This document shows, one piece after another, positions 1-64,000 of a stretch of 64,000 nucleotides of DNA; position 1 is the first letter of the stretch, and the number at the start of each line of letters is the position of its first letter. The notes beneath the pieces are model-generated. The model did not search any database and was not told the DNA's origin. It saw nothing but the letters and a program-made list of their open reading frames with translations. The stretch comes from Exiguobacterium mexicanum (lineage in GTDB: Bacteria; Bacillota; Bacilli; Exiguobacteriales; Exiguobacteriaceae). The stretch lies in assembly GCF_005960665.1 (NCBI RefSeq), contig NZ_CP040676.1:320501-384500 (forward strand), read 5' to 3'. Position numbers and translations under genes: made by a program.

Positions 1-1
1 A

Positions 2-412
2 CTCGCCAAAATGAACGCCTTCGATTTTATCGTCACCGTGGCGCTCGGATCAATTTTGGCGACGACACTCACGAGTCGCCAGACGCCGCTGCTGAACGGA
101 CTGACCGCGTTTGCGACGCTCGTGTTCATGCAATACGTCATGGCCAAATTGGCGACCCGCTCGAAACGTGTGAATCAACTGATCAAGTCGACGCCGGCAC
201 TGCTTTACTATGACGGGACATATTTAGAGGAAACGATGCGCCGGGAACGGGTGCTCGAGATTGAAGTGTTGCAGGCGATTCGATCGAGCGGGACGGATTT
301 CGATCAAGTCGAGGCTGTCGTCTTGGAGACGGATGGGACGTTCTCGGTGTTGACGAGCACGGATACGGTGTTACGAAACGTCCAGACGAAAAAAACGACT
401 CGGTTCCGATGA
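2..412 (+). CDS. DUF421 (YetF-like) membrane protein, 5' end outside the window
   Basis: This is the C-terminal part of a DUF421 family protein. The reading frame is already open at the window edge (Leu-Ala-Lys before the first Met), and the motif MNAFDFIVTVALGS belongs inside the family's conserved membrane domain rather than at its N-terminus, so the Met at 11 is unlikely to be the start. A hydrophobic stretch at about residues 30-48 is followed by a soluble C-terminal domain (PALLYYDG, then a region ending LETDGTFSVL). The family sits in the membrane of many Bacillales; its biochemical role is not established. A strong hairpin follows directly. Confidence 0.8.
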   Translation, partial: LAKMNAFDFIVTVALGSILATTLTSRQTPLLNGLTAFATLVFMQYVMAKLATRSKRVNQLIKSTPALLYYDGTYLEETMRRERVLEIEVLQAIRSSGTDFDQVEAVVLETDGTFSVLTSTDTVLRNVQTKKTTRFR

Positions 413-424
413 ACCGAGTCGTTT
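393..424. terminator. Bidirectional intrinsic terminator
   Basis: A 14-bp perfect stem (AAACGACTCGGTTC with its complement) encloses a CGAT loop and is flanked by A and T runs. It overlaps the DUF421 stop codon and serves both this gene and the convergent NlpC/P60 gene. Confidence 0.85.
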
Positions 425-435
425 GATCGTTTAAA

Positions 436-1137
436 TTAAAGGTACGTGCCTGCACCGACATAACGTGGTGCCCAGTAACCTGATGTGAAGCTCGCGTATT
501 TAACGCCGCCTGTTTCAGAGTTGATCATTTGTGTTTTGCTGAGTGCCATTCCAACGTGTTGGATCGTGCGGCCGTTGTGTGAGAAGAACACGAGGTCGCC
601 GGCTTGAATCGCTGACTTCGAAACTTTTTTCGATTTTGCGTATTGCGAACGTGAATCACGTGGAATCGATTTGTTGATGGCTTTTTTGTAGACATGACCT
701 GTGTAGCCTGAGCAGTCAAATCCTGAAGTTGTCGTTCCGCCGTAACGGTAAGGTGTACCAAGGTACTTCTTCGACTCGGCTACGAGTTTCGTACGAGCGC
801 TTGATGTAGAAGACGTTGTTACTTTCTTCGCAGTCGCTGTTTTCGTGTTTGGCTTCAAGTACGTATATGTCGATGAAGCTGAGATATAACGGTGAGACCC
901 TTTGTAGTTGATTTTGTAGAACGAACCAACTTTACCGAGGTATGTATAGCGTTGGCCTTTGTTCATCGTTGTCGTGACTTTCGATTTGAGCGACGGTGCT
1001 GTGCGGATGTTCAAGCCGTTAACTTTCGAGTAAGCGAATGTTCCAGTAGCGGCTTCTGCTTGTTCACCTGTTGTGAAAGCAAGACCCGAGAAAGCGAGAG
1101 TGGCAGCGACAATGATAGATGCGAAACGCTTTAACAT
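436..1137 (-). CDS. Secreted SH3-NlpC/P60 peptidoglycan hydrolase
   Basis: The 233-residue product starts with a Sec signal peptide (MLKRFASIIVAATLAFSG, cleavage near AEA). A bacterial SH3 domain follows at about 35-95 (NGLNIRTAPSLKSKV), then a Thr/Ser/Lys-rich linker and an NlpC/P60 domain at about 115-230. The catalytic Cys lies in FDCSGY and the His in IQHVGMAL. Such enzymes cut D-Glu to diamino-acid bonds in wall peptides, as in endopeptidases of the LytF/CwlS type; SH3 domains bind the wall. It is transcribed away from rho with its own promoter region. Function is inferred from the family. Confidence 0.9.
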   Translation of the reverse strand: MLKRFASIIVAATLAFSGLAFTTGEQAEAATGTFAYSKVNGLNIRTAPSLKSKVTTTMNKGQRYTYLGKVGSFYKINYKGSHRYISASSTYTYLKPNTKTATAKKVTTSSTSSARTKLVAESKKYLGTPYRYGGTTTSGFDCSGYTGHVYKKAINKSIPRDSRSQYAKSKKVSKSAIQAGDLVFFSHNGRTIQHVGMALSKTQMINSETGGVKYASFTSGYWAPRYVGAGTYL

Positions 1138-1515
1138 AATATATTTCCCTCCGTTTTTTAAAATAAAACCCTAAGTGGCTGTATATGATCGATGTGTGTA
1201 AACAATAGTCGAGCACAAGTTGCGGATATTACCCGGTTTCCTGTGCAAATAAACTATATCATGCGCAAGATCGATGGCATTTTTCAATCGCGAGACAAAA
1301 ACGGTTTTCTTGTAACATATTTGAAACAATATGCGAGAATAGAGACTTGTTTGTTACATAGAAAGGGAAAAGACTGTTATGTTTTCAACAATAGGGGAAT
1401 AGACTGTCATGAAGCCGTTTTTCAAACAGTGACGGCTCGACAGAATTGTGATTAGATGAATGAGGATTGAACGTTTATTTTTGAAATATAGAATCATGAA
1501 AGACAGGTGACTTGA
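1138..1515. other. Divergent intergenic region between the NlpC/P60 gene and rho
   Basis: No convincing gene is present in these 378 bases. The stretch is A+T-richer than its flanks and must hold both divergent promoters. A WalR-like pair, TGTAAC-N5-TGAAAC (1311-1327), has one mismatch to TGTWAH-N5-TGTWAH. The long rho leader (about 150-200 nt) is compatible with the Rho autoregulation known in Bacillus, but nothing here proves it. Confidence 0.5.
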
Positions 1516-2856
1516 ATGAGTCAAACGACAGAACCGGCTAAAAATTACACGCTTCGGGAACTCGAGACGAAGACGTTGAAAGAATTATATGAAATCGCGA
1601 AAGAAGTGAACGTGCCCCAATATCGAGAGGCACGCAAGCGCGAGCTCATGTTTCGGATTTTAAAATCACAGGCTGAATCGAAAGATCTTTATTTCCTCGA
1701 AGGCATCCTTGAGATCATCCCGCCAAACCCGCAGTCCCAAAATGATGGAGGCTTCGGTTTCCTCCGACCGATCAACTACTCTCAATCGTCTGAAGACATC
1801 TACATCGCCGCCTCGCAAATCCGGCGCTTTAATCTTCGCAACGGGGACCTCGTGACGGGGAAAGTCCGGAAACCGAAAGAGAATGAACGGTTCCAAGGGC
1901 TGCTCAGTGTCGAAGCGGTCAACGGTGAGACGACCGACTCGACTCGGAATCGGGATTACTTCCCGGCGCTCACGCCGATTTACCCGGAACAGCAGATGGT
2001 GCTCGAGACAGAGCCGAATCACTTGTCGGTCCGCGTCATGGACATGATCGCGCCTGTCGGATTTGGACAGCGTGGGTTGATTGTCGCCCCGCCGAAAGCC
2101 GGGAAGACATCGCTTTTAAAAGAGATCGCCAACTCGATCACGACGAACCATCCGAACGTCGAGTTGATCATTCTCTTGATTGACGAGCGGCCAGAAGAAG
2201 TGACGGACATCCAGCGCTCGGTGCCGGGCGCAGACGTCGCCTACTCGACGTTTGATGAGACACCGGAGAACCACGCCCGGATTTCAGAGCTCGTCTTAGA
2301 ACGGGCGATGCGTCTCGTGGAACACAAGAAGGATGTCGTCATTCTGCTCGACTCGATCACGCGTCTGACACGAGCGTATAACTTGTCTGTCCCACCGAGC
2401 GGGCGGACGCTCTCCGGCGGAATCGACCCGGCCGCGTTCCATAAACCGAAGAAGTTCTTCGGGGCGGCCCGTAACATCGAGGACGGCGGCAGTTTGACGA
2501 TCCTCGGTACGGCGCTCGTTGACACAGGGTCACGCATGGACGACGTCATCTATGAAGAGTTCAAAGGGACGGGCAACATGGAGCTCCATCTCGACCGGAA
2601 GCTCGCGGAACGCCGAATCTTCCCGGCCATCGACATCCGTCGTTCGGGAACGCGCAAGGAAGAATTGCTGCTCGGCAAAGGCGAGCTCGACTCGCTTTGG
2701 ACGATTCGACGGACGATGAACGAGTCGCCAGATTTCGTCGATCAGTTCTTGCGGCGGGTCCGCGAAACGAAAACGAACCTCGACTTTTTTGCGGCGCTTG
2801 AGGCCGATAAGAAAAAGAGTCGACGCCCGGTGAAAAAAACGAAAACAGACTTGTAA
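1516..2856 (+). CDS. rho: Transcription termination factor Rho
   Basis: The 446-residue protein is a full-length Rho, the hexameric RNA helicase that ends transcription of untranslated RNA. A Rho N-terminal domain (about 13-55), a cold-shock-like RNA-binding domain (about 60-135; GFGFLR motif) and the RecA-type ATPase core follow in order. The Walker A motif APPKAGKTS lies at about 190-199 and Walker B is ILLIDERPEEV. The C-terminus is Lys/Arg-rich. The ATG at 1516 is used because the family N-terminus aligns there. It is followed by rpmE, as in Bacillus. Confidence 0.97.
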   Translation: MSQTTEPAKNYTLRELETKTLKELYEIAKEVNVPQYREARKRELMFRILKSQAESKDLYFLEGILEIIPPNPQSQNDGGFGFLRPINYSQSSEDIYIAASQIRRFNLRNGDLVTGKVRKPKENERFQGLLSVEAVNGETTDSTRNRDYFPALTPIYPEQQMVLETEPNHLSVRVMDMIAPVGFGQRGLIVAPPKAGKTSLLKEIANSITTNHPNVELIILLIDERPEEVTDIQRSVPGADVAYSTFDETPENHARISELVLERAMRLVEHKKDVVILLDSITRLTRAYNLSVPPSGRTLSGGIDPAAFHKPKKFFGAARNIEDGGSLTILGTALVDTGSRMDDVIYEEFKGTGNMELHLDRKLAERRIFPAIDIRRSGTRKEELLLGKGELDSLWTIRRTMNESPDFVDQFLRRVRETKTNLDFFAALEADKKKSRRPVKKTKTDL

Positions 2857-2879
2857 ATCCGTGAGCCGGGTGCTATTAT
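2851..2879 (+). promoter_or_regulatory. Promoter of the L31 gene inside the rho 3' end
   Basis: TTGTAA (2851-2856, overlapping the rho stop codon), a 17-bp spacer and TATTAT (2874-2879) preceded by TG make a good SigA promoter with an extended -10. It would give L31 a start about 50 nt before its ATG, independent of rho. Confidence 0.65.
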
Positions 2880-2938
2880 ATTCTAGTGAACTTTCTCTAG
2901 GTTGAAAGAATACTTAGGGCCGAAGGAGTTGAAAAGCA

Positions 2939-3181
2939 ATGAAACAAGGAATCCACCCAGAATACCGTAAAGTCGTATTCATGGACTCGACGACTGAGTT
3001 CAAATTCATCTCTGGTTCGACTCGTTACTCTAACGAGACAATCACGATGGAAGATGGTAACGAATACCCACTCATCCGTGTCGATGTATCTTCTGATTCG
3101 CACCCGTTCTACACAGGTCGCCAGAAATTCGCATCTGCAGACGGTCGTATCGAGCGCTTCAACAAGAAGTACCAACGTTAA
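2939..3181 (+). CDS. rpmE2: 50S ribosomal protein L31, type B
   Basis: The 80-residue protein is ribosomal L31 of the zinc-free type B: it begins [16 protein letters not shown] and has no cysteines, whereas type A carries a CxxC zinc motif. It sits at the large subunit near the 5S RNA and bridges the subunits. The RBS GAAGGAG lies 9 bases upstream. It occupies the place after rho that holds the zinc-binding rpmE in Bacillus subtilis, where the type B copy is elsewhere and controlled by Zur. No Zur box was seen here. Confidence 0.95.
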
Positions 3182-3199
3182 TCGTCAACTTGTATGCAC

Positions 3200-3231
3200 A
3201 CCGCCTAGGGATTGCCCTTGGCGGTTTTTTG
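3200..3231 (+). terminator. Terminator after the L31 gene
   Basis: An 11-bp stem with one mismatch (ACCGCCTAGGG pairing with CCCTTGGCGGT), an ATTG loop and a T run. Confidence 0.8.
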
Positions 3232-3280
3232 TTGTCTTCTGATGGGTAAAGAGACGAAAGACTGACGTGAGGGGGCTTTT

Positions 3281-4504
3281 ATGGAATTCATACTGATTAG
3301 TATCAGTTTATTGATTGGCGTCGGTATTCTGTCACAATGGTTGGCCTGGCGCTATCAAATCCCGGCCATCATCGTCATGACGGTCGCCGGTGTACTGGCC
3401 GGGCCGATGCTCGGATTGTTCGACCCGCGAGAACTGCTCGGTGAACTGTATAGCCCGATCATTTCTTTTGCCGTCGCTATCATCTTGTTTGAAGGGAGCC
3501 TCGGCCTCCATTTCAGTGAAATCAATCAATTTCGCCGTTCCATCGTCCGCATCGTGACGATCGGAGTGACGCTGTCGTTCGTCGGGGCCTCACTGTTGAT
3601 TCAATACGTCGGAGGTCTCCATTGGGTCGTCGCTTGGACGATGGGCGCACTTTTCGTCGTCACCGGTCCAACGGTCGTCATCCCGTTATTGCGCCAAGCA
3701 CATTTAAAGGATCGGGTCGGTGCCATTTTGAAATGGGAAGGGATCATCGTTGACCCGGTCGGCGCCCTCCTCGGTTTGTTCGTCATCCGCATCGGTTATA
3801 TCGTCTATGAAGGAATGGACTTGTGGATGCAACTATTGTTCGCGGGCGCTTGTCTCGTCGGCATCGGTCTCGGTTATTTGTTCGGGCACGTGTTGATGGG
3901 CTGGTTTGTCGGTGAGAAAATCCCTCGCTATCTCCGGGCCTCGGTCACGTTGACGGCCGTCTTGATCTTGTTCTCATTGAGTGAATTCATGATGCACGAA
4001 GTCGGTCTGCTCGCCGTGACGGCGATGGGGATGACGATGGCGAACACGAAACATCGGGATGAGGAAATTATCGAGGAGTTGCAATCATTTAAAGAGGATA
4101 TCTCGATCTTGCTCATCTCGTCGGTGTTCATCCTGTTGACGGCGTCGCTATCACGCGATGAACTGCTCAACATCTTCCAATGGCCGCTTCTTTTGACGAT
4201 TGCCGGCATTTTGTTTCTCGTTCGTCCGCTCGCGATTTATGGATCGACGATCGGCGTCGGTCTTCCGCTCAGCGAACGTGGTTTCATCGGATGGATTGCC
4301 CCGCGTGGCATCGTCGCCATGACAGTCGCCGGTTTCTTCGCAGAAGAAGTGGCGCATCTCGGGATTGACGACGCGTCGCAAATGCTACCGCTCACGATCG
4401 GACTGGTCTTTATTTCTGTGACACTACACGGGCTGACGATTCGACCGCTCGCTCGAAAATTGCATTTGATCGATAATAAAAAAGAAGAAGCGGCAGACGA
4501 ATGA
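3281..4504 (+). CDS. NhaP-type cation/proton antiporter (CPA1 family)
   Basis: This 407-residue membrane protein has about 11-12 hydrophobic segments, beginning directly at the N-terminus, and ends in a short charged tail (NKKEEAADE). Family marks are IILFEGSLGL near residue 70, TGPTVVIPLL near 130, EGIIVDPVGALLG near 150 and APRGIVAMTVA near 340, which line the ion path in CPA1 Na+/H+ antiporters. It exchanges Na+ or K+ for protons and supports salt and alkali tolerance. No cytoplasmic TrkA domain is attached. It is a single gene between rpmE and tdk, a position it does not occupy in Bacillus subtilis. Substrate is inferred. Confidence 0.88.
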   Translation: MEFILISISLLIGVGILSQWLAWRYQIPAIIVMTVAGVLAGPMLGLFDPRELLGELYSPIISFAVAIILFEGSLGLHFSEINQFRRSIVRIVTIGVTLSFVGASLLIQYVGGLHWVVAWTMGALFVVTGPTVVIPLLRQAHLKDRVGAILKWEGIIVDPVGALLGLFVIRIGYIVYEGMDLWMQLLFAGACLVGIGLGYLFGHVLMGWFVGEKIPRYLRASVTLTAVLILFSLSEFMMHEVGLLAVTAMGMTMANTKHRDEEIIEELQSFKEDISILLISSVFILLTASLSRDELLNIFQWPLLLTIAGILFLVRPLAIYGSTIGVGLPLSERGFIGWIAPRGIVAMTVAGFFAEEVAHLGIDDASQMLPLTIGLVFISVTLHGLTIRPLARKLHLIDNKKEEAADE

Positions 4505-4508
4505 AGCG

Positions 4509-4542
4509 AAATCGGGACGGGAGCATGCCGTTCCGATTTTTG
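4509..4542 (+). terminator. Terminator after the antiporter gene
   Basis: AAATCGGGACGG pairs with CCGTTCCGATTT across a 7-nt loop, followed by T residues. Confidence 0.7.
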
Positions 4543-4620
4543 TCAGAAGTCAACCCTTTTCCTGTGACCGAAAGATGGTTATAATCGGAAAGCGATTAAC
4601 GAAGGAGAGGGCGAAGTAGA

Positions 4621-5232
4621 ATGATGCATGTGACGAACCGTTACGGTTGGATAGAAGTGATTTGTGGGAGTATGTTTTCTGGGAAATCGGAGGAACTGAT
4701 CCGCCGTGTCCGTCGGGCGCATTACGGGAAAATCCCTGTCCAAGTGTTCAAACCGGCGATTGACGACCGTTACCATGAGGAAAACGTCGTTTCCCACAGC
4801 GGCAATTCGGTCGTGGCCGTACCGATTCAATCGAGTCAAGATTTGTACGATGCGGTGCGCGAAGAGACACAAGTCATCGCCATCGATGAGGTTCAGTTCT
4901 TCGACGAAGGGATCGTCGATGTGATTGAACAATTGGCGTCAGAAGACAAACGTGTCATCTGCGCTGGACTCGACATGGACTTCCGAGGCGAGCCGTTCAC
5001 GATGATGCCGGAACTGTTGTCACGTGCCGAATTCGTCACGAAACTGCAGGCGATCTGTCTGTCATGCGGGGCGCCGGCTTCCCGGACGCAACGATTGATT
5101 GACGGGGAACCGGCCCGTTTCGAGGATCCGGTCATCTTGGTCGGTGCCTCGGAGTCGTATGAGCCGCGTTGCCGCCATTGTCATGACGTCCCGAATAAAC
5201 CACGCCCAGTCCGCCATACAATGGCCGACTGA
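4621..5232 (+). CDS. tdk: Thymidine kinase
   Basis: The 203-residue enzyme phosphorylates thymidine to dTMP for salvage. It shows the type II TK features: P-loop [12 protein letters not shown] near residue 17, the catalytic Glu in [12 protein letters not shown] near 90, and a zinc-binding pair of Cys motifs (CLSCG near 144 and CRHCH near 183). RBS GAAGGAGAGGG precedes the ATG at 4621. A TATAAT at 4580-4585 is a candidate -10 but has no clear -35. Position before prfA matches Bacillus. Confidence 0.96.
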
Positions 5233-5237
5233 CGTCC

Positions 5238-5265
5238 ACGAACCGCCCTCGGCGGTTCGTTTTTT
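5238..5265 (+). terminator. Terminator after tdk
   Basis: A perfect 10-bp stem (ACGAACCGCC and complement) with a CTC loop, then six T residues. Confidence 0.9.
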
Positions 5266-5273
5266 GCTATAAT
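5265..5273 (+). promoter_or_regulatory. Extended -10 promoter of prfA
   Basis: TGCTATAAT is an extended -10 element lying immediately after the T run of the tdk terminator; no -35 match is needed or visible. Initiation near 5280 would leave about 30 nt before the prfA ATG. Confidence 0.6.
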
Positions 5274-5311
5274 GAAGACAGTTCGATTTGACGGAGAAAG
5301 GACGGATCATC

Positions 5312-6382
5312 ATGTTTGACCGTTTGAGCGTATTAGAAGAACGCTATATGCAATTAAATGAGATGCTCGCTGACCCTGAAGTGCTCAGCGATGCGAATAA
5401 ATTACGACAATATTCAAAAGAACAGTCTCAGCTCGAGGAGACGGTACAGGCATATCGCCACTATAAAGAAACGAGCACGGCGTATAAAGAAGCGAAACTC
5501 ATGCTTGAAGACCGCACACTCGATGCCGACATGCGGGAGCTCGCCAAAGAAGAGATGGCGCTCCTCGAGCCGGAAGTGAAGGCGCTCGAAGCGAAACTTC
5601 GCGTCTTGCTGTTGCCGAAAGACCCGAACGACGACAAGAACGTCATCGTCGAGATTCGCGGAGCGGCCGGTGGGGACGAAGCGGCACTGTTCGCAGTCGA
5701 CCTATACAAAATGTACACGCGTTTCGCCGAGCGGCAGAACTGGAAGACCGAATTGATCGACGCCAACTATACAGAACTCGGCGGCTTCAAAGAAGTGACG
5801 TTCCTAATCAACGGGACCGGCGCCTACTCGAAATTGAAGTTCGAGAATGGGGCGCATCGGGTTCAACGCGTCCCATCGACCGAGTCGGGCGGACGCATCC
5901 ATACATCGACGGCGACCGTCGCGGTATTGCCGGAAGCCGAAGACGTCGAAGTGCATATCGATATGAAAGACGTCCGTGTCGACACGTTCACGTCGTCCGG
6001 ACCAGGGGGGCAGTCGGTCAACACGACCCAATCGGCCGTACGGTTGACGCACATTCCCTCGGGGCTCGTCGTCTCATGTCAGGATGAGAAGTCGCAACAT
6101 AAGAATAAAGATAAGGCACTCAAAGTGCTCCGGGCTCGGCTCTATGACAAGATGCAGAGCGAACACCTCGAAGAACTGTCAGCGCAGCGCAAGTCTGCAG
6201 TCGGGACAGGGGACCGCTCGGAGCGGATTCGGACGTATAACTTCCCACAGAGCCGCGTGACCGATCACCGCATCGGACTCACGCTTCAAAAGCTCGACCG
6301 CGTCCTCGCTGGTGAACTCGAGGATATCATCGACGCCCTCGTCATGGACGAACAGGCCCGTCTCATGGAGGACGTGGATTGA
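5312..6382 (+). CDS. prfA: Peptide chain release factor 1
   Basis: RF1 recognises UAA and UAG in the ribosomal A site and triggers peptide release. The ATG at 5312 gives [15 protein letters not shown] and 356 residues, the usual length; an upstream in-frame TTG at 5288 would put the RBS (GAGAAAGGA, 5294-5302) inside the gene. The catalytic GGQ lies near residue 232 in [12 protein letters not shown]. Its Gln is methylated by the product of the next gene, prmC, with which it overlaps by one base (TGATG). Confidence 0.96.
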
Positions 6383-7254
6383 TGCGAATCGCCGCGAGAT
6401 TGAAGCAAGCGGAGCGGGAACTTCTTGACGCGGGGCGCGATGCCTCGACCGCGGAGTGGTGGCTCATGCACGTCCTTGACGTCGATCGGACGGGACTGCT
6501 CATCCGTTTATCCGACGAATTGACAGATGATGAAGAATCTGAATTCCGAACAGGATTCGAGCGCCTGCTCGCAGGCGAGCCGGTCCAGCATTTGATTGGG
6601 CACGCCCCGTTTTACGGGCGGATGTTCGAGGTCAATCGAGACGTCTTGATTCCGCGTCCGGAAACGGAAGAGTTGATCGAATGGGTCGTTGAGCATGTGA
6701 CCGACGTGGCCGATGATGACATCGTCGATATCGGGACCGGCAGCGGGGCAATCGCCGTCACGCTCAGTCTCGAACTCGGTGTCCGCGTCCAGACGGTCGA
6801 TATTTCCCGGGAAGCGATTGCTGTCGCCAAGCGGAACGCAACAGCGCTCGGGGCGGACGTGTCCTTCCATGAAGGTGATTGCCTCGCCCCGATTGCCGAC
6901 GACTCGATTCGTGTGCTCGTCTCGAATCCGCCCTATATCGAGGCGGACGAACTGCTCGATGAGACGGTCTCAGGCTATGAGCCGCACCTCGCCTTGTTCG
7001 GAGGAGCGGACGGGCTCGATTTTTATCGGAAGATTATCGCCGACTCGATGCGCGTCTTGTGTGCCGATTGGCAATTGATTGCATTTGAAATCGGGTATAA
7101 TCAAGGACAAGTTGTGAAATCGTACCTGTCCGAACGTTATCCTGAAGCAGAAACGGGTATTTTAAAAGATATAAACGGCAAAGACCGAATCGTCTACGCC
7201 GTGAGGGAAGGGATTGCGCATGGAAACGAAATGGATCAAGCCGACAGAAGTTGA
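6382..7254 (+). CDS. prmC: Release factor glutamine methyltransferase
   Basis: PrmC (HemK) methylates the GGQ glutamine of RF1 and RF2. The 290-residue protein has a helical N-terminal domain (1-85), a SAM-binding motif VDIGTGSGAIAVTLS near residue 112 and the catalytic NPPY motif in VSNPPYIEADELL near 180. The ATG at 6382 overlaps the prfA stop; an alternative TTG at 6379 is less likely. Translational coupling with prfA fits the enzyme-substrate pair. Confidence 0.95.
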   Translation: MRIAARLKQAERELLDAGRDASTAEWWLMHVLDVDRTGLLIRLSDELTDDEESEFRTGFERLLAGEPVQHLIGHAPFYGRMFEVNRDVLIPRPETEELIEWVVEHVTDVADDDIVDIGTGSGAIAVTLSLELGVRVQTVDISREAIAVAKRNATALGADVSFHEGDCLAPIADDSIRVLVSNPPYIEADELLDETVSGYEPHLALFGGADGLDFYRKIIADSMRVLCADWQLIAFEIGYNQGQVVKSYLSERYPEAETGILKDINGKDRIVYAVREGIAHGNEMDQADRS

Positions 7255-8230
7255 GGAAGGGGTACGTCTCTTGCAGGCGGGCGAGGTGATCGCCATGCCG
7301 ACGGAGACCGTCTACGGACTCGCCGGAGACGCGACGAACGACGTCGCCATCAAAAAGATTTTCGAGGCGAAAGGAAGACCGTCGGACAACCCGCTCATCG
7401 TCCACGTGGCCTCGGTCGAACAGGCCGAGCATTTCGCGCAAACCATCCCGCCGGTCGCCAGACGCTTGATGGAAGCGTTTTGGCCTGGTGCCTTGACCAT
7501 CATCTTACCGTCGAACGGCCGAGCGTCTTCGTTCGTGACGGCTGGTCTTGATTCGATCGGACTCAGAATGCCGAATCATCCGGCCGCGCTGGAATTGATT
7601 CGTACGTCCGGTCTTGGACTGGCGGCACCGAGCGCGAACCGTTCTGGACGTCCATCACCGACGTCAGCCCGGCACGTGGCAGATGATTTGACTGGCCGGA
7701 TCGCGGGTATTATGGATGGGGGACCGACAGGCATCGGTGTCGAATCGACCGTGATCGACTGCACGACGGAGCCGGCGATGATTTTACGTCCGGGCGGCGT
7801 GACGAAAGAAGCGATTGAGGCGGTCATCGGCCCGGTCATTCTCGATGCCAACTTGAGCGATGAAGCAGCTGCGCCACGATCACCAGGAATGAAGTACACC
7901 CATTACGCCCCGAGCGCCCCTCTTTATTTAGTCGAAGGAGGACGCGATGACCTCGTCCGTGTCATCACGACACGACAGGCGACGGGCAAGCGAGTTGGCG
8001 CACTCGTATTCGATGAAGCGACGACCCCGGCGGACGTCACTCTCTCCCTCGGTATTTCGATGGAGACAGCGGCCCAGCGTTTGTATGAGGCGTTGCGAAA
8101 GTTTGATGAGACGGATGTAGAAGAGATTTACGTGAATCGGATTGAACCGACGGGAGTCGCTCTTGCCGTATATAACCGCCTCTACAAGGCGGCAGGCGGT
8201 AAAGTCATCCGTCCACAGGAAGAGGCTTAA
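7220..8230 (+). CDS. tsaC: L-threonylcarbamoyladenylate synthase (Sua5 type)
   Basis: It makes threonylcarbamoyl-AMP from threonine, bicarbonate and ATP, the first step of t6A tRNA modification. At 336 residues it is the long Sua5/YwlC form: a YrdC domain (about 10-195; PTETVYGLAGDA, KGRPSDNPLIVH, SANRSGRPSPT) plus a C-terminal Sua5 domain joined by a PGMKYTHYAP linker. The ATG at 7220 follows the RBS GGGAAGGG and overlaps the end of prmC by 35 bases. Its place after prmC matches ywlC of Bacillus. Confidence 0.94.
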   Translation: METKWIKPTEVEEGVRLLQAGEVIAMPTETVYGLAGDATNDVAIKKIFEAKGRPSDNPLIVHVASVEQAEHFAQTIPPVARRLMEAFWPGALTIILPSNGRASSFVTAGLDSIGLRMPNHPAALELIRTSGLGLAAPSANRSGRPSPTSARHVADDLTGRIAGIMDGGPTGIGVESTVIDCTTEPAMILRPGGVTKEAIEAVIGPVILDANLSDEAAAPRSPGMKYTHYAPSAPLYLVEGGRDDLVRVITTRQATGKRVGALVFDEATTPADVTLSLGISMETAAQRLYEALRKFDETDVEEIYVNRIEPTGVALAVYNRLYKAAGGKVIRPQEEA

Positions 8231-8252
8231 GGACATAGAGGAGGATCACGCG

Positions 8253-8753
8253 ATGTCAATGAAACGCGTATTATTCATATGTAGTGGGAACACATGCCGA
8301 AGCCCGATGACGATGGCCCTGCTCCGCTCGAAAGTGACGGGGGACGAGTTCGATATTCGTTCGGCCGGGCTGCGGACGATGCAAGGGTTCGACGCCTCAG
8401 AAAATGCACTCCAAGTGTTGCGTGAACGAGGAATTGAGCTCGATCACGTGACCCAGACATTCGACGACGTCCTCGGACGTTGGGCGGACGTCATCTTGAC
8501 GATGACACGGGCGCATCGTGAACAGATTCGTGACACGTACCCGGATTTGGCCGACCGCACGTTCACGTTATACGAGTTCGTCACCGGACTCGAGCGCGAC
8601 ATCAATGACCCGTTCGGAGGGTCGATGAACGTCTACCGCCAAGTCCGAAACGAACTCGAACCACTCGTGAATCGACTTGTGCTAAAATTGACGAATGACG
8701 GGTCAAAGGTGACAAAACCACCGAGACGCCTACCAAAGAAGACGGGGGAATGA
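8253..8753 (+). CDS. ywlE: Protein-arginine phosphatase YwlE
   Basis: This 166-residue low-molecular-weight phosphatase has the loop CSGNTCRSPM near the N-terminus and the general-acid Asp in INDPFGGS near residue 117. The Thr of the loop (CxxNTCR) is the residue that distinguishes YwlE arginine phosphatases from tyrosine phosphatases, so phospho-arginine on McsB targets is the likely substrate. The ATG at 8253 follows RBS GAGGAGG; an upstream in-frame start at 8142 would lie inside tsaC. It ends just before rpiB. Confidence 0.9.
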   Translation: MSMKRVLFICSGNTCRSPMTMALLRSKVTGDEFDIRSAGLRTMQGFDASENALQVLRERGIELDHVTQTFDDVLGRWADVILTMTRAHREQIRDTYPDLADRTFTLYEFVTGLERDINDPFGGSMNVYRQVRNELEPLVNRLVLKLTNDGSKVTKPPRRLPKKTGE

Positions 8754-8757
8754 ACGA

Positions 8758-9198
8758 ATGAAAATCGCAATTGGCGCCGATCATGGCGGATTTAACTTGA
8801 AAAAAGACATCATCGGACTATTGGAAGAGCTTGGTCACGAGTATAAGGACTTCGGGACACACTCGGCCGAGTCAATCGATTATCCAGACGTGGCGATTCC
8901 GGTCGCTGAAGCCGTCGCGGCTGGTGAGTTCGACCGTGGCATCTTGATTTGCGGGACAGGGATCGGCATCGGGATTGCCGCCAACAAAGTGAAAGGCATC
9001 CGGGCGGCACTCGTCCATGACTCGTTCAGCGCGAAAGCGACACGTCAACACAACGACTCGAACATCATGACGATGGGCGAGCGCGTCATCGGACCGGGTC
9101 TTGCACTCGATTTAGTGGCGACATGGCTCGATACAGATTTCGAGGGCGGACGCCACTCGAACCGTGTCGATAAGATGAGCGCTTACGAAACGAAGTGA
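8758..9198 (+). CDS. rpiB: Ribose 5-phosphate isomerase B
   Basis: RpiB interconverts ribose 5-phosphate and ribulose 5-phosphate in the pentose phosphate pathway. The 146-residue protein shows GADHGGFNLKKDI at the N-terminus, the Cys-containing loop LICGTGIGIGIAANK near 66 and the phosphate-binding region RQHNDSNIMTMGER. It lies four bases after ywlE and overlaps the GTG start of the next gene, as in the Bacillus ywlE-ywlF-ywlG cluster. Confidence 0.95.
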   Translation: MKIAIGADHGGFNLKKDIIGLLEELGHEYKDFGTHSAESIDYPDVAIPVAEAVAAGEFDRGILICGTGIGIGIAANKVKGIRAALVHDSFSAKATRQHNDSNIMTMGERVIGPGLALDLVATWLDTDFEGGRHSNRVDKMSAYETK

Positions 9199-9737
9199 CA
9201 GCGATGAAGGCGGAACTTTTGAACTTATTGACGGAGTTGCACGAACGGTTTCCGTTAGATGAGGACAAGATTCTCGTCATCGGTTGTTCGACGAGCGAGG
9301 TCGTCGGTAAGACGATTGGGAAAGCGGGCTCGATTGATGTGGCGTCGGACTTCATCGAAGCGTTTCTGACGTTTCGCGACAAGACCGGCGTCCATCTCGC
9401 CTTTCAAGGCTGTGAACATATTAATCGGGCGCTCACGGTCGAACGACGGACGCAGAAACAGTTCGGGTTGACAGAAGTGACGGTCGTCCCTGTGCGCGCA
9501 GCGGGCGGGGCGATGGCGGAGAAAGCGTACGAAAGCTTCGATACGCCTTGCGTCGTCGAATCGATTCAAGCGGATGCAGGGATCGATATCGGGTCGACGC
9601 TGATCGGTATGCATTTGAAGCCGGTCGCGATCCCGGTCCGGTTGTCGGCGAAGCAGCTCGGTGAGGCGTACGTCACGTTCGCCATCACGCGGCCGAAACT
9701 GATTGGCGGCCCCCGGGCCCACTATCCAGCGAAATAA
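9195..9737 (+). CDS. ywlG: UPF0340 family protein YwlG
   Basis: A 180-residue soluble protein of the TIGR01440/UPF0340 family, found next to rpiB in many Firmicutes and of unknown function. Recognised by VIGCSTSEVVGKTIGKAGS near residue 28 and HLAFQGCEHINRAL near 72. The GTG start overlaps the rpiB stop by three bases; an ATG at 9204 is an alternative because no clear RBS decides. Confidence 0.88.
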   Translation: MTAMKAELLNLLTELHERFPLDEDKILVIGCSTSEVVGKTIGKAGSIDVASDFIEAFLTFRDKTGVHLAFQGCEHINRALTVERRTQKQFGLTEVTVVPVRAAGGAMAEKAYESFDTPCVVESIQADAGIDIGSTLIGMHLKPVAIPVRLSAKQLGEAYVTFAITRPKLIGGPRAHYPAK

Positions 9738-9770
9738 AAGAAAGCCGGTCGCGATGACCGGCTTTCTTTT
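9736..9770. terminator. Bidirectional terminator between ywlG and the esterase gene
   Basis: A perfect 15-bp stem (AAAAGAAAGCCGGTC and complement) with a GCGAT loop between convergent genes. Confidence 0.9.
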
Positions 9771-9773
9771 GCG

Positions 9774-10559
9774 TTATAACTCTTCACTGAACAAATATGA
9801 GATGACCATCGGGAACCGTTCGCGCCAAGCGAGCTCGTTATGCACGCCTTCCTCGATGACCTCGAAACGGATGTGGTCGACTTTGTCGCGGAGGAGCGCA
9901 TAGACGCGTTCGCTCGACTCGAGATACATCTCGTTCGTCGGGCCGTCCGCTGACGGTTGTTCGACTTCTTTCCGACCGACGTCCATATATAGACGTTCGA
10001 CACCGCTCAAATCGCTCGACTCGATTAACTGTTCAAGCTCGGTCTGGTTGAACCAGAACGCCGATGATAGCGAGGCGACGCGTTTGAAGATGTCGGGATA
10101 GACACATGCGGCGTAAATCGAGATCAAGCCGCCCATCGAACTGCCTATCATCGCCGTCTCGTCCGGATTCGTCCGATAGTTCGCATCGATCATCGGTTTT
10201 AACTCTTGGGCGATATATTCGATGTAGGCCGACCCTTGGCCGCCGAGCGTCACGTCTTGACCGAGCAGGCTCTCACCGATGTATGGGTTTTCCCACGGTC
10301 CGTATTCGTCGAGTCGCATCTCGCCCGGGGCACTGTCAATGCCGACGATGATCAAGTCGCGTTTCGAGGCGTCCACATACTCGCCGGCGCGCCAACTCAT
10401 CTTATAGCTCGCGTCCTCGTCGGCGAACACGTTCTGGCCGTCATGCATATAGAGCACAGGATAACGTTTGTCCGTCGTGTCGTAATCCGCAGGTGTATAA
10501 ATCCGAACCGTCCGCTCGCGTTCAAACGGGGTAATCGTGATCTGTTTTGTCTCAATCAT
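9774..10559 (-). CDS. Alpha/beta-hydrolase esterase (esterase D/YbbA-like)
   Basis: The 261-residue protein lacks a signal peptide. The nucleophile Ser lies in MIGSSMGGLIS near residue 138, the oxyanion region in YPVLYMHDGQNVF near 33 and the likely catalytic His in GVHNELAWRERFP near 243. This pattern matches the putative esterase family that includes S-formylglutathione hydrolase-like and enterochelin-esterase-like enzymes; the natural substrate is not evident. RBS AGGAGG precedes the ATG at 10559. It is divergent from glyA and interrupts the Bacillus order. Confidence 0.85.
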   Translation of the reverse strand: MIETKQITITPFERERTVRIYTPADYDTTDKRYPVLYMHDGQNVFADEDASYKMSWRAGEYVDASKRDLIIVGIDSAPGEMRLDEYGPWENPYIGESLLGQDVTLGGQGSAYIEYIAQELKPMIDANYRTNPDETAMIGSSMGGLISIYAACVYPDIFKRVASLSSAFWFNQTELEQLIESSDLSGVERLYMDVGRKEVEQPSADGPTNEMYLESSERVYALLRDKVDHIRFEVIEEGVHNELAWRERFPMVISYLFSEEL

Positions 10560-10688
10560 ACAAATCCTCCTCTGATCGTCTTCTTCATTATGATACCCAA
10601 CTTGACCTCTGATTAGACGATACCCAAAAAAAGAAGCTTATGTTACGATGGGGGTGTTGATTTTTAGACATTCAGAGGGGGTTTCAAC

Positions 10689-11942
10689 ATGGTAAACACG
10701 ACGAAGTTGAAAGTGCAGGATGCGGAATTGTTTGAAGCGATGCAACACGAGCTCGGTCGCCAACGCGAGAACATCGAACTCATTGCCTCGGAGAATTTTG
10801 TCTCAGAAGCAGTCATGGAAGCGCAAGGTGGCGTGCTCACGAACAAGTACGCGGAAGGTTATCCAGGCCGTCGCTACTACGGTGGTTGTGAGTTCGTCGA
10901 CGTAGCCGAGAACTTGGCCCGCGACCGTGCGAAAGAGCTGTTCGGTGCAGAACATGCCAACGTGCAGCCGCATTCGGGTGCCCAAGCGAACATGGCCGTT
11001 TACTTTACAGTACTTGAAGCCGGTGACACGGTGCTCGGCATGAACTTGTCGCACGGTGGCCATTTGACGCACGGAAGTCCGGTCAACTTCTCAGGCGTTC
11101 AATACAATTTCGTCGAATACGGTGTGGACAAAGAGACAGAACACATCGATTATGACGTTGTCGCAGCCCTCGCGAAAGAACATAAACCAAAACTCATCGT
11201 CGCTGGTGCTTCGGCGTACCCGCGGACAATCGACTTCGCCAAGTTCCGTGAGATCGCCGATAGCGTCGATGCTTACCTCATGGTCGACATGGCGCATATT
11301 GCCGGTCTCGTCGCGGCCGGGCTTCATCCGAACCCGGTCGAGCACGCGCACTTCGTGACGACGACGACACACAAGACGCTCCGCGGTCCACGCGGCGGCA
11401 TGATCCTCTGTAAAGAGGAGTTCGCCAAGGCGATCGACAAGTCGATCTTCCCAGGGATTCAAGGCGGTCCGCTCATGCACGTCATCGCTGCGAAGGCAGT
11501 GGCGTTCGGAGAAGCGCTTCAACCTGAGTTCAAAGATTATCAGGCACAAGTCATCAAGAACGCACAAGTGCTCGCGCAAGGATTAGAAGAAGAGGGACTC
11601 CGTATCGTATCGGGCGGCACGGATAACCACCTTCTCCTCGTCGACCTCCGTGGCATCGATATCACCGGGAAAGCGGCCGAGCATGCGCTCGACGCGGCCG
11701 GCATCACCGTCAACAAGAACACGATCCCATTCGATCCGGCCTCACCGTTCGTGACGAGCGGGATTCGAGTCGGGACGGCCGCGATGACGACACGCGGATT
11801 GAAAGAAGACGATATGCGTGAAGTCGCTCGTTTGATTGGACGCGTCTTGACGAACCATGAAGATGAGGCGGTGCTCACCGAAGCGCATGAAGCCGTGCGC
11901 GCGTTGACGGCGAAGTTCCCGCTCTATCCTGAACGAGGCTGA
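10689..11942 (+). CDS. glyA: Serine hydroxymethyltransferase
   Basis: GlyA converts serine and tetrahydrofolate to glycine and methylene-tetrahydrofolate, feeding one-carbon metabolism. The 417-residue protein matches the family length; the PLP lysine is in [14 protein letters not shown] near residue 229 and the substrate loop in [13 protein letters not shown] near 35. RBS GAGGGGG lies upstream. In Bacillus subtilis upp follows directly; here about 7.4 kb separates them. Confidence 0.97.
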
Positions 11943-11945
11943 CGA

Positions 11946-12872
11946 ATGGACGTACGGACACTCGCAGATCGGGAACTCGCGGAACTACCGCTCATCGATA
12001 TGACCGAATGGCTCGTCCGAAAAGGCGAGCACGACCCGACGTTTCGCCTCGTCGCGAACGAGTTCGAGGTCGTCACGACGCTGCTCGATCATGGCTATTA
12101 TATCGAGGCAAGTGAACGGATCGTACCGCTTCTCGGGATGAAAGTGCCGGCGGCGTTTCATCGGCTCGGGCTCGCACTCGAAGTGAAGGCGAACGGAAAG
12201 AAGGCGGCCAAGCGCCGCTTTCGTTCGTTCTCCCCGGCCGTCATCGGTCATGCGGACTTGTCGGATTGGAAGAACGCGTTCAAGTGGGACAAGACATGGC
12301 TCGGCCTGCCGCTCGTCGTCGGACTCGGGCTGGTCGCGCTCGCCTTTTGGCCGGACCCGGCGCCACCCCCAGTGACGCCGTCCGCTTCCGACGAGCGGGT
12401 CGTGACGGTGACGGAAGAGGAGGCACTCGCGAAACGGTTAGAAGAACTCGAGAAAGAAGTCGCCCGGCTTGAAGAAGCGAACGAGGCGCTCCAAACCGAG
12501 GACGAGACGACCGAGTCGCCTGAGGCACCGACCGTCATCCCGCTCGCTAAAGTCGAGACACTCGTCTCGGACAAACGATACGAGGAAGCCGATGCGCTCC
12601 TCGTCGGCAAGGCGAAAGCCGGTCAAGAACAGGCGGTCGGATTTTATCGCTTGCTCGTCGACAACAAGCTCGGTGAAGCGGAGATCCAAGACTATGCCGC
12701 CTATGTCGAGACGTATCCCGAATCAGGGTATAAAGCGGACGTCTTATGGATGAAAGGCATCGCCGAGAAGAAGGCCGGGGACGACATGTACCGGACGACG
12801 CTCGCCGAAGTCGCTGCCATGGATGGAACGTATTGGGCGCCGATCGCCAAATCGGTGCTCGAGGAAGAATGA
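11946..12872 (+). CDS. Unknown single-pass membrane protein with coiled coil
   Basis: Not recognised. The 308-residue product has a charged cytoplasmic-looking N-terminal part (1-117), one membrane segment (about 119-136, LGLPLVVGLGLVALAF), a Pro-rich spacer, a Glu-rich coiled coil (about 155-180) and a C-terminal helical domain (about 195-308) whose spacing resembles tetratricopeptide repeats (VSDKRYEEADALLVGKAKAG; YPESGYKADVLWMKG). It begins four bases after glyA, so it is probably cotranscribed. The topology suggests an extracytoplasmic scaffold; function is unknown. Confidence 0.75.
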   Translation: MDVRTLADRELAELPLIDMTEWLVRKGEHDPTFRLVANEFEVVTTLLDHGYYIEASERIVPLLGMKVPAAFHRLGLALEVKANGKKAAKRRFRSFSPAVIGHADLSDWKNAFKWDKTWLGLPLVVGLGLVALAFWPDPAPPPVTPSASDERVVTVTEEEALAKRLEELEKEVARLEEANEALQTEDETTESPEAPTVIPLAKVETLVSDKRYEEADALLVGKAKAGQEQAVGFYRLLVDNKLGEAEIQDYAAYVETYPESGYKADVLWMKGIAEKKAGDDMYRTTLAEVAAMDGTYWAPIAKSVLEEE

Positions 12873-12900
12873 GGTCGCAGCGTGCTGTGGCCTCTTTTTC
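12871..12900 (+). terminator. Terminator after the unknown membrane protein
   Basis: GAGGTCGCAG pairs fully (two G-U) with CTGTGGCCTC across a CGTG loop, then a T run. It starts in the stop codon and abuts the following operator. Confidence 0.75.
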
Positions 12901-12953
12901 TCATCAAATTCTAATCTGTTTCACCGCTCTTTCTCAGCTCGCTCCCGTAAAGT
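12898..12953 (+). promoter_or_regulatory. Predicted response-regulator operator and promoter (site 1)
   Basis: Four direct repeats spaced exactly 11 bp lie at 12898 (TTCTCAT), 12909 (TTCTAAT), 12920 (TTCACCG) and 12931 (TTCTCAG), followed by a weak -10 TAAAGT at 12948-12953. Direct repeats with an 11-bp period are the usual binding pattern of OmpR/PhoB regulators. The same TTCTCAT-N4-TTCTAAT core recurs at 15261. Confidence 0.65.
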
Positions 12954-12985
12954 AAAGAAAGAAAATAGACAAGGGAGAGGGACAT

Positions 12986-13255
12986 ATGCGCTCAACTAGC
13001 AGAGGAAAGATTGGAAGAATGATTCGAAGAGTGGCCGTCGGTGCGCTCGCATTGACACTCATGACGGCAGGGGTCGCCGGGTTCCTATTATTCACCTTGA
13101 CCGGTAACGCTTGGCTCGACCAAATCGCTCAAGTCGGGACTGATTTGGCGTTTCAGGCGGAAGGGATTGAAACGACGTTTGACCGGATGGGCGATTCACT
13201 CGAATTGCGCATCGAACAAGCGATTCCAGAAGCAGTTCGTCCGTTTTTTGACTGA
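12986..13255 (+). CDS. Small membrane protein upstream of the two-component system
   Basis: An 89-residue protein of unrecognised family. A Lys/Arg-rich N-terminus is followed by one membrane segment (about 23-43, GALALTLMTAGVAGFLLFTL) and an acidic extracellular-looking tail ending ESPEAVRPFF-like (actual end PEAVRPFFD). RBS AAGGGAGAGGG precedes the ATG. It lies under an operator shared with the gene at 15362 and before the regulator gene, separated by a terminator, so it may be a target or an accessory of this system. Its function is inferred only from context. Confidence 0.7.
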   Translation: MRSTSRGKIGRMIRRVAVGALALTLMTAGVAGFLLFTLTGNAWLDQIAQVGTDLAFQAEGIETTFDRMGDSLELRIEQAIPEAVRPFFD

Positions 13256-13281
13256 GGAATCCGGGAACACTTAGAATGATG

Positions 13282-13310
13282 CGTCGGGCGGACTGCTCGG
13301 CGTTTTTTTT
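13282..13310 (+). terminator. Terminator between small membrane protein and response regulator
   Basis: CGTCGGGC pairs with GCTCGGCG (two G-U) across a 5-nt loop with eight T residues. It ends 18 bases before the regulator ATG, so the system is probably read through partially from site 1. Confidence 0.7.
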
Positions 13311-13327
13311 AAGAAAGGATGAATGAA

Positions 13328-14005
13328 ATGCCTACGATTCTCGTCGTTGAAGACGATGCTAAAATTGCCAGATTACTCGAACTTGAACTTATGCATGCCG
13401 GTTATCAAGTCGAGGTCGCTCACGACGGGCGGGCCGGGCTCGACCGGGCACTGACTGGAGGGATTGACCTCATGTTGCTCGATGTCATGCTGCCGCAGAT
13501 GAGCGGTCTCGAAGTCGTGCGCCGCGTCAAAGAAGAGCAGCCGCTTCTCCCGGTATTGATGGTGACGGCACGTGGGGACCGTTACGATAAAGTGAGCGGG
13601 CTCGACCTCGGGGCCGATGATTACATCACGAAACCGTTCGAGATGGAAGAGTTGCTCGCACGGATCCGGGCGTTCTTACGGATGCGGCAACACGTCCAAG
13701 TCGATACGAGTGAACGGGTCTTATCTTATGAAGGGCTGACCGTCGACGTCAATCGTCACGAAGTAATCTGCGAGGGGCAAAAAGTCGACCTGACCCGGAG
13801 AGAGTTCGATTTGCTCGTCTATCTGCTCGAACATTCGGAACGCGTGCTCACGCGCGACCAACTCGTCGAACACGTCTGGGGCTTTGACTATTACGGGGAC
13901 ACGAACGTCGTCGATGTGTACGTCCGCTATGTCCGCAAGAAACTCGGGGGCTCTTGGATTCAGACGGTCCGAGGCGTCGGCTATATGCTGAAGCGTGGTG
14001 AATAA
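13328..14005 (+). CDS. OmpR-family response regulator
   Basis: The 225-residue regulator has a receiver domain (1-118) with the acidic pair EDD near residue 8, the phospho-acceptor Asp52 in LMLLDVMLP, Thr in MVTARG and Lys in YITKPF. A winged-helix domain follows (about 130-225; LTRREFDLLVYLL, VYVRYVRKKLG). RBS AAGAAAGGA favours the ATG at 13328 over 13319. It is coupled to the kinase gene, whose start lies at its stop. The 11-bp direct repeats at 12898 and 15261 are its probable binding sites. Confidence 0.93.
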   Translation: MPTILVVEDDAKIARLLELELMHAGYQVEVAHDGRAGLDRALTGGIDLMLLDVMLPQMSGLEVVRRVKEEQPLLPVLMVTARGDRYDKVSGLDLGADDYITKPFEMEELLARIRAFLRMRQHVQVDTSERVLSYEGLTVDVNRHEVICEGQKVDLTRREFDLLVYLLEHSERVLTRDQLVEHVWGFDYYGDTNVVDVYVRYVRKKLGGSWIQTVRGVGYMLKRGE

Positions 14006-14006
14006 A

Positions 14007-15245
14007 ATGAAGCTACGGACGAAAATCGCTTTGGCGATGGCGGGGTTCATGTTGTTCCTCCTGATCACCTCGTTCGGTGTCGCCTGGCTCGTCTCGCGTC
14101 AACAGATCGTCGACGCCCGCTATGACGTCTTGCGCCAGGCACTCAGCTTGCTCGAGGAGGACGAGCGGAATCGCCAGGCCGTCTTGTCGTTACACGAGGA
14201 CAGTGTCGTGCTCGAACGGCAAGCGAACGGTGACTGGGGCATCATCGGCGGAGAGGCCGAGGAAGGATTGCGGTTTCCCGTCAATTTCGGCGAGCCGGCC
14301 CTCATCGACGACTGGTTCGTCATCGCGACGTCGAATGGGCTCGGCTACGCGTTTCAAGACGCGGCGGTGAGTGAGACGCTGCGGACGCTCGCGACCATTT
14401 TTCTCATCATCTTTTTGATCGCCGTGGCGATGACGTTCATCGGCAGCCTGTGGATCGTGCGCCAGGGACTCGACCCGCTCCGCCGGCTCGAGACGACGAT
14501 GGAACGGATCACGGAATCGGGAACCCTTGAGACCATCGATGTCGGGACGAGCCAAGACGAAGTGTCGACACTTGCGACTGGCTTCAATCAAATGATTGGC
14601 CGGGTCGAAGGGTCGATGGAGCAACAACGGCGTTTCGTCGCCGATGTTTCACATGAACTGAAGACGCCGCTCACGGTCATCGAAGGGTACGCCAAACTGC
14701 TCCGGCGCTGGGGACAGAGCGACCCGGCCGTCCGTGACGAGGCGATCGATCACATTTTGACCGAGTCCCGGCAAATGCGCGAAGACTTGATTGAACCGAT
14801 GCTTGAACTGAGCCGCTTCTCCTCACTTGAAAAAATCGAGGCCGAAGCGATTGAATTAACCGAATTCGCCGACCAATTGACCGAGCGGTTCGAGCGTTCG
14901 CATGGCGTCCGGGTTCCAATCGAGGCGACAGGAACGTGGTACGGACACCGTGATTCGCTGCAACGGCTCGTCGTCATCTTCATCGACAACAGCTTGAAGT
15001 ACGCGACTGACACGCACGTGACGATGACACCGAATCGGATTGAAGTGCGTGACCATGGGACGACACTGAGCGATGACGCCAGGGCGCGTTTGTTCGACCG
15101 CTTTTATCGACTCGATGAGGCACGGGACCGGAGCGGCAGCGGACTCGGGCTCGCCATCGCCAAGGAAGTGGCCGACATGAACGGTTGGTCGGTCGGCAGT
15201 TACGCGAACGCGCCGGACGGCAGTATTTTCTTCGTCGCAAAATGA
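14007..15245 (+). CDS. Membrane sensor histidine kinase, partner of the upstream regulator
   Basis: The 412-residue kinase has a first membrane segment (about 8-28), a short extracytoplasmic domain (about 30-125), a second segment (about 128-150), HAMP (about 152-203), HisKA with His216 in DVSHELKTPLTVIEGY, and a HATPase domain (N box FIDNSLKYA, G boxes RDHGTT and GSGLGLAIAKEV). Start ATG 14007 lies two bases after the regulator stop; in-frame GTGs at 13995 and 13998 are alternatives. The sensed signal is unknown. Confidence 0.92.
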   Translation: MKLRTKIALAMAGFMLFLLITSFGVAWLVSRQQIVDARYDVLRQALSLLEEDERNRQAVLSLHEDSVVLERQANGDWGIIGGEAEEGLRFPVNFGEPALIDDWFVIATSNGLGYAFQDAAVSETLRTLATIFLIIFLIAVAMTFIGSLWIVRQGLDPLRRLETTMERITESGTLETIDVGTSQDEVSTLATGFNQMIGRVEGSMEQQRRFVADVSHELKTPLTVIEGYAKLLRRWGQSDPAVRDEAIDHILTESRQMREDLIEPMLELSRFSSLEKIEAEAIELTEFADQLTERFERSHGVRVPIEATGTWYGHRDSLQRLVVIFIDNSLKYATDTHVTMTPNRIEVRDHGTTLSDDARARLFDRFYRLDEARDRSGSGLGLAIAKEVADMNGWSVGSYANAPDGSIFFVAK

Positions 15246-15260
15246 CAAACCTTTCGCAGA

Positions 15261-15316
15261 TTCTCATCGTTTTCTAATGGAATCCTCGTGGTGCTCTAAG
15301 GTCACCGTTCTATGAT
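15261..15316 (+). promoter_or_regulatory. Predicted response-regulator operator and promoter (site 2)
   Basis: TTCTCAT (15261) and TTCTAAT (15272) repeat the core of site 1 with identical spacing; weaker copies TCCTCGT (15283) and CTCTAAG (15294) keep the 11-bp phase. The -10 TATGAT (15311-15316) starts 33 bp after the second repeat, exactly as in site 1. No good -35 is present, as expected of an activator-dependent promoter. Confidence 0.68.
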
Positions 15317-15361
15317 GAAGATGTAGAACAAGTTCACCACATGAAACGAGGAGGAAACATC

Positions 15362-16063
15362 ATGAAACTAATCGGATGGATTTTAGGCGTCGGCTTGGCA
15401 GTCCTCGCCGTCGCAGGAATCGGGTTGTATGTTGCGAACGACAACACGGACACGGTCATCGTCCCGCGGTCGGTCGACAGTGTGAACAGTGGGACGGATG
15501 ATGCCGCAGATGACGCACAAGACGATGCGAACCAAGAAGCGGCCGCGTCGACAGAAGGAACAGCCTCGAGTGACACGCCGGTCCGTTCGGTCGATGACGA
15601 TGATTATGAATTGTATGGTACCCTCGTCAGCCTATCAGACCGTGACGTGACGATCAGCTTCAGCGGCAAGGAAGCGACGTATCCGCTCGCGGCCCGTCAT
15701 GAGATTGATGATGATACGCCGAAAGCCGGTGATCGCGTGAAATTGGAATTCAATCAAAACGAGGAAGTGAAGGAAGTTGACCGCGAGAGTGACGACTTTG
15801 ACATCTACGGCACGTTTGTCAGTCTGTCGGACCGTGACGTGACCATCGAGCGTGACGGCAAGTCCGAGACGTTCAAACTCGCGAGCCGCTACGAGCTTGA
15901 CGACGAGGCGCCAAAAGCCGGTGACCGCGTCAAACTTGAGTTGAACCTCCAAGAACAGGTGAAAGAGATTGAACGGGACGATGACCGGGATGACCGGGAT
16001 GAACAAGACAATCGAGATGATCAAAATGATGACAATCAAGACGACGACCGAGATGACGACTAA
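15362..16063 (+). CDS. Exported or membrane-anchored acidic protein with duplicated domain
   Basis: The 233-residue product begins with a hydrophobic segment (about 3-23), then a Asp/Ala-rich spacer and two copies of a domain of about 60 residues (about 78-140 and 141-203). Both copies share Y-G-T-x-V-S-L-S-D-R-D-V-T-I and KAGDRVKLE. The tail is almost only Asp, Asn, Arg and Gln. The domain looks like a small beta barrel; acidic tail may bind cations. The family is not recognised. ATG 15362 is chosen because GAGGAGGA sits 8 bases upstream. It lies beside the two-component system under site 2, so it is a likely target. Confidence 0.75.
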   Translation: MKLIGWILGVGLAVLAVAGIGLYVANDNTDTVIVPRSVDSVNSGTDDAADDAQDDANQEAAASTEGTASSDTPVRSVDDDDYELYGTLVSLSDRDVTISFSGKEATYPLAARHEIDDDTPKAGDRVKLEFNQNEEVKEVDRESDDFDIYGTFVSLSDRDVTIERDGKSETFKLASRYELDDEAPKAGDRVKLELNLQEQVKEIERDDDRDDRDEQDNRDDQNDDNQDDDRDDD

Positions 16064-16090
16064 AAAAGTGCCACGCAAGTGGCATTTTTT
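16062..16090 (+). terminator. Terminator after the duplicated-domain protein
   Basis: TGCCAC pairs with GTGGCA across a GCAA loop, extended by A and T runs. Confidence 0.8.
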
Positions 16091-16191
16091 GTTTGTTCTT
16101 CTAACTATATAAGTAATTATTATTGTATGATAAAGTGAAAAAGAAAATTTTAGGTGATAGTACCCAAATAAATGTGAAAGGAGGGGGCGGA

Positions 16192-17421
16192 ATGAAACAC
16201 GTCTTATGGATGATGATCGGTGCCATCATCTTTTTAAGCGGATGTGGCGCAAACGAGACGAACGCGCTCAACTTGCGGTCATTGTCGACGTATGCGATTC
16301 ACCAAAACCGAGACATCCCGTTGACGTCTGCGCTGAAGTCGCGATTATTAAACTACTGTGAGCAAAAACCGACGGACGTGTTGCCGATGCGGCGGGCTGA
16401 AGTGGCCTCCATTACATTCCGTCATCCTTTCTACGACGAATTAGGCAGCAAGACCGTCAAATATTGGCGGAGCGGGGACGAGCGTTACGTCTCTTGTTTG
16501 AAGAGCAACGAACAAAATGAGCGCGTCTTCCGTACCGATGCCATTGAGGCGTTCGAGTCCGCAGCGGGGTCAGAACCGAGGGAGGTCGATGTCGGCAACA
16601 CGCTATCGTTCATTCCTGAGTCTGACGTCACGACCGTGGCGCGCGCCTTCGCGGTCAACGAGACGCATGAGACCATTGTTCCCGGTTCGGTCTTCCGGTA
16701 TCACACACCGGACCGAGGCGCGCTTCATGTCACCTATCACGTCTATCAAGACGGTGCCGAGACGGGACAGTTGATTGAGCCGGGACTGTTCGTCTTCGAG
16801 AGCGGTAAGAATGAAGGCGTGGCGTTCTTGACCCAGTTGGCCGATCAACGGATTACGCTCCAAATGGGTACAGAACAGGCGTGGGACCGAACCGTGTTAC
16901 CTAGTTCGCTTTCGGGTGAGTACGTGCAAATCGACTCGATGGAAGCCGTCTTTAATTTAGATGGCGAAGGACGGCGGCTCTTGAAGCGAATCGTGCTCGC
17001 AGATGAGCCGATCGAAGACGTCTCGGATCAGGACTCTGCCGTCTTATCGACTCGTTATGATACCGTGATTGAGGTATGGGGGGCCGTCCAACGGCCGGGC
17101 GCCGGTGAATTGACGATCAAATCGGAGCAAAAAGATGCGATGCGTTTGGCGACATACGAGACGGAGACGAAAATCGCCCATCTTGGTGGACCGAGTACGA
17201 GCGAGCTATTTGAATTGTTGTCCCATGTAAAGCCGAGTAGTGGACAGCCGACCGGGGAACGATGCGGGACGCTCGCGCTCTATGAGCAGTTGACCGAACA
17301 ACGGTTTGACGTCTGGATGGAGGAAGGGCAAGACACCCTTCAATTGATGGACGTCGAGACGGAACGAGTCTATTTGATTGATCGTCTCGAATTAGAGTCA
17401 ACGCTAAATACTTACATATAA
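16192..17421 (+). CDS. Lipoprotein of unknown function
   Basis: The 409-residue product has a lipoprotein signal peptide (MKHVLWMMIGAIIFLSGC; lipobox LSGC at about 15-18), so it is anchored to the outer face of the membrane. The remainder is mixed alpha/beta with no recognised motif. The very strong RBS AAAGGAGGGGGCGG decides the ATG at 16192 over an upstream in-frame ATG at 16123. It is a monocistronic gene between terminators. Confidence 0.75.
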   Translation: MKHVLWMMIGAIIFLSGCGANETNALNLRSLSTYAIHQNRDIPLTSALKSRLLNYCEQKPTDVLPMRRAEVASITFRHPFYDELGSKTVKYWRSGDERYVSCLKSNEQNERVFRTDAIEAFESAAGSEPREVDVGNTLSFIPESDVTTVARAFAVNETHETIVPGSVFRYHTPDRGALHVTYHVYQDGAETGQLIEPGLFVFESGKNEGVAFLTQLADQRITLQMGTEQAWDRTVLPSSLSGEYVQIDSMEAVFNLDGEGRRLLKRIVLADEPIEDVSDQDSAVLSTRYDTVIEVWGAVQRPGAGELTIKSEQKDAMRLATYETETKIAHLGGPSTSELFELLSHVKPSSGQPTGERCGTLALYEQLTEQRFDVWMEEGQDTLQLMDVETERVYLIDRLELESTLNTYI

Positions 17422-17442
17422 TCGAATAACTTATCGTTTTAC

Positions 17443-17480
17443 CCGTTTCATGACACTTTCATGTCGTGAAGCGGTTTTTT
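17443..17480 (+). terminator. Terminator after the lipoprotein gene
   Basis: A 13-bp stem with two G-U pairs (CCGTTTCATGACA with TGTCGTGAAGCGG), a 6-nt loop and a T run. Confidence 0.85.
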
Positions 17481-17698
17481 GTTGTCAAATTGACACTATG
17501 TTTTCGTGAAAAACTATCCTATAATTTTTTTTGCGAAGGTTCAACATTACATACACGAATCCGATACATCCATAAAACACACAGCACTAACCTTCTCGTC
17601 ATTTGAATATAAGAAAAGGGGGAGCCACGAGACACAACTCCATTCAACCATCATCGTCCGTCACCACGTTTTGTCAGTCATCAGGAGAGGAATAGGTA

Positions 17699-19180
17699 GT
17701 GAAATTGAAAAAGTTAATTATGTCTCTAATGGTAGTGTTGTTAATTGTTAGTCTGAACATGTCCAAAACGGGGGCACAAACCATGAACCCACTCGACGGC
17801 GTGAAGAACTATCAAGTGTATTATGGTCATCCAACGGCAGCGATTTTGAAAGATATGCAAAACTATGACCTCGTCATCATTGAGCCACTCCATTACACGA
17901 AAGCGCAAGTGGAGCAAATCAAAGCACGCGGGACAAAAGTACTCGGATATATTAGCGTTATGGAAGTCGCGACATGGAACACAGGTCTCATGTCAAAACT
18001 TCAGTCAGGTGACTTCTTTACGCGTAACGGACAACGTGTCCATTACTCGGAATGGGATTCGTACTTGACGAACATCGCCTCACCGCACTTCCAAGGGTTG
18101 CTCCTCACGGAAATCCAGAACCAAGTCGTCGCCAAAGGCATCGATGGCGTGTTCATGGATACGGTCGGTGATATCGATAACGAACATTTGAACAATCCGA
18201 CCGTGCTCAAGCAGCAACGGGACGGACTCGTCAACTTCTTGAAACAAGCTCGGGCGCGCTATGGTGATATCGCCATGGTTCAAAACTGGGGCTTCGACAC
18301 GTTAGAAACGTCAACGGCACCTTACGTTGACGGCATCATGTGGGAGAGTTTCAACGCCGACACGATCAAGAGCGACGCTTGGTCACAAAACATGATTAAG
18401 AAATTACAAGCAGTCGACGCGAAGCATTCGGTCAAGACGCTCACGATTTCGACACGTCTTAGCGCGGACAGCCACAAGCTCGCCAAAGATTCTGGGTTCA
18501 TCCATTTCCACGAAGCGGATGCTTACGTGAACTGGAACGCAGGTCTCGTGACGCGTACACAGGATACGGCGCCGGCACCGGTCGCAGTAGCACCGACGAC
18601 GAAGCCAGCTGAAACGACAACGACGAAGCCAGCTGAAACGACAACGACGAAGCCAGCTGAAACGACAACGACGAAGCCAGCTGAAACGACAACGACGAAG
18701 CCAGCTGAAACGACAACGACGAAGCCAGCTGAAACGACAACGACGAAGCCAGCTGAAACGACAACGACGAAGCCAGCTGAAACGACAACGACGAAGCCAG
18801 CTGAAACGACAACGACGAAGCCAGCTGAAACGACAACGACGAAGCCAGCTACAACGACTGCAACGAAACCAGCTGCAACGACAACGACGAAGCCTGTAAC
18901 AGAAACGGCGACAAAGCCTGTCACAAAGCCAGTCTCAGCTCCGAAAGCAGATGCCTCGACGGACAAACCGACCGAGTCGAAACAAAAAGAAAAAGCTGAC
19001 TGGAAGCAAGAGAAGAAAGACAAAAAAGAGAAGAAGAAGGCGAAAAAGCATGCCAAAAAATATGCTAAAAAGCATGCCGGCAAGCACAGCTCGTCTAACG
19101 ACCATCACGCCGCCAAAGGAAACATGTGCGGAAAAGTGAAACACAAGACGGCCGGTTTCTTAAATTTCTTCAAATTCTAA
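17699..19180 (+). CDS. Secreted GH114-like (polygalactosaminidase-type) protein with TTTTKPAE repeats
   Basis: The 493-residue protein starts with GTG after RBS CAGGAGAGG and has a signal peptide (about 1-27). Residues about 30-280 form a TIM-barrel domain of the GH114/TM1410 type (YDLVIIEPLHY, VLGYISVMEV, IDGVFMDTVGDID), a family with endo-alpha-1,4-polygalactosaminidase activity. Ten identical 8-residue repeats (KPAETTTT) follow, then degenerate copies, then a Lys/His-rich tail with one Cys. The Thr-Pro spacer and basic tail suggest wall or matrix attachment. The enzyme substrate is inferred from the family only. Confidence 0.82.
   Translation: MKLKKLIMSLMVVLLIVSLNMSKTGAQTMNPLDGVKNYQVYYGHPTAAILKDMQNYDLVIIEPLHYTKAQVEQIKARGTKVLGYISVMEVATWNTGLMSKLQSGDFFTRNGQRVHYSEWDSYLTNIASPHFQGLLLTEIQNQVVAKGIDGVFMDTVGDIDNEHLNNPTVLKQQRDGLVNFLKQARARYGDIAMVQNWGFDTLETSTAPYVDGIMWESFNADTIKSDAWSQNMIKKLQAVDAKHSVKTLTISTRLSADSHKLAKDSGFIHFHEADAYVNWNAGLVTRTQDTAPAPVAVAPTTKPAETTTTKPAETTTTKPAETTTTKPAETTTTKPAETTTTKPAETTTTKPAETTTTKPAETTTTKPAETTTTKPAETTTTKPATTTATKPAATTTTKPVTETATKPVTKPVSAPKADASTDKPTESKQKEKADWKQEKKDKKEKKKAKKHAKKYAKKHAGKHSSSNDHHAAKGNMCGKVKHKTAGFLNFFKF
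18601..18840 (+). repeat. Ten perfect 24-bp tandem repeats
   Basis: The unit GAAGCCAGCTGAAACGACAA plus CGAC occurs ten times without a single change over 240 bp and encodes KPAETTTT. Degenerate copies continue to about 18935. Absence of silent drift indicates recent expansion or ongoing homogenisation. Confidence 0.97.
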
Positions 19181-19323
19181 ACCATGTGTCACCTGAACCC
19201 CGAGGGATTGATTTCGTTCCTTCGGGTTTCGTCTGACCTCTTAAAAAACAGAAGTTGACCCTACCTTTCTCAGAAAAGTTAGGGTACAATGCTCAAGAGA
19301 GATTGAGAGAGGAGTGAAGCATG

Positions 19324-19953
19324 ATGGGCAAAGTACACGTTTATGACCACCCATTGATTCAGCACAAGATGACGATTATGCGTAAAGTAGAGACGGGGAC
19401 GAAGCAGTTCCGTGAACTCGTAGACGAGGTTTCGTCACTCATGGCATATGAAATTACACGCGACCTTCCGCTTACTGATGTGGAAATCGAGACACCGGTC
19501 TCTGTATCGACACAGAAGATGATTGCCGGCAAGAAATTGGGAATCGTCCCAATTTTACGGGCAGGCCTCGGCATGGTGGATGGCTTCCTCAAAATGATGC
19601 CGAACGTCAAAGTCGGTCACATCGGTTTATACCGTGACCCAGAGACGCTCGAGCCGCACGAATACTATCTCAAGTTGCCGACGGACGTCACAGAACGTGA
19701 CTTCATCGTCGTCGACCCGATGCTCGCGACAGGCGGTTCAGCAGCCGACGCGATTGCCGCGCTTAAAAAGCACGGTGCCAAGTCGATTAAGCTCGCTTGC
19801 CTCTGTGCAGCCCCTGAAGGTGTGGAACGTGTTCAAGCCGAACACCCGGACGTCGAAATCTATCTCGCCGCACTTGACGAGAAGTTGAACGACCATGGCT
19901 ACATCGTACCAGGACTCGGTGACGCAGGTGACCGTCTGTTCGGAACGAAATAA
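19324..19953 (+). CDS. upp: Uracil phosphoribosyltransferase
   Basis: Upp makes UMP from uracil and PRPP in pyrimidine salvage. The 209-residue protein begins [15 protein letters not shown], the family's usual N-terminus, so the second of two tandem ATGs (19321, 19324) is preferred behind GAGAGGAG. The PRPP-binding motif [12 protein letters not shown] lies near residue 128 and the uracil-binding end [12 protein letters not shown] at the C-terminus. In Bacillus it lies between glyA and atp. Confidence 0.96.
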
Positions 19954-19966
19954 GCATGAACCCGAT

Positions 19967-19996
19967 GAGAGGATCCTGGTGATCCTCTCTTTTTTT
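19967..19996 (+). terminator. Terminator after upp
   Basis: A perfect 9-bp stem (GAGAGGATC and complement) with a CTGGT loop and a run of seven T residues. Confidence 0.92.
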
Positions 19997-20104
19997 GTGG
20001 GAATGTGCACCAATCGATTCAAATTAGTTGAGACGATCGAAGAGACGGCCGATAGTAGAAGAGACCGTAAGTCGGTCCGACGTCGGGATAAGGGAAGAGA
20101 CACG

Positions 20105-20389
20105 ATAAAGACTAAATTCTCGCTACTGCAAAGATACTTACTCATCTCCTTGATGGCGTTGTTTTTAACGAGCGTCTGGAGCTATAGCGCGTTTCAGGAC
20201 ATCGAGCAGGAAAATCGACGGATTGTCGAGGAAGCCATCCCGATTTCGAACGCTGTCTCGGAGCTGTTTCGGCTATTGCTCGACCAAGAGCTATCGGTTC
20301 GGGGCTATACATATAACCAAGACGCGCAGTCGCTCGAACAGTATGAGGCGACGAAACAATCATTTATAGGGCGATGTGGTCTCGAATGA
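20105..20389 (+). pseudogene. Truncated membrane sensor gene (chemoreceptor or kinase N-terminus)
   Basis: About 94 codons encode a Lys-rich start (KTKFSLLQRYLL), a membrane segment (LISLMALFLTSVWSYSAF) and the first part of a helical sensing domain (EEAIPISNAVSELFRLL, ELSVRGYTYNQD), like the ligand domain of chemoreceptors and kinases with a four-helix or CHASE3 fold. The frame then ends after QSFIGRCGLE. An RBS-like GGGAAGAG lies upstream of an ATA codon at 20105 where an ATG would be expected. Loss of the second membrane segment and all signalling domains marks it as a remnant. Confidence 0.7.
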
Positions 20390-20729
20390 ATTTAAAAATA
20401 AGCCCGGCACCCGCCGGCATTTTGACTAGCTATTACATATAGGCGTCTCCCAGCAAAATTATCCATTTTTCTGCGCAAACAATTTCAAAAAGTTGAGCGG
20501 CCGTGGATTGACCGCTCCAACACGGAGGCGCAATGCCTCGACAAACCACGCGCTTGGTACGTCGCTCCACCGTTTTCGCAGAGGGACTCGGCTACATTTG
20601 GCTGCCTAACTATATTGACGGTAAATTCTCGTTTTGATCACGTACCGTCTATTAAATCGTAGGTGGTTAAAGGCGAGGGTGTTACAGATATATCCGATAT
20701 TGTAACGCATGATGACGGCAATCAAGAAG
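20390..20729. other. Non-coding block of unknown nature beside the sensor remnant
   Basis: No full gene is visible. A GC-rich hairpin-like run lies at 20401-20420, and the reverse strand is open for about 48 codons ending at 20459 (PLRKRWSDVPSAWFVEALR within it) but without a start codon. A plus-strand piece ending GYIWLPNYIDGKFSF stops at about 20636. A hairpin GTTACA...TGTAAC lies at 20681-20706. The block may be a decayed mobile or repeated element; that is inference. Confidence 0.4.
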
Positions 20730-20774
20730 AAGGGGTCCGGCCACTGAAAATCGGTGACCGGACCCCTCTTTTTA
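20730..20774. terminator. Convergent terminator before glcF
   Basis: AGGGGTCCGGCCAC pairs with GTGACCGGACCCCT (one mismatch) across a 9-nt loop, with T residues on the plus side and AG-rich sequence on the other. It probably ends the glcDF transcript. Confidence 0.7.
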
Positions 20775-20819
20775 TTGAAAAGCTTTAAAACCGGCTAGTT
20801 ATGTCCCAGCCTCTTTTTG

Positions 20820-22151
20820 TTAAATCGCATGATGATCCATCGCCTCGACGAGCAAATCGGCTAGATGGACGGCACGCATCGAGTCGGTCCCATGTTCTTG
20901 AATGCCGAGTTGCATCTGCATGTGACAGCCCGGGTTCGATGTCACAATCGTTTGTGCCGCCGTGACGTTCACGTGACCCATCTTCATCTCGAGGATGTCG
21001 TTCGCAATCACCGGTTGCAATAGATTGTAGACGCCGGCCGAGCCACAGCAGTGGTCGGCATGCTTCTGTTCGATATAGACGGCGCCTTCGATTGCCTGAA
21101 GCAACACCCGTGGGGCGAGTGCCCCTTTTTGCACATTGCGGAGGTGGCACGAGTCTTGGTACGTAATGAGCTGCTCCGGTAGGGAGAGCGGTACGCGGTC
21201 GAGGAAGCCGACCTCAATCAAAATCGAGGCGAAGTCTTTGATCTTGGCCGTGAACCGTTCCGCGCGTTCGGCCCATTCCGGGTCGTGCTTCAACAGATGG
21301 TCATAACCGATGAGGAACGCCCCGCAACCGCCTGCGTTCGTGATGATGTAGTCGACGTCCTCGGCCTCGAAAGCGGCAATATTCTGCTTGGCGAGCGTGA
21401 CGGCGCCCGTCTGTTCGCCGGCATGACCATGTAAGGCCCCGCAACACTGTTGCGTTTTCGGGATGACGATGTCGCAGCCCGCCGCTTGGAGCAGTTTAAT
21501 CGTGTTGGCATTCGTCTCATAGAACATCGTGTCCATCAAACAGCCGCTGAAGAAGGCGACTCGGGCCGTTGTCGCTCCCGTCGCCGGAATTCGCTCCGGA
21601 CGTCGACGTCGCTCCGTCTTCGGCGGGACCGTCGGTAAAATCGTCTCCATCTTCTGGAGCTGGTCCGGGAACCAATCAAGGATGCGGAGCTTGTGAGTGA
21701 GCGTCTGGACGCCAGACTGTTGATAGAAGCGGAGAAAGCCCGTCGCCGTCTCCATCTTCGCCTTATTCAAGAACAGCCCGTCAAAGACGACTTTCCGGAC
21801 GAGCCGCTCGCGGACCGGCATTTGTCCCGTCGCACGTTTATGTTCGGTGATGGCAGCGCGTGCGTCCTCGAGCAGGACGCTATAGCGTACCCCGGCCGGG
21901 CATGCCGGCTCACAGGCGAGACAACCGAGACATTCGTTGAGCGTCTTTTCGACGCCCTCGTCCGGTTCAATCAATCCGTCGACGACACCTTTCATGATGG
22001 CGATGCGGCCGCGCGGGGAGGCCGACTCGTCTTTCGAGCGGATATATGTCGGGCAAGTCGGCAGGCAAAAACCGCAGCGCATGCAGCCGAGCATCTCTTC
22101 GTAATCGAGCTTCTCGGTCATGCGGGTAGCGAGTTCGGTTCTTTGCTTCAT
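20820..22151 (-). CDS. glcF: Glycolate oxidase iron-sulfur subunit
   Basis: The 443-residue subunit carries two [4Fe-4S] motifs (CMRCGFCLPTCPTY near 22 and CLGCLACEPACPAG near 73) and two CCG domains (SGCLMD...CCGALHGH and CCGSAGVYN). It passes electrons from the FAD subunit GlcD to the membrane chain. The ATG at 22151 follows AAGGAGG and overlaps the glcD stop (ATGA); an open frame extending upstream to 22673 is a shadow of glcD. A lactate-type substrate cannot be excluded. Confidence 0.93.
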   Translation of the reverse strand: MKQRTELATRMTEKLDYEEMLGCMRCGFCLPTCPTYIRSKDESASPRGRIAIMKGVVDGLIEPDEGVEKTLNECLGCLACEPACPAGVRYSVLLEDARAAITEHKRATGQMPVRERLVRKVVFDGLFLNKAKMETATGFLRFYQQSGVQTLTHKLRILDWFPDQLQKMETILPTVPPKTERRRRPERIPATGATTARVAFFSGCLMDTMFYETNANTIKLLQAAGCDIVIPKTQQCCGALHGHAGEQTGAVTLAKQNIAAFEAEDVDYIITNAGGCGAFLIGYDHLLKHDPEWAERAERFTAKIKDFASILIEVGFLDRVPLSLPEQLITYQDSCHLRNVQKGALAPRVLLQAIEGAVYIEQKHADHCCGSAGVYNLLQPVIANDILEMKMGHVNVTAAQTIVTSNPGCHMQMQLGIQEHGTDSMRAVHLADLLVEAMDHHAI

Positions 22152-23557
22152 GACAGCCCTCCTTGGACGATTCGTTTCTTCGCCGCTTTGGCGAACATCT
22201 TCTGCGGGTTCATGATACCGTGCGGGTCGAAGGCGAGCTTGATGCCTTTCATGACGTCTATCCCGGCCGGTCCGAGCTTCCATTCGAGATACGGGGCTTT
22301 CATCGCCCCGACCCCATGCTCGCCGGTGATCGTCCCGCCGAGGTCGAGCGCGGCGGCGAAAATATCGGCGAACGCGGCCTCGACGCGCTTCATCTCTTCG
22401 TGGTTCCGAGCATCGGTCGCGACCGTCGGATGCAGGTTGCCGTCCCCGGCGTGGCCGAACGTGGCGATTTGAATATCGTATGCCCGCCCGATCGCTTCGA
22501 TGCGGCGGACCATCTCGGCGATCTCGCTCCGTGGCACGGTCGCATCCTCTAAAATCGTCGTCGGGCTGAGGCGGGCCAGGGCGGATAAGGCGATGCGCCG
22601 CGCATAGCGCAACGTCTCGGCGTGCGCTTCGTCCCGGGCCACTTCGACCGACAAGGCCCCTTCCTCGAGACAAACAGCGTGCATCGCTTCGATATCGCGC
22701 CGGACGACGTCAAGTGGACCATCCTGTTCCAATAGAAGGAGAGCACCGACGTCTGTCGGCAATCCGATGTTCGCATACGCCTCGACGACCTCGATCGTCT
22801 TTTTGTCCATCAACTCGAGCGTTGCCGGGATGACGCGGTTCTCGATGATGCGACTCACTGTCCTGGCCGCGCTGTCCAAGTCCTCGAAATAGGCGAGCAT
22901 CGTCTGTTTCGTCTCGGGGAGCGGGATGAGCTTGAGCGTCGCTTGCGTGATGACGGCGAGCGTCCCTTCCGATCCGACGAGGACACGGGTCAAATCATAA
23001 CCGGCGACGTCTTTGGCGAGCTTCCCGCCCGTACGGAGCACTTCGCCGTTCGGGAGCACCGCTTCGAGCGCAAGCACATAATCGGCCGTGACCCCGTATT
23101 TCAGTCCGCGCAAGCCGCCGGAGTTCTCACTGATGTTGCCGCCAATCGTCGAGATTTTCATCGAACTCGGGTCCGGCGGATAAAACAGGCCTCTCGCCTC
23201 AACGGCTTGTGCCAAATGGGCGGTGATGCAGCCCGGTTCGACCGTCACCGTCAAATTCTTCTCGTCAATCTCGACAATCTTGTCCATATGACGGAAGTCC
23301 ATGACGACACCACCTGAAAGCGGCGTCGTGCCGCCGGCGAGATTTGTCGCCGATCCGCGTGGGACGACGGGGATCCGGTGTTCGTGGCACAGCCGTAACA
23401 CGGCCTGCACGTCCTCGGTCGAGCGGGGGGCCACGATCGCGTCTGGCATCGCTTGATAGTTCGGCGTCGCGTCAAATGAATAGGCGAGTCGGGTCGTCGA
23501 GTCCGTGAAGACGACATCGGCGCCGATTTTCTCGCGTAGTTGGGTCATCCAATCCAT
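22148..23557 (-). CDS. glcD: Glycolate oxidase FAD-linked subunit
   Basis: The 469-residue flavoprotein has a PCMH-type FAD-binding domain (about 38-215; VVPRGSATNLAGGTTP, STIGGNISENSGGLRGLKYG) and a C-terminal oxidase domain with FGHAGDGNLHPT and GEHGVGAMKAPYLEW. It oxidises 2-hydroxyacids such as glycolate to glyoxylate. It is the first gene of glcDF; RBS AGGAGG precedes the ATG. A SigA-type promoter with a catabolite-responsive site lies 80-125 bp upstream. D-lactate or another hydroxyacid is an alternative substrate. Confidence 0.93.
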   Translation of the reverse strand: MDWMTQLREKIGADVVFTDSTTRLAYSFDATPNYQAMPDAIVAPRSTEDVQAVLRLCHEHRIPVVPRGSATNLAGGTTPLSGGVVMDFRHMDKIVEIDEKNLTVTVEPGCITAHLAQAVEARGLFYPPDPSSMKISTIGGNISENSGGLRGLKYGVTADYVLALEAVLPNGEVLRTGGKLAKDVAGYDLTRVLVGSEGTLAVITQATLKLIPLPETKQTMLAYFEDLDSAARTVSRIIENRVIPATLELMDKKTIEVVEAYANIGLPTDVGALLLLEQDGPLDVVRRDIEAMHAVCLEEGALSVEVARDEAHAETLRYARRIALSALARLSPTTILEDATVPRSEIAEMVRRIEAIGRAYDIQIATFGHAGDGNLHPTVATDARNHEEMKRVEAAFADIFAAALDLGGTITGEHGVGAMKAPYLEWKLGPAGIDVMKGIKLAFDPHGIMNPQKMFAKAAKKRIVQGGLS

Positions 23558-23635
23558 TCTAGTTCCTCCTCACACGCATCAACATGCATTCGATGCGGGC
23601 GTCGGTTTCGAAAGTCACAAAATCGACACATTTTT

Positions 23636-23683
23636 AGATAGCGCTTACATCGTAATCGTATCCATTCGAACTGGTATTGTCCA
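23636..23683 (-). promoter_or_regulatory. glcDF promoter with CcpA site
   Basis: On the minus strand, TGGACA (23683-23678), a 17-bp spacer and TACGAT (23660-23655) form a promoter. TGTAAGCGCTATCT (23649-23636) overlaps the start point and matches the cre consensus TGWAANCGNTNWCA except at the last base. Repression by CcpA during growth on preferred sugars is the expected outcome. Confidence 0.65.
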
Positions 23684-23817
23684 CCCATTTCGGGTTGATA
23701 GGAAGGGCTTTCCAGGCGATTGACCGCTCGGAAAAGGCGGTGTGATATTCATCACTACAAATTCGTCAGAACCCCTCGACATGACAAAAAGATAATCGGT
23801 ATACTGATACAGGACGA

Positions 23818-23831
23818 TGTAAACGATTTCA
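23818..23831. promoter_or_regulatory. Consensus cre site in the glcD-atp intergenic region
   Basis: TGTAAACGATTTCA fits TGWAANCGNTNWCA at every position. A possible plus-strand promoter (TCGACA 23776, 18-bp spacer, TATACT 23800-23805) would place it just after the start point. The target is unclear: no gene starts until 24195. Confidence 0.6.
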
Positions 23832-24052
23832 AAATCGGGTCAACGTTTGTTTCAAAACCTTTTGTGAACGTAAGCCGTTTTGCATTGTAATTTCCAAAAC
23901 GTGAAGGTATAACTGAACTATTCTTCATCTGGTTCGTAATGTGAAATGTTATAAAGTCAACATTTTTATTTCACCGTTTCTTCATACTTTCTTAAAATTT
24001 GATGATTTTAATTTAGTTTATGAACTGCGTAAAAGCCCTGATACGACTTGAT

Positions 24053-24110
24053 TTAAAGCGCTTTTATAATTGTGAAATCAATTGACTTCTTATGCCATTT
24101 CCAGTACTCT
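24053..24110 (+). promoter_or_regulatory. Likely atp operon promoter with cre-like element
   Basis: TTGACT (24082-24087), 17 bp and TACTCT (24105-24110) form a SigA promoter about 85 bp before the first gene. TTAAAGCGCTTTTA (24053-24066), a cre-like palindrome with two mismatches, sits just upstream of the -35, a position used for activation. Confidence 0.55.
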
Positions 24111-24194
24111 GAACTTGTGTGACTTTTGATGGTCACGCGAGTGTGAATCCGATGGAGAAGATGCATGGCTCGGCAGCTCGAAAGGGGGATGGGG

Positions 24195-24422
24195 ATGACG
24201 AAAAAAGACAATCGTTACCTATCTTATGCCTCGCTCGCCTCTCAAATCTCGACCGCGCTCGCTGGACCGATCGTCATCGGTTATCTCGTTGGCCAATACG
24301 GGGCGAGACGTGAAATTTGGGGCACGTTTGGTTGGAATGTGTCAGTGCTTCTCGGAATGGCTTTCGGGATCACGGCGCTAGTTCTCACCCTTCGAAGTTT
24401 ACTGACAGGAGAGGACGAATGA
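24195..24422 (+). CDS. AtpZ/AtpI family small membrane protein
   Basis: A 75-residue protein with two membrane segments (about 17-35 and 43-65), first gene of the ATP synthase operon. AtpZ-type proteins are proposed to help F0 assembly or Mg2+ supply. The RBS AAAGGGGG at 24181-24188 favours the ATG at 24195 (MTKKDNRYLSYASLAS) over ATGs at 24165 and 24189. It overlaps the next gene by four bases (ATGA). Confidence 0.8.
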   Translation: MTKKDNRYLSYASLASQISTALAGPIVIGYLVGQYGARREIWGTFGWNVSVLLGMAFGITALVLTLRSLLTGEDE

Positions 24423-24832
24423 ACTTACAACAAGTGCAAGCAGACAGAAAAGCACAACAGCAGTTGATGAAACGCTATACGAAGTGGTTTATCGGATGGT
24501 TCGCCATTCTCCTCATCGGAGCGCTCATCGTCCCTATGTACAAACCGGTATTTCTCGGCTTGTTCTTAGGCGGGGTCGCCAGTCTCATCATTCTACATAT
24601 GCAGAATCGAAGCGTCATTCGGATGTTTGACGTGATCGAACATGGACGACGCCCGAAGTCGCACGGGACTGTTTCAAGGATGGCAGTCGGTGCACTAGCC
24701 GTGATAGTCGGTCTCTTTTATGAGGATCGAGTATCGCTGATAGCGGTGGTAACTGGTCTAATCGCCGGCCACATCATACAATTTGGCGAGTTCACACTTG
24801 CCCAGCTCAGCAGGAAAAGAGGTGAATACTAA
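24419..24832 (+). CDS. atpI: ATP synthase protein I
   Basis: The 137-residue protein has four predicted membrane segments (about 24-40, 42-62, 80-100, 105-125) and matches the UncI/AtpI family thought to help assemble the c-ring. The ATG at 24419 overlaps the previous stop. It ends on the first base of the atpB start, so translation is coupled. Confidence 0.85.
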   Translation: MNLQQVQADRKAQQQLMKRYTKWFIGWFAILLIGALIVPMYKPVFLGLFLGGVASLIILHMQNRSVIRMFDVIEHGRRPKSHGTVSRMAVGALAVIVGLFYEDRVSLIAVVTGLIAGHIIQFGEFTLAQLSRKRGEY

Positions 24833-25569
24833 TGGGTCATGAGTTTCCCACATATTCTCTACAACTCGGAGATTATACGTTATATGGGAGCTGGACGAAC
24901 GTCATTACGGTGCTGATCGCATCACTACTCGTATTTACGTTTGCCGTTTGGGGAACGCGACGCTTGGCTATGAAGCCGACTGGTAAGCAGAACTTAATGG
25001 AATTCTTCGCAGAATTTACACGCGGGATTATCTCGAGTGCGATGGACTGGAAGACTGGGGGCCGTTTCATCGGGTTTGGAATGACGTTGATTTTGTTCAT
25101 TCTCTTCTCGAACTTGATGGGTCTACCGTTTAACGTCATTTCTGGTCACTATCTATGGTTCAACTCACCTACGGCCGATCCTTACGTCACGTTGGCATTG
25201 TCGACACTCGTCGTTGCAATGTCGCACTATTACGGCGTGAAGCTACACGGTTTGAAGCACTACTCGGCGGAATTCGTGAAGCCGGTCTGGTTCTTATTGC
25301 CGATCAAGCTCATCGAGGAGTTTGCGAACACCTTGACGCTCGGTCTGCGTCTTTACGGTAACATCTTTGCCGGTGAAATCATGATTACCATCATCTTGGG
25401 ACTCGCAATTACCGCAGAAGGGGCACTTAACCCGCTCGGTGCTGTGTTCGCAATTCTCCCAATGATTTTATGGCAAGGTTTCTCAATCTTTATCGGGGTT
25501 ATCCAATCCTACATTTTCCTGACGCTTGCAATGGTGTATATCGGGCATAAAGCTTCTGCCGAGCATTAA
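24832..25569 (+). CDS. atpB: ATP synthase subunit a
   Basis: The 245-residue F0 subunit a forms the proton half-channels against the c-ring. Five to six membrane segments are present; the essential Arg lies in NTLTLGLRLYGNIFAGE near residue 178, and the C-terminal helix has WQGFSIFIGVIQSYIFLTLAMVYIG. It shows no obvious Na+-type signature. Confidence 0.96.
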   Translation: MGHEFPTYSLQLGDYTLYGSWTNVITVLIASLLVFTFAVWGTRRLAMKPTGKQNLMEFFAEFTRGIISSAMDWKTGGRFIGFGMTLILFILFSNLMGLPFNVISGHYLWFNSPTADPYVTLALSTLVVAMSHYYGVKLHGLKHYSAEFVKPVWFLLPIKLIEEFANTLTLGLRLYGNIFAGEIMITIILGLAITAEGALNPLGAVFAILPMILWQGFSIFIGVIQSYIFLTLAMVYIGHKASAEH

Positions 25570-25617
25570 TTCGGGCAGGTCTCGCCAAAGCGTTGAACAA
25601 AAAAACTATTTACTTAA

Positions 25618-25860
<243 letters not shown>

Positions 25861-25871
25861 TTACGAGTTAA

Positions 25872-26458
<587 letters not shown>

Positions 26459-26459
<1 letters not shown>

Positions 26460-26992
26460 TGAACACATCGTTAGCAAAACGCTATGCCAAAGCGCTCTTC
26501 GACTTAGCGCGGGAACAAGGCACGCTCGACCAAGTCGAAGCGGAAGTGCGTCTGCTCGATGAAGTGCTCCACGCGACTCCTGAACTCACGGATCTCTTAA
26601 CGAATCCGGCAATCAGTGACAGCGAGCTTGCACAGCTTTTAACACATAGCTTTGGTGACATGACAGATATCGTGCTCAACACACTTCTCGTCATGGTCGA
26701 AAACGACCGTGCGAGCGAAGTTCGCGGCTTGTCGCGCTACGTCCTTGATTACATCAACGACTACCGTGGCATCGCCGAAGGGTTCGTCACGAGTGCTTAC
26801 CCGTTGTCGGCAACAGAGTTGAAAGAAGTCGAACTCGTCTTCGGTCAGAAGATGAACAAGACGCTTCAATTGAAGAACGTCGTCGATGAAGACGTCATCG
26901 GTGGACTCCGTGTCCAGATCGGCTACACGACGTATGATGACACAATCGAAAACAAACTAACACGCCTCGAGCGTGAATTGTTGAATGCGTAA
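26459..26992 (+). CDS. atpH: ATP synthase subunit delta
   Basis: The 177-residue F1 subunit links the b stator to the alpha3beta3 head. It begins MNTSLAKRYAKALFDLA and ends with the signature GGLRVQIGYTTYDDTIENKLTRLERELL. Length matches the family. Confidence 0.95.
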
Positions 26993-28519
<1,527 letters not shown>

Positions 28520-28555
28520 TCCGGTGACGAGCGTCTATTAAGGTGGTGAATCGAA

Positions 28556-29413
28556 ATGGCATCATTACGTGAGATCCAGATGCGGATCACCTCGACCCAA
28601 AGCACGAAGCAAATCACGAAAGCGATGAACATGGTGTCGGCCTCGAAATTGAACCGCGCTCAAGGGAGCAACGCCAACTTCAAGCCGTACATGACCAAGT
28701 TGCAGGAAGTCATCTCGTCGATTGCCGGCGGTACTTCAGGCGCAACACACCCGATGCTTCAAGTCCGTCCCGTTAAACGGACCGGCTATATCGTCATCAC
28801 GTCAGACCGCGGACTTGCTGGTGGATACAACGCCAGCGTCCTTCGTGACGTGTATCGCGAGTTGAAAGCCAAACACGGTTCAACAGACGAATACCGTCTG
28901 TACGTGATCGGGAAGGTCGGCGTTCAGTTCTTCAAGGCCCGTAACATTCCGGTGTACAGTGCCATGACAGGACTCAACGACCAGCCATCATTCGTTGAAG
29001 TCGCAGAGATCGTCAAACAGACGGTCGGCGCGTTCAGTGAAGGCGAGATTGATGAATTGAAGCTTTGCTACAACTCATTCATCTCTGTCATCAGCCAAGA
29101 AGTGAAGATCGATCGATTGCTTCCGCTTGGGAATATCGAACAGACCGCATCTAATGTGATGTATGAATACGAACCAGAAGAAGAAACGATCTTAGCAGCG
29201 CTCCTCCCGCGTTACGCGGAAGGACTCATCTACGGCGCGCTCCTCGATGCGAAAGTATCGGAGCACGCGGCTCGGATGACGGCGATGTCGAACGCGACGG
29301 ACAACGCGGATGAACTCATCCGTGGACTCAAGCTCAAGTTCAACCGCGCGCGTCAAGCGGCGATCACACAAGAAATCACAGAGATTGTCGGAGGTGCGGC
29401 TGCGCTTGAATAA
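28556..29413 (+). CDS. atpG: ATP synthase subunit gamma
   Basis: The 285-residue rotating shaft of F1. N-terminal helix [27 protein letters not shown]-type (first 20 residues are typical), central Rossmann-like part with [12 protein letters not shown] near 83, and C-terminal helix ending [24 protein letters not shown]. Confidence 0.97.
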
Positions 29414-29435
29414 GCGCACGCCCTCTAGATTGTAG

Positions 29436-30866
<1,431 letters not shown>

Positions 30867-30894
30867 GACCTACACGGAAGGGGGAAACTAGACG

Positions 30895-31305
30895 ATGAAT
30901 ACTCTTCACGTCAACGTCGTCACCCCGGATGGTGCAGCCTATGAGGGCGAGGCACGGATGGTCGTCGCAAAATCGGTGACTGGTGAACTCGGTATCTTAC
31001 CGAAACACATCCCGATGGTGACACCGCTCGACATCTCAGTTCTCAAACTGCGCCACGAAGATGGTGGACGCACGCTGATCGCACTCAGCGGCGGTTTCAT
31101 GGAAGTTCGTCCCGACACGGTGACGATCTTAGCTGAAACAGCCGAAATGGCGGATAAAATCGACTACGACCGCGCTTCTGCGGCGAAAGTTCGTGCCGAG
31201 CGTCGTCTCCAAGACACGAAGCTCTCGGACCTCGAATTCCGTCGCGCGGAGCTCGCGCTCAAAAAAGCGATCAACCGCTTGAGCATTCGCGATATCAAAG
31301 AATAA
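30895..31305 (+). CDS. atpC: ATP synthase subunit epsilon
   Basis: The 136-residue epsilon subunit has the N-terminal beta sandwich ([19 protein letters not shown]) and a C-terminal helical hairpin (about 85-134) that can inhibit hydrolysis. It is the last gene of the operon and is followed by a terminator. Confidence 0.96.
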
Positions 31306-31310
31306 CCAAC

Positions 31311-31341
31311 ATCTCTCCTGCAGCCGCAGGGGAGATTTTTT
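31311..31341 (+). terminator. Terminator of the atp operon
   Basis: ATCTCTCCTGC pairs with GCAGGGGAGAT (one G-U) across an AGCC loop, followed by T residues. Confidence 0.88.
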
Positions 31342-31547
31342 GTGTTTAGACCGAATGGATTACAGAATTTGCGAACGAGAAAGCCCACTGCTTCAGTGGT
31401 GGGATGAACGTGAGCTTGATTTCGGAGTTCCGCTAGTCGGAATTTCAGAAATCAACACGTGTGATCTTATCCCGAGAAAATGTATCGCTTAAATAGACAA
31501 AGTGATACGATAAACGTATAAACAACTATCGAAGAACCAACACCACC

Positions 31548-31916
31548 GTGTCGATGCTCCATTATCATTTCGTGTTCTGCCCGAGGTATCGCCGAAAACT
31601 GTTCGATGACGACCTGTTCGAGCGACGGTTCAAAGAGATCGTCCACGATGTCTGTGAAGGGCTCGACATCCACCTCCTCGCCATCGAGTGCGACCGGGAC
31701 CACACGCATCTATTCTTATCCGCATTGCCATCCATCAGCCCGTCCGACATCATGGCGCGCATCAAAGGCGTCTCGTCGAAGCGGCTCAGGGAGGAGTTCC
31801 CGCACCTCACACATCTCACGAGCCTCTGGACGAGATCCTTCTTCGTGTCGACGGCGGGAAACGTCTCCAGCGAGACCATCAAACGTTATGTCGAGGAACA
31901 AAAGACAAGGGGATGA
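31548..31916 (+). CDS. tnpA: IS200/IS605 transposase TnpA (HUH/Y1 type)
   Basis: A single-strand DNA transposase. It shows FVFCPRYRRKLF, the HUH motif in DRDHTHLFLS and the probable nucleophilic Tyr in ETIKRYVEEQ near the C-terminus. From the GTG at 31548 it is 122 residues, but the frame is open upstream from 31506 and reads DKRINNYRRTNTTVS, which matches the usual N-terminus of the family; no ATG, GTG or TTG precedes it, so the natural start may be a rare codon such as ATA at 31518 or may be lost. Confidence 0.85.
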   Translation: MSMLHYHFVFCPRYRRKLFDDDLFERRFKEIVHDVCEGLDIHLLAIECDRDHTHLFLSALPSISPSDIMARIKGVSSKRLREEFPHLTHLTSLWTRSFFVSTAGNVSSETIKRYVEEQKTRG

Positions 31917-31920
31917 GACC

Positions 31921-32997
31921 GTGTCGCAGACATTGACCGTGAACATCAAGCTCCATCCGACGAAAGCGCAACGATCAATCTTGGAGCGGATGATGGACAC
32001 CTACATCCGCACGGCGAACCAGCTCGTCGCGGCCATGGTGCAGGCCCGAGAGAGCTTGAATCTGACGAGCAAACATGTCACGGCGGACCTGCCGAGCGCC
32101 GTCAAGAACCAGGCCATCCAGGACGCGAAGAGCATGTTCAAGAGGGCGAAGAAGAAGGACTTCCAGGTCGTCCCGGTCCTCAAGAGGCCGTACTGCACCT
32201 GGAACAACCAGAACTACTCGTTCGACTTCGAGTCGGTCTCCCTCCCGATCATCATCGACGGGAAGGTGAAGAAGACGGCCATCCGCGCCGACATGGTCGA
32301 CCCGGACAACCGGAACGCCACGCTCCTCGCCAACAAGCTCGGGACGCTCCGCATCACGAAGAAGTCGAACAAATGGATCGCCCAGATCGCCGTCACGATC
32401 CGCACGACGGAGAAGACGGGCACCAACGTGCTCGGGGTGGACCTCGGCCTGAAAGTCCCTGCCGTCGCGTCCACGGGCTGCGACAAAGCGCGGTTCTTCG
32501 GGAACGGGCGCGAGAACAAGTATATGAAGCGCAAGTTCCGGGCGAAACGGAAAGAGCTCGGTCAAAAGAAGAAACTGAAGGCGATCAAGAAACTGGACAA
32601 CAAAGAACAGCGCTGGATGCGAGACAAGGATCACAAGGTGAGCCGTGAAATCGTCGACTTCGCGAAAGAGAACCACATCTCTGTCATCCGCCTCGAAAGA
32701 CTGGCGAACATCCGACAGACGGCAAGAACAAGCCGTAAAAACAATAAGAACCTGCACACCTGGTCGTTCTATCGCTTAGCAACATTCATCGAATACAAGG
32801 CGAAGTTAGAAGGAATCAAGGTCGAATATGTCAACCCTGCATACACATCTCAGACATGTCCTTCTTGCGGGAGCCGAAATAAAGCGAAAGATCGAACATA
32901 TTCGTGTTCATGCGGATTCAAGAAGCATAGAGATTTAGTCGATGCGATGAACATCCGATACGCACCTGTGGTTGATGGTGACAGTCAACCAGCCTGA
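31921..32997 (+). CDS. tnpB: RNA-guided nuclease TnpB of the IS605 element
   Basis: TnpB is an RNA-guided DNA nuclease that helps the element persist. The 358-residue protein from the GTG at 31921 has an N-terminal domain ending near 150, then a RuvC core with its three acidic residues in GVDLGLKVPA, IRLERLANI and HRDLVDAMNI, and a zinc motif CPSCG...CSCG near 315-335. All catalytic residues seem intact. Codon use is extremely C/G-ending up to about 32690 and A/T-richer after that. It starts four bases after tnpA. Confidence 0.9.
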   Translation: MSQTLTVNIKLHPTKAQRSILERMMDTYIRTANQLVAAMVQARESLNLTSKHVTADLPSAVKNQAIQDAKSMFKRAKKKDFQVVPVLKRPYCTWNNQNYSFDFESVSLPIIIDGKVKKTAIRADMVDPDNRNATLLANKLGTLRITKKSNKWIAQIAVTIRTTEKTGTNVLGVDLGLKVPAVASTGCDKARFFGNGRENKYMKRKFRAKRKELGQKKKLKAIKKLDNKEQRWMRDKDHKVSREIVDFAKENHISVIRLERLANIRQTARTSRKNNKNLHTWSFYRLATFIEYKAKLEGIKVEYVNPAYTSQTCPSCGSRNKAKDRTYSCSCGFKKHRDLVDAMNIRYAPVVDGDSQPA

Positions 32998-33147
32998 GAA
33001 CCTATAGGGTCTGTCTCAGGAGGGGTGATGGCACACCCTCATCTGAAGGCTCGGACAAAACAGAAATGGCCTGCGTCCGCACGGGCACTTCAGAATCCCA
33101 CCCATCCTGAAGGGATGGGCTTGCGGCTTTAGCCGTGGGAGTGTCAA
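32998..33147 (+). ncRNA. Predicted omega RNA scaffold at the right end of the IS
   Basis: In this family the right end, overlapping the 3' part of tnpB, is transcribed as the guide RNA; its 3' end continues into the flank, which supplies the guide. The region holds the hairpins at 33102-33120 and 33124-33135. The guide here would begin about 33148 and be largely alternating T and A. Prediction rests on family knowledge and structure by eye. Confidence 0.45.
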
Positions 33148-33155
33148 GTTCCTTC

Positions 33156-33181
33156 TATATATATATATATATATATATATA
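33156..33181. repeat. (TA)13 simple repeat next to the IS right end
   Basis: Thirteen perfect TA units lie eight bases after the proposed IS end and before the EAL/HDOD gene. Confidence 0.95.
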
Positions 33182-33278
33182 GGTCAAAAGCATCAGAAGT
33201 TTCACGCCCAAATAGTGGAAGGGAGGGGCGCCTTATCCGATAATATAGGTGGGAACTACGGTAAAGGAGCTAAAGGGA

Positions 33279-34475
33279 ATGAAAGTTTATGTTGCGCGCC
33301 AACCGATTTTTGATCAGAAATTACGCGTCTGTGGCTATGAACTGTTATATCGCCGCAGCGAGAAAAATATATTTGAACATGTCGATGACGCACTCGCGAC
33401 CGCCGACGTGATTCATAACGCCTATCTCGTCTTCAACTTTCGGGAGTTGACGGAAGGGACGCGGGCGTTCATCAACTTTCCGCAAAATTTGATTGAGAGC
33501 GAAGTGCCGGCTTTGTTGCCACGGCAGACACTCGTCGTCGAAGTGCTCGAACACGTCGAGCCGACAGAGAAAGTGTTGGCCGCTTTGCGCTCCTTGCGCC
33601 GGAAAGGCTATACGATTGCCCTCGACGACTTCGTGTTCGAAGAGAAGTATCGACCGCTCATCGGGCTCGCCGATATCATTAAAATCGATTATCAATCAAC
33701 ACCGATCGACCAACAGAAGCGGCTGATCGATGCGCTCGGGCATCGCGTCGAATTTTTAGCGGAAAAGATTGAGACGCCGTTTGAATATGAGATCGCCAAA
33801 AAACTCGGCTATCACATGTTCCAAGGCTATTTCTTCAGCCGGCCGACGGTCGTCCACGGTGCCGAGGTTCATCCGCTCCGGCATACGCTCGTCGAAGTGT
33901 TGAAAGAGCTCGACAAGCCAGAGCCGAACTTCCGCCGCATCGCGAGCCAAATCGAACGCAGTGTGGATTTGTCGTATAAGATGTTGCGTTCGGTCAACAC
34001 GGTCTATCAGAAAGGTCGTCATACGATTCAATCGATTGAGCAGGCCGTCGCACGAATCGGTCTCGATGAGATGCGACGCTGGTCGTACTTGATGCTGCTT
34101 CGGGAGCTGCAGACGTCCGAATCGAAAGAATTAATTAAACAGAGTGTGATCCGGGGCAAGATGATGGAGCTGATCGCTGCCGAGACATTGCCGCAAGTGA
34201 CGGCGTTCGACGCGTTCATCACCGGGATTTTCTCGTCGCTCGATGTGATTTTGGATGAGGAGATGCAGACGCTCGTCTCGGAGTTGCCGGTCGAGCCAAT
34301 CGTCAAGGCAGCGCTCCTCGGAGAAGACAACGAGTTGCGGGGTTTACTCGACACGGTCCTCGCCTACGAGCAGTTGACCGTGCCTGTCGAGGAGACAGCG
34401 CCTGACTTGTCACGTTACTATGTCGAGGCGATTCGATGGAGCCAAACCTATGACGGCGAAGTGAATAATGTTTGA
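33279..34475 (+). CDS. EAL-HDOD signalling protein (YuxH-like)
   Basis: The 398-residue soluble protein joins an N-terminal EAL-like domain (about 1-195; YVARQPIFDQKLRVCGYELLYR, IALDDFVFEEKY) to a C-terminal HDOD domain (about 200-395; IERSVDLSYKMLRSVN). The EAL part lacks several metal-binding residues of active c-di-GMP phosphodiesterases, so it is probably a binding or scaffold module. The strong RBS AAAGGAGCTAAAGGG decides the ATG at 33279 over an in-frame GTG at 33249. The IS lies directly upstream and may affect its promoter. Confidence 0.85.
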   Translation: MKVYVARQPIFDQKLRVCGYELLYRRSEKNIFEHVDDALATADVIHNAYLVFNFRELTEGTRAFINFPQNLIESEVPALLPRQTLVVEVLEHVEPTEKVLAALRSLRRKGYTIALDDFVFEEKYRPLIGLADIIKIDYQSTPIDQQKRLIDALGHRVEFLAEKIETPFEYEIAKKLGYHMFQGYFFSRPTVVHGAEVHPLRHTLVEVLKELDKPEPNFRRIASQIERSVDLSYKMLRSVNTVYQKGRHTIQSIEQAVARIGLDEMRRWSYLMLLRELQTSESKELIKQSVIRGKMMELIAAETLPQVTAFDAFITGIFSSLDVILDEEMQTLVSELPVEPIVKAALLGEDNELRGLLDTVLAYEQLTVPVEETAPDLSRYYVEAIRWSQTYDGEVNNV

Positions 34476-34483
34476 AATGTTGA

Positions 34484-34535
34484 AGGGACGTCAATTACTG
34501 TACTAAGGCCATGCGCCGATTGACGTTCCTTTTTG
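34484..34535 (+). terminator. Terminator after the EAL-HDOD gene
   Basis: AGGGACGTCAAT pairs with ATTGACGTTCCT around a long loop and is followed by T residues. Confidence 0.6.
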
Positions 34536-34625
34536 TATGCGGTTTATGGAGAGAAAGCGAGTTGATCGGATGAACCCATTCCACCACTCACTTAAACGCT
34601 AAGTCTTTTTTTCTCTGACGTGACA

Positions 34626-34634
34626 TGCTATGAT
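34626..34634 (+). promoter_or_regulatory. Extended -10 of the DUF1146 gene
   Basis: TGCTATGAT is an extended -10 element 40 bp before the ATG at 34674; no clear -35 is present. Confidence 0.5.
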
Positions 34635-34673
34635 TAAAAATGGTACGAATTTTTGAAAAGAGGGGAATCGTCG

Positions 34674-34892
34674 ATGTTGAACACCGTGTTATCGCTCGTC
34701 ATTTACGTCGTAGCGATCTACGTCGCTTGGTGGGCACTCATGCCGGTCAAATGGGACCGCTTGCTCAATCAAGTGAGGAGTCCGCAAGCAGCAGTCTTGC
34801 GTGTCCTCGTGGCCGTCGTCTTCGGTTCACTGATCGCCCAGTTCTTTTTGGAGTATATCCGATTGGCCCAGGCGCTCGCACCATTACAGTAG
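34674..34892 (+). CDS. DUF1146 family membrane protein (YwzB-like)
   Basis: A 72-residue protein with two membrane segments (about 5-24 and 42-62) and the family pattern YVAWWALMPVKWDRLL. DUF1146 proteins follow the atp operon and precede murA in many Bacillales; their function is unknown. RBS AGAGGGG favours the ATG at 34674 rather than upstream in-frame starts. Confidence 0.8.
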   Translation: MLNTVLSLVIYVVAIYVAWWALMPVKWDRLLNQVRSPQAAVLRVLVAVVFGSLIAQFFLEYIRLAQALAPLQ

Positions 34893-34913
34893 GCAGGGAA
34901 ACGATTACTAAAC

Positions 34914-34930
34914 TGTAATCCTGCTGTAAC
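34914..34930. promoter_or_regulatory. WalR-type box upstream of murA
   Basis: TGTAAT-CCTGC-TGTAAC matches the WalR (YycF) consensus TGTWAH-N5-TGTWAH exactly. A possible -10 TAGGAT (34953-34958) lies downstream, immediately before a terminator-like hairpin at 34958. Confidence 0.5.
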
Positions 34931-34957
34931 GTTTCTTATAGGTTTATCGTGTAGGAT

Positions 34958-34984
34958 AAATTCGTCTGACATGACGAATTTTTC
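34958..34984 (+). terminator. Terminator or attenuator between DUF1146 gene and murA
   Basis: A perfect 9-bp stem (AAATTCGTC and complement) with a TGACAT loop and T residues. It ends the DUF1146 transcript and could attenuate any transcript starting at the WalR-type box. Confidence 0.75.
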
Positions 34985-35136
34985 ATCAGAATTTCATGAG
35001 TGCTTTTATTATTATTTTTTTCTCTGATGAAGCGTCACGTGTTACAAACCATCGTAGTAATCGACATAACCACATCCGGTAGCGGATATCGACGTATAAA
35101 ACAAAAAAACAACGAAGTTGGAGGACAAAGAGAGAT

Positions 35137-36438
35137 ATGAAGGATTTGATTGTAGTCCGTGGAGGACGTAAATTGTCAGGTACTGTGCGTGTTGAAGGAG
35201 CTAAAAACGCCGTACTCAAAACATTGGTTGCCACTCTTTTAGCAAGCGAAGGAAAGTCGGTACTTCAAAACGTGCCGCGCCTCGCTGATGTGTACACGAT
35301 TAACAAAGTACTTCGCCACCTCGGTGCAGAGGTTGCGTTTGACGAAGCGAATAACGAAGTCACTGTTGATGCGTCGGGCACAATCAAAGACGAGGCGCCG
35401 CTTGAGTACGTCCGCAAGATGCGTGCCTCGATCCTTGTCATGGGTCCTCTCCTTGCTCGTCTTGGGCATGCGCGTGTCGCAATGCCAGGCGGTTGCTCGA
35501 TCGGGTCACGTCCGATTGACCTCCACTTAAAAGGCTTCGAGGCAATGGGCGCGAAGACGGTCATCGGCAACGGTTTCGTCGAAGCTTCGGTCGACGGTCG
35601 CTTGAAAGGTGCGAAGATCTACTTGGACTTCCCATCTGTCGGCGCGACAGAGAACATCATGATGGCGGCAGTCCTTGCTGAAGGAACAACGGTCATCGAG
35701 AACGTCGCCAAAGAACCTGAAATCGTCGACCTTGCCAACTTCTTGAACGGTATGGGCGCACACGTCCGCGGTGCCGGTACAGAAACGATTCGAATCGAAG
35801 GCGTGGAGAAACTCCATGGTGCCGAGCATTCAATCATCCCTGACCGCATCGAAGCCGGTACGTTCCTCGTTGCTGGAGCGATTACAGGTGGCGACATCGA
35901 AGTCATCGGCGCAGAGCGCGAGCACCTTCGCCCACTCATCTCGAAGATGGAAGAAATGGGTGTCAAGTTCGAGGATACGTCGGAAGGCATGCGTGTCATC
36001 GCACCGGATGTGTTGAAGCCGGTCGACGTGAAGACGATGCCACACCCTGGTTTCCCGACTGACATCCAAGCACAAATGATGGCGCTCGTCTTAAAAGCTG
36101 GCGGCACATCGGTCATCACCGAAACAGTGTTCGAGAACCGCTTCATGCACGTCGAAGAATTCCGCCGTATGAACGCAGACATTAAAATCGAAGGACGCTC
36201 GGCGATCATCAAAGGCGGCGTTCGCCTCCAAGGTGCTGAAGTCGTCTCGACTGACCTTCGTGCCGGTGCTGCCCTCGTCCTCGCGGGACTCATCGCGGAC
36301 GAAGAGACACGCGTTGGCGATCTCTACCACATCGACCGTGGCTACGTCGACTTCCACAAGAAATTGCAAGCGCTTGGTGCTGATATCGAGCGGATCCAAG
36401 GGAACGTCGAAGTTGCCGAAGAAATGGTCAAGAACTAA
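35137..36438 (+). CDS. murA: UDP-N-acetylglucosamine 1-carboxyvinyltransferase
   Basis: MurA adds enolpyruvate from PEP to UDP-GlcNAc, the first committed step of peptidoglycan synthesis and the fosfomycin target. The 433-residue protein has the catalytic Cys at position 120 in [11 protein letters not shown], so it should be fosfomycin-sensitive in principle, and the N-terminal [13 protein letters not shown]. Position between the DUF1146 gene and mbl matches murAA of Bacillus. Confidence 0.96.
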
Positions 36439-36453
36439 TTAATAGACTCATAG

Positions 36454-36482
36454 GAGCGAGGAGAGACTCTTCTCGCTCTTTT
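36454..36482 (+). terminator. Terminator after murA
   Basis: GAGCGAGGAGA pairs with TCTTCTCGCTC around a short loop and is followed by T residues. Confidence 0.75.
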
Positions 36483-36515
36483 CAATGAAGTAACGAACGG
36501 AGGAACCTACACACC

Positions 36516-37502
36516 ATGTTTTCAAAAGATATCGGGATTGATTTAGGAACAGCAAACGTCGTCATCCACGTCAAAGGTCGAGGCATCGTCCTCGACGAGC
36601 CATCCGTCGTTGCCATCAAGCGTTCGACAGGGAAAGTACTCGCTGTCGGAACGGAAGCGTATCAGATGGTCGGGCGTACGCCAGGTGACATCGTCGCCAT
36701 CCGTCCACTCCGTGATGGGGTCATCGCTGACTTCGCGACAACCGAAGAGATGCTTCGCCATTTCGTCGAGAAGATCCAAGTCCGCGGTTTCTTTGGCGGC
36801 ATCCGCATGCTCATCTGTACACCGGCAAACGTGACACCGGTTGAAGCGAAAGCAATCCGTGAGGCGGCCGAGAAGGCCGGCGCGAAAGAAGTCTTCCTCG
36901 CCGTAGAACCGAAGGCAGCAGCGGTCGGTTCGGGCATGGACATCTGGAAGCCGGTCGGCCATATGATCGTCGACATCGGTGGCGGGACGACAGACGTTGC
37001 CATCCTCTCGATGGGCGATATCGTCTGCGGTGAAACGATTAAAATCGCCGGGGACCGTTTCGATACGGACATCCTCCGCGCCATCAAGGACAAGCATAAG
37101 CTCGTCATCGGTGAGCGGACGGCCGAGCAAATCAAGAAAGAGATTGCGACGGTCTTCCCAGGCGGTCGTAACGAGACGATGGATATCCGCGGTCGTGACA
37201 TGGTGCGTGGGCTTCCGCGTACGGTAACGATTACGTCGGAAGAACTCCGTGAAGCAATGGCCGAATCGGCGAATGAAATCGTCGAAGCGACGAAGCGCGT
37301 CCTCGAACAGACGCCTCCGGAACTTGCGGCCGATATCATCGACCGCGGCATCATCATGACAGGTGGCGGCTCGCTCCTCCACGGCATCGACCAGCTCGTG
37401 GCCGAGCGTGTCGGTTTGCCGGTCATGATCGCCGAAGAGCCGACGCTCAGCGTCGCACACGGCACGGGCATCATGCTCGAGCATTTGGATCGTTTGAAGT
37501 AA
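36516..37502 (+). CDS. mbl: Actin-like cell-shape protein Mbl/MreB
   Basis: The 328-residue protein is a bacterial actin that guides lateral wall synthesis. Nucleotide-binding motifs are IGIDLGTANVVIHVKGRG (phosphate 1), MIVDIGGGTTDVAILS (phosphate 2, about 150-165) and IIMTGGGSLLHGID (adenosine, about 285). MFSKDIGIDLG and the location next to murA and the flhO-flhP region point to Mbl rather than MreB. In Bacillus sporulation genes lie between murA and mbl; here they are adjacent. Confidence 0.92.
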   Translation: MFSKDIGIDLGTANVVIHVKGRGIVLDEPSVVAIKRSTGKVLAVGTEAYQMVGRTPGDIVAIRPLRDGVIADFATTEEMLRHFVEKIQVRGFFGGIRMLICTPANVTPVEAKAIREAAEKAGAKEVFLAVEPKAAAVGSGMDIWKPVGHMIVDIGGGTTDVAILSMGDIVCGETIKIAGDRFDTDILRAIKDKHKLVIGERTAEQIKKEIATVFPGGRNETMDIRGRDMVRGLPRTVTITSEELREAMAESANEIVEATKRVLEQTPPELAADIIDRGIIMTGGGSLLHGIDQLVAERVGLPVMIAEEPTLSVAHGTGIMLEHLDRLK

Positions 37503-37511
37503 GAAGAGGGA

Positions 37512-37544
37512 GGTACGACGTCTACAGGCGTCGTACCTTTTTTG
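37512..37544 (+). terminator. Terminator after mbl
   Basis: AGGTACGACG pairs perfectly with CGTCGTACCT across an 8-nt loop, then six T residues. Confidence 0.88.
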
Positions 37545-37638
37545 CGTGAAGACTGTTCAAATTTCCTATAAATGGATAGACTGAGGATAGGAGGAGGGTC
37601 AATACGTGCCTTGCTAGCACGCGAAAGGGGAGGACTCA

Positions 37639-38400
37639 ATGACACGACCACTCACACTCATCACCGGGGTCAGTCGTCGCAAAGGTATTGGCGCCGCTGT
37701 CGCTCGAAAGCTTGCTGCGGCAGGCCATGACTTGTATCTGACGCACTGGAGCCCCTTTGACGGGACGGAAGGCGTCGGAGCGGAACCGGACTTTATTGAA
37801 AGCTTCATCGACGAATTACAGACATCAGGGGCTCGCGTTGCCCATGAACCGTACGATTTGTCGTCTGGAGACGCAAAAGGATTGCTCGATCGCGTGGAGG
37901 CAGCGCTCGGTACACCGAGCCGCCTCATCAACAATGCGACGTATGAGCGGCACGTGAGTGTCGATACGTTCACGACCGAGACGTTACGTCGCCATTATTT
38001 CATCAACAACGAAGGAACACTCGATCTGACGTTTGCCTTCATCGAACGATACAAACAGGCGGGGCATACGGACGGACGCATCTTGTTCATGGTGTCCGGG
38101 GGAGCGGATGCTTCCAACTTGGCCTATATCGCCACAAAAGGCATGTTGATCGCCATCACGCCAGCACTGGCCAATGGGGCAGGGCAGTACGGGATCTCCG
38201 TGAATGCACTCGACCCGGGTCCGACCGATTCGGGTTGGATTGATGACGCGCTTCGCGAACAACTTGCGCCGCTCTTCCCCCATGGACGTGTCGGCACGCC
38301 AGAGGATACGGCGCGTTACGTCGCTTTCCTCGTGGGGCCGGACGGGGCATGGGTCAACGGCCAACATCTTCACGTCGACGGTGGTTTCGTCGGACGCTAA
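37639..38400 (+). CDS. Short-chain dehydrogenase/reductase
   Basis: A 253-residue NAD(P)-dependent oxidoreductase. The cofactor loop is TGVSRRKGIGAAVA near residue 9, the NNAT motif (INNATYERH) near 95, the catalytic Tyr-Lys in YIATKG near 160 with a Ser in MVSGGAD, and the C-terminus HVDGGFVGR is typical of the FabG-like classical group. It is an extra gene between mbl and flhO. The substrate is not evident. Confidence 0.88.
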   Translation: MTRPLTLITGVSRRKGIGAAVARKLAAAGHDLYLTHWSPFDGTEGVGAEPDFIESFIDELQTSGARVAHEPYDLSSGDAKGLLDRVEAALGTPSRLINNATYERHVSVDTFTTETLRRHYFINNEGTLDLTFAFIERYKQAGHTDGRILFMVSGGADASNLAYIATKGMLIAITPALANGAGQYGISVNALDPGPTDSGWIDDALREQLAPLFPHGRVGTPEDTARYVAFLVGPDGAWVNGQHLHVDGGFVGR

Positions 38401-38401
38401 A

Positions 38402-38437
38402 AAGAGCTTGTCCCACAATGTCGGGAAGAGCTCTTAT
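38402..38437. terminator. Imperfect convergent terminator after the SDR gene
   Basis: AAGAGCT and TCCC pair with GGGA and AGCTCTT in an imperfect stem; it lies between the SDR gene and the convergent regulator remnant. Confidence 0.5.
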
Positions 38438-38880
38438 TCAATACCATGTATAATCTTTATCGACATAGAGCCGGGTAGCCAAGTCCGTTTGCGGGAACGG
38501 TTTATCTTTCGCATCCAGCCAGTCATGATAATCGCAGGCACACGCATCATCCAAGTGGAGCGAGTAACCGTTGTTGATCGTTTGGACCGAGATGCTCAAG
38601 TCGTATTCGGCGAGCGTCTTCTTCAACCGATAGACGAGATTGTAGACGTTGTGGAGCGCACGTTGCGGTTCGTCAATCTCTGGATAGAGCGTCTCTGCGA
38701 TGAGCCATTTGTTCACGACTTGATCGCGATGGAAAATCAAATGGGCGAACAACTATCAGCCGTTCCTTGGGTGACGGGGACAGAATCGTCGATCGTCTGT
38801 CCTCGCGTCAAGACTAGTCCGCCTCCGAGCGCAAGGATCACCATCAACAGAATCCAGCCCAATCGATTTAGGGGTCATCT
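38438..38880 (-). pseudogene. Broken gene: membrane-anchor piece plus winged-helix (SARP-like) piece
   Basis: On the minus strand two fragments lie in different frames. The first, ending near 38752, encodes a membrane segment (RLGWILLMVILALGGGLVL) and a short tail. The second, 38752-38438, encodes about 104 residues like the winged-helix domain of SARP/OmpR-type regulators (VVNKWLIAETLYPEID, ALHNVYNLVYRLKKTL, INNGYSLHLDD), but lacks its first strands and is preceded by a stop codon. A deletion or frameshift has joined remains of one or two genes. The ancestral role was probably transcription control. Confidence 0.6.
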
Positions 38881-38898
38881 GAATATTCCCTTCATGAT

Positions 38899-38932
38899 TT
38901 GTGAGTTTCTTGTGAGAAACGAACGATATACT
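38899..38932 (+). promoter_or_regulatory. Possible regulator-bound promoter of the PAS kinase gene
   Basis: TTGTGAG occurs twice with an 11-bp period (38899, 38910), and GTTTCT-TGTG-AGAAAC (38905-38920) is a perfect inverted repeat over the same bases. A TATACT (38927-38932) follows. No separate -35 fits, which suggests activator dependence. Confidence 0.45.
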
Positions 38933-39059
38933 GACCCTGTTCGTTCACATATAAAAGTGATGAATGTTTTCTTATCGTACACGAAACTGACTTTTTTGAA
39001 TAGCCGAACATACTGTATTGCCCAATCCGATCAATCCCTGATATGAAAGAAGGCCACAT

Positions 39060-40991
39060 ATGAAACGCTGGATCGAACAACGAATTAGCCGCCAAGTCCT
39101 CACGGTGTTTTACGTATTAATCGCCTTAATCACATTGACGTCACTCGGCACATACTTTTATACCCAACAGGCGATCCGCGAAACGACAGTCGAACTCGAG
39201 CACATCAGTGAACAACGAGCAAGGGCGACCGATTTGTTCGAGACATGGCAGTCGATGCAATACGAGATGCGCGGTCACGTTCTGCTCGGAGAAGATGCAC
39301 TATTGGCAGAAGTGAAACAAGCCCAGAGTCGCATCGATGACCAGACGAGCTGGTTCGAACAAAACGCCGAAACGAACGAAGAAGCGACTTTCGCAGAAGA
39401 TGCGCGTATGCTCTTTAGTATTTATACGACGCGTGTCATGCCCGGTCTCGAGCGATATGTCGTCGCCAAAGTGAACGGCGTGGTCGATGAACCATTTTTA
39501 CAAATGGCGACGGTTGGCCGGCTCATGCCAAGCAATGCATCGTCGACCCAGACCCGGTTCAAACTGAACACGAAAAATGCGGCCGATATGAGTGCGAGCA
39601 TCGTCGATATGGAGTCCGTATTCACCGATTATCGGTCCGAGCTCGACTATCAAGAGATGGGTCTACGCGAGCGACTGTCTGAACAGCTCGTAAAAGCCCA
39701 ATGGATGTGGTTGCTCATCTTGCTCGGTGCCTTGTTTATCCTGTTCGTCAGCTTGCAACCGTATATCGTACGCTTAACGAGACAGCTCGAGGCGCTCATC
39801 ACGAACAGTGAACGGCTCGCGGTCGACCCGCACGCCACGCTCATTCCAATCAAACCGCTCCAAAACGAGGTCGGTCAACTATCGAAATCGTTCACAGAGA
39901 TGTCGAGTTCATTGATTCACCAGCACGACGAACTCGAGAAAGAGCGCGAGAAGACGGCCCGGATTCTCCATACGATGCGCGACGCGATCGTATTCGTCGA
40001 GGTGGACACGAATCAACGTTTCGCCAACGAGGCGCTGTTCGAACTGTATGAGCAGCCGTTCCCGTTCGGCGACCGTCAGAGCCTGTATCCGATCGACGCG
40101 TTTTACGAACCGTTCATGGATCAAATCGATGATCAGGACGGTCTCAACCGGTTCACGCACCGGGCGAAGAACTGCGGAATCTTCGATGAAACGTTTACGT
40201 ATTCGATGCAAGGGGGAAGACGTATCATACGGATGTACGCCGAACCGATTGAACTGCAGGACGAACGTTTCGGCGTGATGTTTGTGTCACGGGACATTAC
40301 GAAAGAGATTGAGATCGACCGCTTGAAGACGGAACTCGTCGCCACGGTCTCTCACGAGCTTCGGACCCCGCTCACATCGATTCTCGGTTTTACCGAACTG
40401 CTTGAACATCGTCACGTCGACGAAGAGAAGCGGAAACGCTACTTGAGTATGATTCATAGCGAGACGACCCGGCTCGAGCGGCTCGTCAGCAATTTGCTCG
40501 ATGTTCAGAAGATGGAGGCCGGTAAAGCGGAGCAAGATTTCAAAGTCGAGAGTTTGTTCGAACTGTTGTCGGACGTTCTCGAGATTCATGCCGGATCGAC
40601 CGAGTTGCATGCGTTCCATTTCGATTGTGATGAAACGCTCCGTGTCTCAGGAGACCCGGCGCAACTGCGCCAAGTGTTCTCGAATATCTTGAACAACGCC
40701 ATTAAATATTCACCCGAAGGCGGTAATATCGCCGTCAACGTCTCGTGCGAGGACGATGTCATCCGGATCGCCATCGAAGACGAAGGCATGGGTGTGGCAC
40801 CCGCAGATGCCGAACGACTGTTTGAGAAGTTTTACCGTGTCCAGAATGAGCAGAGTCGCAATATTGGAGGCACCGGCCTTGGACTCGCAATCTGTAAAGA
40901 AATCATTGAATCGCACGGCGGAACGATCAGTGTCCGTTCGGAACTTGGGAACGGGACGACGATGACAGTCGAACTCCCGATTGTCGCTTGA
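39060..40991 (+). CDS. Membrane sensor histidine kinase with HAMP and PAS-like domains
   Basis: The 643-residue kinase has a membrane segment (about 14-34), a helical extracytoplasmic domain (about 35-215), a second segment (about 218-238), HAMP (about 240-290), a coiled region, a PAS-like domain (about 300-415), HisKA with His432 in TVSHELRTPLTSILGF and a HATPase domain (NILNNAIKYS, EDEGMGV, GGTGLGLAIC). No response regulator gene is adjacent, so it is an orphan here. RBS GAAAGAAGG. The ligand is unknown. Confidence 0.9.
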   Translation: MKRWIEQRISRQVLTVFYVLIALITLTSLGTYFYTQQAIRETTVELEHISEQRARATDLFETWQSMQYEMRGHVLLGEDALLAEVKQAQSRIDDQTSWFEQNAETNEEATFAEDARMLFSIYTTRVMPGLERYVVAKVNGVVDEPFLQMATVGRLMPSNASSTQTRFKLNTKNAADMSASIVDMESVFTDYRSELDYQEMGLRERLSEQLVKAQWMWLLILLGALFILFVSLQPYIVRLTRQLEALITNSERLAVDPHATLIPIKPLQNEVGQLSKSFTEMSSSLIHQHDELEKEREKTARILHTMRDAIVFVEVDTNQRFANEALFELYEQPFPFGDRQSLYPIDAFYEPFMDQIDDQDGLNRFTHRAKNCGIFDETFTYSMQGGRRIIRMYAEPIELQDERFGVMFVSRDITKEIEIDRLKTELVATVSHELRTPLTSILGFTELLEHRHVDEEKRKRYLSMIHSETTRLERLVSNLLDVQKMEAGKAEQDFKVESLFELLSDVLEIHAGSTELHAFHFDCDETLRVSGDPAQLRQVFSNILNNAIKYSPEGGNIAVNVSCEDDVIRIAIEDEGMGVAPADAERLFEKFYRVQNEQSRNIGGTGLGLAICKEIIESHGGTISVRSELGNGTTMTVELPIVA

Positions 40992-40995
40992 CGAA

Positions 40996-41027
40996 AACCC
41001 CTTCGCAGTATGAAGTGGTTTTTTTTA
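40996..41027 (+). terminator. Terminator after the PAS kinase gene
   Basis: AACCCCTTC pairs with GAAGTGGTT (one mismatch) across a 7-nt loop, then a long T run. Confidence 0.7.
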
Positions 41028-41111
41028 GTTTTTTTCAAAAAACGGTGAACGAAACATTCATTTGGTACGATATACAGAGTGAAGACTTTGAACGATGAAA
41101 GGAAGACGACC

Positions 41112-41885
41112 ATGCTACGCGGATTATATACGGCGGCGGGCGCGATGAACGCGCTCCAGCGCCAACAAGAGATTTTGAGCAATAACCTCGGTAACGTCCG
41201 GACACCAGGGTTCAAGGCGTCGAACGGCGTCGTCCGCTCGTTCCCGGAAATGTTACTCGCCCAGGTGAGCCATCCCGGCAATGCGCGTTCACGCGTCGGA
41301 GGCGAGGTCGGCACGTTATCGACAGGTGTCTACCTTCAAGAGACGATGCCTCGGTTCTCGACGGGGAGCATCTCGGAGACGGGCAGCCCGACCGACGTAT
41401 ATATGAAGGTGCCGGCTGACTTTACCGGAGCGGCCATGTTCGCCGTCGAACAGAACGGCGAGACGCTCTATACGACGAACGGACGCTTCGCGGTCGATGA
41501 GGAGCGTTTCTTACGCTCGGCGGATGGCGGTTATATCCTCTCAGACGCAGGCGAGCGCATCCAGCTGCCATCAAGCGAGTTCACATTGTCAGGTGATGGT
41601 CAAATCACGTCACTTGGTGAGAACGTGGCGACACTCGGTGCCGTCCAAGTTAATGACTTGGCGACGCTCGAACAGGTCGGGAACGATTACCGGGTCAACG
41701 GAGACGCCCCACCTGCTGCGAACGTCCAGTTCCAACAAGGATTCATCGAAGAGGCGAACGTTGACCTCGATCGGACGATGGCCGACTTGATGACGACGTA
41801 CCGCCAGTTCGAGGCGAACCAAAAAGTCGTCCAAGCGTATGACAAGAGTGCCGAGCGGGCCATTGAAATCGCTCGGATTCGTTAA
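41112..41885 (+). CDS. flhO: Flagellar hook-basal body rod protein FlhO
   Basis: The 257-residue protein belongs to the FlgF/FlgG distal-rod family. The N-terminal rod motif is LSNNLGNVRTPGFK near residue 28 and the C-terminal coiled-coil motif is TTYRQFEANQKVVQAYDKS. FlhO and FlhP form the rod joint in Bacillus. The ATG at 41112 follows AAAGGAAG; the in-frame GTG at 41079 lies before that RBS. It is cotranscribed with flhP. Confidence 0.92.
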   Translation: MLRGLYTAAGAMNALQRQQEILSNNLGNVRTPGFKASNGVVRSFPEMLLAQVSHPGNARSRVGGEVGTLSTGVYLQETMPRFSTGSISETGSPTDVYMKVPADFTGAAMFAVEQNGETLYTTNGRFAVDEERFLRSADGGYILSDAGERIQLPSSEFTLSGDGQITSLGENVATLGAVQVNDLATLEQVGNDYRVNGDAPPAANVQFQQGFIEEANVDLDRTMADLMTTYRQFEANQKVVQAYDKSAERAIEIARIR

Positions 41886-41896
41886 GGAGGAAGCCC

Positions 41897-42676
41897 ATGC
41901 AATCGATTTATAACTCGGTCTCGTCGCTCACCCAACTTCAACGCCAACTTGACGTGACGGGCCATAACATCGCTAACGTCGACACAGCCGGCTATAAACG
42001 GGAACAGACCCACTTTGCCTCGCTCTTGTCGCAGGCATATGACAATCAACCGCGTGCCGAGCTTGAAGTCGGACGCGACACGCCGAACGGGATTCGCATC
42101 GGCGTTGGCGGCCACGTCGCTGACATCAGTCAACAGTTCAATATCGGCCAAATCCGGAAGACGGACCGTGGCCTTGATGTGTTCTTGAAAGCGAGCCGCC
42201 AGTTCTTCGCTGTCGAGACAGAGAATGGTGTCGGATTGACCCGGAGCGGGAACATGCAGCTGTCGGTCGGTGACACGACGACGCTCGTCGACGTGAACGG
42301 GAACGCCCTTCTTGGTGCGGACGGTAACCCGATCACCATGCCGAACGAGGCGACGGCGCACCGCGTCCGTCAAGACGGGATGGTCGTCGCCAGCGTTAAC
42401 GGCGTCGAACAAGAATTCGGCCGTCTCGATATTGTCGAGGTACGCAACACGTCGGCGCTCCGTCCACTCGGCGACAACGTCTATGCGGCCGACTTGGCGG
42501 CTGACATCGACCGTCCACTCGGCAATCTGTTGATTGAAGGGACGCTCGAATCGTCGAACGTCGATTTGACGAAAGAGATGACCGATATGACGATCACGCA
42601 GCGCGCGTATCAGATGAACTCACGGGCGCTGTCGATGAGTGACCAAATGATGGGGCTCGTGACGTCACTTCGTTAA
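41897..42676 (+). CDS. flhP: Flagellar hook-basal body rod protein FlhP
   Basis: A 259-residue paralogue of FlhO with the rod motif GHNIANVDTAGYKRE near residue 23 and the C-terminal MTDMTITQRAYQMNSRAL. It begins 11 bases after flhO behind AAGGAGG. The pair shows that the organism builds flagella. Confidence 0.93.
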   Translation: MQSIYNSVSSLTQLQRQLDVTGHNIANVDTAGYKREQTHFASLLSQAYDNQPRAELEVGRDTPNGIRIGVGGHVADISQQFNIGQIRKTDRGLDVFLKASRQFFAVETENGVGLTRSGNMQLSVGDTTTLVDVNGNALLGADGNPITMPNEATAHRVRQDGMVVASVNGVEQEFGRLDIVEVRNTSALRPLGDNVYAADLAADIDRPLGNLLIEGTLESSNVDLTKEMTDMTITQRAYQMNSRALSMSDQMMGLVTSLR

Positions 42677-42682
42677 TCACAG

Positions 42683-42710
42683 ACCGTTCTTCCTCGGAAG
42701 GGCGGTTTTT
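42683..42710 (+). terminator. Terminator after flhP
   Basis: ACCGTTCTTCC pairs with GGAAGGGCGGT (two G-U) across a two-base loop, then T residues. Confidence 0.8.
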
Positions 42711-42740
42711 GCGTTACACTGAATAGGAGGAGGGATGGAC

Positions 42741-43838
42741 ATGCGAATTGTCGTAGCGATGGATTCGTTCAAAGGGTCGATGACGAGTGTGGAGGCGAAC
42801 CGAGCGGTTGGTCGGGCGCTCGCTGGGCACGACGTCGTCGAGGTACCGATCTCAGACGGCGGCGAAGGTTTTTTAGACGCGTGGTTGCTGACACATCCGG
42901 ATGCCGAAATCGTCACGCAGGACGTCATGTCGCTCGACGGGACGTTACAAACAACGCGTTACGGGTGGCTCGAGGCGGGACGAGAAGCGGTCATCGAAGT
43001 GGCCGAGGCGTCCGGGCTCACACTCGTCGGTACGCTCGACCCGTGGCGCTACAGTTCGTACGGGACGGGTTTGCATATCCGGCATGCGCTCGAGCGCGGG
43101 GCGACACGCATCACCGTCGGCCTCGGCGGGAGCGCGACCGTCGACGGGGGAAAGGGATTGCTCGAGGCGCTCGGTGTCCACTTCTTCGATGAGATGGGAC
43201 ATGTCATTGAACCGTTCCCGCATCAACTCGAGCGCGTCGTGCAAGTCGAGTGGACAGGACTCCTCCCGGAAGCGCATCGTGTCGAATGGCGTATCGCCTC
43301 GGACGTGACGAATCCACTTCTTGGACAAGACGGGGCCGCGGCCGTGTTCGGTCCGCAGAAAGGGTTGGCGCCAGAGGACGTCGTGCGCTATGACGAACTA
43401 CTTGCCGCGTACGCCCGTTGTTTCGAGCGTGATTTCACAAACAAGCCGGGGGCAGGTGCGGCTGGGGGCATCGGCTTCGCGCTCTATCAACTCGGGGCCG
43501 TGTACGTGAGCGGGATCGAGGAGGCCGTACGGTGGTCGAACTTGGAGGAGTCGTTACGAACGGCCGATTGGCTCATCACCGGGGAAGGTCGGTTCGATGA
43601 ACAGTCGCTTCACGGGAAAGCGCCTTACGGATTGGCCTGTCTCGCGCATGCATACGGGGTCCCGACGCTCGTTTTCGCCGGACAGACAGAGCTAATCGCC
43701 GTCCCTGACGTCGGCATCGAGGCCGTGTTCCCGATCGTTTCCCGGGTGATGACGCTCGAGGAGGCGATGCAGCAAGCGGCACCGCTCTTGACGAGCGCCG
43801 TCAGCCGAGCGTTCCGCTTAATCGACAAAGACGCCTGA
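42741..43838 (+). CDS. glxK: Glycerate kinase (GarK/GlxK family)
   Basis: The 365-residue enzyme phosphorylates glycerate, linking glyoxylate or serine breakdown to glycolysis. Marks are VVAMDSFKGSMTSVEANRAV at the start, VPISDGGEGFLDA near 36, GLGGSATVDGGKGLLEALG near 130 and PGAGAAGGIGFAL near 237. The RBS AGGAGGAGGG favours ATG 42741 over 42735. It could use glycerate made from the glyoxylate that GlcDF produces, but the loci are far apart. Confidence 0.92.
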   Translation: MRIVVAMDSFKGSMTSVEANRAVGRALAGHDVVEVPISDGGEGFLDAWLLTHPDAEIVTQDVMSLDGTLQTTRYGWLEAGREAVIEVAEASGLTLVGTLDPWRYSSYGTGLHIRHALERGATRITVGLGGSATVDGGKGLLEALGVHFFDEMGHVIEPFPHQLERVVQVEWTGLLPEAHRVEWRIASDVTNPLLGQDGAAAVFGPQKGLAPEDVVRYDELLAAYARCFERDFTNKPGAGAAGGIGFALYQLGAVYVSGIEEAVRWSNLEESLRTADWLITGEGRFDEQSLHGKAPYGLACLAHAYGVPTLVFAGQTELIAVPDVGIEAVFPIVSRVMTLEEAMQQAAPLLTSAVSRAFRLIDKDA

Positions 43839-43864
43839 ACCGCAGTCGGTTCAGGCGTCTTTTG
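43827..43864. terminator. Bidirectional terminator between glxK and mscL
   Basis: A 13-bp perfect stem (AGACGCCTGAACC and complement) overlapping the glxK stop, with T and A runs on the two sides. Confidence 0.9.
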
Positions 43865-43865
43865 G

Positions 43866-44243
43866 TTACGGGCGTTCTTTTAACAGGTCGCGAATCTCCG
43901 ACAGCAGCTGTTCTTCACGCGACAGTTCTGGTTCTGGCGTCTCTTCGACCGCTTTCTCACGTTTCAGACGGTTCAATACTTTGACCATCATGAACAAGGC
44001 GAAGGCGATGAGGAAAAACTTGACGATTTCTTGTAAGAAGTTGCCGTACGTCACGTTCACGCCGAGCACCGACACCGCGAGCGTCGAGAAGTCGATACCG
44101 CCGATAAGGATGCCGAGGAACGGCATGAAGATGTCATTGACGAGCGACGTGACGATGGCCGTGAAGGCGGCCCCGAGGATGAAGGCGACGGCGAGGTCAA
44201 TTACATTGCCTTTGATTGCAAACTCTTTAAATTCTTTCCACAT
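43866..44243 (-). CDS. mscL: Large-conductance mechanosensitive channel
   Basis: MscL opens under membrane tension and releases solutes on osmotic downshock. The 125-residue protein begins MWKEFKEFAIKGNVIDLAVAF, the family's N-terminal helix and first membrane segment; the second lies at about 70-95 and a charged helix ends the protein. The ATG at 44243 behind TAGGAGGG is used; an open frame up to 44318 is not part of the family. Confidence 0.94.
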   Translation of the reverse strand: MWKEFKEFAIKGNVIDLAVAFILGAAFTAIVTSLVNDIFMPFLGILIGGIDFSTLAVSVLGVNVTYGNFLQEIVKFFLIAFALFMMVKVLNRLKREKAVEETPEPELSREEQLLSEIRDLLKERP

Positions 44244-44402
44244 AAAAATGAACCCTCCTAAAAAGATGAATACTCTTACGATAGCACAGCATAGATGGAA
44301 GCGGACAGTATTTTTCACAGAAGCGTCGCCCTTGCCCTAGGCCGGGCGCTTGTTCGACGTACGGTAGATACGTTACACTTATATAGAACTCATGCAACAG
44401 CT

Positions 44403-44430
44403 TTGTTACCTGGTACTAATATGTTATAAT
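44403..44430 (+). promoter_or_regulatory. SigA promoter of the EpuA-like gene and fabZ
   Basis: TTGTTA (44403-44408), a 16-bp spacer and a perfect TATAAT (44425-44430) lie 20 bp before the ATG at 44451. Confidence 0.65.
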
Positions 44431-44450
44431 TAATTCAGCTGAAAGGATGT

Positions 44451-44702
44451 ATGGACGTGGCGAAGGAAGAACAAAACGGCTCGGAACAGACCGAGTCTAA
44501 AGAGCGGACGGAGCGGAAACGATTATCGAACCATCGACGTTTCCCAATCTTGTTACGCGTCATCGTTGTCCTGTTGTTGGCTTTCGTGATGCTTGCGATT
44601 GGAGCCGTCATCGGGTACAGCGTGATTGGCGGAGGCGAGTGGAAGGACGTGTTCAACATCGACACGTGGCGCCATATCACCGATTTTTGGCTAACATCAT
44701 AA
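44451..44702 (+). CDS. EpuA/RpoB-associated small membrane protein (annotated RNA polymerase beta-type)
   Basis: An 83-residue protein with a charged Lys/Arg/Glu N-terminus (1-30), one membrane segment (about 34-56) and the C-terminal pattern [25 protein letters not shown]. This is the short EpuA family that databases often call DNA-directed RNA polymerase subunit beta; it is not part of RNA polymerase, and its role is unclear. It precedes fabZ, as in other Bacillales. Confidence 0.78.
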
Positions 44703-44715
44703 GGGTGGTGGAACC

Positions 44716-45138
44716 ATGTACACGATTGAACAGATTAAAGAAGTGATTCCGCATCGGTACCCGTTTTTGCTCATCGACCGGATTCTTGAGGTCGAAGAAG
44801 GCAAACGGGCCGTTGGATTAAAGAATGTGACGGCGAACGAAGAGTTCTTCAATGGACATTTCCCAGACTATAACGTCATGCCTGGCGTGTTGATCGTCGA
44901 GGCGCTTGCGCAAGTCGGCGCGTTCGCGATGCTCAAGCAGGAGTCGAACCGCGGCAAGCTCGCGTTCTTCGCAGGTATCGATGGATGTCGCTTCAAACGT
45001 CAAGTCGTCCCGGGCGATCAATTGCGCCTCGAGGTCGAGATTTTGAAAGTGCGCGGACCGATCGGTAAAGGGCGCGCCGTGGCGACGGTCGATGGAGAAG
45101 TTGCTTGTGAAGCGGAACTCACTTTCGCCTTGAAGTGA
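44716..45138 (+). CDS. fabZ: 3-hydroxyacyl-ACP dehydratase FabZ
   Basis: FabZ dehydrates 3-hydroxyacyl-ACP in fatty acid elongation. The 140-residue hot-dog protein has [13 protein letters not shown] near residue 11, the catalytic His in [23 protein letters not shown]-type segment near 47 and the Glu near 61. RBS AAGGGTGG. It is probably cotranscribed with the gene before and the lipoprotein after. Confidence 0.95.
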
Positions 45139-45150
45139 GGAGAGAACGAG

Positions 45151-45600
45151 ATGCGCGTATTGGTGATTGCCTTGATTCTCGGATTGGCGACCATCGTCGG
45201 TTGCCAACAAGTGCAAGATGACCCGGCCGAAGAGAACGTCGTGTTCGAGCAGGACGTCGAAGATGCGATGATTGAAAAACGGGCCGGTCAATCGGAATCG
45301 ATTGCGGTCTCGCTCGAGCGGACGAACAGCTCGACGATGCTGTTCACGATTCGGATGCTCGAAGACCGTCGCCTCGATCCGACGACGATCATCAGTTATG
45401 AAGTCGATGGCACCCGTGTCCCAATCCCGTTCGGTGAACTTGTCGCGGAACGCGAAGGGGACGTCCGGACGTACGTCTATCAAGCGGATTTGAACCCTGA
45501 CCTATTCGTTACCGAGACCCTCCCGCTCTTCCATATCGGAGAAGAAGGCGAAGCCGAGGTGTCGATGCCGCTCGAGGTTGTAGATTCGACAAATGAATGA
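45151..45600 (+). CDS. Small lipoprotein of unknown function
   Basis: A 149-residue product with a lipoprotein signal (MRVLVIALILGLATIVGC; lipobox IVGC at about 15-18). The mature part is acidic at first and then beta-rich, with no family recognised. RBS GAGGAGAG; 12 bases separate it from fabZ, so cotranscription is likely. A terminator follows. Confidence 0.75.
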   Translation: MRVLVIALILGLATIVGCQQVQDDPAEENVVFEQDVEDAMIEKRAGQSESIAVSLERTNSSTMLFTIRMLEDRRLDPTTIISYEVDGTRVPIPFGELVAEREGDVRTYVYQADLNPDLFVTETLPLFHIGEEGEAEVSMPLEVVDSTNE

Positions 45601-45603
45601 ACG

Positions 45604-45639
45604 AACGGATGATTTTTGTCGAAAATCATCCGTTTTTTT
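45604..45639 (+). terminator. Terminator after the small lipoprotein gene
   Basis: AACGGATGATTTT pairs with AAAATCATCCGTT around a short loop, then a T run. Confidence 0.88.
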
Positions 45640-45697
45640 GTGGACTCTTCGCGACAGTCGTCCGATATAAGGAGTAAGGACGAATGGAGGGAATCAC

Positions 45698-47437
45698 ATG
45701 AAACGAAATAAACCACAGTCACTGCAGACACGGATTTTGGCGATGATGTTGGCATTCATCACGCTGCTCATCGTCATGTTCGGCGTGCTGCAGTACGTCA
45801 GCACGAAGCATACGGTACAGAGCTCGATGCAAGCGGTCCTGTTAGCGGATGGGGCCCGAATCAGTGAGGAAATCGACAAGGAAGCGTATGCGGCCTTTTT
45901 ACAGAACCCGACGAAAGATGAACGGTTCGAGCAGTTTCGGGAACAGCTCGACACGTATCGGACGCAAATCGGGGCCATGTATGTGTACACTCTCGCAGCC
46001 GACGGCGAAGAGCTTCAAATCATCGTCGATGGGATGAGCGCGGCCGACGCGGTCGATATCGGAACGCCGACGACAGCGACGTCGTTTGCAGATGCGAGAG
46101 CGGCGTTTGAAGGTGGGACCGTCACAACACCGATTGTCGAGGATCCAGAGTACGGGGACTATATGACCGTGCTCGTCCCAATCAAACAAGGCGGGGACGT
46201 GATCGGTGTCCTTGGAATCGACAAAGGGGCGAGTGACGTCGCTGCGGTGACGGAAGACGTGTTGCAAGAGAGCTTGCCGCCGATTCTCATCGGACTCGTC
46301 ATCTTGCTTGGGATCGTCTCGGTCATCATCTGGCGCTACCTTGGCTGGAAACTCCGACCGCTCCGTGAGCTCGAACGTGTCGCGACCCATATCGCGAGCG
46401 GCGACTTGGCGACAGCGGCTCGTGAGATGGATAACATCCAGTTGAAAGCGAACGATGAGATCAAGCGGCTCACCGCCTCGATGGATCAGATGACGAAAAT
46501 GCTCCGCGACTTGATCTCCGGATTACAAACATCCGCTCAAACGGTGCGCGATGAGAGCGGCAACGTGGCGAGTATCTCGGAAGAAGTGAACGATGCCTCA
46601 CGTCAAATCGCGTTCACGATGGAAGAAATCGCGGGTGGCGTCGAGAATCAGAGTGTGCTTACGATGAAGCTGTACGGGCATATGAACGAGTTTTCGGGAC
46701 TCGTCGACCAGACGGCGCACGACGGCAACGGTGTGAGCGAACAAGCGGAAGTCGTCAGCCGCGTTACGGCCGAAGGACTCGGACTGATGGAAGATGCCGT
46801 CGGCAAGATGACGAACATCCATCTGCAAGTGCGCGAGTCGCAAGGACAAGTAAAAGATTTCGAGCAACAGGCGGACGAAGTGACGGCGCTCGTCACGATG
46901 ATCCGTCAAATCTCAGAGCAGACGAACTTACTCGCTTTGAACGCGGCCATCGAGGCGGCCCGTGCCGGGGAGCATGGAAAAGGCTTCGCCGTCGTCGCTT
47001 CTGAGATTCGCAAGTTATCCGACAGCGTTGCGCGGTCGGTCAGTGAGATCTCGGAAATCGTTGGCAGCGTCAAACGAAACTCAATCGCGCTCGGTGAGAC
47101 GTTCACGGACAGCATGCACGCCGCCGAGGATGGCAAGCGGACGCTCGAGGAGACGAAGCGCGCCTTCAATGAGATTGAGCAGAGCGTGCGGGAGATGCAG
47201 CGCCTGACGAACTCGATGCAAGGACAGCTCGGACGCGTCAAGACGAACCAAGACGACATCAAACGTGGTCTCTCGGACATCGCGTCGATTTCTGAAGAGA
47301 GTACGGCCGGCAACGAGGAAGTGGCCGCCTCGACCGAACAAATGTCGGCGACGAGCGAGACGATGAACCGGCTCGTCAAAGATTTGTCGCACACGGCCGA
47401 GGACATGCAGCGCATGAGCCGACAGTTCAAGTTGTAA
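45698..47437 (+). CDS. Methyl-accepting chemotaxis protein
   Basis: The 579-residue chemoreceptor has membrane segments at about 12-32 and 191-211, a periplasm-facing Cache-like sensing domain between them, HAMP (about 213-268) and a signalling domain whose hairpin tip is [27 protein letters not shown] near residue 410. It reports to the flagellar motor through CheA/CheW. TCCGATAT at 45661 resembles the SigD -10 (GCCGATAT), though no TAAA -35 was found. The ligand is unknown. Confidence 0.94.
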
Positions 47438-47456
47438 ACAGTCTCAAGTCAGACAT

Positions 47457-47498
47457 ACCTCCGTTGCGTCCGTTATACTAGGCGCAAGGGAGGTTTTT
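47457..47498 (+). terminator. Terminator after the chemoreceptor gene, overlapping the next RBS
   Basis: ACCTCCGTTGCG pairs with CGCAAGGGAGGT (one mismatch) around a 14-nt loop, then six T residues. The GGGAGG of the 3' arm is also the only RBS for the ATG at 47501. Confidence 0.75.
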
Positions 47499-47500
47499 TC

Positions 47501-48550
47501 ATGCAACGTGTCTCAAGTGAACTCACACAATTTCGCGGCAGTCACTATGACTTTGGCCGTTTTCAAGGTACTTATATTAAGCGCAGCAAACTGCTCGAGA
47601 ATCGGATCGACCAATGGAAGCTCCGCGTCCCGCGCTTTGAGATTGATGAGCGCGAGGCGAAGCAGGCGTTCGACCGGTTCGCCCCGAAAATTTGGGAAGA
47701 ACTGCTCGGTCTGCAGGACGAGCTCGAGTTGACGCTCGCCGACACGCTCCTTCACTTCGGTCATTTCCGGGTCAATAACCCGGTCAGCGGCTGTTCGATT
47801 TTGACGGGGGACAACTTTCTCGTCCGCAACTATGACTATCACCCGATGACGTACGATGGACGCTATAACGTGTTCCAGCCAGATGAGGGTTACGCCGTCA
47901 TCGGTCCCGTCTCACGTGTCACCGGCCGGATGGACGGGATGAACGAGAAAGGGCTCGCCATGGGTTATAACTTTATCAACCGCCGGCGCCCGGGGGATGG
48001 GTTCGTCTGCCAGATGATCGGCCGAATGATTCTCGAGACGTGCGCCACGGTCGAGGAAGCGGTCGATCTGCTTCAAGAGATTCCGCACCGCGGCTCGTTC
48101 ACGTATGTCGTCCACGACAAGTCGTCGAAGACACGCGTCATCGAAGCGACACCGCGCGATATTCGTGTCCGCGAGTCGAATATCTGTACGAACCATTTCG
48201 AGCTGTTGCAACACGAGAATCGTTACCACCTCGACGACTCGACGCGGCGGATGATGGAAATCAAGATGTATCAACATATCGTCCAGGACGCCGAGAGCGC
48301 GTTCCGACTCATGAACGACTCGGACAAGGGTGTCTTCTCGGAGCTGTATAAGAGCTGGGCCGGCACGATTCACACGGCGGCTTACTTCCCGGAGACGCTC
48401 GAGACGTGGTTCGCCCTCGGTGGCGACCGCGACCCTGTCATTTTCGATTTTCAGGAGTGGCTCGACGGCAAGGATTTCGATTTACATGCCCTCGACGGGG
48501 AAATCGCGACCGATATCGAGTTCGCGAACACGGTCCAACTTTGGCGGTAA
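47501..48550 (+). CDS. C45-family acyltransferase/hydrolase (penicillin V acylase-like Ntn fold)
   Basis: The 349-residue protein matches peptidase family C45, which includes acyl-CoA:6-aminopenicillanate acyltransferase and related hydrolases that self-process to expose a Cys. The conserved Cys lies in VSGCSILTGDNFLVRNYDYHP near residue 90, followed by GRMDGMNEKGLAMGYNFINRR, THVVHDK-like (actual YVVHDKSSKTRVIEATP) and ICTNHFE. No signal peptide. The substrate, perhaps an N-acyl amino acid or a beta-lactam-type amide, is unknown. Confidence 0.82.
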   Translation: MQRVSSELTQFRGSHYDFGRFQGTYIKRSKLLENRIDQWKLRVPRFEIDEREAKQAFDRFAPKIWEELLGLQDELELTLADTLLHFGHFRVNNPVSGCSILTGDNFLVRNYDYHPMTYDGRYNVFQPDEGYAVIGPVSRVTGRMDGMNEKGLAMGYNFINRRRPGDGFVCQMIGRMILETCATVEEAVDLLQEIPHRGSFTYVVHDKSSKTRVIEATPRDIRVRESNICTNHFELLQHENRYHLDDSTRRMMEIKMYQHIVQDAESAFRLMNDSDKGVFSELYKSWAGTIHTAAYFPETLETWFALGGDRDPVIFDFQEWLDGKDFDLHALDGEIATDIEFANTVQLWR

Positions 48551-48553
48551 CAC

Positions 48554-48590
48554 AAACAAGCAGCGGCTCATGAAGAGTCGCTGCTTGTTT
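48554..48590. terminator. Bidirectional terminator between the C45 and GNAT genes
   Basis: A perfect 12-bp stem (AAACAAGCAGCG and complement) around a 13-nt loop between convergent genes. Confidence 0.88.
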
Positions 48591-49038
48591 CGTTGAAGCT
48601 TATCACGTGACTTGTAGTCGAGGTATCGTATGGGATGAAGCCAAGCGATTCATAGAACTGTGCCCCTTGCGTCGTATATGTCCGGAGAACGACGGTGAGG
48701 AAGGTCTGTTTTGCTTCGAGCAACAATGCGTTCGCGAGATGTCTCCCGATACCTTGTCTGCGATAAGCCGGCAAGATGTAAAACCGTCTCAACCGCCCGA
48801 CCGGATGTCCCGGAGAATATGGATCTTGATTCACTCCTCCGATGCCGACTAGATGGCCAGAGGCGTCAAACACTCCGAGTAGACACTCGCCGGGTTGATT
48901 GAACCGATTGCGTCCGTCGTGAAAGTCATCCACCAACCGGTCGAGCATGCGAAAGCCTTCTTGACGACTGGCGACAAGCAAGTCGGTCAAATCGACATGG
49001 TTGAGGTCAAAAATGTGTCGAATCGAATAGGGGGTCAT
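48568..49038 (-). CDS. GNAT-family N-acetyltransferase
   Basis: The 156-residue protein shows the acetyl-CoA binding pattern YRRQGIGRHLANALLLEA near residue 98 and the C-terminal FYESLGFIPYDTSTTSHVISF. It acetylates an amine of unknown substrate. ATG 49038 follows RBS GGAGATGAG; upstream in-frame starts lack an RBS. Its last codons overlap the convergent terminator. Confidence 0.85.
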   Translation of the reverse strand: MTPYSIRHIFDLNHVDLTDLLVASRQEGFRMLDRLVDDFHDGRNRFNQPGECLLGVFDASGHLVGIGGVNQDPYSPGHPVGRLRRFYILPAYRRQGIGRHLANALLLEAKQTFLTVVLRTYTTQGAQFYESLGFIPYDTSTTSHVISFNETSSDSS

Positions 49039-49114
49039 GGTCTCATCTCCATTCGCGTGTCGGGCGGTACAGTTTTCTGTAAAACCGGGAATACTCATAG
49101 CAGGAGGGATTCAG

Positions 49115-49216
49115 ATGAAACGAATCGGATTATTAGCCATCATGCTCAGTTTGATGCTCGTCCTGTCACGGCGACCGTATGATAATCACGCGAGTCAGGA
49201 CCGCGTGTCTCGATGA
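49115..49216 (+). pseudogene. Signal-peptide stub of a lost secreted protein
   Basis: GCAGGAGGG followed by an ATG at 49115 starts a typical signal peptide (MKRIGLLAIMLSLMLVLS), after which the frame runs into sequence of the oppositely oriented methyltransferase gene and stops at 49216. Only 33 codons remain. It is a gene start whose body has been deleted; the junction is near 49166. Confidence 0.6.
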
Positions 49217-49772
49217 CGTCGGTCAGACCGAGCGCGGAAGCGGCGGGTATGAACTGTTCCCGCACGATGGATGCGATGCCATCCCACGCCACGTCAGCTT
49301 TCCCATCGCAGTAAGTGATGACGAATGACCCACCTGGTGCGAGCACGCGATCAATCTCGGCAAGCACCGCCGGCACGTCTTCCCAAAAGTAGAGTGTGTG
49401 GATGCTGAAGACGCGGTCAAACTGCGCGTCCGGGAACGGGAGCGTCCCGAGGTCGCCTTGGACGACTTCGGCTCGCCCAGCTTGCACGTCTACTCGATTT
49501 CGTCGGAGCGCCGAGCGGACGATAGTTGGGGAACGATCGAGTCCGGTCACATGCACGTGCTCAAAGCCACGCAGCATCTGTGCCAGTGCGTCACCGGCCC
49601 CGCAACCGAGGTCGAGGACGCGATTATCGAGCTGAATATGAAGTTGCTCAATCGTCCAATCGACCTCGACGCGGTGTTGGCGGACCATCTTCTCACCGAT
49701 GTATGTCCCGACGATGCCGCGCGGGTTCTCGTATTGACTGTCAATCCATGTTTGCAGGCGTTTCCCGCGCAT
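49146..49772 (-). CDS. Class I SAM-dependent methyltransferase
   Basis: The 208-residue enzyme has the SAM motif VLDLGCGAGDALAQML near residue 52, an acidic loop (VTGLDRSP), motif II-like DAQFDRVFSIHTLYFWEDVP and GGSFVITYCDGK, as in UbiE/COQ5-like methyltransferases. ATG 49772 follows AGAAAGGAA. Its last few codons (about GRASN) are read from the antisense of the signal-peptide stub, so the native C-terminus may have been replaced. Substrate unknown. Confidence 0.82.
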   Translation of the reverse strand: MRGKRLQTWIDSQYENPRGIVGTYIGEKMVRQHRVEVDWTIEQLHIQLDNRVLDLGCGAGDALAQMLRGFEHVHVTGLDRSPTIVRSALRRNRVDVQAGRAEVVQGDLGTLPFPDAQFDRVFSIHTLYFWEDVPAVLAEIDRVLAPGGSFVITYCDGKADVAWDGIASIVREQFIPAASALGLTDVIETRGPDSRDYHTVAVTGRASN

Positions 49773-49845
49773 CGAACCATTCCTTTCTAAATGAAGCCGT
49801 TGTAGATTGAGTGTAGCATACCCATAAAGTAGAGGAGTTGAATTG

Positions 49846-51333
49846 ATGCGATCGTTTTGGATTTTCGGCAATCAACTGTCACACGAGCTCGAGCTGTTCA
49901 GTCATATCGAGGACGATGACGTCATCGTCATGATCGAGGCGACGTCTCGGGCGATGTGGCGGAAGTATCATAAACAGAAGCTCGTCCTCATCTTCTCGGC
50001 GATACGTCATTTCGCCGACGAGCTGCGCGACAAAGGTTACATGGTCGATTATCACGAGGCCGACTCGTTCCAAGATGCGTGGGACGACCACTTCACACGA
50101 TATGAGCCGGAAGAAATCCATTACACGGCCGTCACCGACGCCGCGATGGAGAAGAAGTTGCATCAGTTTGGGGAGAAACACAAACTCGTTGAACATTCGG
50201 ACGTGCCGCTCTTCTATTTAACGAAACAGGAGGCCGTCGAGACGATTGGTGCCGTGCCGTGGCGGATGGATCGGTTCTATCGCCAGATGCGGAAACGGTT
50301 CGAGGTATTGCTTGAGGACGGGAAACCAAATGGCGGTAAATGGTCGTTCGATGCGGACAACCGTCAGCCGCCGAAAGATGGGCTGACGTTCCCGGCACCG
50401 ATTCACTTCCGACCTGACGCCATCACAAAAGACGTCATTGAAAAAGTAGAGCGAGATTTCACCGACCATCCGGGCGACATCACCCCGTTCGTCTGGCCGG
50501 TGACGCGCAGTGAGGCACGCCGGGCACTGAAACGGTTCATCAAGGAGCGGCTCGAGACGTTCGGTCCGTATCAAGACGCGATGCTGACAGACAATCAGGA
50601 CATGTCGCATAGCCTGTTATCGTCTTCAATCAACATCGGACTGTTGACTCCGGATGTGGTCGTCCAGGCAGCGTTGGAGTCGGACGCGCCACTCGCCTCG
50701 GTCGAAGGATTCGTCCGCCAAATCCTCGGCTGGCGGGAATATATGCGTGCTGTCTACGTGGCCTCGATGCCGGGATACGAGTCGGTCAACACGTTCAAGC
50801 ATGAGCGCGACTTGCCGCACTATTTTTGGGACGCCGAGACGGACATGAACTGCATCCATCAGAGCGTGAAACCGGTCATCGAGAAGGCGCACAATCATCA
50901 CATCCAGCGCCTCATGGTGCTCGGGAACTTTGCGACACTGTTCGAGGTATCGCCGCAACAGACGAGCGACTGGTTCAACGAGATGTATATCGACGCCTAC
51001 GATTGGGTCGTCTTGCCGAACGTGCTCGGGATGGCGCTCCATGCCGACGGCGGGAAGCTGGCGACGAAGCCGTATATCGCCTCGGGAAAGTATATCGATA
51101 GGATGAGCGACTACTGCAAAGGCTGCAAGTATAACCCGAAACACACGACCGAAGACGACGCCTGTCCGTTCAACGCCCTCTATTGGAACTTCATCGACAA
51201 GCACGAGGAGCGGTTCGAAAAGAACCAGCGCATGAAGATGATGATCCGCAACTGGCAAGGCCGGGATGATGCCGTCAAAGCCGACATCTTGGCGAAAGCG
51301 AGACAGACGCTCGACGACACCGACTCATTATGA
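49846..51333 (+). CDS. Iron-sulfur photolyase/cryptochrome-like protein (FeS-BCP, PhrB type)
   Basis: The 495-residue flavoprotein resembles the prokaryotic (6-4) photolyase/CryB group. It has the N-terminal alpha/beta antenna domain (FWIFGNQLSHELELF), a helical FAD domain (GWREYMRAVY, ADGGKLATKPYIASG) and the four-Cys cluster signature (YCKGCKYNP near 421 and DACPFNALYW near 437), of which three Cys are visible in these motifs and the fourth is upstream. It likely repairs UV lesions by light. RBS GAGGAG selects ATG 49846. Confidence 0.88.
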   Translation: MRSFWIFGNQLSHELELFSHIEDDDVIVMIEATSRAMWRKYHKQKLVLIFSAIRHFADELRDKGYMVDYHEADSFQDAWDDHFTRYEPEEIHYTAVTDAAMEKKLHQFGEKHKLVEHSDVPLFYLTKQEAVETIGAVPWRMDRFYRQMRKRFEVLLEDGKPNGGKWSFDADNRQPPKDGLTFPAPIHFRPDAITKDVIEKVERDFTDHPGDITPFVWPVTRSEARRALKRFIKERLETFGPYQDAMLTDNQDMSHSLLSSSINIGLLTPDVVVQAALESDAPLASVEGFVRQILGWREYMRAVYVASMPGYESVNTFKHERDLPHYFWDAETDMNCIHQSVKPVIEKAHNHHIQRLMVLGNFATLFEVSPQQTSDWFNEMYIDAYDWVVLPNVLGMALHADGGKLATKPYIASGKYIDRMSDYCKGCKYNPKHTTEDDACPFNALYWNFIDKHEERFEKNQRMKMMIRNWQGRDDAVKADILAKARQTLDDTDSL

Positions 51334-51344
51334 GTCGTTTTTTT
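51320..51344 (+). terminator. Terminator overlapping the photolyase-like stop codon
   Basis: CGACTCA pairs with TGAGTCG across a TTA loop, then seven T residues. Confidence 0.75.
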
Positions 51345-51363
51345 ACGTCGGCTTCACAAACTT

Positions 51364-51392
51364 TTGCACGAGCTTCACGGAAGCTTTACATT
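51364..51392 (+). promoter_or_regulatory. Promoter of the glpP-ugp operon
   Basis: TTGCAC (51364-51369), a 17-bp spacer and TACATT (51387-51392) form a SigA-type promoter, starting a leader of about 130 nt. Confidence 0.5.
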
Positions 51393-51461
51393 CATCCGGT
51401 ACGATATGACTTGTGAGACCCCCTCATGCCAAGTGAATAGCAACCGGTAGAACATTCGAGA

Positions 51462-51515
51462 GACCAACAGAAGCCCGTACGTCGATGACGTCCTGTTTCT
51501 GTTGGTCCTTTTTTA
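51462..51515 (+). promoter_or_regulatory. Leader terminator, probable GlpP antitermination target
   Basis: GACCAACAGAA (51462-51472) pairs perfectly with TTCTGTTGGTC (51497-51507) and is followed by a T run; an inner ACGTC/GACGT hairpin lies in the loop. It stands between the promoter and glpP, so the whole operon is made only when the terminator is bypassed, as GlpP does in the Bacillus glp leaders when glycerol 3-phosphate is present. Confidence 0.68.
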
Positions 51516-51531
51516 GGGAAGGATGATTCAA

Positions 51532-52119
51532 GTGAATGAAACACTTCGCACGATCGGACAAGAGAAGATGATTGCCTCCATCAAATTACCGAAACAACTC
51601 GAGAAGTTCCTGCAGTCGGACGTGACGACGACGTTCCTCATGATGGGGACGCTCAGCACGCTCGACCGCTACGTCGCCCATTTGAAGCGTGAGAATCGGA
51701 CCGTGTTCCTGCACGCCGAACGCATTAACGGCATCAGCCTCGACCGGGACGGCATCGACTATTTGGCGAAACGGGTCGGCGCCGATGGGATTGTGACGAC
51801 GAAGGCGTCTGTCATCCAACACGCCAAACGGGCCGGCCTGATGACGGTGCAGCGCCTGTTCCTCGTCGACTCGGACGCCATCACCTCAGGCATCAAGATG
51901 GCGAAAGACCAACAGCCGGACGCGCTCGAACTGATGCCGGGTCTCATCCCGAGTGTCATCGAGCACGTCGCGGAACACGTCTCGCTGCCGATTGTGACGG
52001 GCGGGATGATCCGGAAACCGATTCACGTGCATGAAGCACTCGCTCACGGGGCGTTCGCCGTCTCGACCGGGGACGAGCGGCTTTGGGCGTCGCAAGGAAT
52101 GAAGGAGGATATCATATGA
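51532..52119 (+). CDS. glpP: Glycerol-3-phosphate-responsive antiterminator GlpP
   Basis: GlpP binds glycerol 3-phosphate and leader RNA to prevent termination. The 195-residue TIM-barrel protein has FLHAERINGISLDRDGI near 65, DGIVTTKASVIQHAKR near 85, ALELMPGLIPSVI near 140 and VTGGMIRKPIHVHEAL near 160. The GTG at 51532 has proper spacing to AGGGAAGG; the ATG at 51523 directly abuts it but is a possible alternative. It overlaps ugpC (ATGA), which makes it a self-controlled regulator of the transport operon. Confidence 0.9.
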   Translation: MNETLRTIGQEKMIASIKLPKQLEKFLQSDVTTTFLMMGTLSTLDRYVAHLKRENRTVFLHAERINGISLDRDGIDYLAKRVGADGIVTTKASVIQHAKRAGLMTVQRLFLVDSDAITSGIKMAKDQQPDALELMPGLIPSVIEHVAEHVSLPIVTGGMIRKPIHVHEALAHGAFAVSTGDERLWASQGMKEDII

Positions 52120-53207
52120 AATCGATTCAACTGCAGAATATCAAAAAGTCATACGACGAGACGGAAGTCATCCGTGGCATCGACGTGACGATCGAGGCCG
52201 GTGAATTCTTCGCCCTCGTCGGACCGTCGGGATGCGGCAAGAGTACGATGCTCCGGATGATCGCCGGGCTCGAGTCGATCACGAGCGGGACGCTCCGCAT
52301 CGACGGCGTCGCAGCGAACGAACTGAAACCGAGCGAGCGGCAACTATCGATGGTATTCCAAAACTATGCGCTCTATCCGCACATGACCGTCGAGAAAAAC
52401 ATCACGTTCGGGTTACATACGAAAGGACTGACGAAGCTCGAGCAGCGCGAACGTTGCTTGGAAGCGGCCGAGACGCTCGGACTGACGGACTATTTGAAGC
52501 GGAAGCCGCGCGAACTGTCGGGCGGGCAACGGCAACGGGTCGCCTTGGCCCGGGCCATCGTCACCGAGTCGCCGATTTGCCTCATGGACGAGCCGCTCTC
52601 GAACTTGGACGCGAAACTTCGGGCCAAGATGCGCTCGGAGATCCGGCAGCTGCAACGCAAGCTCAAGCTGACGATGATTTACGTCACGCACGACCAAGTC
52701 GAGGCGATGACGATGGCCGACCGGATGATGCTGTTGAACGATGGCCAGGTCCAACAAGTCGGTCAACCGCTCGATTTGTACAATAAGCCGGCGAACACGT
52801 TCGTCGCCTCGTTCATCGGGTCACCGCCGATGAATTTGACGCCGGTGCAACGGAGTGACAAGGGCTGGGTCGCCTCGGACGGGCGTCTATTCCACCCGAA
52901 CACGCTGACGCGAGAAGATACGGCGACGCTCGGCATCCGGCCGGAACAAATCACGCCGGCGAAAGACGAGATCACGTTCTACGCCGAACTGAAAAATATC
53001 GAAGTGCTCGGCACGGAGACGATTCTCGCCTTTGACATGGGCGGCGTCGAGTGGCTCGCCAAATGGCCCGGACAATGGCCGCTCGCGATTGGGGAGAAGA
53101 TTGCCTGTTACGTCGACCCGAAACAGATGTCACTGTTTGATGCGACGGGGAATCGCATCGAACCGCGGCAACCGAAACTGTTCGAGGCGTTGGAGGTGTT
53201 CCAATGA
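52116..53207 (+). CDS. ugpC: Glycerophosphodiester/G3P ABC transporter, ATP-binding protein
   Basis: The 363-residue ATPase has Walker A GPSGCGKST near 38, signature LSGGQRQRVALARAI near 133, Walker B CLMDEPLSNLDAKLR and a C-terminal TOBE/MalK-like regulatory domain (about 240-360). The operon context with glpP, ugpA, ugpE, ugpB and ugpQ gives the substrate; by sequence alone it could also serve sugars. RBS AAGGAGG. Confidence 0.88.
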   Translation: MKSIQLQNIKKSYDETEVIRGIDVTIEAGEFFALVGPSGCGKSTMLRMIAGLESITSGTLRIDGVAANELKPSERQLSMVFQNYALYPHMTVEKNITFGLHTKGLTKLEQRERCLEAAETLGLTDYLKRKPRELSGGQRQRVALARAIVTESPICLMDEPLSNLDAKLRAKMRSEIRQLQRKLKLTMIYVTHDQVEAMTMADRMMLLNDGQVQQVGQPLDLYNKPANTFVASFIGSPPMNLTPVQRSDKGWVASDGRLFHPNTLTREDTATLGIRPEQITPAKDEITFYAELKNIEVLGTETILAFDMGGVEWLAKWPGQWPLAIGEKIACYVDPKQMSLFDATGNRIEPRQPKLFEALEVFQ

Positions 53208-54109
53208 CGGTCGCCCTTCCGAGACAACGCGTCTGGACCCGATTATCAGACGCGACGAGCGGACTCCTCTACTTGTCCCCGTCGATCGCGTTATTTGGGA
53301 TCTTTCTCGTCTATCCGTTGTTCCGGACGATTTACTTGAGTTTCTTTCAAACGGACACGCAAGGGACGCCACTCAGTTACGTCGGCGGCGAACATTACGC
53401 CAAACTGTTCACGAGCGCCTCGTTTTGGCAGAGCATCCAGGCGACGGTCGGCTTCGTCCTGTTGACCGTCCCACTCACGATCATCATCGCGCTCGGTCTG
53501 GCGCTCCTCGCCAACGAGAAGCTGCGCGGGATTGGCATCTTCCGGACAGCGTTCTCGGCGACGATGGGGATGAGCGTCGCAGCCTCATCCGTCATTTGGA
53601 TGTTCATGTACAACCCGTCGATCGGTATCTTCAATCGCTTCTTGGAAGCGGTTGGGGCAAGCGGGGTGCAGTGGCTACTTGACCCGCAGTACGCGCTTCT
53701 ATCCGTGTCGCTCGCGACCGTCTGGATGAATATCGGCTTCACGTTCTTGATTCTCCTCGGCGGGCTGCAAAACATCGACCGGACATTGTATGAGAGTGCG
53801 GACATCGCCGGGACCGGATATTGGACCCAGCTCCGGGCCATCACAATCCCGATGTTATCCCCGACGCTCTTCTTCGTCGGCATCATCTCGCTCATCAATG
53901 CGTTCCAGACGTTCGGACAAATCGATTTGCTGACGAAAGGCGGCCCGACGAACTCGACGAACGTCATCGTCTACGCCATCTATAAGGACGCGTTCATCAA
54001 CTATAACGTCGGCGGGGCGAGTGCGCAGGCCGTGCTCTTGTTCTTGACGGTCCTCCTGTTGACGTGGCTCCAGTTCAAGCTCGTCGAAAGGAAGGTGCAT
54101 TACCAATGA
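53204..54109 (+). CDS. ugpA: Glycerophosphodiester/G3P ABC transporter permease
   Basis: The 301-residue permease has six membrane segments and the EAA loop ESADIAGTGYWTQLRAITIPML near residue 200, where UgpC docks. It overlaps ugpC and ugpE by ATGA junctions, typical of tightly coupled transporter subunits. Confidence 0.88.
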   Translation: MTVALPRQRVWTRLSDATSGLLYLSPSIALFGIFLVYPLFRTIYLSFFQTDTQGTPLSYVGGEHYAKLFTSASFWQSIQATVGFVLLTVPLTIIIALGLALLANEKLRGIGIFRTAFSATMGMSVAASSVIWMFMYNPSIGIFNRFLEAVGASGVQWLLDPQYALLSVSLATVWMNIGFTFLILLGGLQNIDRTLYESADIAGTGYWTQLRAITIPMLSPTLFFVGIISLINAFQTFGQIDLLTKGGPTNSTNVIVYAIYKDAFINYNVGGASAQAVLLFLTVLLLTWLQFKLVERKVHYQ

Positions 54110-54915
54110 CGCTCCGGAAAGTAGTCACGTATACGCTCCTCGTCTTGAGCGTCGTCGTCATGCTGTTCCCGATTGCCTACGCGTTCTCGATCAGCCTGAT
54201 GGACGGGAGCGAAGTGTTGAAAGGGAACCTCATCCCGCGCGACGTCACGTTCGACAACTATGTCGCCGCGTTCGAGCGGATCCCGCTCATGACGTACTTA
54301 TGGAACAGTCTCGTCGTCGCACTCCTCGTTATGGTCGGCCAAGTCGTCTTGTCGAGTCTTGCCGCCTTCGCGTTCGTCTTCATCGACTTCAAAGGGAAAG
54401 GGATCATCTTCATGCTCTTCCTCGCGACGATGATGGTGCCATGGGAAGCGACGATGGTACCGAACTTCTTGACGATTCAGTCGCTCGGCTGGCTCAACTC
54501 GGTGTGGGGGCTGTCGGTGCCATTCTTCGCGCTCGCGTTCGGGACGTTCCTGCTCCGGCAACAGTTCAAGACGATTCCGTACGAGATGTACGAGGCATCA
54601 CAAATCGCCGGCATCAGCCGTTTCCGTTTCTTTTGGAACGTCGTCTTGCCGGTCTCGAAGACACCGCTCGTCACGTTGTCGGTATATAGCTTCTTGACGA
54701 CATGGAACATGTACTTATGGCCGCTCCTCGTGACAAACACGGAGCAGGCACGCACGGTGCAAATCGGGATTAAGCAGATGCAGTCGAACGAGGTCGCCTC
54801 GGATTGGGGTGTCGTCATGGCGGCGGTCATCTTGATCATCATCCCGACGCTGATGCTGTTATTCGCAGGACAAAAGCAGTTACAAGAAGGTTTGACGCAA
54901 GGCGCGATCAAATAA
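54106..54915 (+). CDS. ugpE: Glycerophosphodiester/G3P ABC transporter permease
   Basis: The 269-residue partner permease has six membrane segments and the EAA loop YEASQIAGISRFRFFWNVVLP near residue 165. ATG 54106 overlaps the ugpA stop; the longer open frame from 54064 is not needed. Confidence 0.88.
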   Translation: MTLRKVVTYTLLVLSVVVMLFPIAYAFSISLMDGSEVLKGNLIPRDVTFDNYVAAFERIPLMTYLWNSLVVALLVMVGQVVLSSLAAFAFVFIDFKGKGIIFMLFLATMMVPWEATMVPNFLTIQSLGWLNSVWGLSVPFFALAFGTFLLRQQFKTIPYEMYEASQIAGISRFRFFWNVVLPVSKTPLVTLSVYSFLTTWNMYLWPLLVTNTEQARTVQIGIKQMQSNEVASDWGVVMAAVILIIIPTLMLLFAGQKQLQEGLTQGAIK

Positions 54916-54930
54916 TAGGGGGAATATATG

Positions 54931-56241
54931 ATGAAAAAGAAAGCATTATTCGCAGGGTTGGCTAGTTCGGTATTGTTGCTCGGGGCATGTGGCAGTCAAG
55001 AAGCGGAAGAGGCCGCGGCGACTACGACGACGGACGGAAAGACGGAAGTCGTGTTTTGGCACGCGATGAGCGGGGACTTAGAGACCGCGCTCAACAACCA
55101 AGTCGATGCCTTCAACGAGTCGCAAGAAGAATATGAAGTGAAACCGGTGTTCCAAGGCACGTATGAAGAGGCGCTGACGAAGTTCAACGCCGTCGCGGGT
55201 TCGACAGATGCACCGGCTATCATGCAGACGTTCGAGGTCGGCACGAAGTATATGATCGACTCGAACAAAATCACGCCGGTCCAGGAGTTCATCGACAAAG
55301 AGGACTTCGATACGAGCGTCTGGGAAGAGAACATCTTGAGCTACTATCAAGTCGACGGCAAGCAGTACTCGATGCCGTTCAACTCGTCGACACCGGTGCT
55401 CATCTACAACAAGGATGCGTTCGAAAAAGCGGGACTCGATCCGGAGAAAGCGCCGCGGACGTATGATGAACTGAAGAAGGCGGCGAAGACACTGACGACC
55501 GACGGCCAGACCGGCTTCACGATGCTGAACTACGGTTGGTTCTTTGAACAGCTCGTCGCCGCGCAAGGCGGGCTCTACGTCGATAACGACAACGGGCGCA
55601 GCGGTGCGCCGACGAAAGCGGTATTCGATGGGGAAGAAGGACAGAACGCCTTCAACTTGATCAAAGAGATGTACGACGAGAAGACGTTCATGAACGTCGG
55701 CCAAAACTGGGACGACATGCGTGCCGCTTTCCAATCAGGGAAAGTCGCCATGTATCTCGACTCGTCGGCCGGGATTCGCACCGTCGCGGATAACGCCGAC
55801 TTCGAGGTCGGGGCATCATACTTGCCGGTGCCAAACGAAGCGGAGCGGGAAGGCGTCATCATCGGTGGAGCCTCGCTCTGGATGGGTGACGGCATCGCCG
55901 ACGAGACGAAGCAGGGAGCATGGGAGTTCATGAAGTATGCGGCGTCGAAAGAAGCACAGGCCAAATGGCACGTCGAGACGGGCTACTTCGCCATCAATCC
56001 GGAGGCGTATGACGAGCCGATCGTCAAAGAGATGTGGGCCGAATATCCACAACTGAAAGTGACGGTCGATCAATTGAGCGAGACGACAGCCTCACCAGCG
56101 ACACAAGGCGCGCTCATCTCGACGTTCCCGCAGTCCCGTCAAAGCGTCGTCAATGCGATGGAGAGCCTATACCAAGGCGTATCGGTCGAAGAGGCGTTGA
56201 AGCGCGCGGCCGATGAGACGACTTCCACCTTGGGACAATGA
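54931..56241 (+). CDS. ugpB: Glycerophosphodiester/G3P-binding lipoprotein
   Basis: The 436-residue protein is the extracellular receptor of the transporter: lipobox LLLGAC near residue 19 (signal MKKKALFAGLASSVLLLGAC), then a family 1 solute-binding fold (VVFWHAMSGDLETALNNQV near 40, PFNSSTPVLIYNKDAF near 150, GGASLWMGDG near 310). WHAMSG resembles the substrate loop of UgpB for the phosphoglycerol group. A second ATG at 54928 is possible; RBS AGGGGG. Confidence 0.88.
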   Translation: MKKKALFAGLASSVLLLGACGSQEAEEAAATTTTDGKTEVVFWHAMSGDLETALNNQVDAFNESQEEYEVKPVFQGTYEEALTKFNAVAGSTDAPAIMQTFEVGTKYMIDSNKITPVQEFIDKEDFDTSVWEENILSYYQVDGKQYSMPFNSSTPVLIYNKDAFEKAGLDPEKAPRTYDELKKAAKTLTTDGQTGFTMLNYGWFFEQLVAAQGGLYVDNDNGRSGAPTKAVFDGEEGQNAFNLIKEMYDEKTFMNVGQNWDDMRAAFQSGKVAMYLDSSAGIRTVADNADFEVGASYLPVPNEAEREGVIIGGASLWMGDGIADETKQGAWEFMKYAASKEAQAKWHVETGYFAINPEAYDEPIVKEMWAEYPQLKVTVDQLSETTASPATQGALISTFPQSRQSVVNAMESLYQGVSVEEALKRAADETTSTLGQ

Positions 56242-56242
56242 T

Positions 56243-56926
56243 ATGTTGATTTACGCACATCGCGGCTATAGCGCCAAGTATCCGGAGAACACACTAAGCG
56301 CGTTCAAGGCGGCGTTGCCTCACGTCGACGGCATCGAACTCGACGTCCAATTGACGCGCGACGGACGCCTCGTCGTCATCCATGACGAGACGGTCGACCG
56401 GACGACGAACGGGAGCGGTTTCATCAAAGATATGACGCTCCGGCAGCTCCGCTTGCTCCGGACGGAGAGCGGGGAACGAATCCCGACGCTCGAGGAAGTG
56501 CTTGTCTTGCTCGAACCGACCGACGTCACGCTCAACATCGAGCTGAAGACGGACCGGTTCGACTATGACGGGATCGAGTATCTGACGTGGCTCGCCGTCA
56601 CCGAGTTCAAGCTCGAACAACGTGTCGTCTTCTCTTCATTCAATCCAGACACGCTCATCCGATTGCGGGATATCGCCCGTGAGGCGAGGATTGCCGTCCT
56701 GACAACTGATGGGCATCCGAATTTGATCGAGTTCGTCGAGCGGATCGGGGCCGAGGCCGTCCACGCCCAGCCGGAATTCATCGGGACAGCGGAGGAGACG
56801 GCGCTCCGCGAACAGAATCGATTGCTACGTTTGTACACAATCAATGACCCGAGCGAGTTGCCGGACATGACTGGTGTCGACGCCGTCATGACGGACGAGG
56901 TCGAGCGGTTTCAACGCATCAACTGA
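56243..56926 (+). CDS. ugpQ: Glycerophosphodiester phosphodiesterase
   Basis: The 227-residue cytoplasmic enzyme splits glycerophosphodiesters into glycerol 3-phosphate and an alcohol. Catalytic features are HRGYSAKYPENT with both His and the Glu of ELDVQLTRDG, and HDETVDRTTNG. It starts two bases after ugpB. Its product, glycerol 3-phosphate, is the GlpP inducer, which closes a feed-forward loop. Confidence 0.93.
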   Translation: MLIYAHRGYSAKYPENTLSAFKAALPHVDGIELDVQLTRDGRLVVIHDETVDRTTNGSGFIKDMTLRQLRLLRTESGERIPTLEEVLVLLEPTDVTLNIELKTDRFDYDGIEYLTWLAVTEFKLEQRVVFSSFNPDTLIRLRDIAREARIAVLTTDGHPNLIEFVERIGAEAVHAQPEFIGTAEETALREQNRLLRLYTINDPSELPDMTGVDAVMTDEVERFQRIN

Positions 56927-56964
56927 AAGAACCCCTTGAGAGACGACTCTCAAGGGGTTCTTTT
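56926..56964. terminator. Terminator of the ugp operon
   Basis: A perfect 17-bp stem begins AAAGAACCCCTTGAGAG, with an ACGA loop and T residues. It also covers the end of the convergent small membrane gene. Confidence 0.92.
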
Positions 56965-57120
56965 CTGTTCATCTTTCTTCGACGAATCGCTAAAAGCGAA
57001 ATACATCCCGACGCCAATCGCAAGACCGATCAAGTAGTTGTCGAGGGCGATGGCTAATGAGACACCAACCGCGAGGGCGAGCGGGAAGGCATAGCTGCCG
57101 GTCGTCTGTTTGTTGGTCAT
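56950..57120 (-). CDS. 56-residue membrane protein, tandem paralogue A
   Basis: A small gene with RBS AAAGGAGG before the ATG at 57120. The product has two hydrophobic segments (about 11-26 and 28-44) with LDNYLIGLAIGVGMYFAF and a charged Lys/Asp/Glu tail. It resembles the next small gene in length, topology and the DN-x-x-x-GL-x-IG pattern, so the two arose by duplication. Family and function are unknown. The stop lies within the ugpQ terminator. Confidence 0.7.
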   Translation of the reverse strand: MTNKQTTGSYAFPLALAVGVSLAIALDNYLIGLAIGVGMYFAFSDSSKKDEQKRTP

Positions 57121-57169
57121 GGAGAATGCCTCCTTTGTCCAATAACTACGGGCGCCGCCTCAAAAAGTT

Positions 57170-57316
57170 TCACGCTTTCTTCTTCGTCCCTTGGAACGCG
57201 AAGAACATTGCGATGCCAATCCCGAGTCCGAGCCACCAATTGTCGAACAACAGGCCGAAGATGAGGACAAAGGCGACGGCGACCGGGAGTGCTAAAAATC
57301 CACGTTGACGTTTCAT
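57170..57316 (-). CDS. 48-residue membrane protein, tandem paralogue B
   Basis: Starts at 57316 behind AAAGGATG. Two hydrophobic segments (about 7-23 and 26-42) carry LFDNWWLGLGIGIAMFFAF, close to the same region of the 56-residue gene, and the tail is QGTKKKA. The pair lies between ugpQ and cstA, reads away from cstA and has about 50 bp between its members. Function unknown. Confidence 0.7.
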   Translation of the reverse strand: MKRQRGFLALPVAVAFVLIFGLLFDNWWLGLGIGIAMFFAFQGTKKKA

Positions 57317-57504
57317 GAAAATCATCCTTTCTGCTTCTCTCTGTTCGACTGTTCCCGGTTTGGAATCGATTCATTCTAAAAGTAAACGTTTTCATAAAAA
57401 TGGCTCAACGGCAACGTTTGTCTAAACGATGAACAGTTATATTTTCATGTGAAATTGTGAGCAAATTCATCTATTCAACAGACGAGGAGCCTGCTATATT
57501 AATC

Positions 57505-57522
57505 ATGTGATATATTTCACAT
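57505..57522. promoter_or_regulatory. Crp/Fnr-type operator at cstA
   Basis: TGTGA-TATATT-TCACA (57506-57521) is an exact Crp/Fnr-family site, extended by one matching base on each side. A TATATT (57495-57500) just upstream could be the -10, which would place the operator over the start point and imply repression. Confidence 0.6.
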
Positions 57523-57562
57523 GAAGAAATCATAAATCACTTATATATAGGAGGACCACCCG

Positions 57563-59005
57563 ATGGTTACATTTTTCTTAGCGTTAGGACTGTTATTGCT
57601 CGGTTATCTCGTCTACGGCCGGTATGTCGAGAAGACGTTCGGGATCAAAGAAGAGCGGACGACGCCCGCCTATGCGTCACAGGACGGCGTCGACTACGTG
57701 CCGATGGGGACGAAGCGAAACTCGATGATTCAACTGTTGAACATCGCCGGTGTCGGTCCGATCTTCGGTCCGATCATGGGTGCCTTGTATGGCCCGGTCG
57801 CGTTCCTTTGGATCGTGCTCGGTTCAATCTTCGCCGGCGCGGTACATGACTATTTGACCGGGATGATCTCGCTTCGTAACAACGGGGCGCACTTGCCGCA
57901 GCTCGCCGAGAAGTTCCTCGGTCGGTCGCTCCGCCACGTCGTCAACGGCTTCGCGTTGCTCTTGCTGCTCTTAGTCGGGACCGTGTTCGTCACGTCACCG
58001 GCCAATATGATTAACAACTTGTTCGACGGCACCGGCTCGACGCTCGCCATCGTCACGTTCGGCATCTTTGCCTACTACATCTTGGCGACACTGCTCCCGG
58101 TCGACAAAATCATCGGCCGCATCTATCCGTTCTTCGGGGCGCTTCTCTTGTTGAGCGCCGTCGGCATCGCCGTCAGTCTATTCACGCAAGGCTATCAAAT
58201 CCCGGAGATGACGTTGACGAACATGCATCCGGACGGCTTGCCGCTCTGGCCGCTCATCTTCTTCACGATCTCGTGCGGGGCACTGTCAGGCTTCCATGCC
58301 ACGCAGTCACCGATCATCTCGCGGACGACGATGAAAGAGAGCAACGGTCGCAGTATTTTTTACGGCATGATGATCGTCGAAGCGGTCATCGCCATGATCT
58401 GGGCGGCTGCCGCCATGGCCATCTTCGAACCGGGTGAACTGCTCGCCATGATCAATGCCGGCACGCCGGCGCTCGTCGTCCAAGAAGTGGCGACGCTCAT
58501 GCTCGGCAGCATCGGCGGCACGCTCGCCATCCTCGGCGTCATCGTCTTGCCGATCACGTCGGGAGACACGGCGTTCCGGAGTGCCCGCATGATCATCGCC
58601 GACTACTTGAACATCGTCCAGAAGAAGTTCACGTCACGGCTGTGGATCGCGCTTCCGCTCTTCGTCCTGTCGTTCATCTTGACGAAAGTCGACTTCCGTC
58701 TGTTGTGGCAATACTTCAACTGGGCCAACCAGACGACGGCCGTCATTGCCTTGTTCGTCGGTGCGACGTACTTGTATATCAAAGGACGGAACTACTGGAT
58801 CGCCTTGTTGCCCGGGACGTTCATGTTGTATGTCGTCTGGTTCTACATTTTGACGGCTCCAATCGGCTTCAAGATGGACGGGGTGCTCCCGTATATTTTG
58901 GCCACAATCGGCACGGTCACACTGTTCGGCTTGTTCTTCCGCCACGCGAAAGCGATGCGCGAACAAGGGCTCGAGTGCGACATGTCAAGCGATCAAGCAG
59001 CATGA
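57563..59005 (+). CDS. cstA: Carbon starvation protein CstA (peptide/pyruvate transporter)
   Basis: The 480-residue membrane protein has about 13-14 segments and the CstA pattern YGRYVEKTFGI near residue 20, VGPIFGPIMGALYGP near 72 and GFHATQSPIISRTT near 240. At this length it is the short form, lacking the extended C-terminal region of Escherichia coli CstA. The family imports pyruvate and peptides under carbon limitation. RBS TAGGAGG. A Crp/Fnr-type operator lies just upstream. Confidence 0.9.
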   Translation: MVTFFLALGLLLLGYLVYGRYVEKTFGIKEERTTPAYASQDGVDYVPMGTKRNSMIQLLNIAGVGPIFGPIMGALYGPVAFLWIVLGSIFAGAVHDYLTGMISLRNNGAHLPQLAEKFLGRSLRHVVNGFALLLLLLVGTVFVTSPANMINNLFDGTGSTLAIVTFGIFAYYILATLLPVDKIIGRIYPFFGALLLLSAVGIAVSLFTQGYQIPEMTLTNMHPDGLPLWPLIFFTISCGALSGFHATQSPIISRTTMKESNGRSIFYGMMIVEAVIAMIWAAAAMAIFEPGELLAMINAGTPALVVQEVATLMLGSIGGTLAILGVIVLPITSGDTAFRSARMIIADYLNIVQKKFTSRLWIALPLFVLSFILTKVDFRLLWQYFNWANQTTAVIALFVGATYLYIKGRNYWIALLPGTFMLYVVWFYILTAPIGFKMDGVLPYILATIGTVTLFGLFFRHAKAMREQGLECDMSSDQAA

Positions 59006-59006
59006 C

Positions 59007-59037
59007 AAAAGGGTTTGGCCGAGGCCAAACCCTTTTT
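59007..59037. terminator. Bidirectional terminator between cstA and the soluble kinase gene
   Basis: A perfect 14-bp stem starting AAAAGGGTTTGGCC with a GAG loop and T residues. Confidence 0.92.
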
Positions 59038-60211
59038 AGTCGGTTGTCTCTTGTTCCGTGAGTAGCGTCGTACTCGTTGTGCTGTGGGAATACAGATAGA
59101 TGGAGAACGTTGTCCCTTCTCCGTACACCGAGTCGGCGTGAATGCCCCAACCGTGTGCCTCGGCGATCCGTTTGCAGATGCGGAGGCCGAGCCCAGTCCC
59201 TTTGATCGGACGGTGGGCGTCCGAGTCGACTCGGTAGTATTCGTCGAACACGTACGGGATGGCGTCGCTCGGGATGCCGATCCCCGTGTCCCGTACCGAC
59301 AGGACGTACGTGTCGCCCTCGGTCGTCATCTCGACATAGACCGTGCCGCCGTCCGGAGAGTACTTGATGGCGTTGCCAATCAAGTTGTGAAGCAACTGCA
59401 ACAGTTTTTCCTCGTCGGCCTCGATCGTCACGTCGTCGGCCGACAAGATGACGTCGTGCTGGGGAGAAGTCGCCTTGTAGTGGGCGACGACGTCCTCGAG
59501 CACCGGTCGCAAGGCGAACGTCGACATCGACAATAGCTCCTCGGAATAGTTCACCCGCTGATAGTCGAGGAAGTTGTCGACGAGTCGCTCGAGCCGTTCG
59601 GCTTCTCGTTTGACGAGCGTCAACATCCCATGCGTCTTGTCGTTATCGCTATGCTGGTACATGAGCAGTTCGGCGTAGCCGTTGATGGCTGTGAGCGGGG
59701 AGCGGAACTCGTGGGACAGCTCGGCGAGGAAGGCATCCTTCTGTTCCTCGAATCGGATCGAGTCGGTGATGTCGCGCCACATGATGAAGACGCCACGCGG
59801 GGTGTGCGTGAAGTTCGAAATGACTTGCATCGTCCGCTCGCCGATGCGGAGCGACTTCGCATCCATGCTCGGGCAACAGCCGAACCGGTTCGTCAACAGC
59901 TCATCCCAAAACAGCGTCACGTCGGTCATATCGGCCCCGTTCCGCTCGAGCGTCTCATAAAAGAAACGGGTCATATCGTCCGTGCTTGGAAAGCGACGGG
60001 TCTCCATCGACGGACAGATGGCACGGAGCTGTTCATTCGAATACAGATGGTTCCGTGTGAAGTCGATATAGCAGACGGCATCCTGCACCTCTTCGACGAG
60101 CGAGGCGATCGGGAAGGCGTGAGGTGAGCGGGCGCGCTTCGTCACGACGGATCGACTGCTCGCGGACCGTCCATGATTTCGCCGTGCCGGATAAAATGAC
60201 TTTCGATTCAT
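59036..60211 (-). CDS. Soluble PAS-domain histidine kinase
   Basis: The 391-residue kinase has no membrane segment. A basic N-terminus (1-35) precedes a PAS-like domain (about 36-150; DAVCYIDFTRNHLYSNEQL), a HisKA domain with AELSHEFRSPLTAINGYAELL near 165-185, and a HATPase domain (LIGNAIKYSPDGG, DTGIGIP, GTGLGLRICK). RBS AAAGGAGG. It is convergent with cstA and has no regulator gene beside it, so its partner is elsewhere. The sensed signal is probably intracellular. Confidence 0.88.
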   Translation of the reverse strand: MNRKSFYPARRNHGRSASSRSVVTKRARSPHAFPIASLVEEVQDAVCYIDFTRNHLYSNEQLRAICPSMETRRFPSTDDMTRFFYETLERNGADMTDVTLFWDELLTNRFGCCPSMDAKSLRIGERTMQVISNFTHTPRGVFIMWRDITDSIRFEEQKDAFLAELSHEFRSPLTAINGYAELLMYQHSDNDKTHGMLTLVKREAERLERLVDNFLDYQRVNYSEELLSMSTFALRPVLEDVVAHYKATSPQHDVILSADDVTIEADEEKLLQLLHNLIGNAIKYSPDGGTVYVEMTTEGDTYVLSVRDTGIGIPSDAIPYVFDEYYRVDSDAHRPIKGTGLGLRICKRIAEAHGWGIHADSVYGEGTTFSIYLYSHSTTSTTLLTEQETTD

Positions 60212-60374
60212 GAGAGAACCTCCTTTCCATCAAAGGTTATATTATGAAAGTAAGTAAGTGCGTAGCATTCCCATTCATTATACGATATTCCGGCTCAATT
60301 CCCTATACCACCCATAGGACTAGCTAAAAACCGGTCATGATCGGGACACTTGGACGATTCGGTCTCGATTCTAG

Positions 60375-60410
60375 GAAAAAACGCCTCCCTCGAGGATGCG
60401 AGGAAGGCGT
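60375..60410 (-). terminator. Terminator after the M23 peptidase gene
   Basis: ACGCCTTCCTCG and CGAGGGAGGCGT pair (one mismatch) when read on the minus strand, ending in six T residues. Confidence 0.82.
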
Positions 60411-60415
60411 CAGGC

Positions 60416-61132
60416 TTAGAAGAACGTGTATGGGTTGACGCTATTGGCAGCCGTCGAGCTGCTATAGACGTATTTGTTTTTATGGACCTCGAAGTGGAGA
60501 TGGTTCCCGAACGAGTTGCCGGTGTTGCCGACCGTACCGATTTTCCCACCCTTGGCGACCTTCTGTCCTTTGACGACGTTCAAGCGGTCCAAGTGGGCGT
60601 AGACGGTCGTATAGGCTTGACCGTTGATCGTGTGTGAAACCATGACGTGGTTGCCGTAGGCGCCGTAGTTCCGGGCGACGATGACTTGGCCGTATGCTGC
60701 CGATTGGACCGTCGTGCCTTTGGCGGCCGCCAAATCGATGCCGTTATGGAACGTGTAGCCATATTTTCCGCTCGCCGGGCCGTACCCTTGCGTCAACGTA
60801 CCTTTTGTCGGCATGAGGAGCTTGCCCGCTGTCGCCGTTTGGAGTGATGTGCTGCTATATTTTTTTACATATGTACTCGAGACGTATTTTGTACTGCCGT
60901 TATAATTGATTTTCGTCCATGAACCGGTCGCGCCGAGATAGGTGAACGTTTGGCCGAGTTTGGCACTGCCGACTTTTTGGTAAGACGTCGATGGGCCGCT
61001 CCGCACGTTCAGGACATTCGTCGTGACTTTGACTTTATACGATGTAGCTGCCTCTACCGGTGTCGAAGCGGGAAGTGTCAAGCCGGAAACAAGAAGGGCG
61101 CCTAATGTAATCGTCATCAGTTGTTTTTTCAT
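60416..61132 (-). CDS. Secreted SH3-M23 peptidoglycan endopeptidase
   Basis: The 238-residue product has a signal peptide (MKKQLMTITLGALLVSGL, cleavage near VEA), an SH3 domain (about 32-92; VLNVRSGPSTSYQKVG) and an M23 metallopeptidase domain (about 115-235). Zinc ligands appear in FHNGIDLAA and NHLHFEVH, with AHLDRL also conserved. It cleaves peptide cross-bridges in the wall. RBS AAAGGA before the ATG at 61132 excludes the longer frame from 61210. Confidence 0.9.
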   Translation of the reverse strand: MKKQLMTITLGALLVSGLTLPASTPVEAATSYKVKVTTNVLNVRSGPSTSYQKVGSAKLGQTFTYLGATGSWTKINYNGSTKYVSSTYVKKYSSTSLQTATAGKLLMPTKGTLTQGYGPASGKYGYTFHNGIDLAAAKGTTVQSAAYGQVIVARNYGAYGNHVMVSHTINGQAYTTVYAHLDRLNVVKGQKVAKGGKIGTVGNTGNSFGNHLHFEVHKNKYVYSSSTAANSVNPYTFF

Positions 61133-61488
61133 AGTATGGTAAATCCTTTCAATTATGTAACAATGCGACAGAACAATGATAATTACCTTACAAAAAAATT
61201 TTACCATCAAAAAATAGATTCTAATATGTCATTTATATTTCAAAAAAGTATAATCGTTATGAAAACGACAGTGTAGTGAGAAAAGTCGAGTTGTACCAAC
61301 GTAATTGAGACATACAACGTTTTGTTGGTAAAAGAATATATGCCTAATATTCAAAAAAACTCCGATTTTTCATAGTTTAGCTTTTGAAAAACAGGGTAAT
61401 TTTAATTAGTTTGGCCTAAATAAAAAAGACCGATGAGAATCAATTATTTTTGTCAGTTGTTTCCTTAAATGCTTCCTCCTATACATAA
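61133..61488. other. A+T-rich intergenic region upstream of the M23 gene
   Basis: No gene is seen. The stretch is much richer in A+T than its flanks, with several A runs, and must contain the M23 promoter on the minus strand. A minus-strand TGTTAC-N5-TGAAAG near 61151-61167 is a poor WalR-like match. Confidence 0.5.
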
Positions 61489-61516
61489 GAAAAACCGAGG
61501 CAGGAGCCTCGGCTTA
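61489..61516 (-). terminator. Terminator after the YdhK-like lipoprotein gene
   Basis: AAACCGAGG and CCTCGGCTT flank a CAGGAG loop; on the minus strand it ends in a T run. Confidence 0.8.
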
Positions 61517-61568
61517 GTTTGCCTGTCCTTACGGAGAAGGCGTGACCACGTTCAGATAAACATTTCGA

Positions 61569-62150
61569 TTATGGTGCCGACAGTTCTTCCTCGGTGACCC
61601 ATTTATGATTGGTCACTTCTTCACCTGATTCTAACGTGAAGTCGACCATATAGACGGTTGTCTTTTCAGCCGAATCGACGGTTGCCGTCGTGCCGCCCAT
61701 TCCTTCCATATGTTCAGCCTCGACATCGATCTCATCGCCGACCTCATATGGTTCGGTCGTGGCGTTTTTGACTTCTTCATGGATAATCCATTTATGGTCT
61801 TCGACACGTTCACCCCCATGCATCGGATCATACGAGATGCTGTATACGACCGTGTCGTAAGCACCGACAATCGTCGCTTCGGCTCCTTCCATACCTGGCA
61901 TATGGGCTTCTGTGATGATGGCCTTGTCACCGACCGCGAACGTCGGGTTCTCCGCTGACTTCAAGCCTTCGGGGACGTCACCAGACCCGGACATATCCAT
62001 TCCTGAATGGTCGTTCCCGTCCATCGTCTCTTCCATCTGGTCATTCATGTTCGTGTCATTGTTCGTCGTTTCATCTTCGCCGCAAGCAACGAGCAAACCG
62101 CTCAGTGAGAGTGCCATCGTCATCATTCCAAGTTTTTTGTTTATCTTCAT
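61569..62150 (-). CDS. YdhK/DUF1541 family lipoprotein
   Basis: The 193-residue lipoprotein (lipobox LLVACG near residue 18) has a Met/Asp/His-rich linker and two tandem DUF1541 repeats, each with a KAIITEAHMPGMEGAEATIVGAYDT-like opening and an H-K-W-(I/V) element (EDHKWIIHEEV, TNHKWVTEEEL). Such proteins occur with copper-resistance genes, and the Met/His-rich parts suggest metal binding outside the cell. It lies 27 bases after the multicopper oxidase gene, so they share a transcript. RBS TGGAGGGAA. Confidence 0.85.
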   Translation of the reverse strand: MKINKKLGMMTMALSLSGLLVACGEDETTNNDTNMNDQMEETMDGNDHSGMDMSGSGDVPEGLKSAENPTFAVGDKAIITEAHMPGMEGAEATIVGAYDTVVYSISYDPMHGGERVEDHKWIIHEEVKNATTEPYEVGDEIDVEAEHMEGMGGTTATVDSAEKTTVYMVDFTLESGEEVTNHKWVTEEELSAP

Positions 62151-62176
62151 TCCTATTCCCTCCAATTAACGTGTGA

Positions 62177-63676
62177 TTAGTTTACTTTCAACTGTCCCAT
62201 CATCCCGTTTTCTTCATGTTCCAGGATGTGGCAGTGATACATGAACGTCCCTGTCTCCCGAAACGTCATTTCAATTTTTACTTTTTCGCCCGGTGCGACA
62301 GCGACCGTATCTTTCCAACCGCGTTCGTTGTCAGGCGGGGGTTGGCCGTCCCGTTCAAGTATCCGGAATTGGACGCCGTGGACGTGGAACGGGTGGGTCA
62401 TCCCGCCCATCATGTCTTCTCGATTATAAATTTCCCATATCTCGGTCGAACCTTGTTGGACATTGATGTCGATTCGATCGGGATCGAATTGTTTGCCGTC
62501 AATCGACACCATGTTGCCCATCCCGAACAACGTGAGGCGTCGGTCGGCAACGCTTGATTCGTTAGACGCAGACGTTCCGTCAAAGGCATCGCTCCATTCG
62601 CCGTCTTGATCGACCTCGTCACGCACCGTGAACGTCGTGAACGGAATCCCATCCGCTTGAAGAGCGAGATCGTCTCCGAGCGACAAGTCTGAGAAGTCGA
62701 TTAATATCTCGGCACGTTCGCTAGGTGTGAGCGTCAACGTTTTGAGTGGTACGGGTTTGTCGAGCAACCCGCCGTCGGTCGCGATTTGAGTGAATGACGA
62801 TCCGTTCGATAATGAGAAGTCGATGTTCCGAGCGTTAGAGCCGTTAACGAGACGGACGCGTAACGTGTTCGTGGTCACGTCGAACGTCGTATTGATGGCA
62901 CCGTTCGCAATCAACGTATCGCCGACCGTCCCATCGACGTTCATCTGGCGATCGTAATCGAGTTGTCCGTCGTCTGTGAAGAGACGGTCTTGGACGATGA
63001 GCGGAATGTCATCGACACCGTACTCGTTTGGCAACCCGTTCTCCGCTTGGTCCGTTACGTACAAGAGTCCGGCCAGACCAAGGTATACTTGTTCGGCCGT
63101 TGCGCCCATCGGATGCGGATGGAACCAAAGCGTGCCCGGTTCTTGGTCAATCTCGAGACGAACTTGTTTTTGCTCACCGGGGCCAATCAGTTGGTGCGGT
63201 CCGCCGTCTTCTTCTCCAGGGATGACGAGACCGTGCCAATGGAAAGAGGTCGGTTCGGCGAGCTGATTGATCGTGTCGATATACACGGTCTTCCCAGCCG
63301 GCAACTCAATCATTGGGCCGAGTAAAGTCCCGTTATAGCCAAGCGTCTCGGTGTTGACGCCTTCGTCGAAGAAGCGATGCTCGCCACGTTCAGTGCGGAC
63401 CGTATAATAAAGCGCCTCGTCTGTGACGCGGTCAGGTTGTAGCCGTTTCGGAATCGGAAGCGGTTGAGCTGGTTCGTCGGAGGTGATGAGGTCGATCGTG
63501 TTCCCACGTCCCATCCCACCATTGCCGTGCATCATGCCGCCATTGTCCCGATCTCCCATGAATGATCCGTTTCCCATCATCCAGCCTCCAGGAGCGAACG
63601 TGAACAACAGGAGGAGCAGTCCAATCACGATACTTACGATAACCATCCCGATGATCCATTTCATGACGCGGCTCAT
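62177..63676 (-). CDS. Multicopper oxidase
   Basis: The 499-residue enzyme has one N-terminal membrane or signal segment (about 6-27), a Met/Gly/His-rich stretch (about 31-56) and three cupredoxin domains. Copper ligands occur in SFHWHGLVIP near 145, WFHPHPMG near 187, HPFHVHGVQF near 435 and YHCHILEHEENGMM near 480. It probably oxidises Cu(I) to the less toxic Cu(II), as CueO-like enzymes do. RBS AAAGGATGATG. It is divergent from a CopB-type ATPase gene. Confidence 0.92.
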   Translation of the reverse strand: MSRVMKWIIGMVIVSIVIGLLLLLFTFAPGGWMMGNGSFMGDRDNGGMMHGNGGMGRGNTIDLITSDEPAQPLPIPKRLQPDRVTDEALYYTVRTERGEHRFFDEGVNTETLGYNGTLLGPMIELPAGKTVYIDTINQLAEPTSFHWHGLVIPGEEDGGPHQLIGPGEQKQVRLEIDQEPGTLWFHPHPMGATAEQVYLGLAGLLYVTDQAENGLPNEYGVDDIPLIVQDRLFTDDGQLDYDRQMNVDGTVGDTLIANGAINTTFDVTTNTLRVRLVNGSNARNIDFSLSNGSSFTQIATDGGLLDKPVPLKTLTLTPSERAEILIDFSDLSLGDDLALQADGIPFTTFTVRDEVDQDGEWSDAFDGTSASNESSVADRRLTLFGMGNMVSIDGKQFDPDRIDINVQQGSTEIWEIYNREDMMGGMTHPFHVHGVQFRILERDGQPPPDNERGWKDTVAVAPGEKVKIEMTFRETGTFMYHCHILEHEENGMMGQLKVN

Positions 63677-63809
63677 AAGGCATCATCCTTTCTAGGTAAA
63701 GCGAGAGCTTATTTAGTTATACCAACAACTTATGAAATTTTTGTTAAACGGAAAATTTAGTTTTTATATACTATATAGGGGTATATGGTATACATAGGAG
63801 GTGGTCAAC
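63677..63809. promoter_or_regulatory. Divergent promoter region of the copper genes
   Basis: This A+T-rich gap holds the promoters of the oxidase and the ATPase genes. TATATAGGGGTATATGGTAT (63770-63789) includes a GGGGTAT half like CsoR operators (TACCCC/GGGGTA), but the other half is not well conserved. No gene is present. Confidence 0.4.
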
Positions 63810-64000
63810 GTGGAACATTCACACCACGCGTCATCTCATCATGAACACGGAGAAGCGCATGACTCGCACACCGGCGGACATGAAGGGATGATTGAAGAGT
63901 ATAAACGTCGATTTTTCGTCTCGTTAGGACTGACGATTCCAATCCTCATCTTGTCGGACATGATTCAAGAGTGGGCCGGTTTCGAACTTACGTTTCCTTA
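63810..64000 (+). CDS. CopB-type heavy-metal P-type ATPase, 3' end outside the window
   Basis: Only the first 63 codons are present. The product starts with a His-rich stretch (EHSHHASSHHEHGEAHDSH) instead of a CxxC domain and continues into the first membrane segment (RRFFVSLGLTIPILILSDMIQ), which is typical of CopB-like P1B ATPases that export copper or silver. The GTG at 63810 is placed correctly behind TAGGAGG; GTG 63801 is too close. Family assignment rests on the N-terminus and on the neighbouring oxidase. Confidence 0.82.
   Translation, partial: MEHSHHASSHHEHGEAHDSHTGGHEGMIEEYKRRFFVSLGLTIPILILSDMIQEWAGFELTFP

Follow-up and report, generated by a model that had tools for sequence, protein, structure and literature searches.

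A two-component system between two matched repeat arrays

The locus lies in a 64,000-nt stretch of Exiguobacterium mexicanum DNA (hereafter the window) and consists of an OmpR-family response regulator and a HAMP sensor histidine kinase, with a gene for an 89-residue protein before them and one for an acidic protein after them (Table 1). The regulator-kinase pair was found at 13328-15245, where a first-pass annotation of this DNA had placed it between two matched sites.

Table 1. Features of the locus, in positions of the window.
Feature	Position	Strand	Basis or remark
Operator 1, four repeats	12898..12937	+	repeats start at 12898, 12909, 12920, 12931
-10 of promoter 1, TAAAGT	12948..12953	+	read directly, alignment, phase test
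89-aa protein gene, predicted target 1	12986..13255	+	a single hydrophobic stretch (visual inspection)
Intrinsic terminator, stem about 8 bp, T8	13282..13310	+	between target 1 and regulator
OmpR-family response regulator, ArlR-like	13328..14005	+	Pfam, reciprocal match, tree
HAMP sensor histidine kinase	14007..15245	+	Pfam
Operator 2, four repeats	15261..15300	+	repeats start at 15261, 15272, 15283, 15294
-10 of promoter 2, TATGAT	15311..15316	+	identical in 17/17 genomes
Acidic protein gene, predicted target 2	15362..16063	+	N-terminal hydrophobic segment (by eye), two OB-fold-like domains

Reading the letters directly, we confirmed the annotated pattern TTCTCAT-N4-TTCTAAT at 12898 and 15261, and both sites run on as four 11-bp-phased repeats, in keeping with the claim that two weaker copies follow at exact 11-bp spacing. 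Site 1 is composed of TTCTCAT (12898-12904), CAAA, TTCTAAT (12909-12915), TTCACCG (12920-12926) and TTCTCAG (12931-12937), and site 2 of TTCTCAT (15261-15267), CGTT, TTCTAAT (15272-15278), TCCTCGT (15283-15289) and CTCTAAG (15294-15300). Repeat 3 is the poorest in both operators (TTCACCG / TCCTCGT) and is weakly conserved (0.70 across all sites). A phase test on five promoter groups ranked offset +33 first and +22 third among 38 offsets; repeat 4 is therefore clear and repeat 3 moderate.

At both sites the -10 element begins 33 bp beyond the end of repeat 2, which agrees with the annotation, and 17 bp from the start of repeat 4. The -10 of promoter 1 is weak (only TAAAGT), and no TTGACA-like hexamer was present at 17-bp spacing from the -10 in the aligned sites. 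Across 33 genomes, TAnnnT at +50 was kept together with the repeat spacing (50/50 sites). The -10 of the sister genus (genus 2), TATTCT, is poor, and in 8/16 genus-2 sites the scan placed the best match to TATAAT at +59.

The repeats are rare in the genome and conserved at the locus

We scanned the whole 2.69-Mb genome and found exact matches to TTCTCAT-N4-TTCTAAT only at 12898 and 15261, with no one-mismatch match anywhere. Two-mismatch matches numbered 15, 11 of them within stop-to-stop frames of ≥80 aa (several of these frames being short and not certain genes) and 4 outside such frames; at ≤2 mismatches the count was thus 17, vs 12 with a reversed control pattern. Within the window, ≤3 mismatches gave 9 matches (2 exact, 7 with three mismatches) vs 4.1 expected, a background that lends something to the notion that two intergenic stretches are alike by accident. 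That notion is refuted by conservation, and we reject it as having a negligible probability. The annotation depended on the repeats being conserved at orthologous loci and not scattered at random, and both were found: among 38 Exiguobacterium genomes, 35/36 exact matches fell at this locus, and 33/34 kinase-bearing genomes had an in-locus match at ≤1 mismatch. Repeats were also more conserved than the spacers (majority-base frequency 0.93/0.91/0.97 vs 0.64/0.81/0.85 in three site sets) and than the 40 bases upstream.

Operator 1 was kept in 17/19 genomes of the same genus (genus 1), and operator 2 began 16 bp past the kinase stop in 17/17 genomes. The sister genus has a single operator, upstream of both a single membrane-protein gene and the regulator-kinase pair. 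One genome (G003) kept the regulator, lacked site 1 and had site 2 only at 3 mismatches. Off-locus matches at ≤1 mismatch came to 59 in the 38 genomes (58 with one mismatch) vs 35 for the reversed pattern, which leaves room for further targets beyond the locus. The genomes without the system (G013, G024, G026, G034) held 12 matches at ≤1 mismatch, and the 4 of these that were examined fell within open frames, 108 to 673 codons long. A 308-aa neighbour of the locus occurs in all four genomes without the kinase.

The regulator is ArlR-like and distinct from its paralogues

The regulator carries a receiver domain (PF00072, 1.2e-29) and a winged-helix Trans_reg_C domain (PF00486, 1.4e-28), which places it in the OmpR/PhoB family. 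When we searched the genome with the ArlR-like protein of G223, this regulator was the best match (3.8e-70, 51% identity; next 8.2e-61), and in the reverse search a single G223 protein matched at E ≤1e-52, making the two reciprocal best matches. The G223 protein was taken as ArlR from its neighbouring genes, which are murG- and odhA-like. No ArlR model appeared among the NCBIfam matches listed. In a tree that takes 10/34 Exiguobacterium regulators and omits 3/10 paralogues and 1/20 outside regulators, the Exiguobacterium proteins, the regulators of site-bearing loci and the ArlR-like sequence, on a long branch, grouped apart from 7 paralogues (99/94). Recognition helices are near-identical within this group. 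The operators also fit the pattern of an ArlR-like regulator, TTCTCAT-N4-TTYTAAT; the motif in a 2020 ArlR regulon paper is reportedly TTTTCTCAT-N4-TTTTAATAA. Sequence comparison thus supports an operator of the ArlR type, here set among other genes than usual. The kinase gave only weak matches outside Exiguobacterium in a contig scan, and literature searches returned no study of this locus or two-component system among the matches listed.

The repeats might instead have no link to this regulator, either forming an extended or alternative-sigma promoter motif, which would suit the -10-like element that usually accompanies them, or binding another OmpR-family paralogue, of which the genome encodes at least 10. 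We consider this very unlikely. Motif and regulator travel together, as the in-locus sites of the kinase-bearing genomes show, and in other families, too, homologous regulators have this motif next to them. As for the paralogues, no match at ≤2 mismatches lay within 1.5 kb of 10 paralogue genes, the nearest being 1.9 kb off within a long open frame, and recognition helices differ in the paralogues that were extracted (7/10).

Related loci share the operator and differ in their neighbours

Outside Exiguobacterium, the operon strand carried the motif in 16/20 homologue loci. Counting from position 2700, that strand gave 27 matches, vs 3 on the minus strand and 2 to the reversed pattern over whole loci; the other 4/20, the ArlR-like locus itself among them, had no operon-strand site from position 2700 on. 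A hexamer resembling a -10 element (≥4 of 6) stood at +50 in 14/27 sites and at +28 in 8/27, both positions being 17 nt past the start of the last repeat. Since one operator recurs beside homologous regulators in other Bacilli, it is no local invention. Among scanned proteins adjoining the outside loci, 16/19 were PepSY proteins, in 11/14 loci scanned. The neighbours were of other kinds at three outside loci (PsbP-like, methyltransferase, glycosyltransferase), and target exchange is therefore not unique to Exiguobacterium. In 7 Staphylococcus-like genomes, 12/15 exact sites lay upstream of mgrA- or spx-like genes, both of which PMC11708061 reports as ArlR targets via a promoter motif. No regulon of that type, with operators before mgrA and spx, was found here, the genome's only ≤1-mismatch sites being at the regulator locus.

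The system thus shares with ArlRS at mgrA and spx a reciprocal-best regulator, TTCTCAT-N4-TTYTAAT and a -10 element at a fixed 17 nt past the start of the last repeat. However, ArlRS sites before mgrA/spx-like genes have two repeats with the -10 at +28 and control regulators encoded at distant places in the genome, whereas Exiguobacterium has four repeats, the -10 at +50, two local sites (≤1 mismatch) and predicted membrane-protein targets. The regulator-kinase-PepSY loci of Bacilli share the regulator clade, the operators and both the two- and four-repeat layouts, with operators mostly directly after the kinase gene, but their neighbours are mostly PepSY proteins. For the Exiguobacterium targets, a PepSY nature was tried and rejected: PF03413 matched none of the six window proteins scanned at E 0.1, so the locus does not class as a PepSY locus. 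More distantly, the PhoB/PhoP PHO box is described in PMC4415409 as tandem-bound 11-nt direct repeat units with seven conserved and four variable bases, whose regulators respond to phosphate; the 11-nt units are shared, but the repeat sequence differs and nothing at the Exiguobacterium locus hints at phosphate.

Two candidate targets and a conserved terminator

The predicted target set (an 89-aa membrane protein, an acidic duplicated-domain protein and autoregulation) is consistent with the layouts in both genera. The 89-aa protein is a separate gene in 17/38 genomes, in genus 1 only, and the terminator after it is present in 17/17 genomes with this gene. Because the conserved terminator separates the 89-aa gene from the regulator, autoregulation would need readthrough; in the sister genus the regulator is in the same operon with no terminator between. 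The regulator may have its own promoter as well: a stretch at 13248-13277, upstream of the terminator's T run, resembles a promoter (10 of 12), and a match of that quality there was found in 3/17 genomes only. With caution, we accept the 89-aa protein as homologous to the start of the genus-2 protein. Gene-fusion evidence of this kind ties target 1 to target 2, and a target that is split or fused suggests that the two proteins work together.

Target 2, a 240-aa protein, co-occurs with the two-component system. Its OB-fold-like domains were placed at about 15608-15784 and 15797-15976 in a predicted model (block pLDDT 72-94 across both domains, mean 65 overall). The best VIA-align match was of CusF/SilB type and mainly to OB domain 2 (1zeq, Z 8.5, rmsd 2.8, 71 residues, 16% identity), a Z close to the typical best for models without a clear match, and Foldseek ranked other OB folds, not CusF, at the top. 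We found no convincing sequence relative in the PDB (best E 0.58), and a search of 398 Bacilli genomes gave no relative at E 1e-6 in the 360 that are not Exiguobacterium; a weak CBO2463-domain match fell under the cut-off. Any resemblance to CusF/SilB periplasmic OB-fold metal chaperones would be one of fold, target 2 having two domains and an acidic tail, and this modelled similarity would not indicate a function.

Proposed mechanism

Starting from features that can be read in the DNA (the sites with their phasing, their conservation and the fact that they are nearly confined to the locus, the terminator and the co-occurrence of target 2), we regard it as highly probable that each site is an operator-promoter of the ArlR-like regulator encoded between them, acting by activation with readthrough feedback. 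On this view the four 11-bp direct repeats would be bound by two dimers of the regulator, placed in tandem and head to tail. Repeats 3-4 are located about where a -35 hexamer is lacking, which makes activation by the phosphorylated regulator most likely. Promoter 1 would then express the 89-aa membrane protein, transcripts passing the conserved terminator would yield more regulator and kinase, giving a damped positive autoregulation, and promoter 2 would express target 2, the acidic protein that carries the pair of OB-fold-like domains and is probably membrane-anchored and outward-facing.

The same placement of repeats 3-4 around the -35 position would also suit a regulator that binds both sites and represses both promoters, its footprint blocking polymerase over the -35 region, and ArlR-type regulators do repress some genes. 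We nevertheless judge repression unlikely: there is no -35 hexamer there to block, the fixed 17-nt spacing from last repeat to -10, seen in two layouts, is typical of PhoB-type activation, and mgrA and spx are under positive control in Staphylococcus.

The locus offers a testable two-promoter regulon for its two-component system. More broadly, one operator is retained next to related regulators in different Bacilli families, whereas the genes under its control change (PepSY, mgrA/spx, OB-fold), and the two layouts, two repeats with +28 and four repeats with +50, make a simple rule for spotting ArlR-type promoters in other genomes. Tentatively, and with the odds somewhat against it, the Exiguobacterium locus could be an ArlR-type switch that kept its operators but, where its relatives usually have PepSY outputs, carries an extracytoplasmic module specific to the lineage. 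This would combine a membrane segment with acidic OB domains in tandem, which one genus encodes as a single protein and the other as two genes with a promoter each. Such a module might serve in envelope or cation sensing, feeding back on the kinase or sensing cations for it. PepSY genes occur elsewhere in all 38 Exiguobacterium genomes, with two in G000, away from the locus.

Conserved probable operators at the regulator-kinase locus

Reading the sites directly, we found that every element of the repeat pair described in the first-pass annotation agreed with the DNA: TTCTCAT-N4-TTCTAAT is exact at operators 1 and 2, two weaker copies then follow in 11-bp steps, and in both the -10 starts 33 bp past the end of repeat 2. 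The repeats share the geometry of the PHO box, an 11-nt unit with seven conserved and four variable bases, as described in PMC4415409. The proposed local regulon, an 89-aa membrane protein plus an acidic duplicated-domain protein, stands as the best reading of the sequence. Further points can be added to it: by sequence, the operator goes with a clade of ArlR-type regulators found across Bacilli; the adjoining genes differ in Exiguobacterium from those of its relatives; both targets match parts of a single sister-genus protein; and a conserved terminator precedes the regulator gene, so that readthrough would have to pass it.

Features of the locus in gene order, with window positions
Feature	Position	Description
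glyA-like gene		
308-aa gene		
Strong terminator hairpin of the 308-aa gene	12871-12904	operator 1 repeat 1 starts within its T tract
Operator 1	from 12898	four 11-bp-phased repeats
89-aa protein gene		target 1
Promoter-like match	13248-13277	TTGACT-18-TAGAAT, overlaps the 89-aa gene at its end
Response regulator gene		receiver and Trans_reg_C (Pfam)
Kinase gene		HAMP, HisKA and HATPase (Pfam)
Operator 2	from 15261	four 11-bp-phased repeats
Acidic 240-aa protein gene		target 2
Protein with a long PAETTTTK repeat run	17699-19180	

Across the complete genome holding the window (G000; 2.69 Mb, four contigs), operators 1 and 2 were the sole matches with ≤1 mismatch. At ≤2 mismatches there were 17 matches vs 12 for the reversed pattern used as a control, so the others look like background. 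Hairpins like that of the upstream 308-aa gene were present in all 3 other genomes that were folded.

Conservation was then scored in 38 genomes of the order, every one returned by search. The kinase was present in 34 of these, and 33 of the 34 carried an in-locus site (≤1 mismatch), a check that the first-pass annotation had proposed. Exact motif matches across all 38 genomes fell almost exclusively at the regulator-kinase locus (35/36). Off-locus matches with ≤1 mismatch numbered 59, vs 35 for the reversed pattern, and a few more regulator targets beyond the locus are therefore possible from the motif counts. The single exception, G003, has neither the 89-aa gene nor site 1 and retains site 2 with three mismatches, an apparent decay of the locus; its acidic protein has one repeat domain. 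The 240-aa protein family occurred in the same 34 genomes as the kinase and was not found in the 4 kinase-less genomes; among 398 Bacilli genomes drawn, a search at E 1e-6 returned only those 34. In one further locus (L077, genome G014), a 1.4-kb insertion with a frame that we named TnpB-like by eye lies between the regulator and kinase genes.

Promoter anatomy and the terminator before the regulator

Sites 1 and 2 were aligned in 17 copies each, together with 16 sites from genus 2, the sister genus to that of E. mexicanum, omitting G003 (no site at ≤2 mismatches) and an extra two-mismatch match in G015, 1.7 kb past site 2. In each of the three sets the repeats were better conserved than the spacers, and TAnnnT was found at +50 from the first base of repeat 1 in all aligned sites (50/50), with no TTGACA-like hexamer found 17 bp before it. 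When 38 offsets were ranked by likeness to the repeat, +33 came first and +22 third; repeat 3 is weak. Operator 2 starts 16 bp past the kinase stop in 17/17 genomes. The genus-2 -10 (TATTCT) is also poor, and the scan's best match lies at +59 in 8/16; this and the weak repeat 3 count against the reading.

The first-pass annotation had also proposed autoregulation by readthrough into the regulator gene. The layouts in both genera are consistent with this proposal, but here readthrough would have to pass a predicted terminator. In every one of the 17 genomes that have the 89-aa gene, the gap before the regulator holds a hairpin followed by at least 6 T (minimum free energy -11.8 to -15.0 kcal/mol over the 34 nt before the T run). 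A consensus scan of the window recovered the same terminator, and also the promoter-like match listed in the table. Since a match of equal quality precedes the regulator in only 3/17 genomes, it is not a conserved promoter, and in G000 it possibly gives the regulator a separate transcription start. In genus 2 a single operator is followed by one protein gene and then the regulator and kinase, and the same terminator scan found nothing there (16/16).

In one genus-2 locus, L095 (G035), an insertion named TnpB-like by eye parts promoter from target gene just past the -10, so that the operon may no longer have a regulated promoter. In L185 (G235), a locus outside Exiguobacterium, an exact motif at position 3366 in operon orientation lies ahead of the regulator gene itself, which suggests direct autoregulation there.

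Both targets correspond to parts of one sister-genus protein

A Pfam search of the 89-aa and 240-aa proteins gave no family over its cut-off, and the membrane segments of both were assigned by eye. The genus-2 protein begins with a membrane segment similar to the 89-aa protein (hhalign probability 89%, E 2.6e-6 against the whole protein; 77%, E 2e-5 against its N-terminal part alone); 0/150 shuffled profiles scored as high and kinase N-termini scored lower. Beyond this segment come repeats that share homology with the repeats in the 240-aa protein (probability 99.6%). Because both targets correspond to parts of one protein, a functional link between them is indicated. The model of the 240-aa protein contains two five-stranded beta domains (residues ~82-140 and ~145-204; block pLDDT 72-94), with low confidence outside both. 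Foldseek and VIA-align matched OB folds, the best by VIA-align being CusF (Z 8.5, rmsd 2.8, 71 residues); a role in cation or envelope sensing is our guess.

Related regulators carry the motif in other Bacilli

The regulator was searched in 299 Bacilli genomes, and 20 non-Exiguobacterium loci were taken, 17 of them the top-ranked rows and 3 from further down the list. From locus position 2700 on, approximately the regulator gene, 16/20 carried the motif on the operon strand (≤2 mismatches), giving 27 matches, two of which overlap each other and one of which is just ahead of the regulator; one more, in L187, lies before position 2700. Controls over the whole loci gave 3 opposite-strand and 2 reversed-pattern matches. 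The four-repeat layout with a -10 at +50 (at least 4/6 matches) accounted for 14/27 sites and a two-repeat layout with a -10 at +28 for 8/27, while the remaining 5/27 fitted neither. Whichever of the two layouts is present, the -10 begins 17 nt past the start of the last repeat. Neighbouring proteins were scanned at 14 of the 16 site-bearing loci, and 16/19 were PepSY proteins (10/10 and 6/9 in two scans), originating from 11/14 loci; the remaining three loci gave a PsbP-like protein, a methyltransferase and a glycosyltransferase. A tree was built from 19/20 outside regulators, 7/10 paralogues and 10/34 Exiguobacterium regulators, the other 24 being near copies. In it the regulators of Exiguobacterium grouped with those of site-bearing loci and with an ArlR-like one, and a split of 99/94 set this group off from the seven paralogues; its recognition helices are near-identical.

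With the ArlR-like regulator of G223 as query, the best G000 match was the locus regulator. Judging by gene context, we take G223 and six more genomes of its genus to be Staphylococcus and apply the names MgrA and ArlR to their proteins; the Spx identity is backed by database comparison. In G223, TTCTCAT-N4-TTYTAAT matched exactly at only two places, ahead of an MgrA-like gene and an Spx-like gene. At ≤1 mismatch there were 18 matches, against 6 with the reversed pattern; apart from the two exact ones, most fell within open frames or had no gene in reach. PMC11708061 describes control of mgrA and spx by ArlRS via a binding sequence motif in their promoters. Extending the check to the six added genomes, in which the reversed pattern had 1 exact match, placed 12/15 exact matches from all seven ahead of MgrA-like (5) or Spx-like (7) genes; one of the remaining 3 was at a contig end and two were elsewhere. 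All 12 sites showed at least 5/6 matches to TATAAT at +28, and the MgrA-side site of G223 overlaps open frames >80 codons on both strands.
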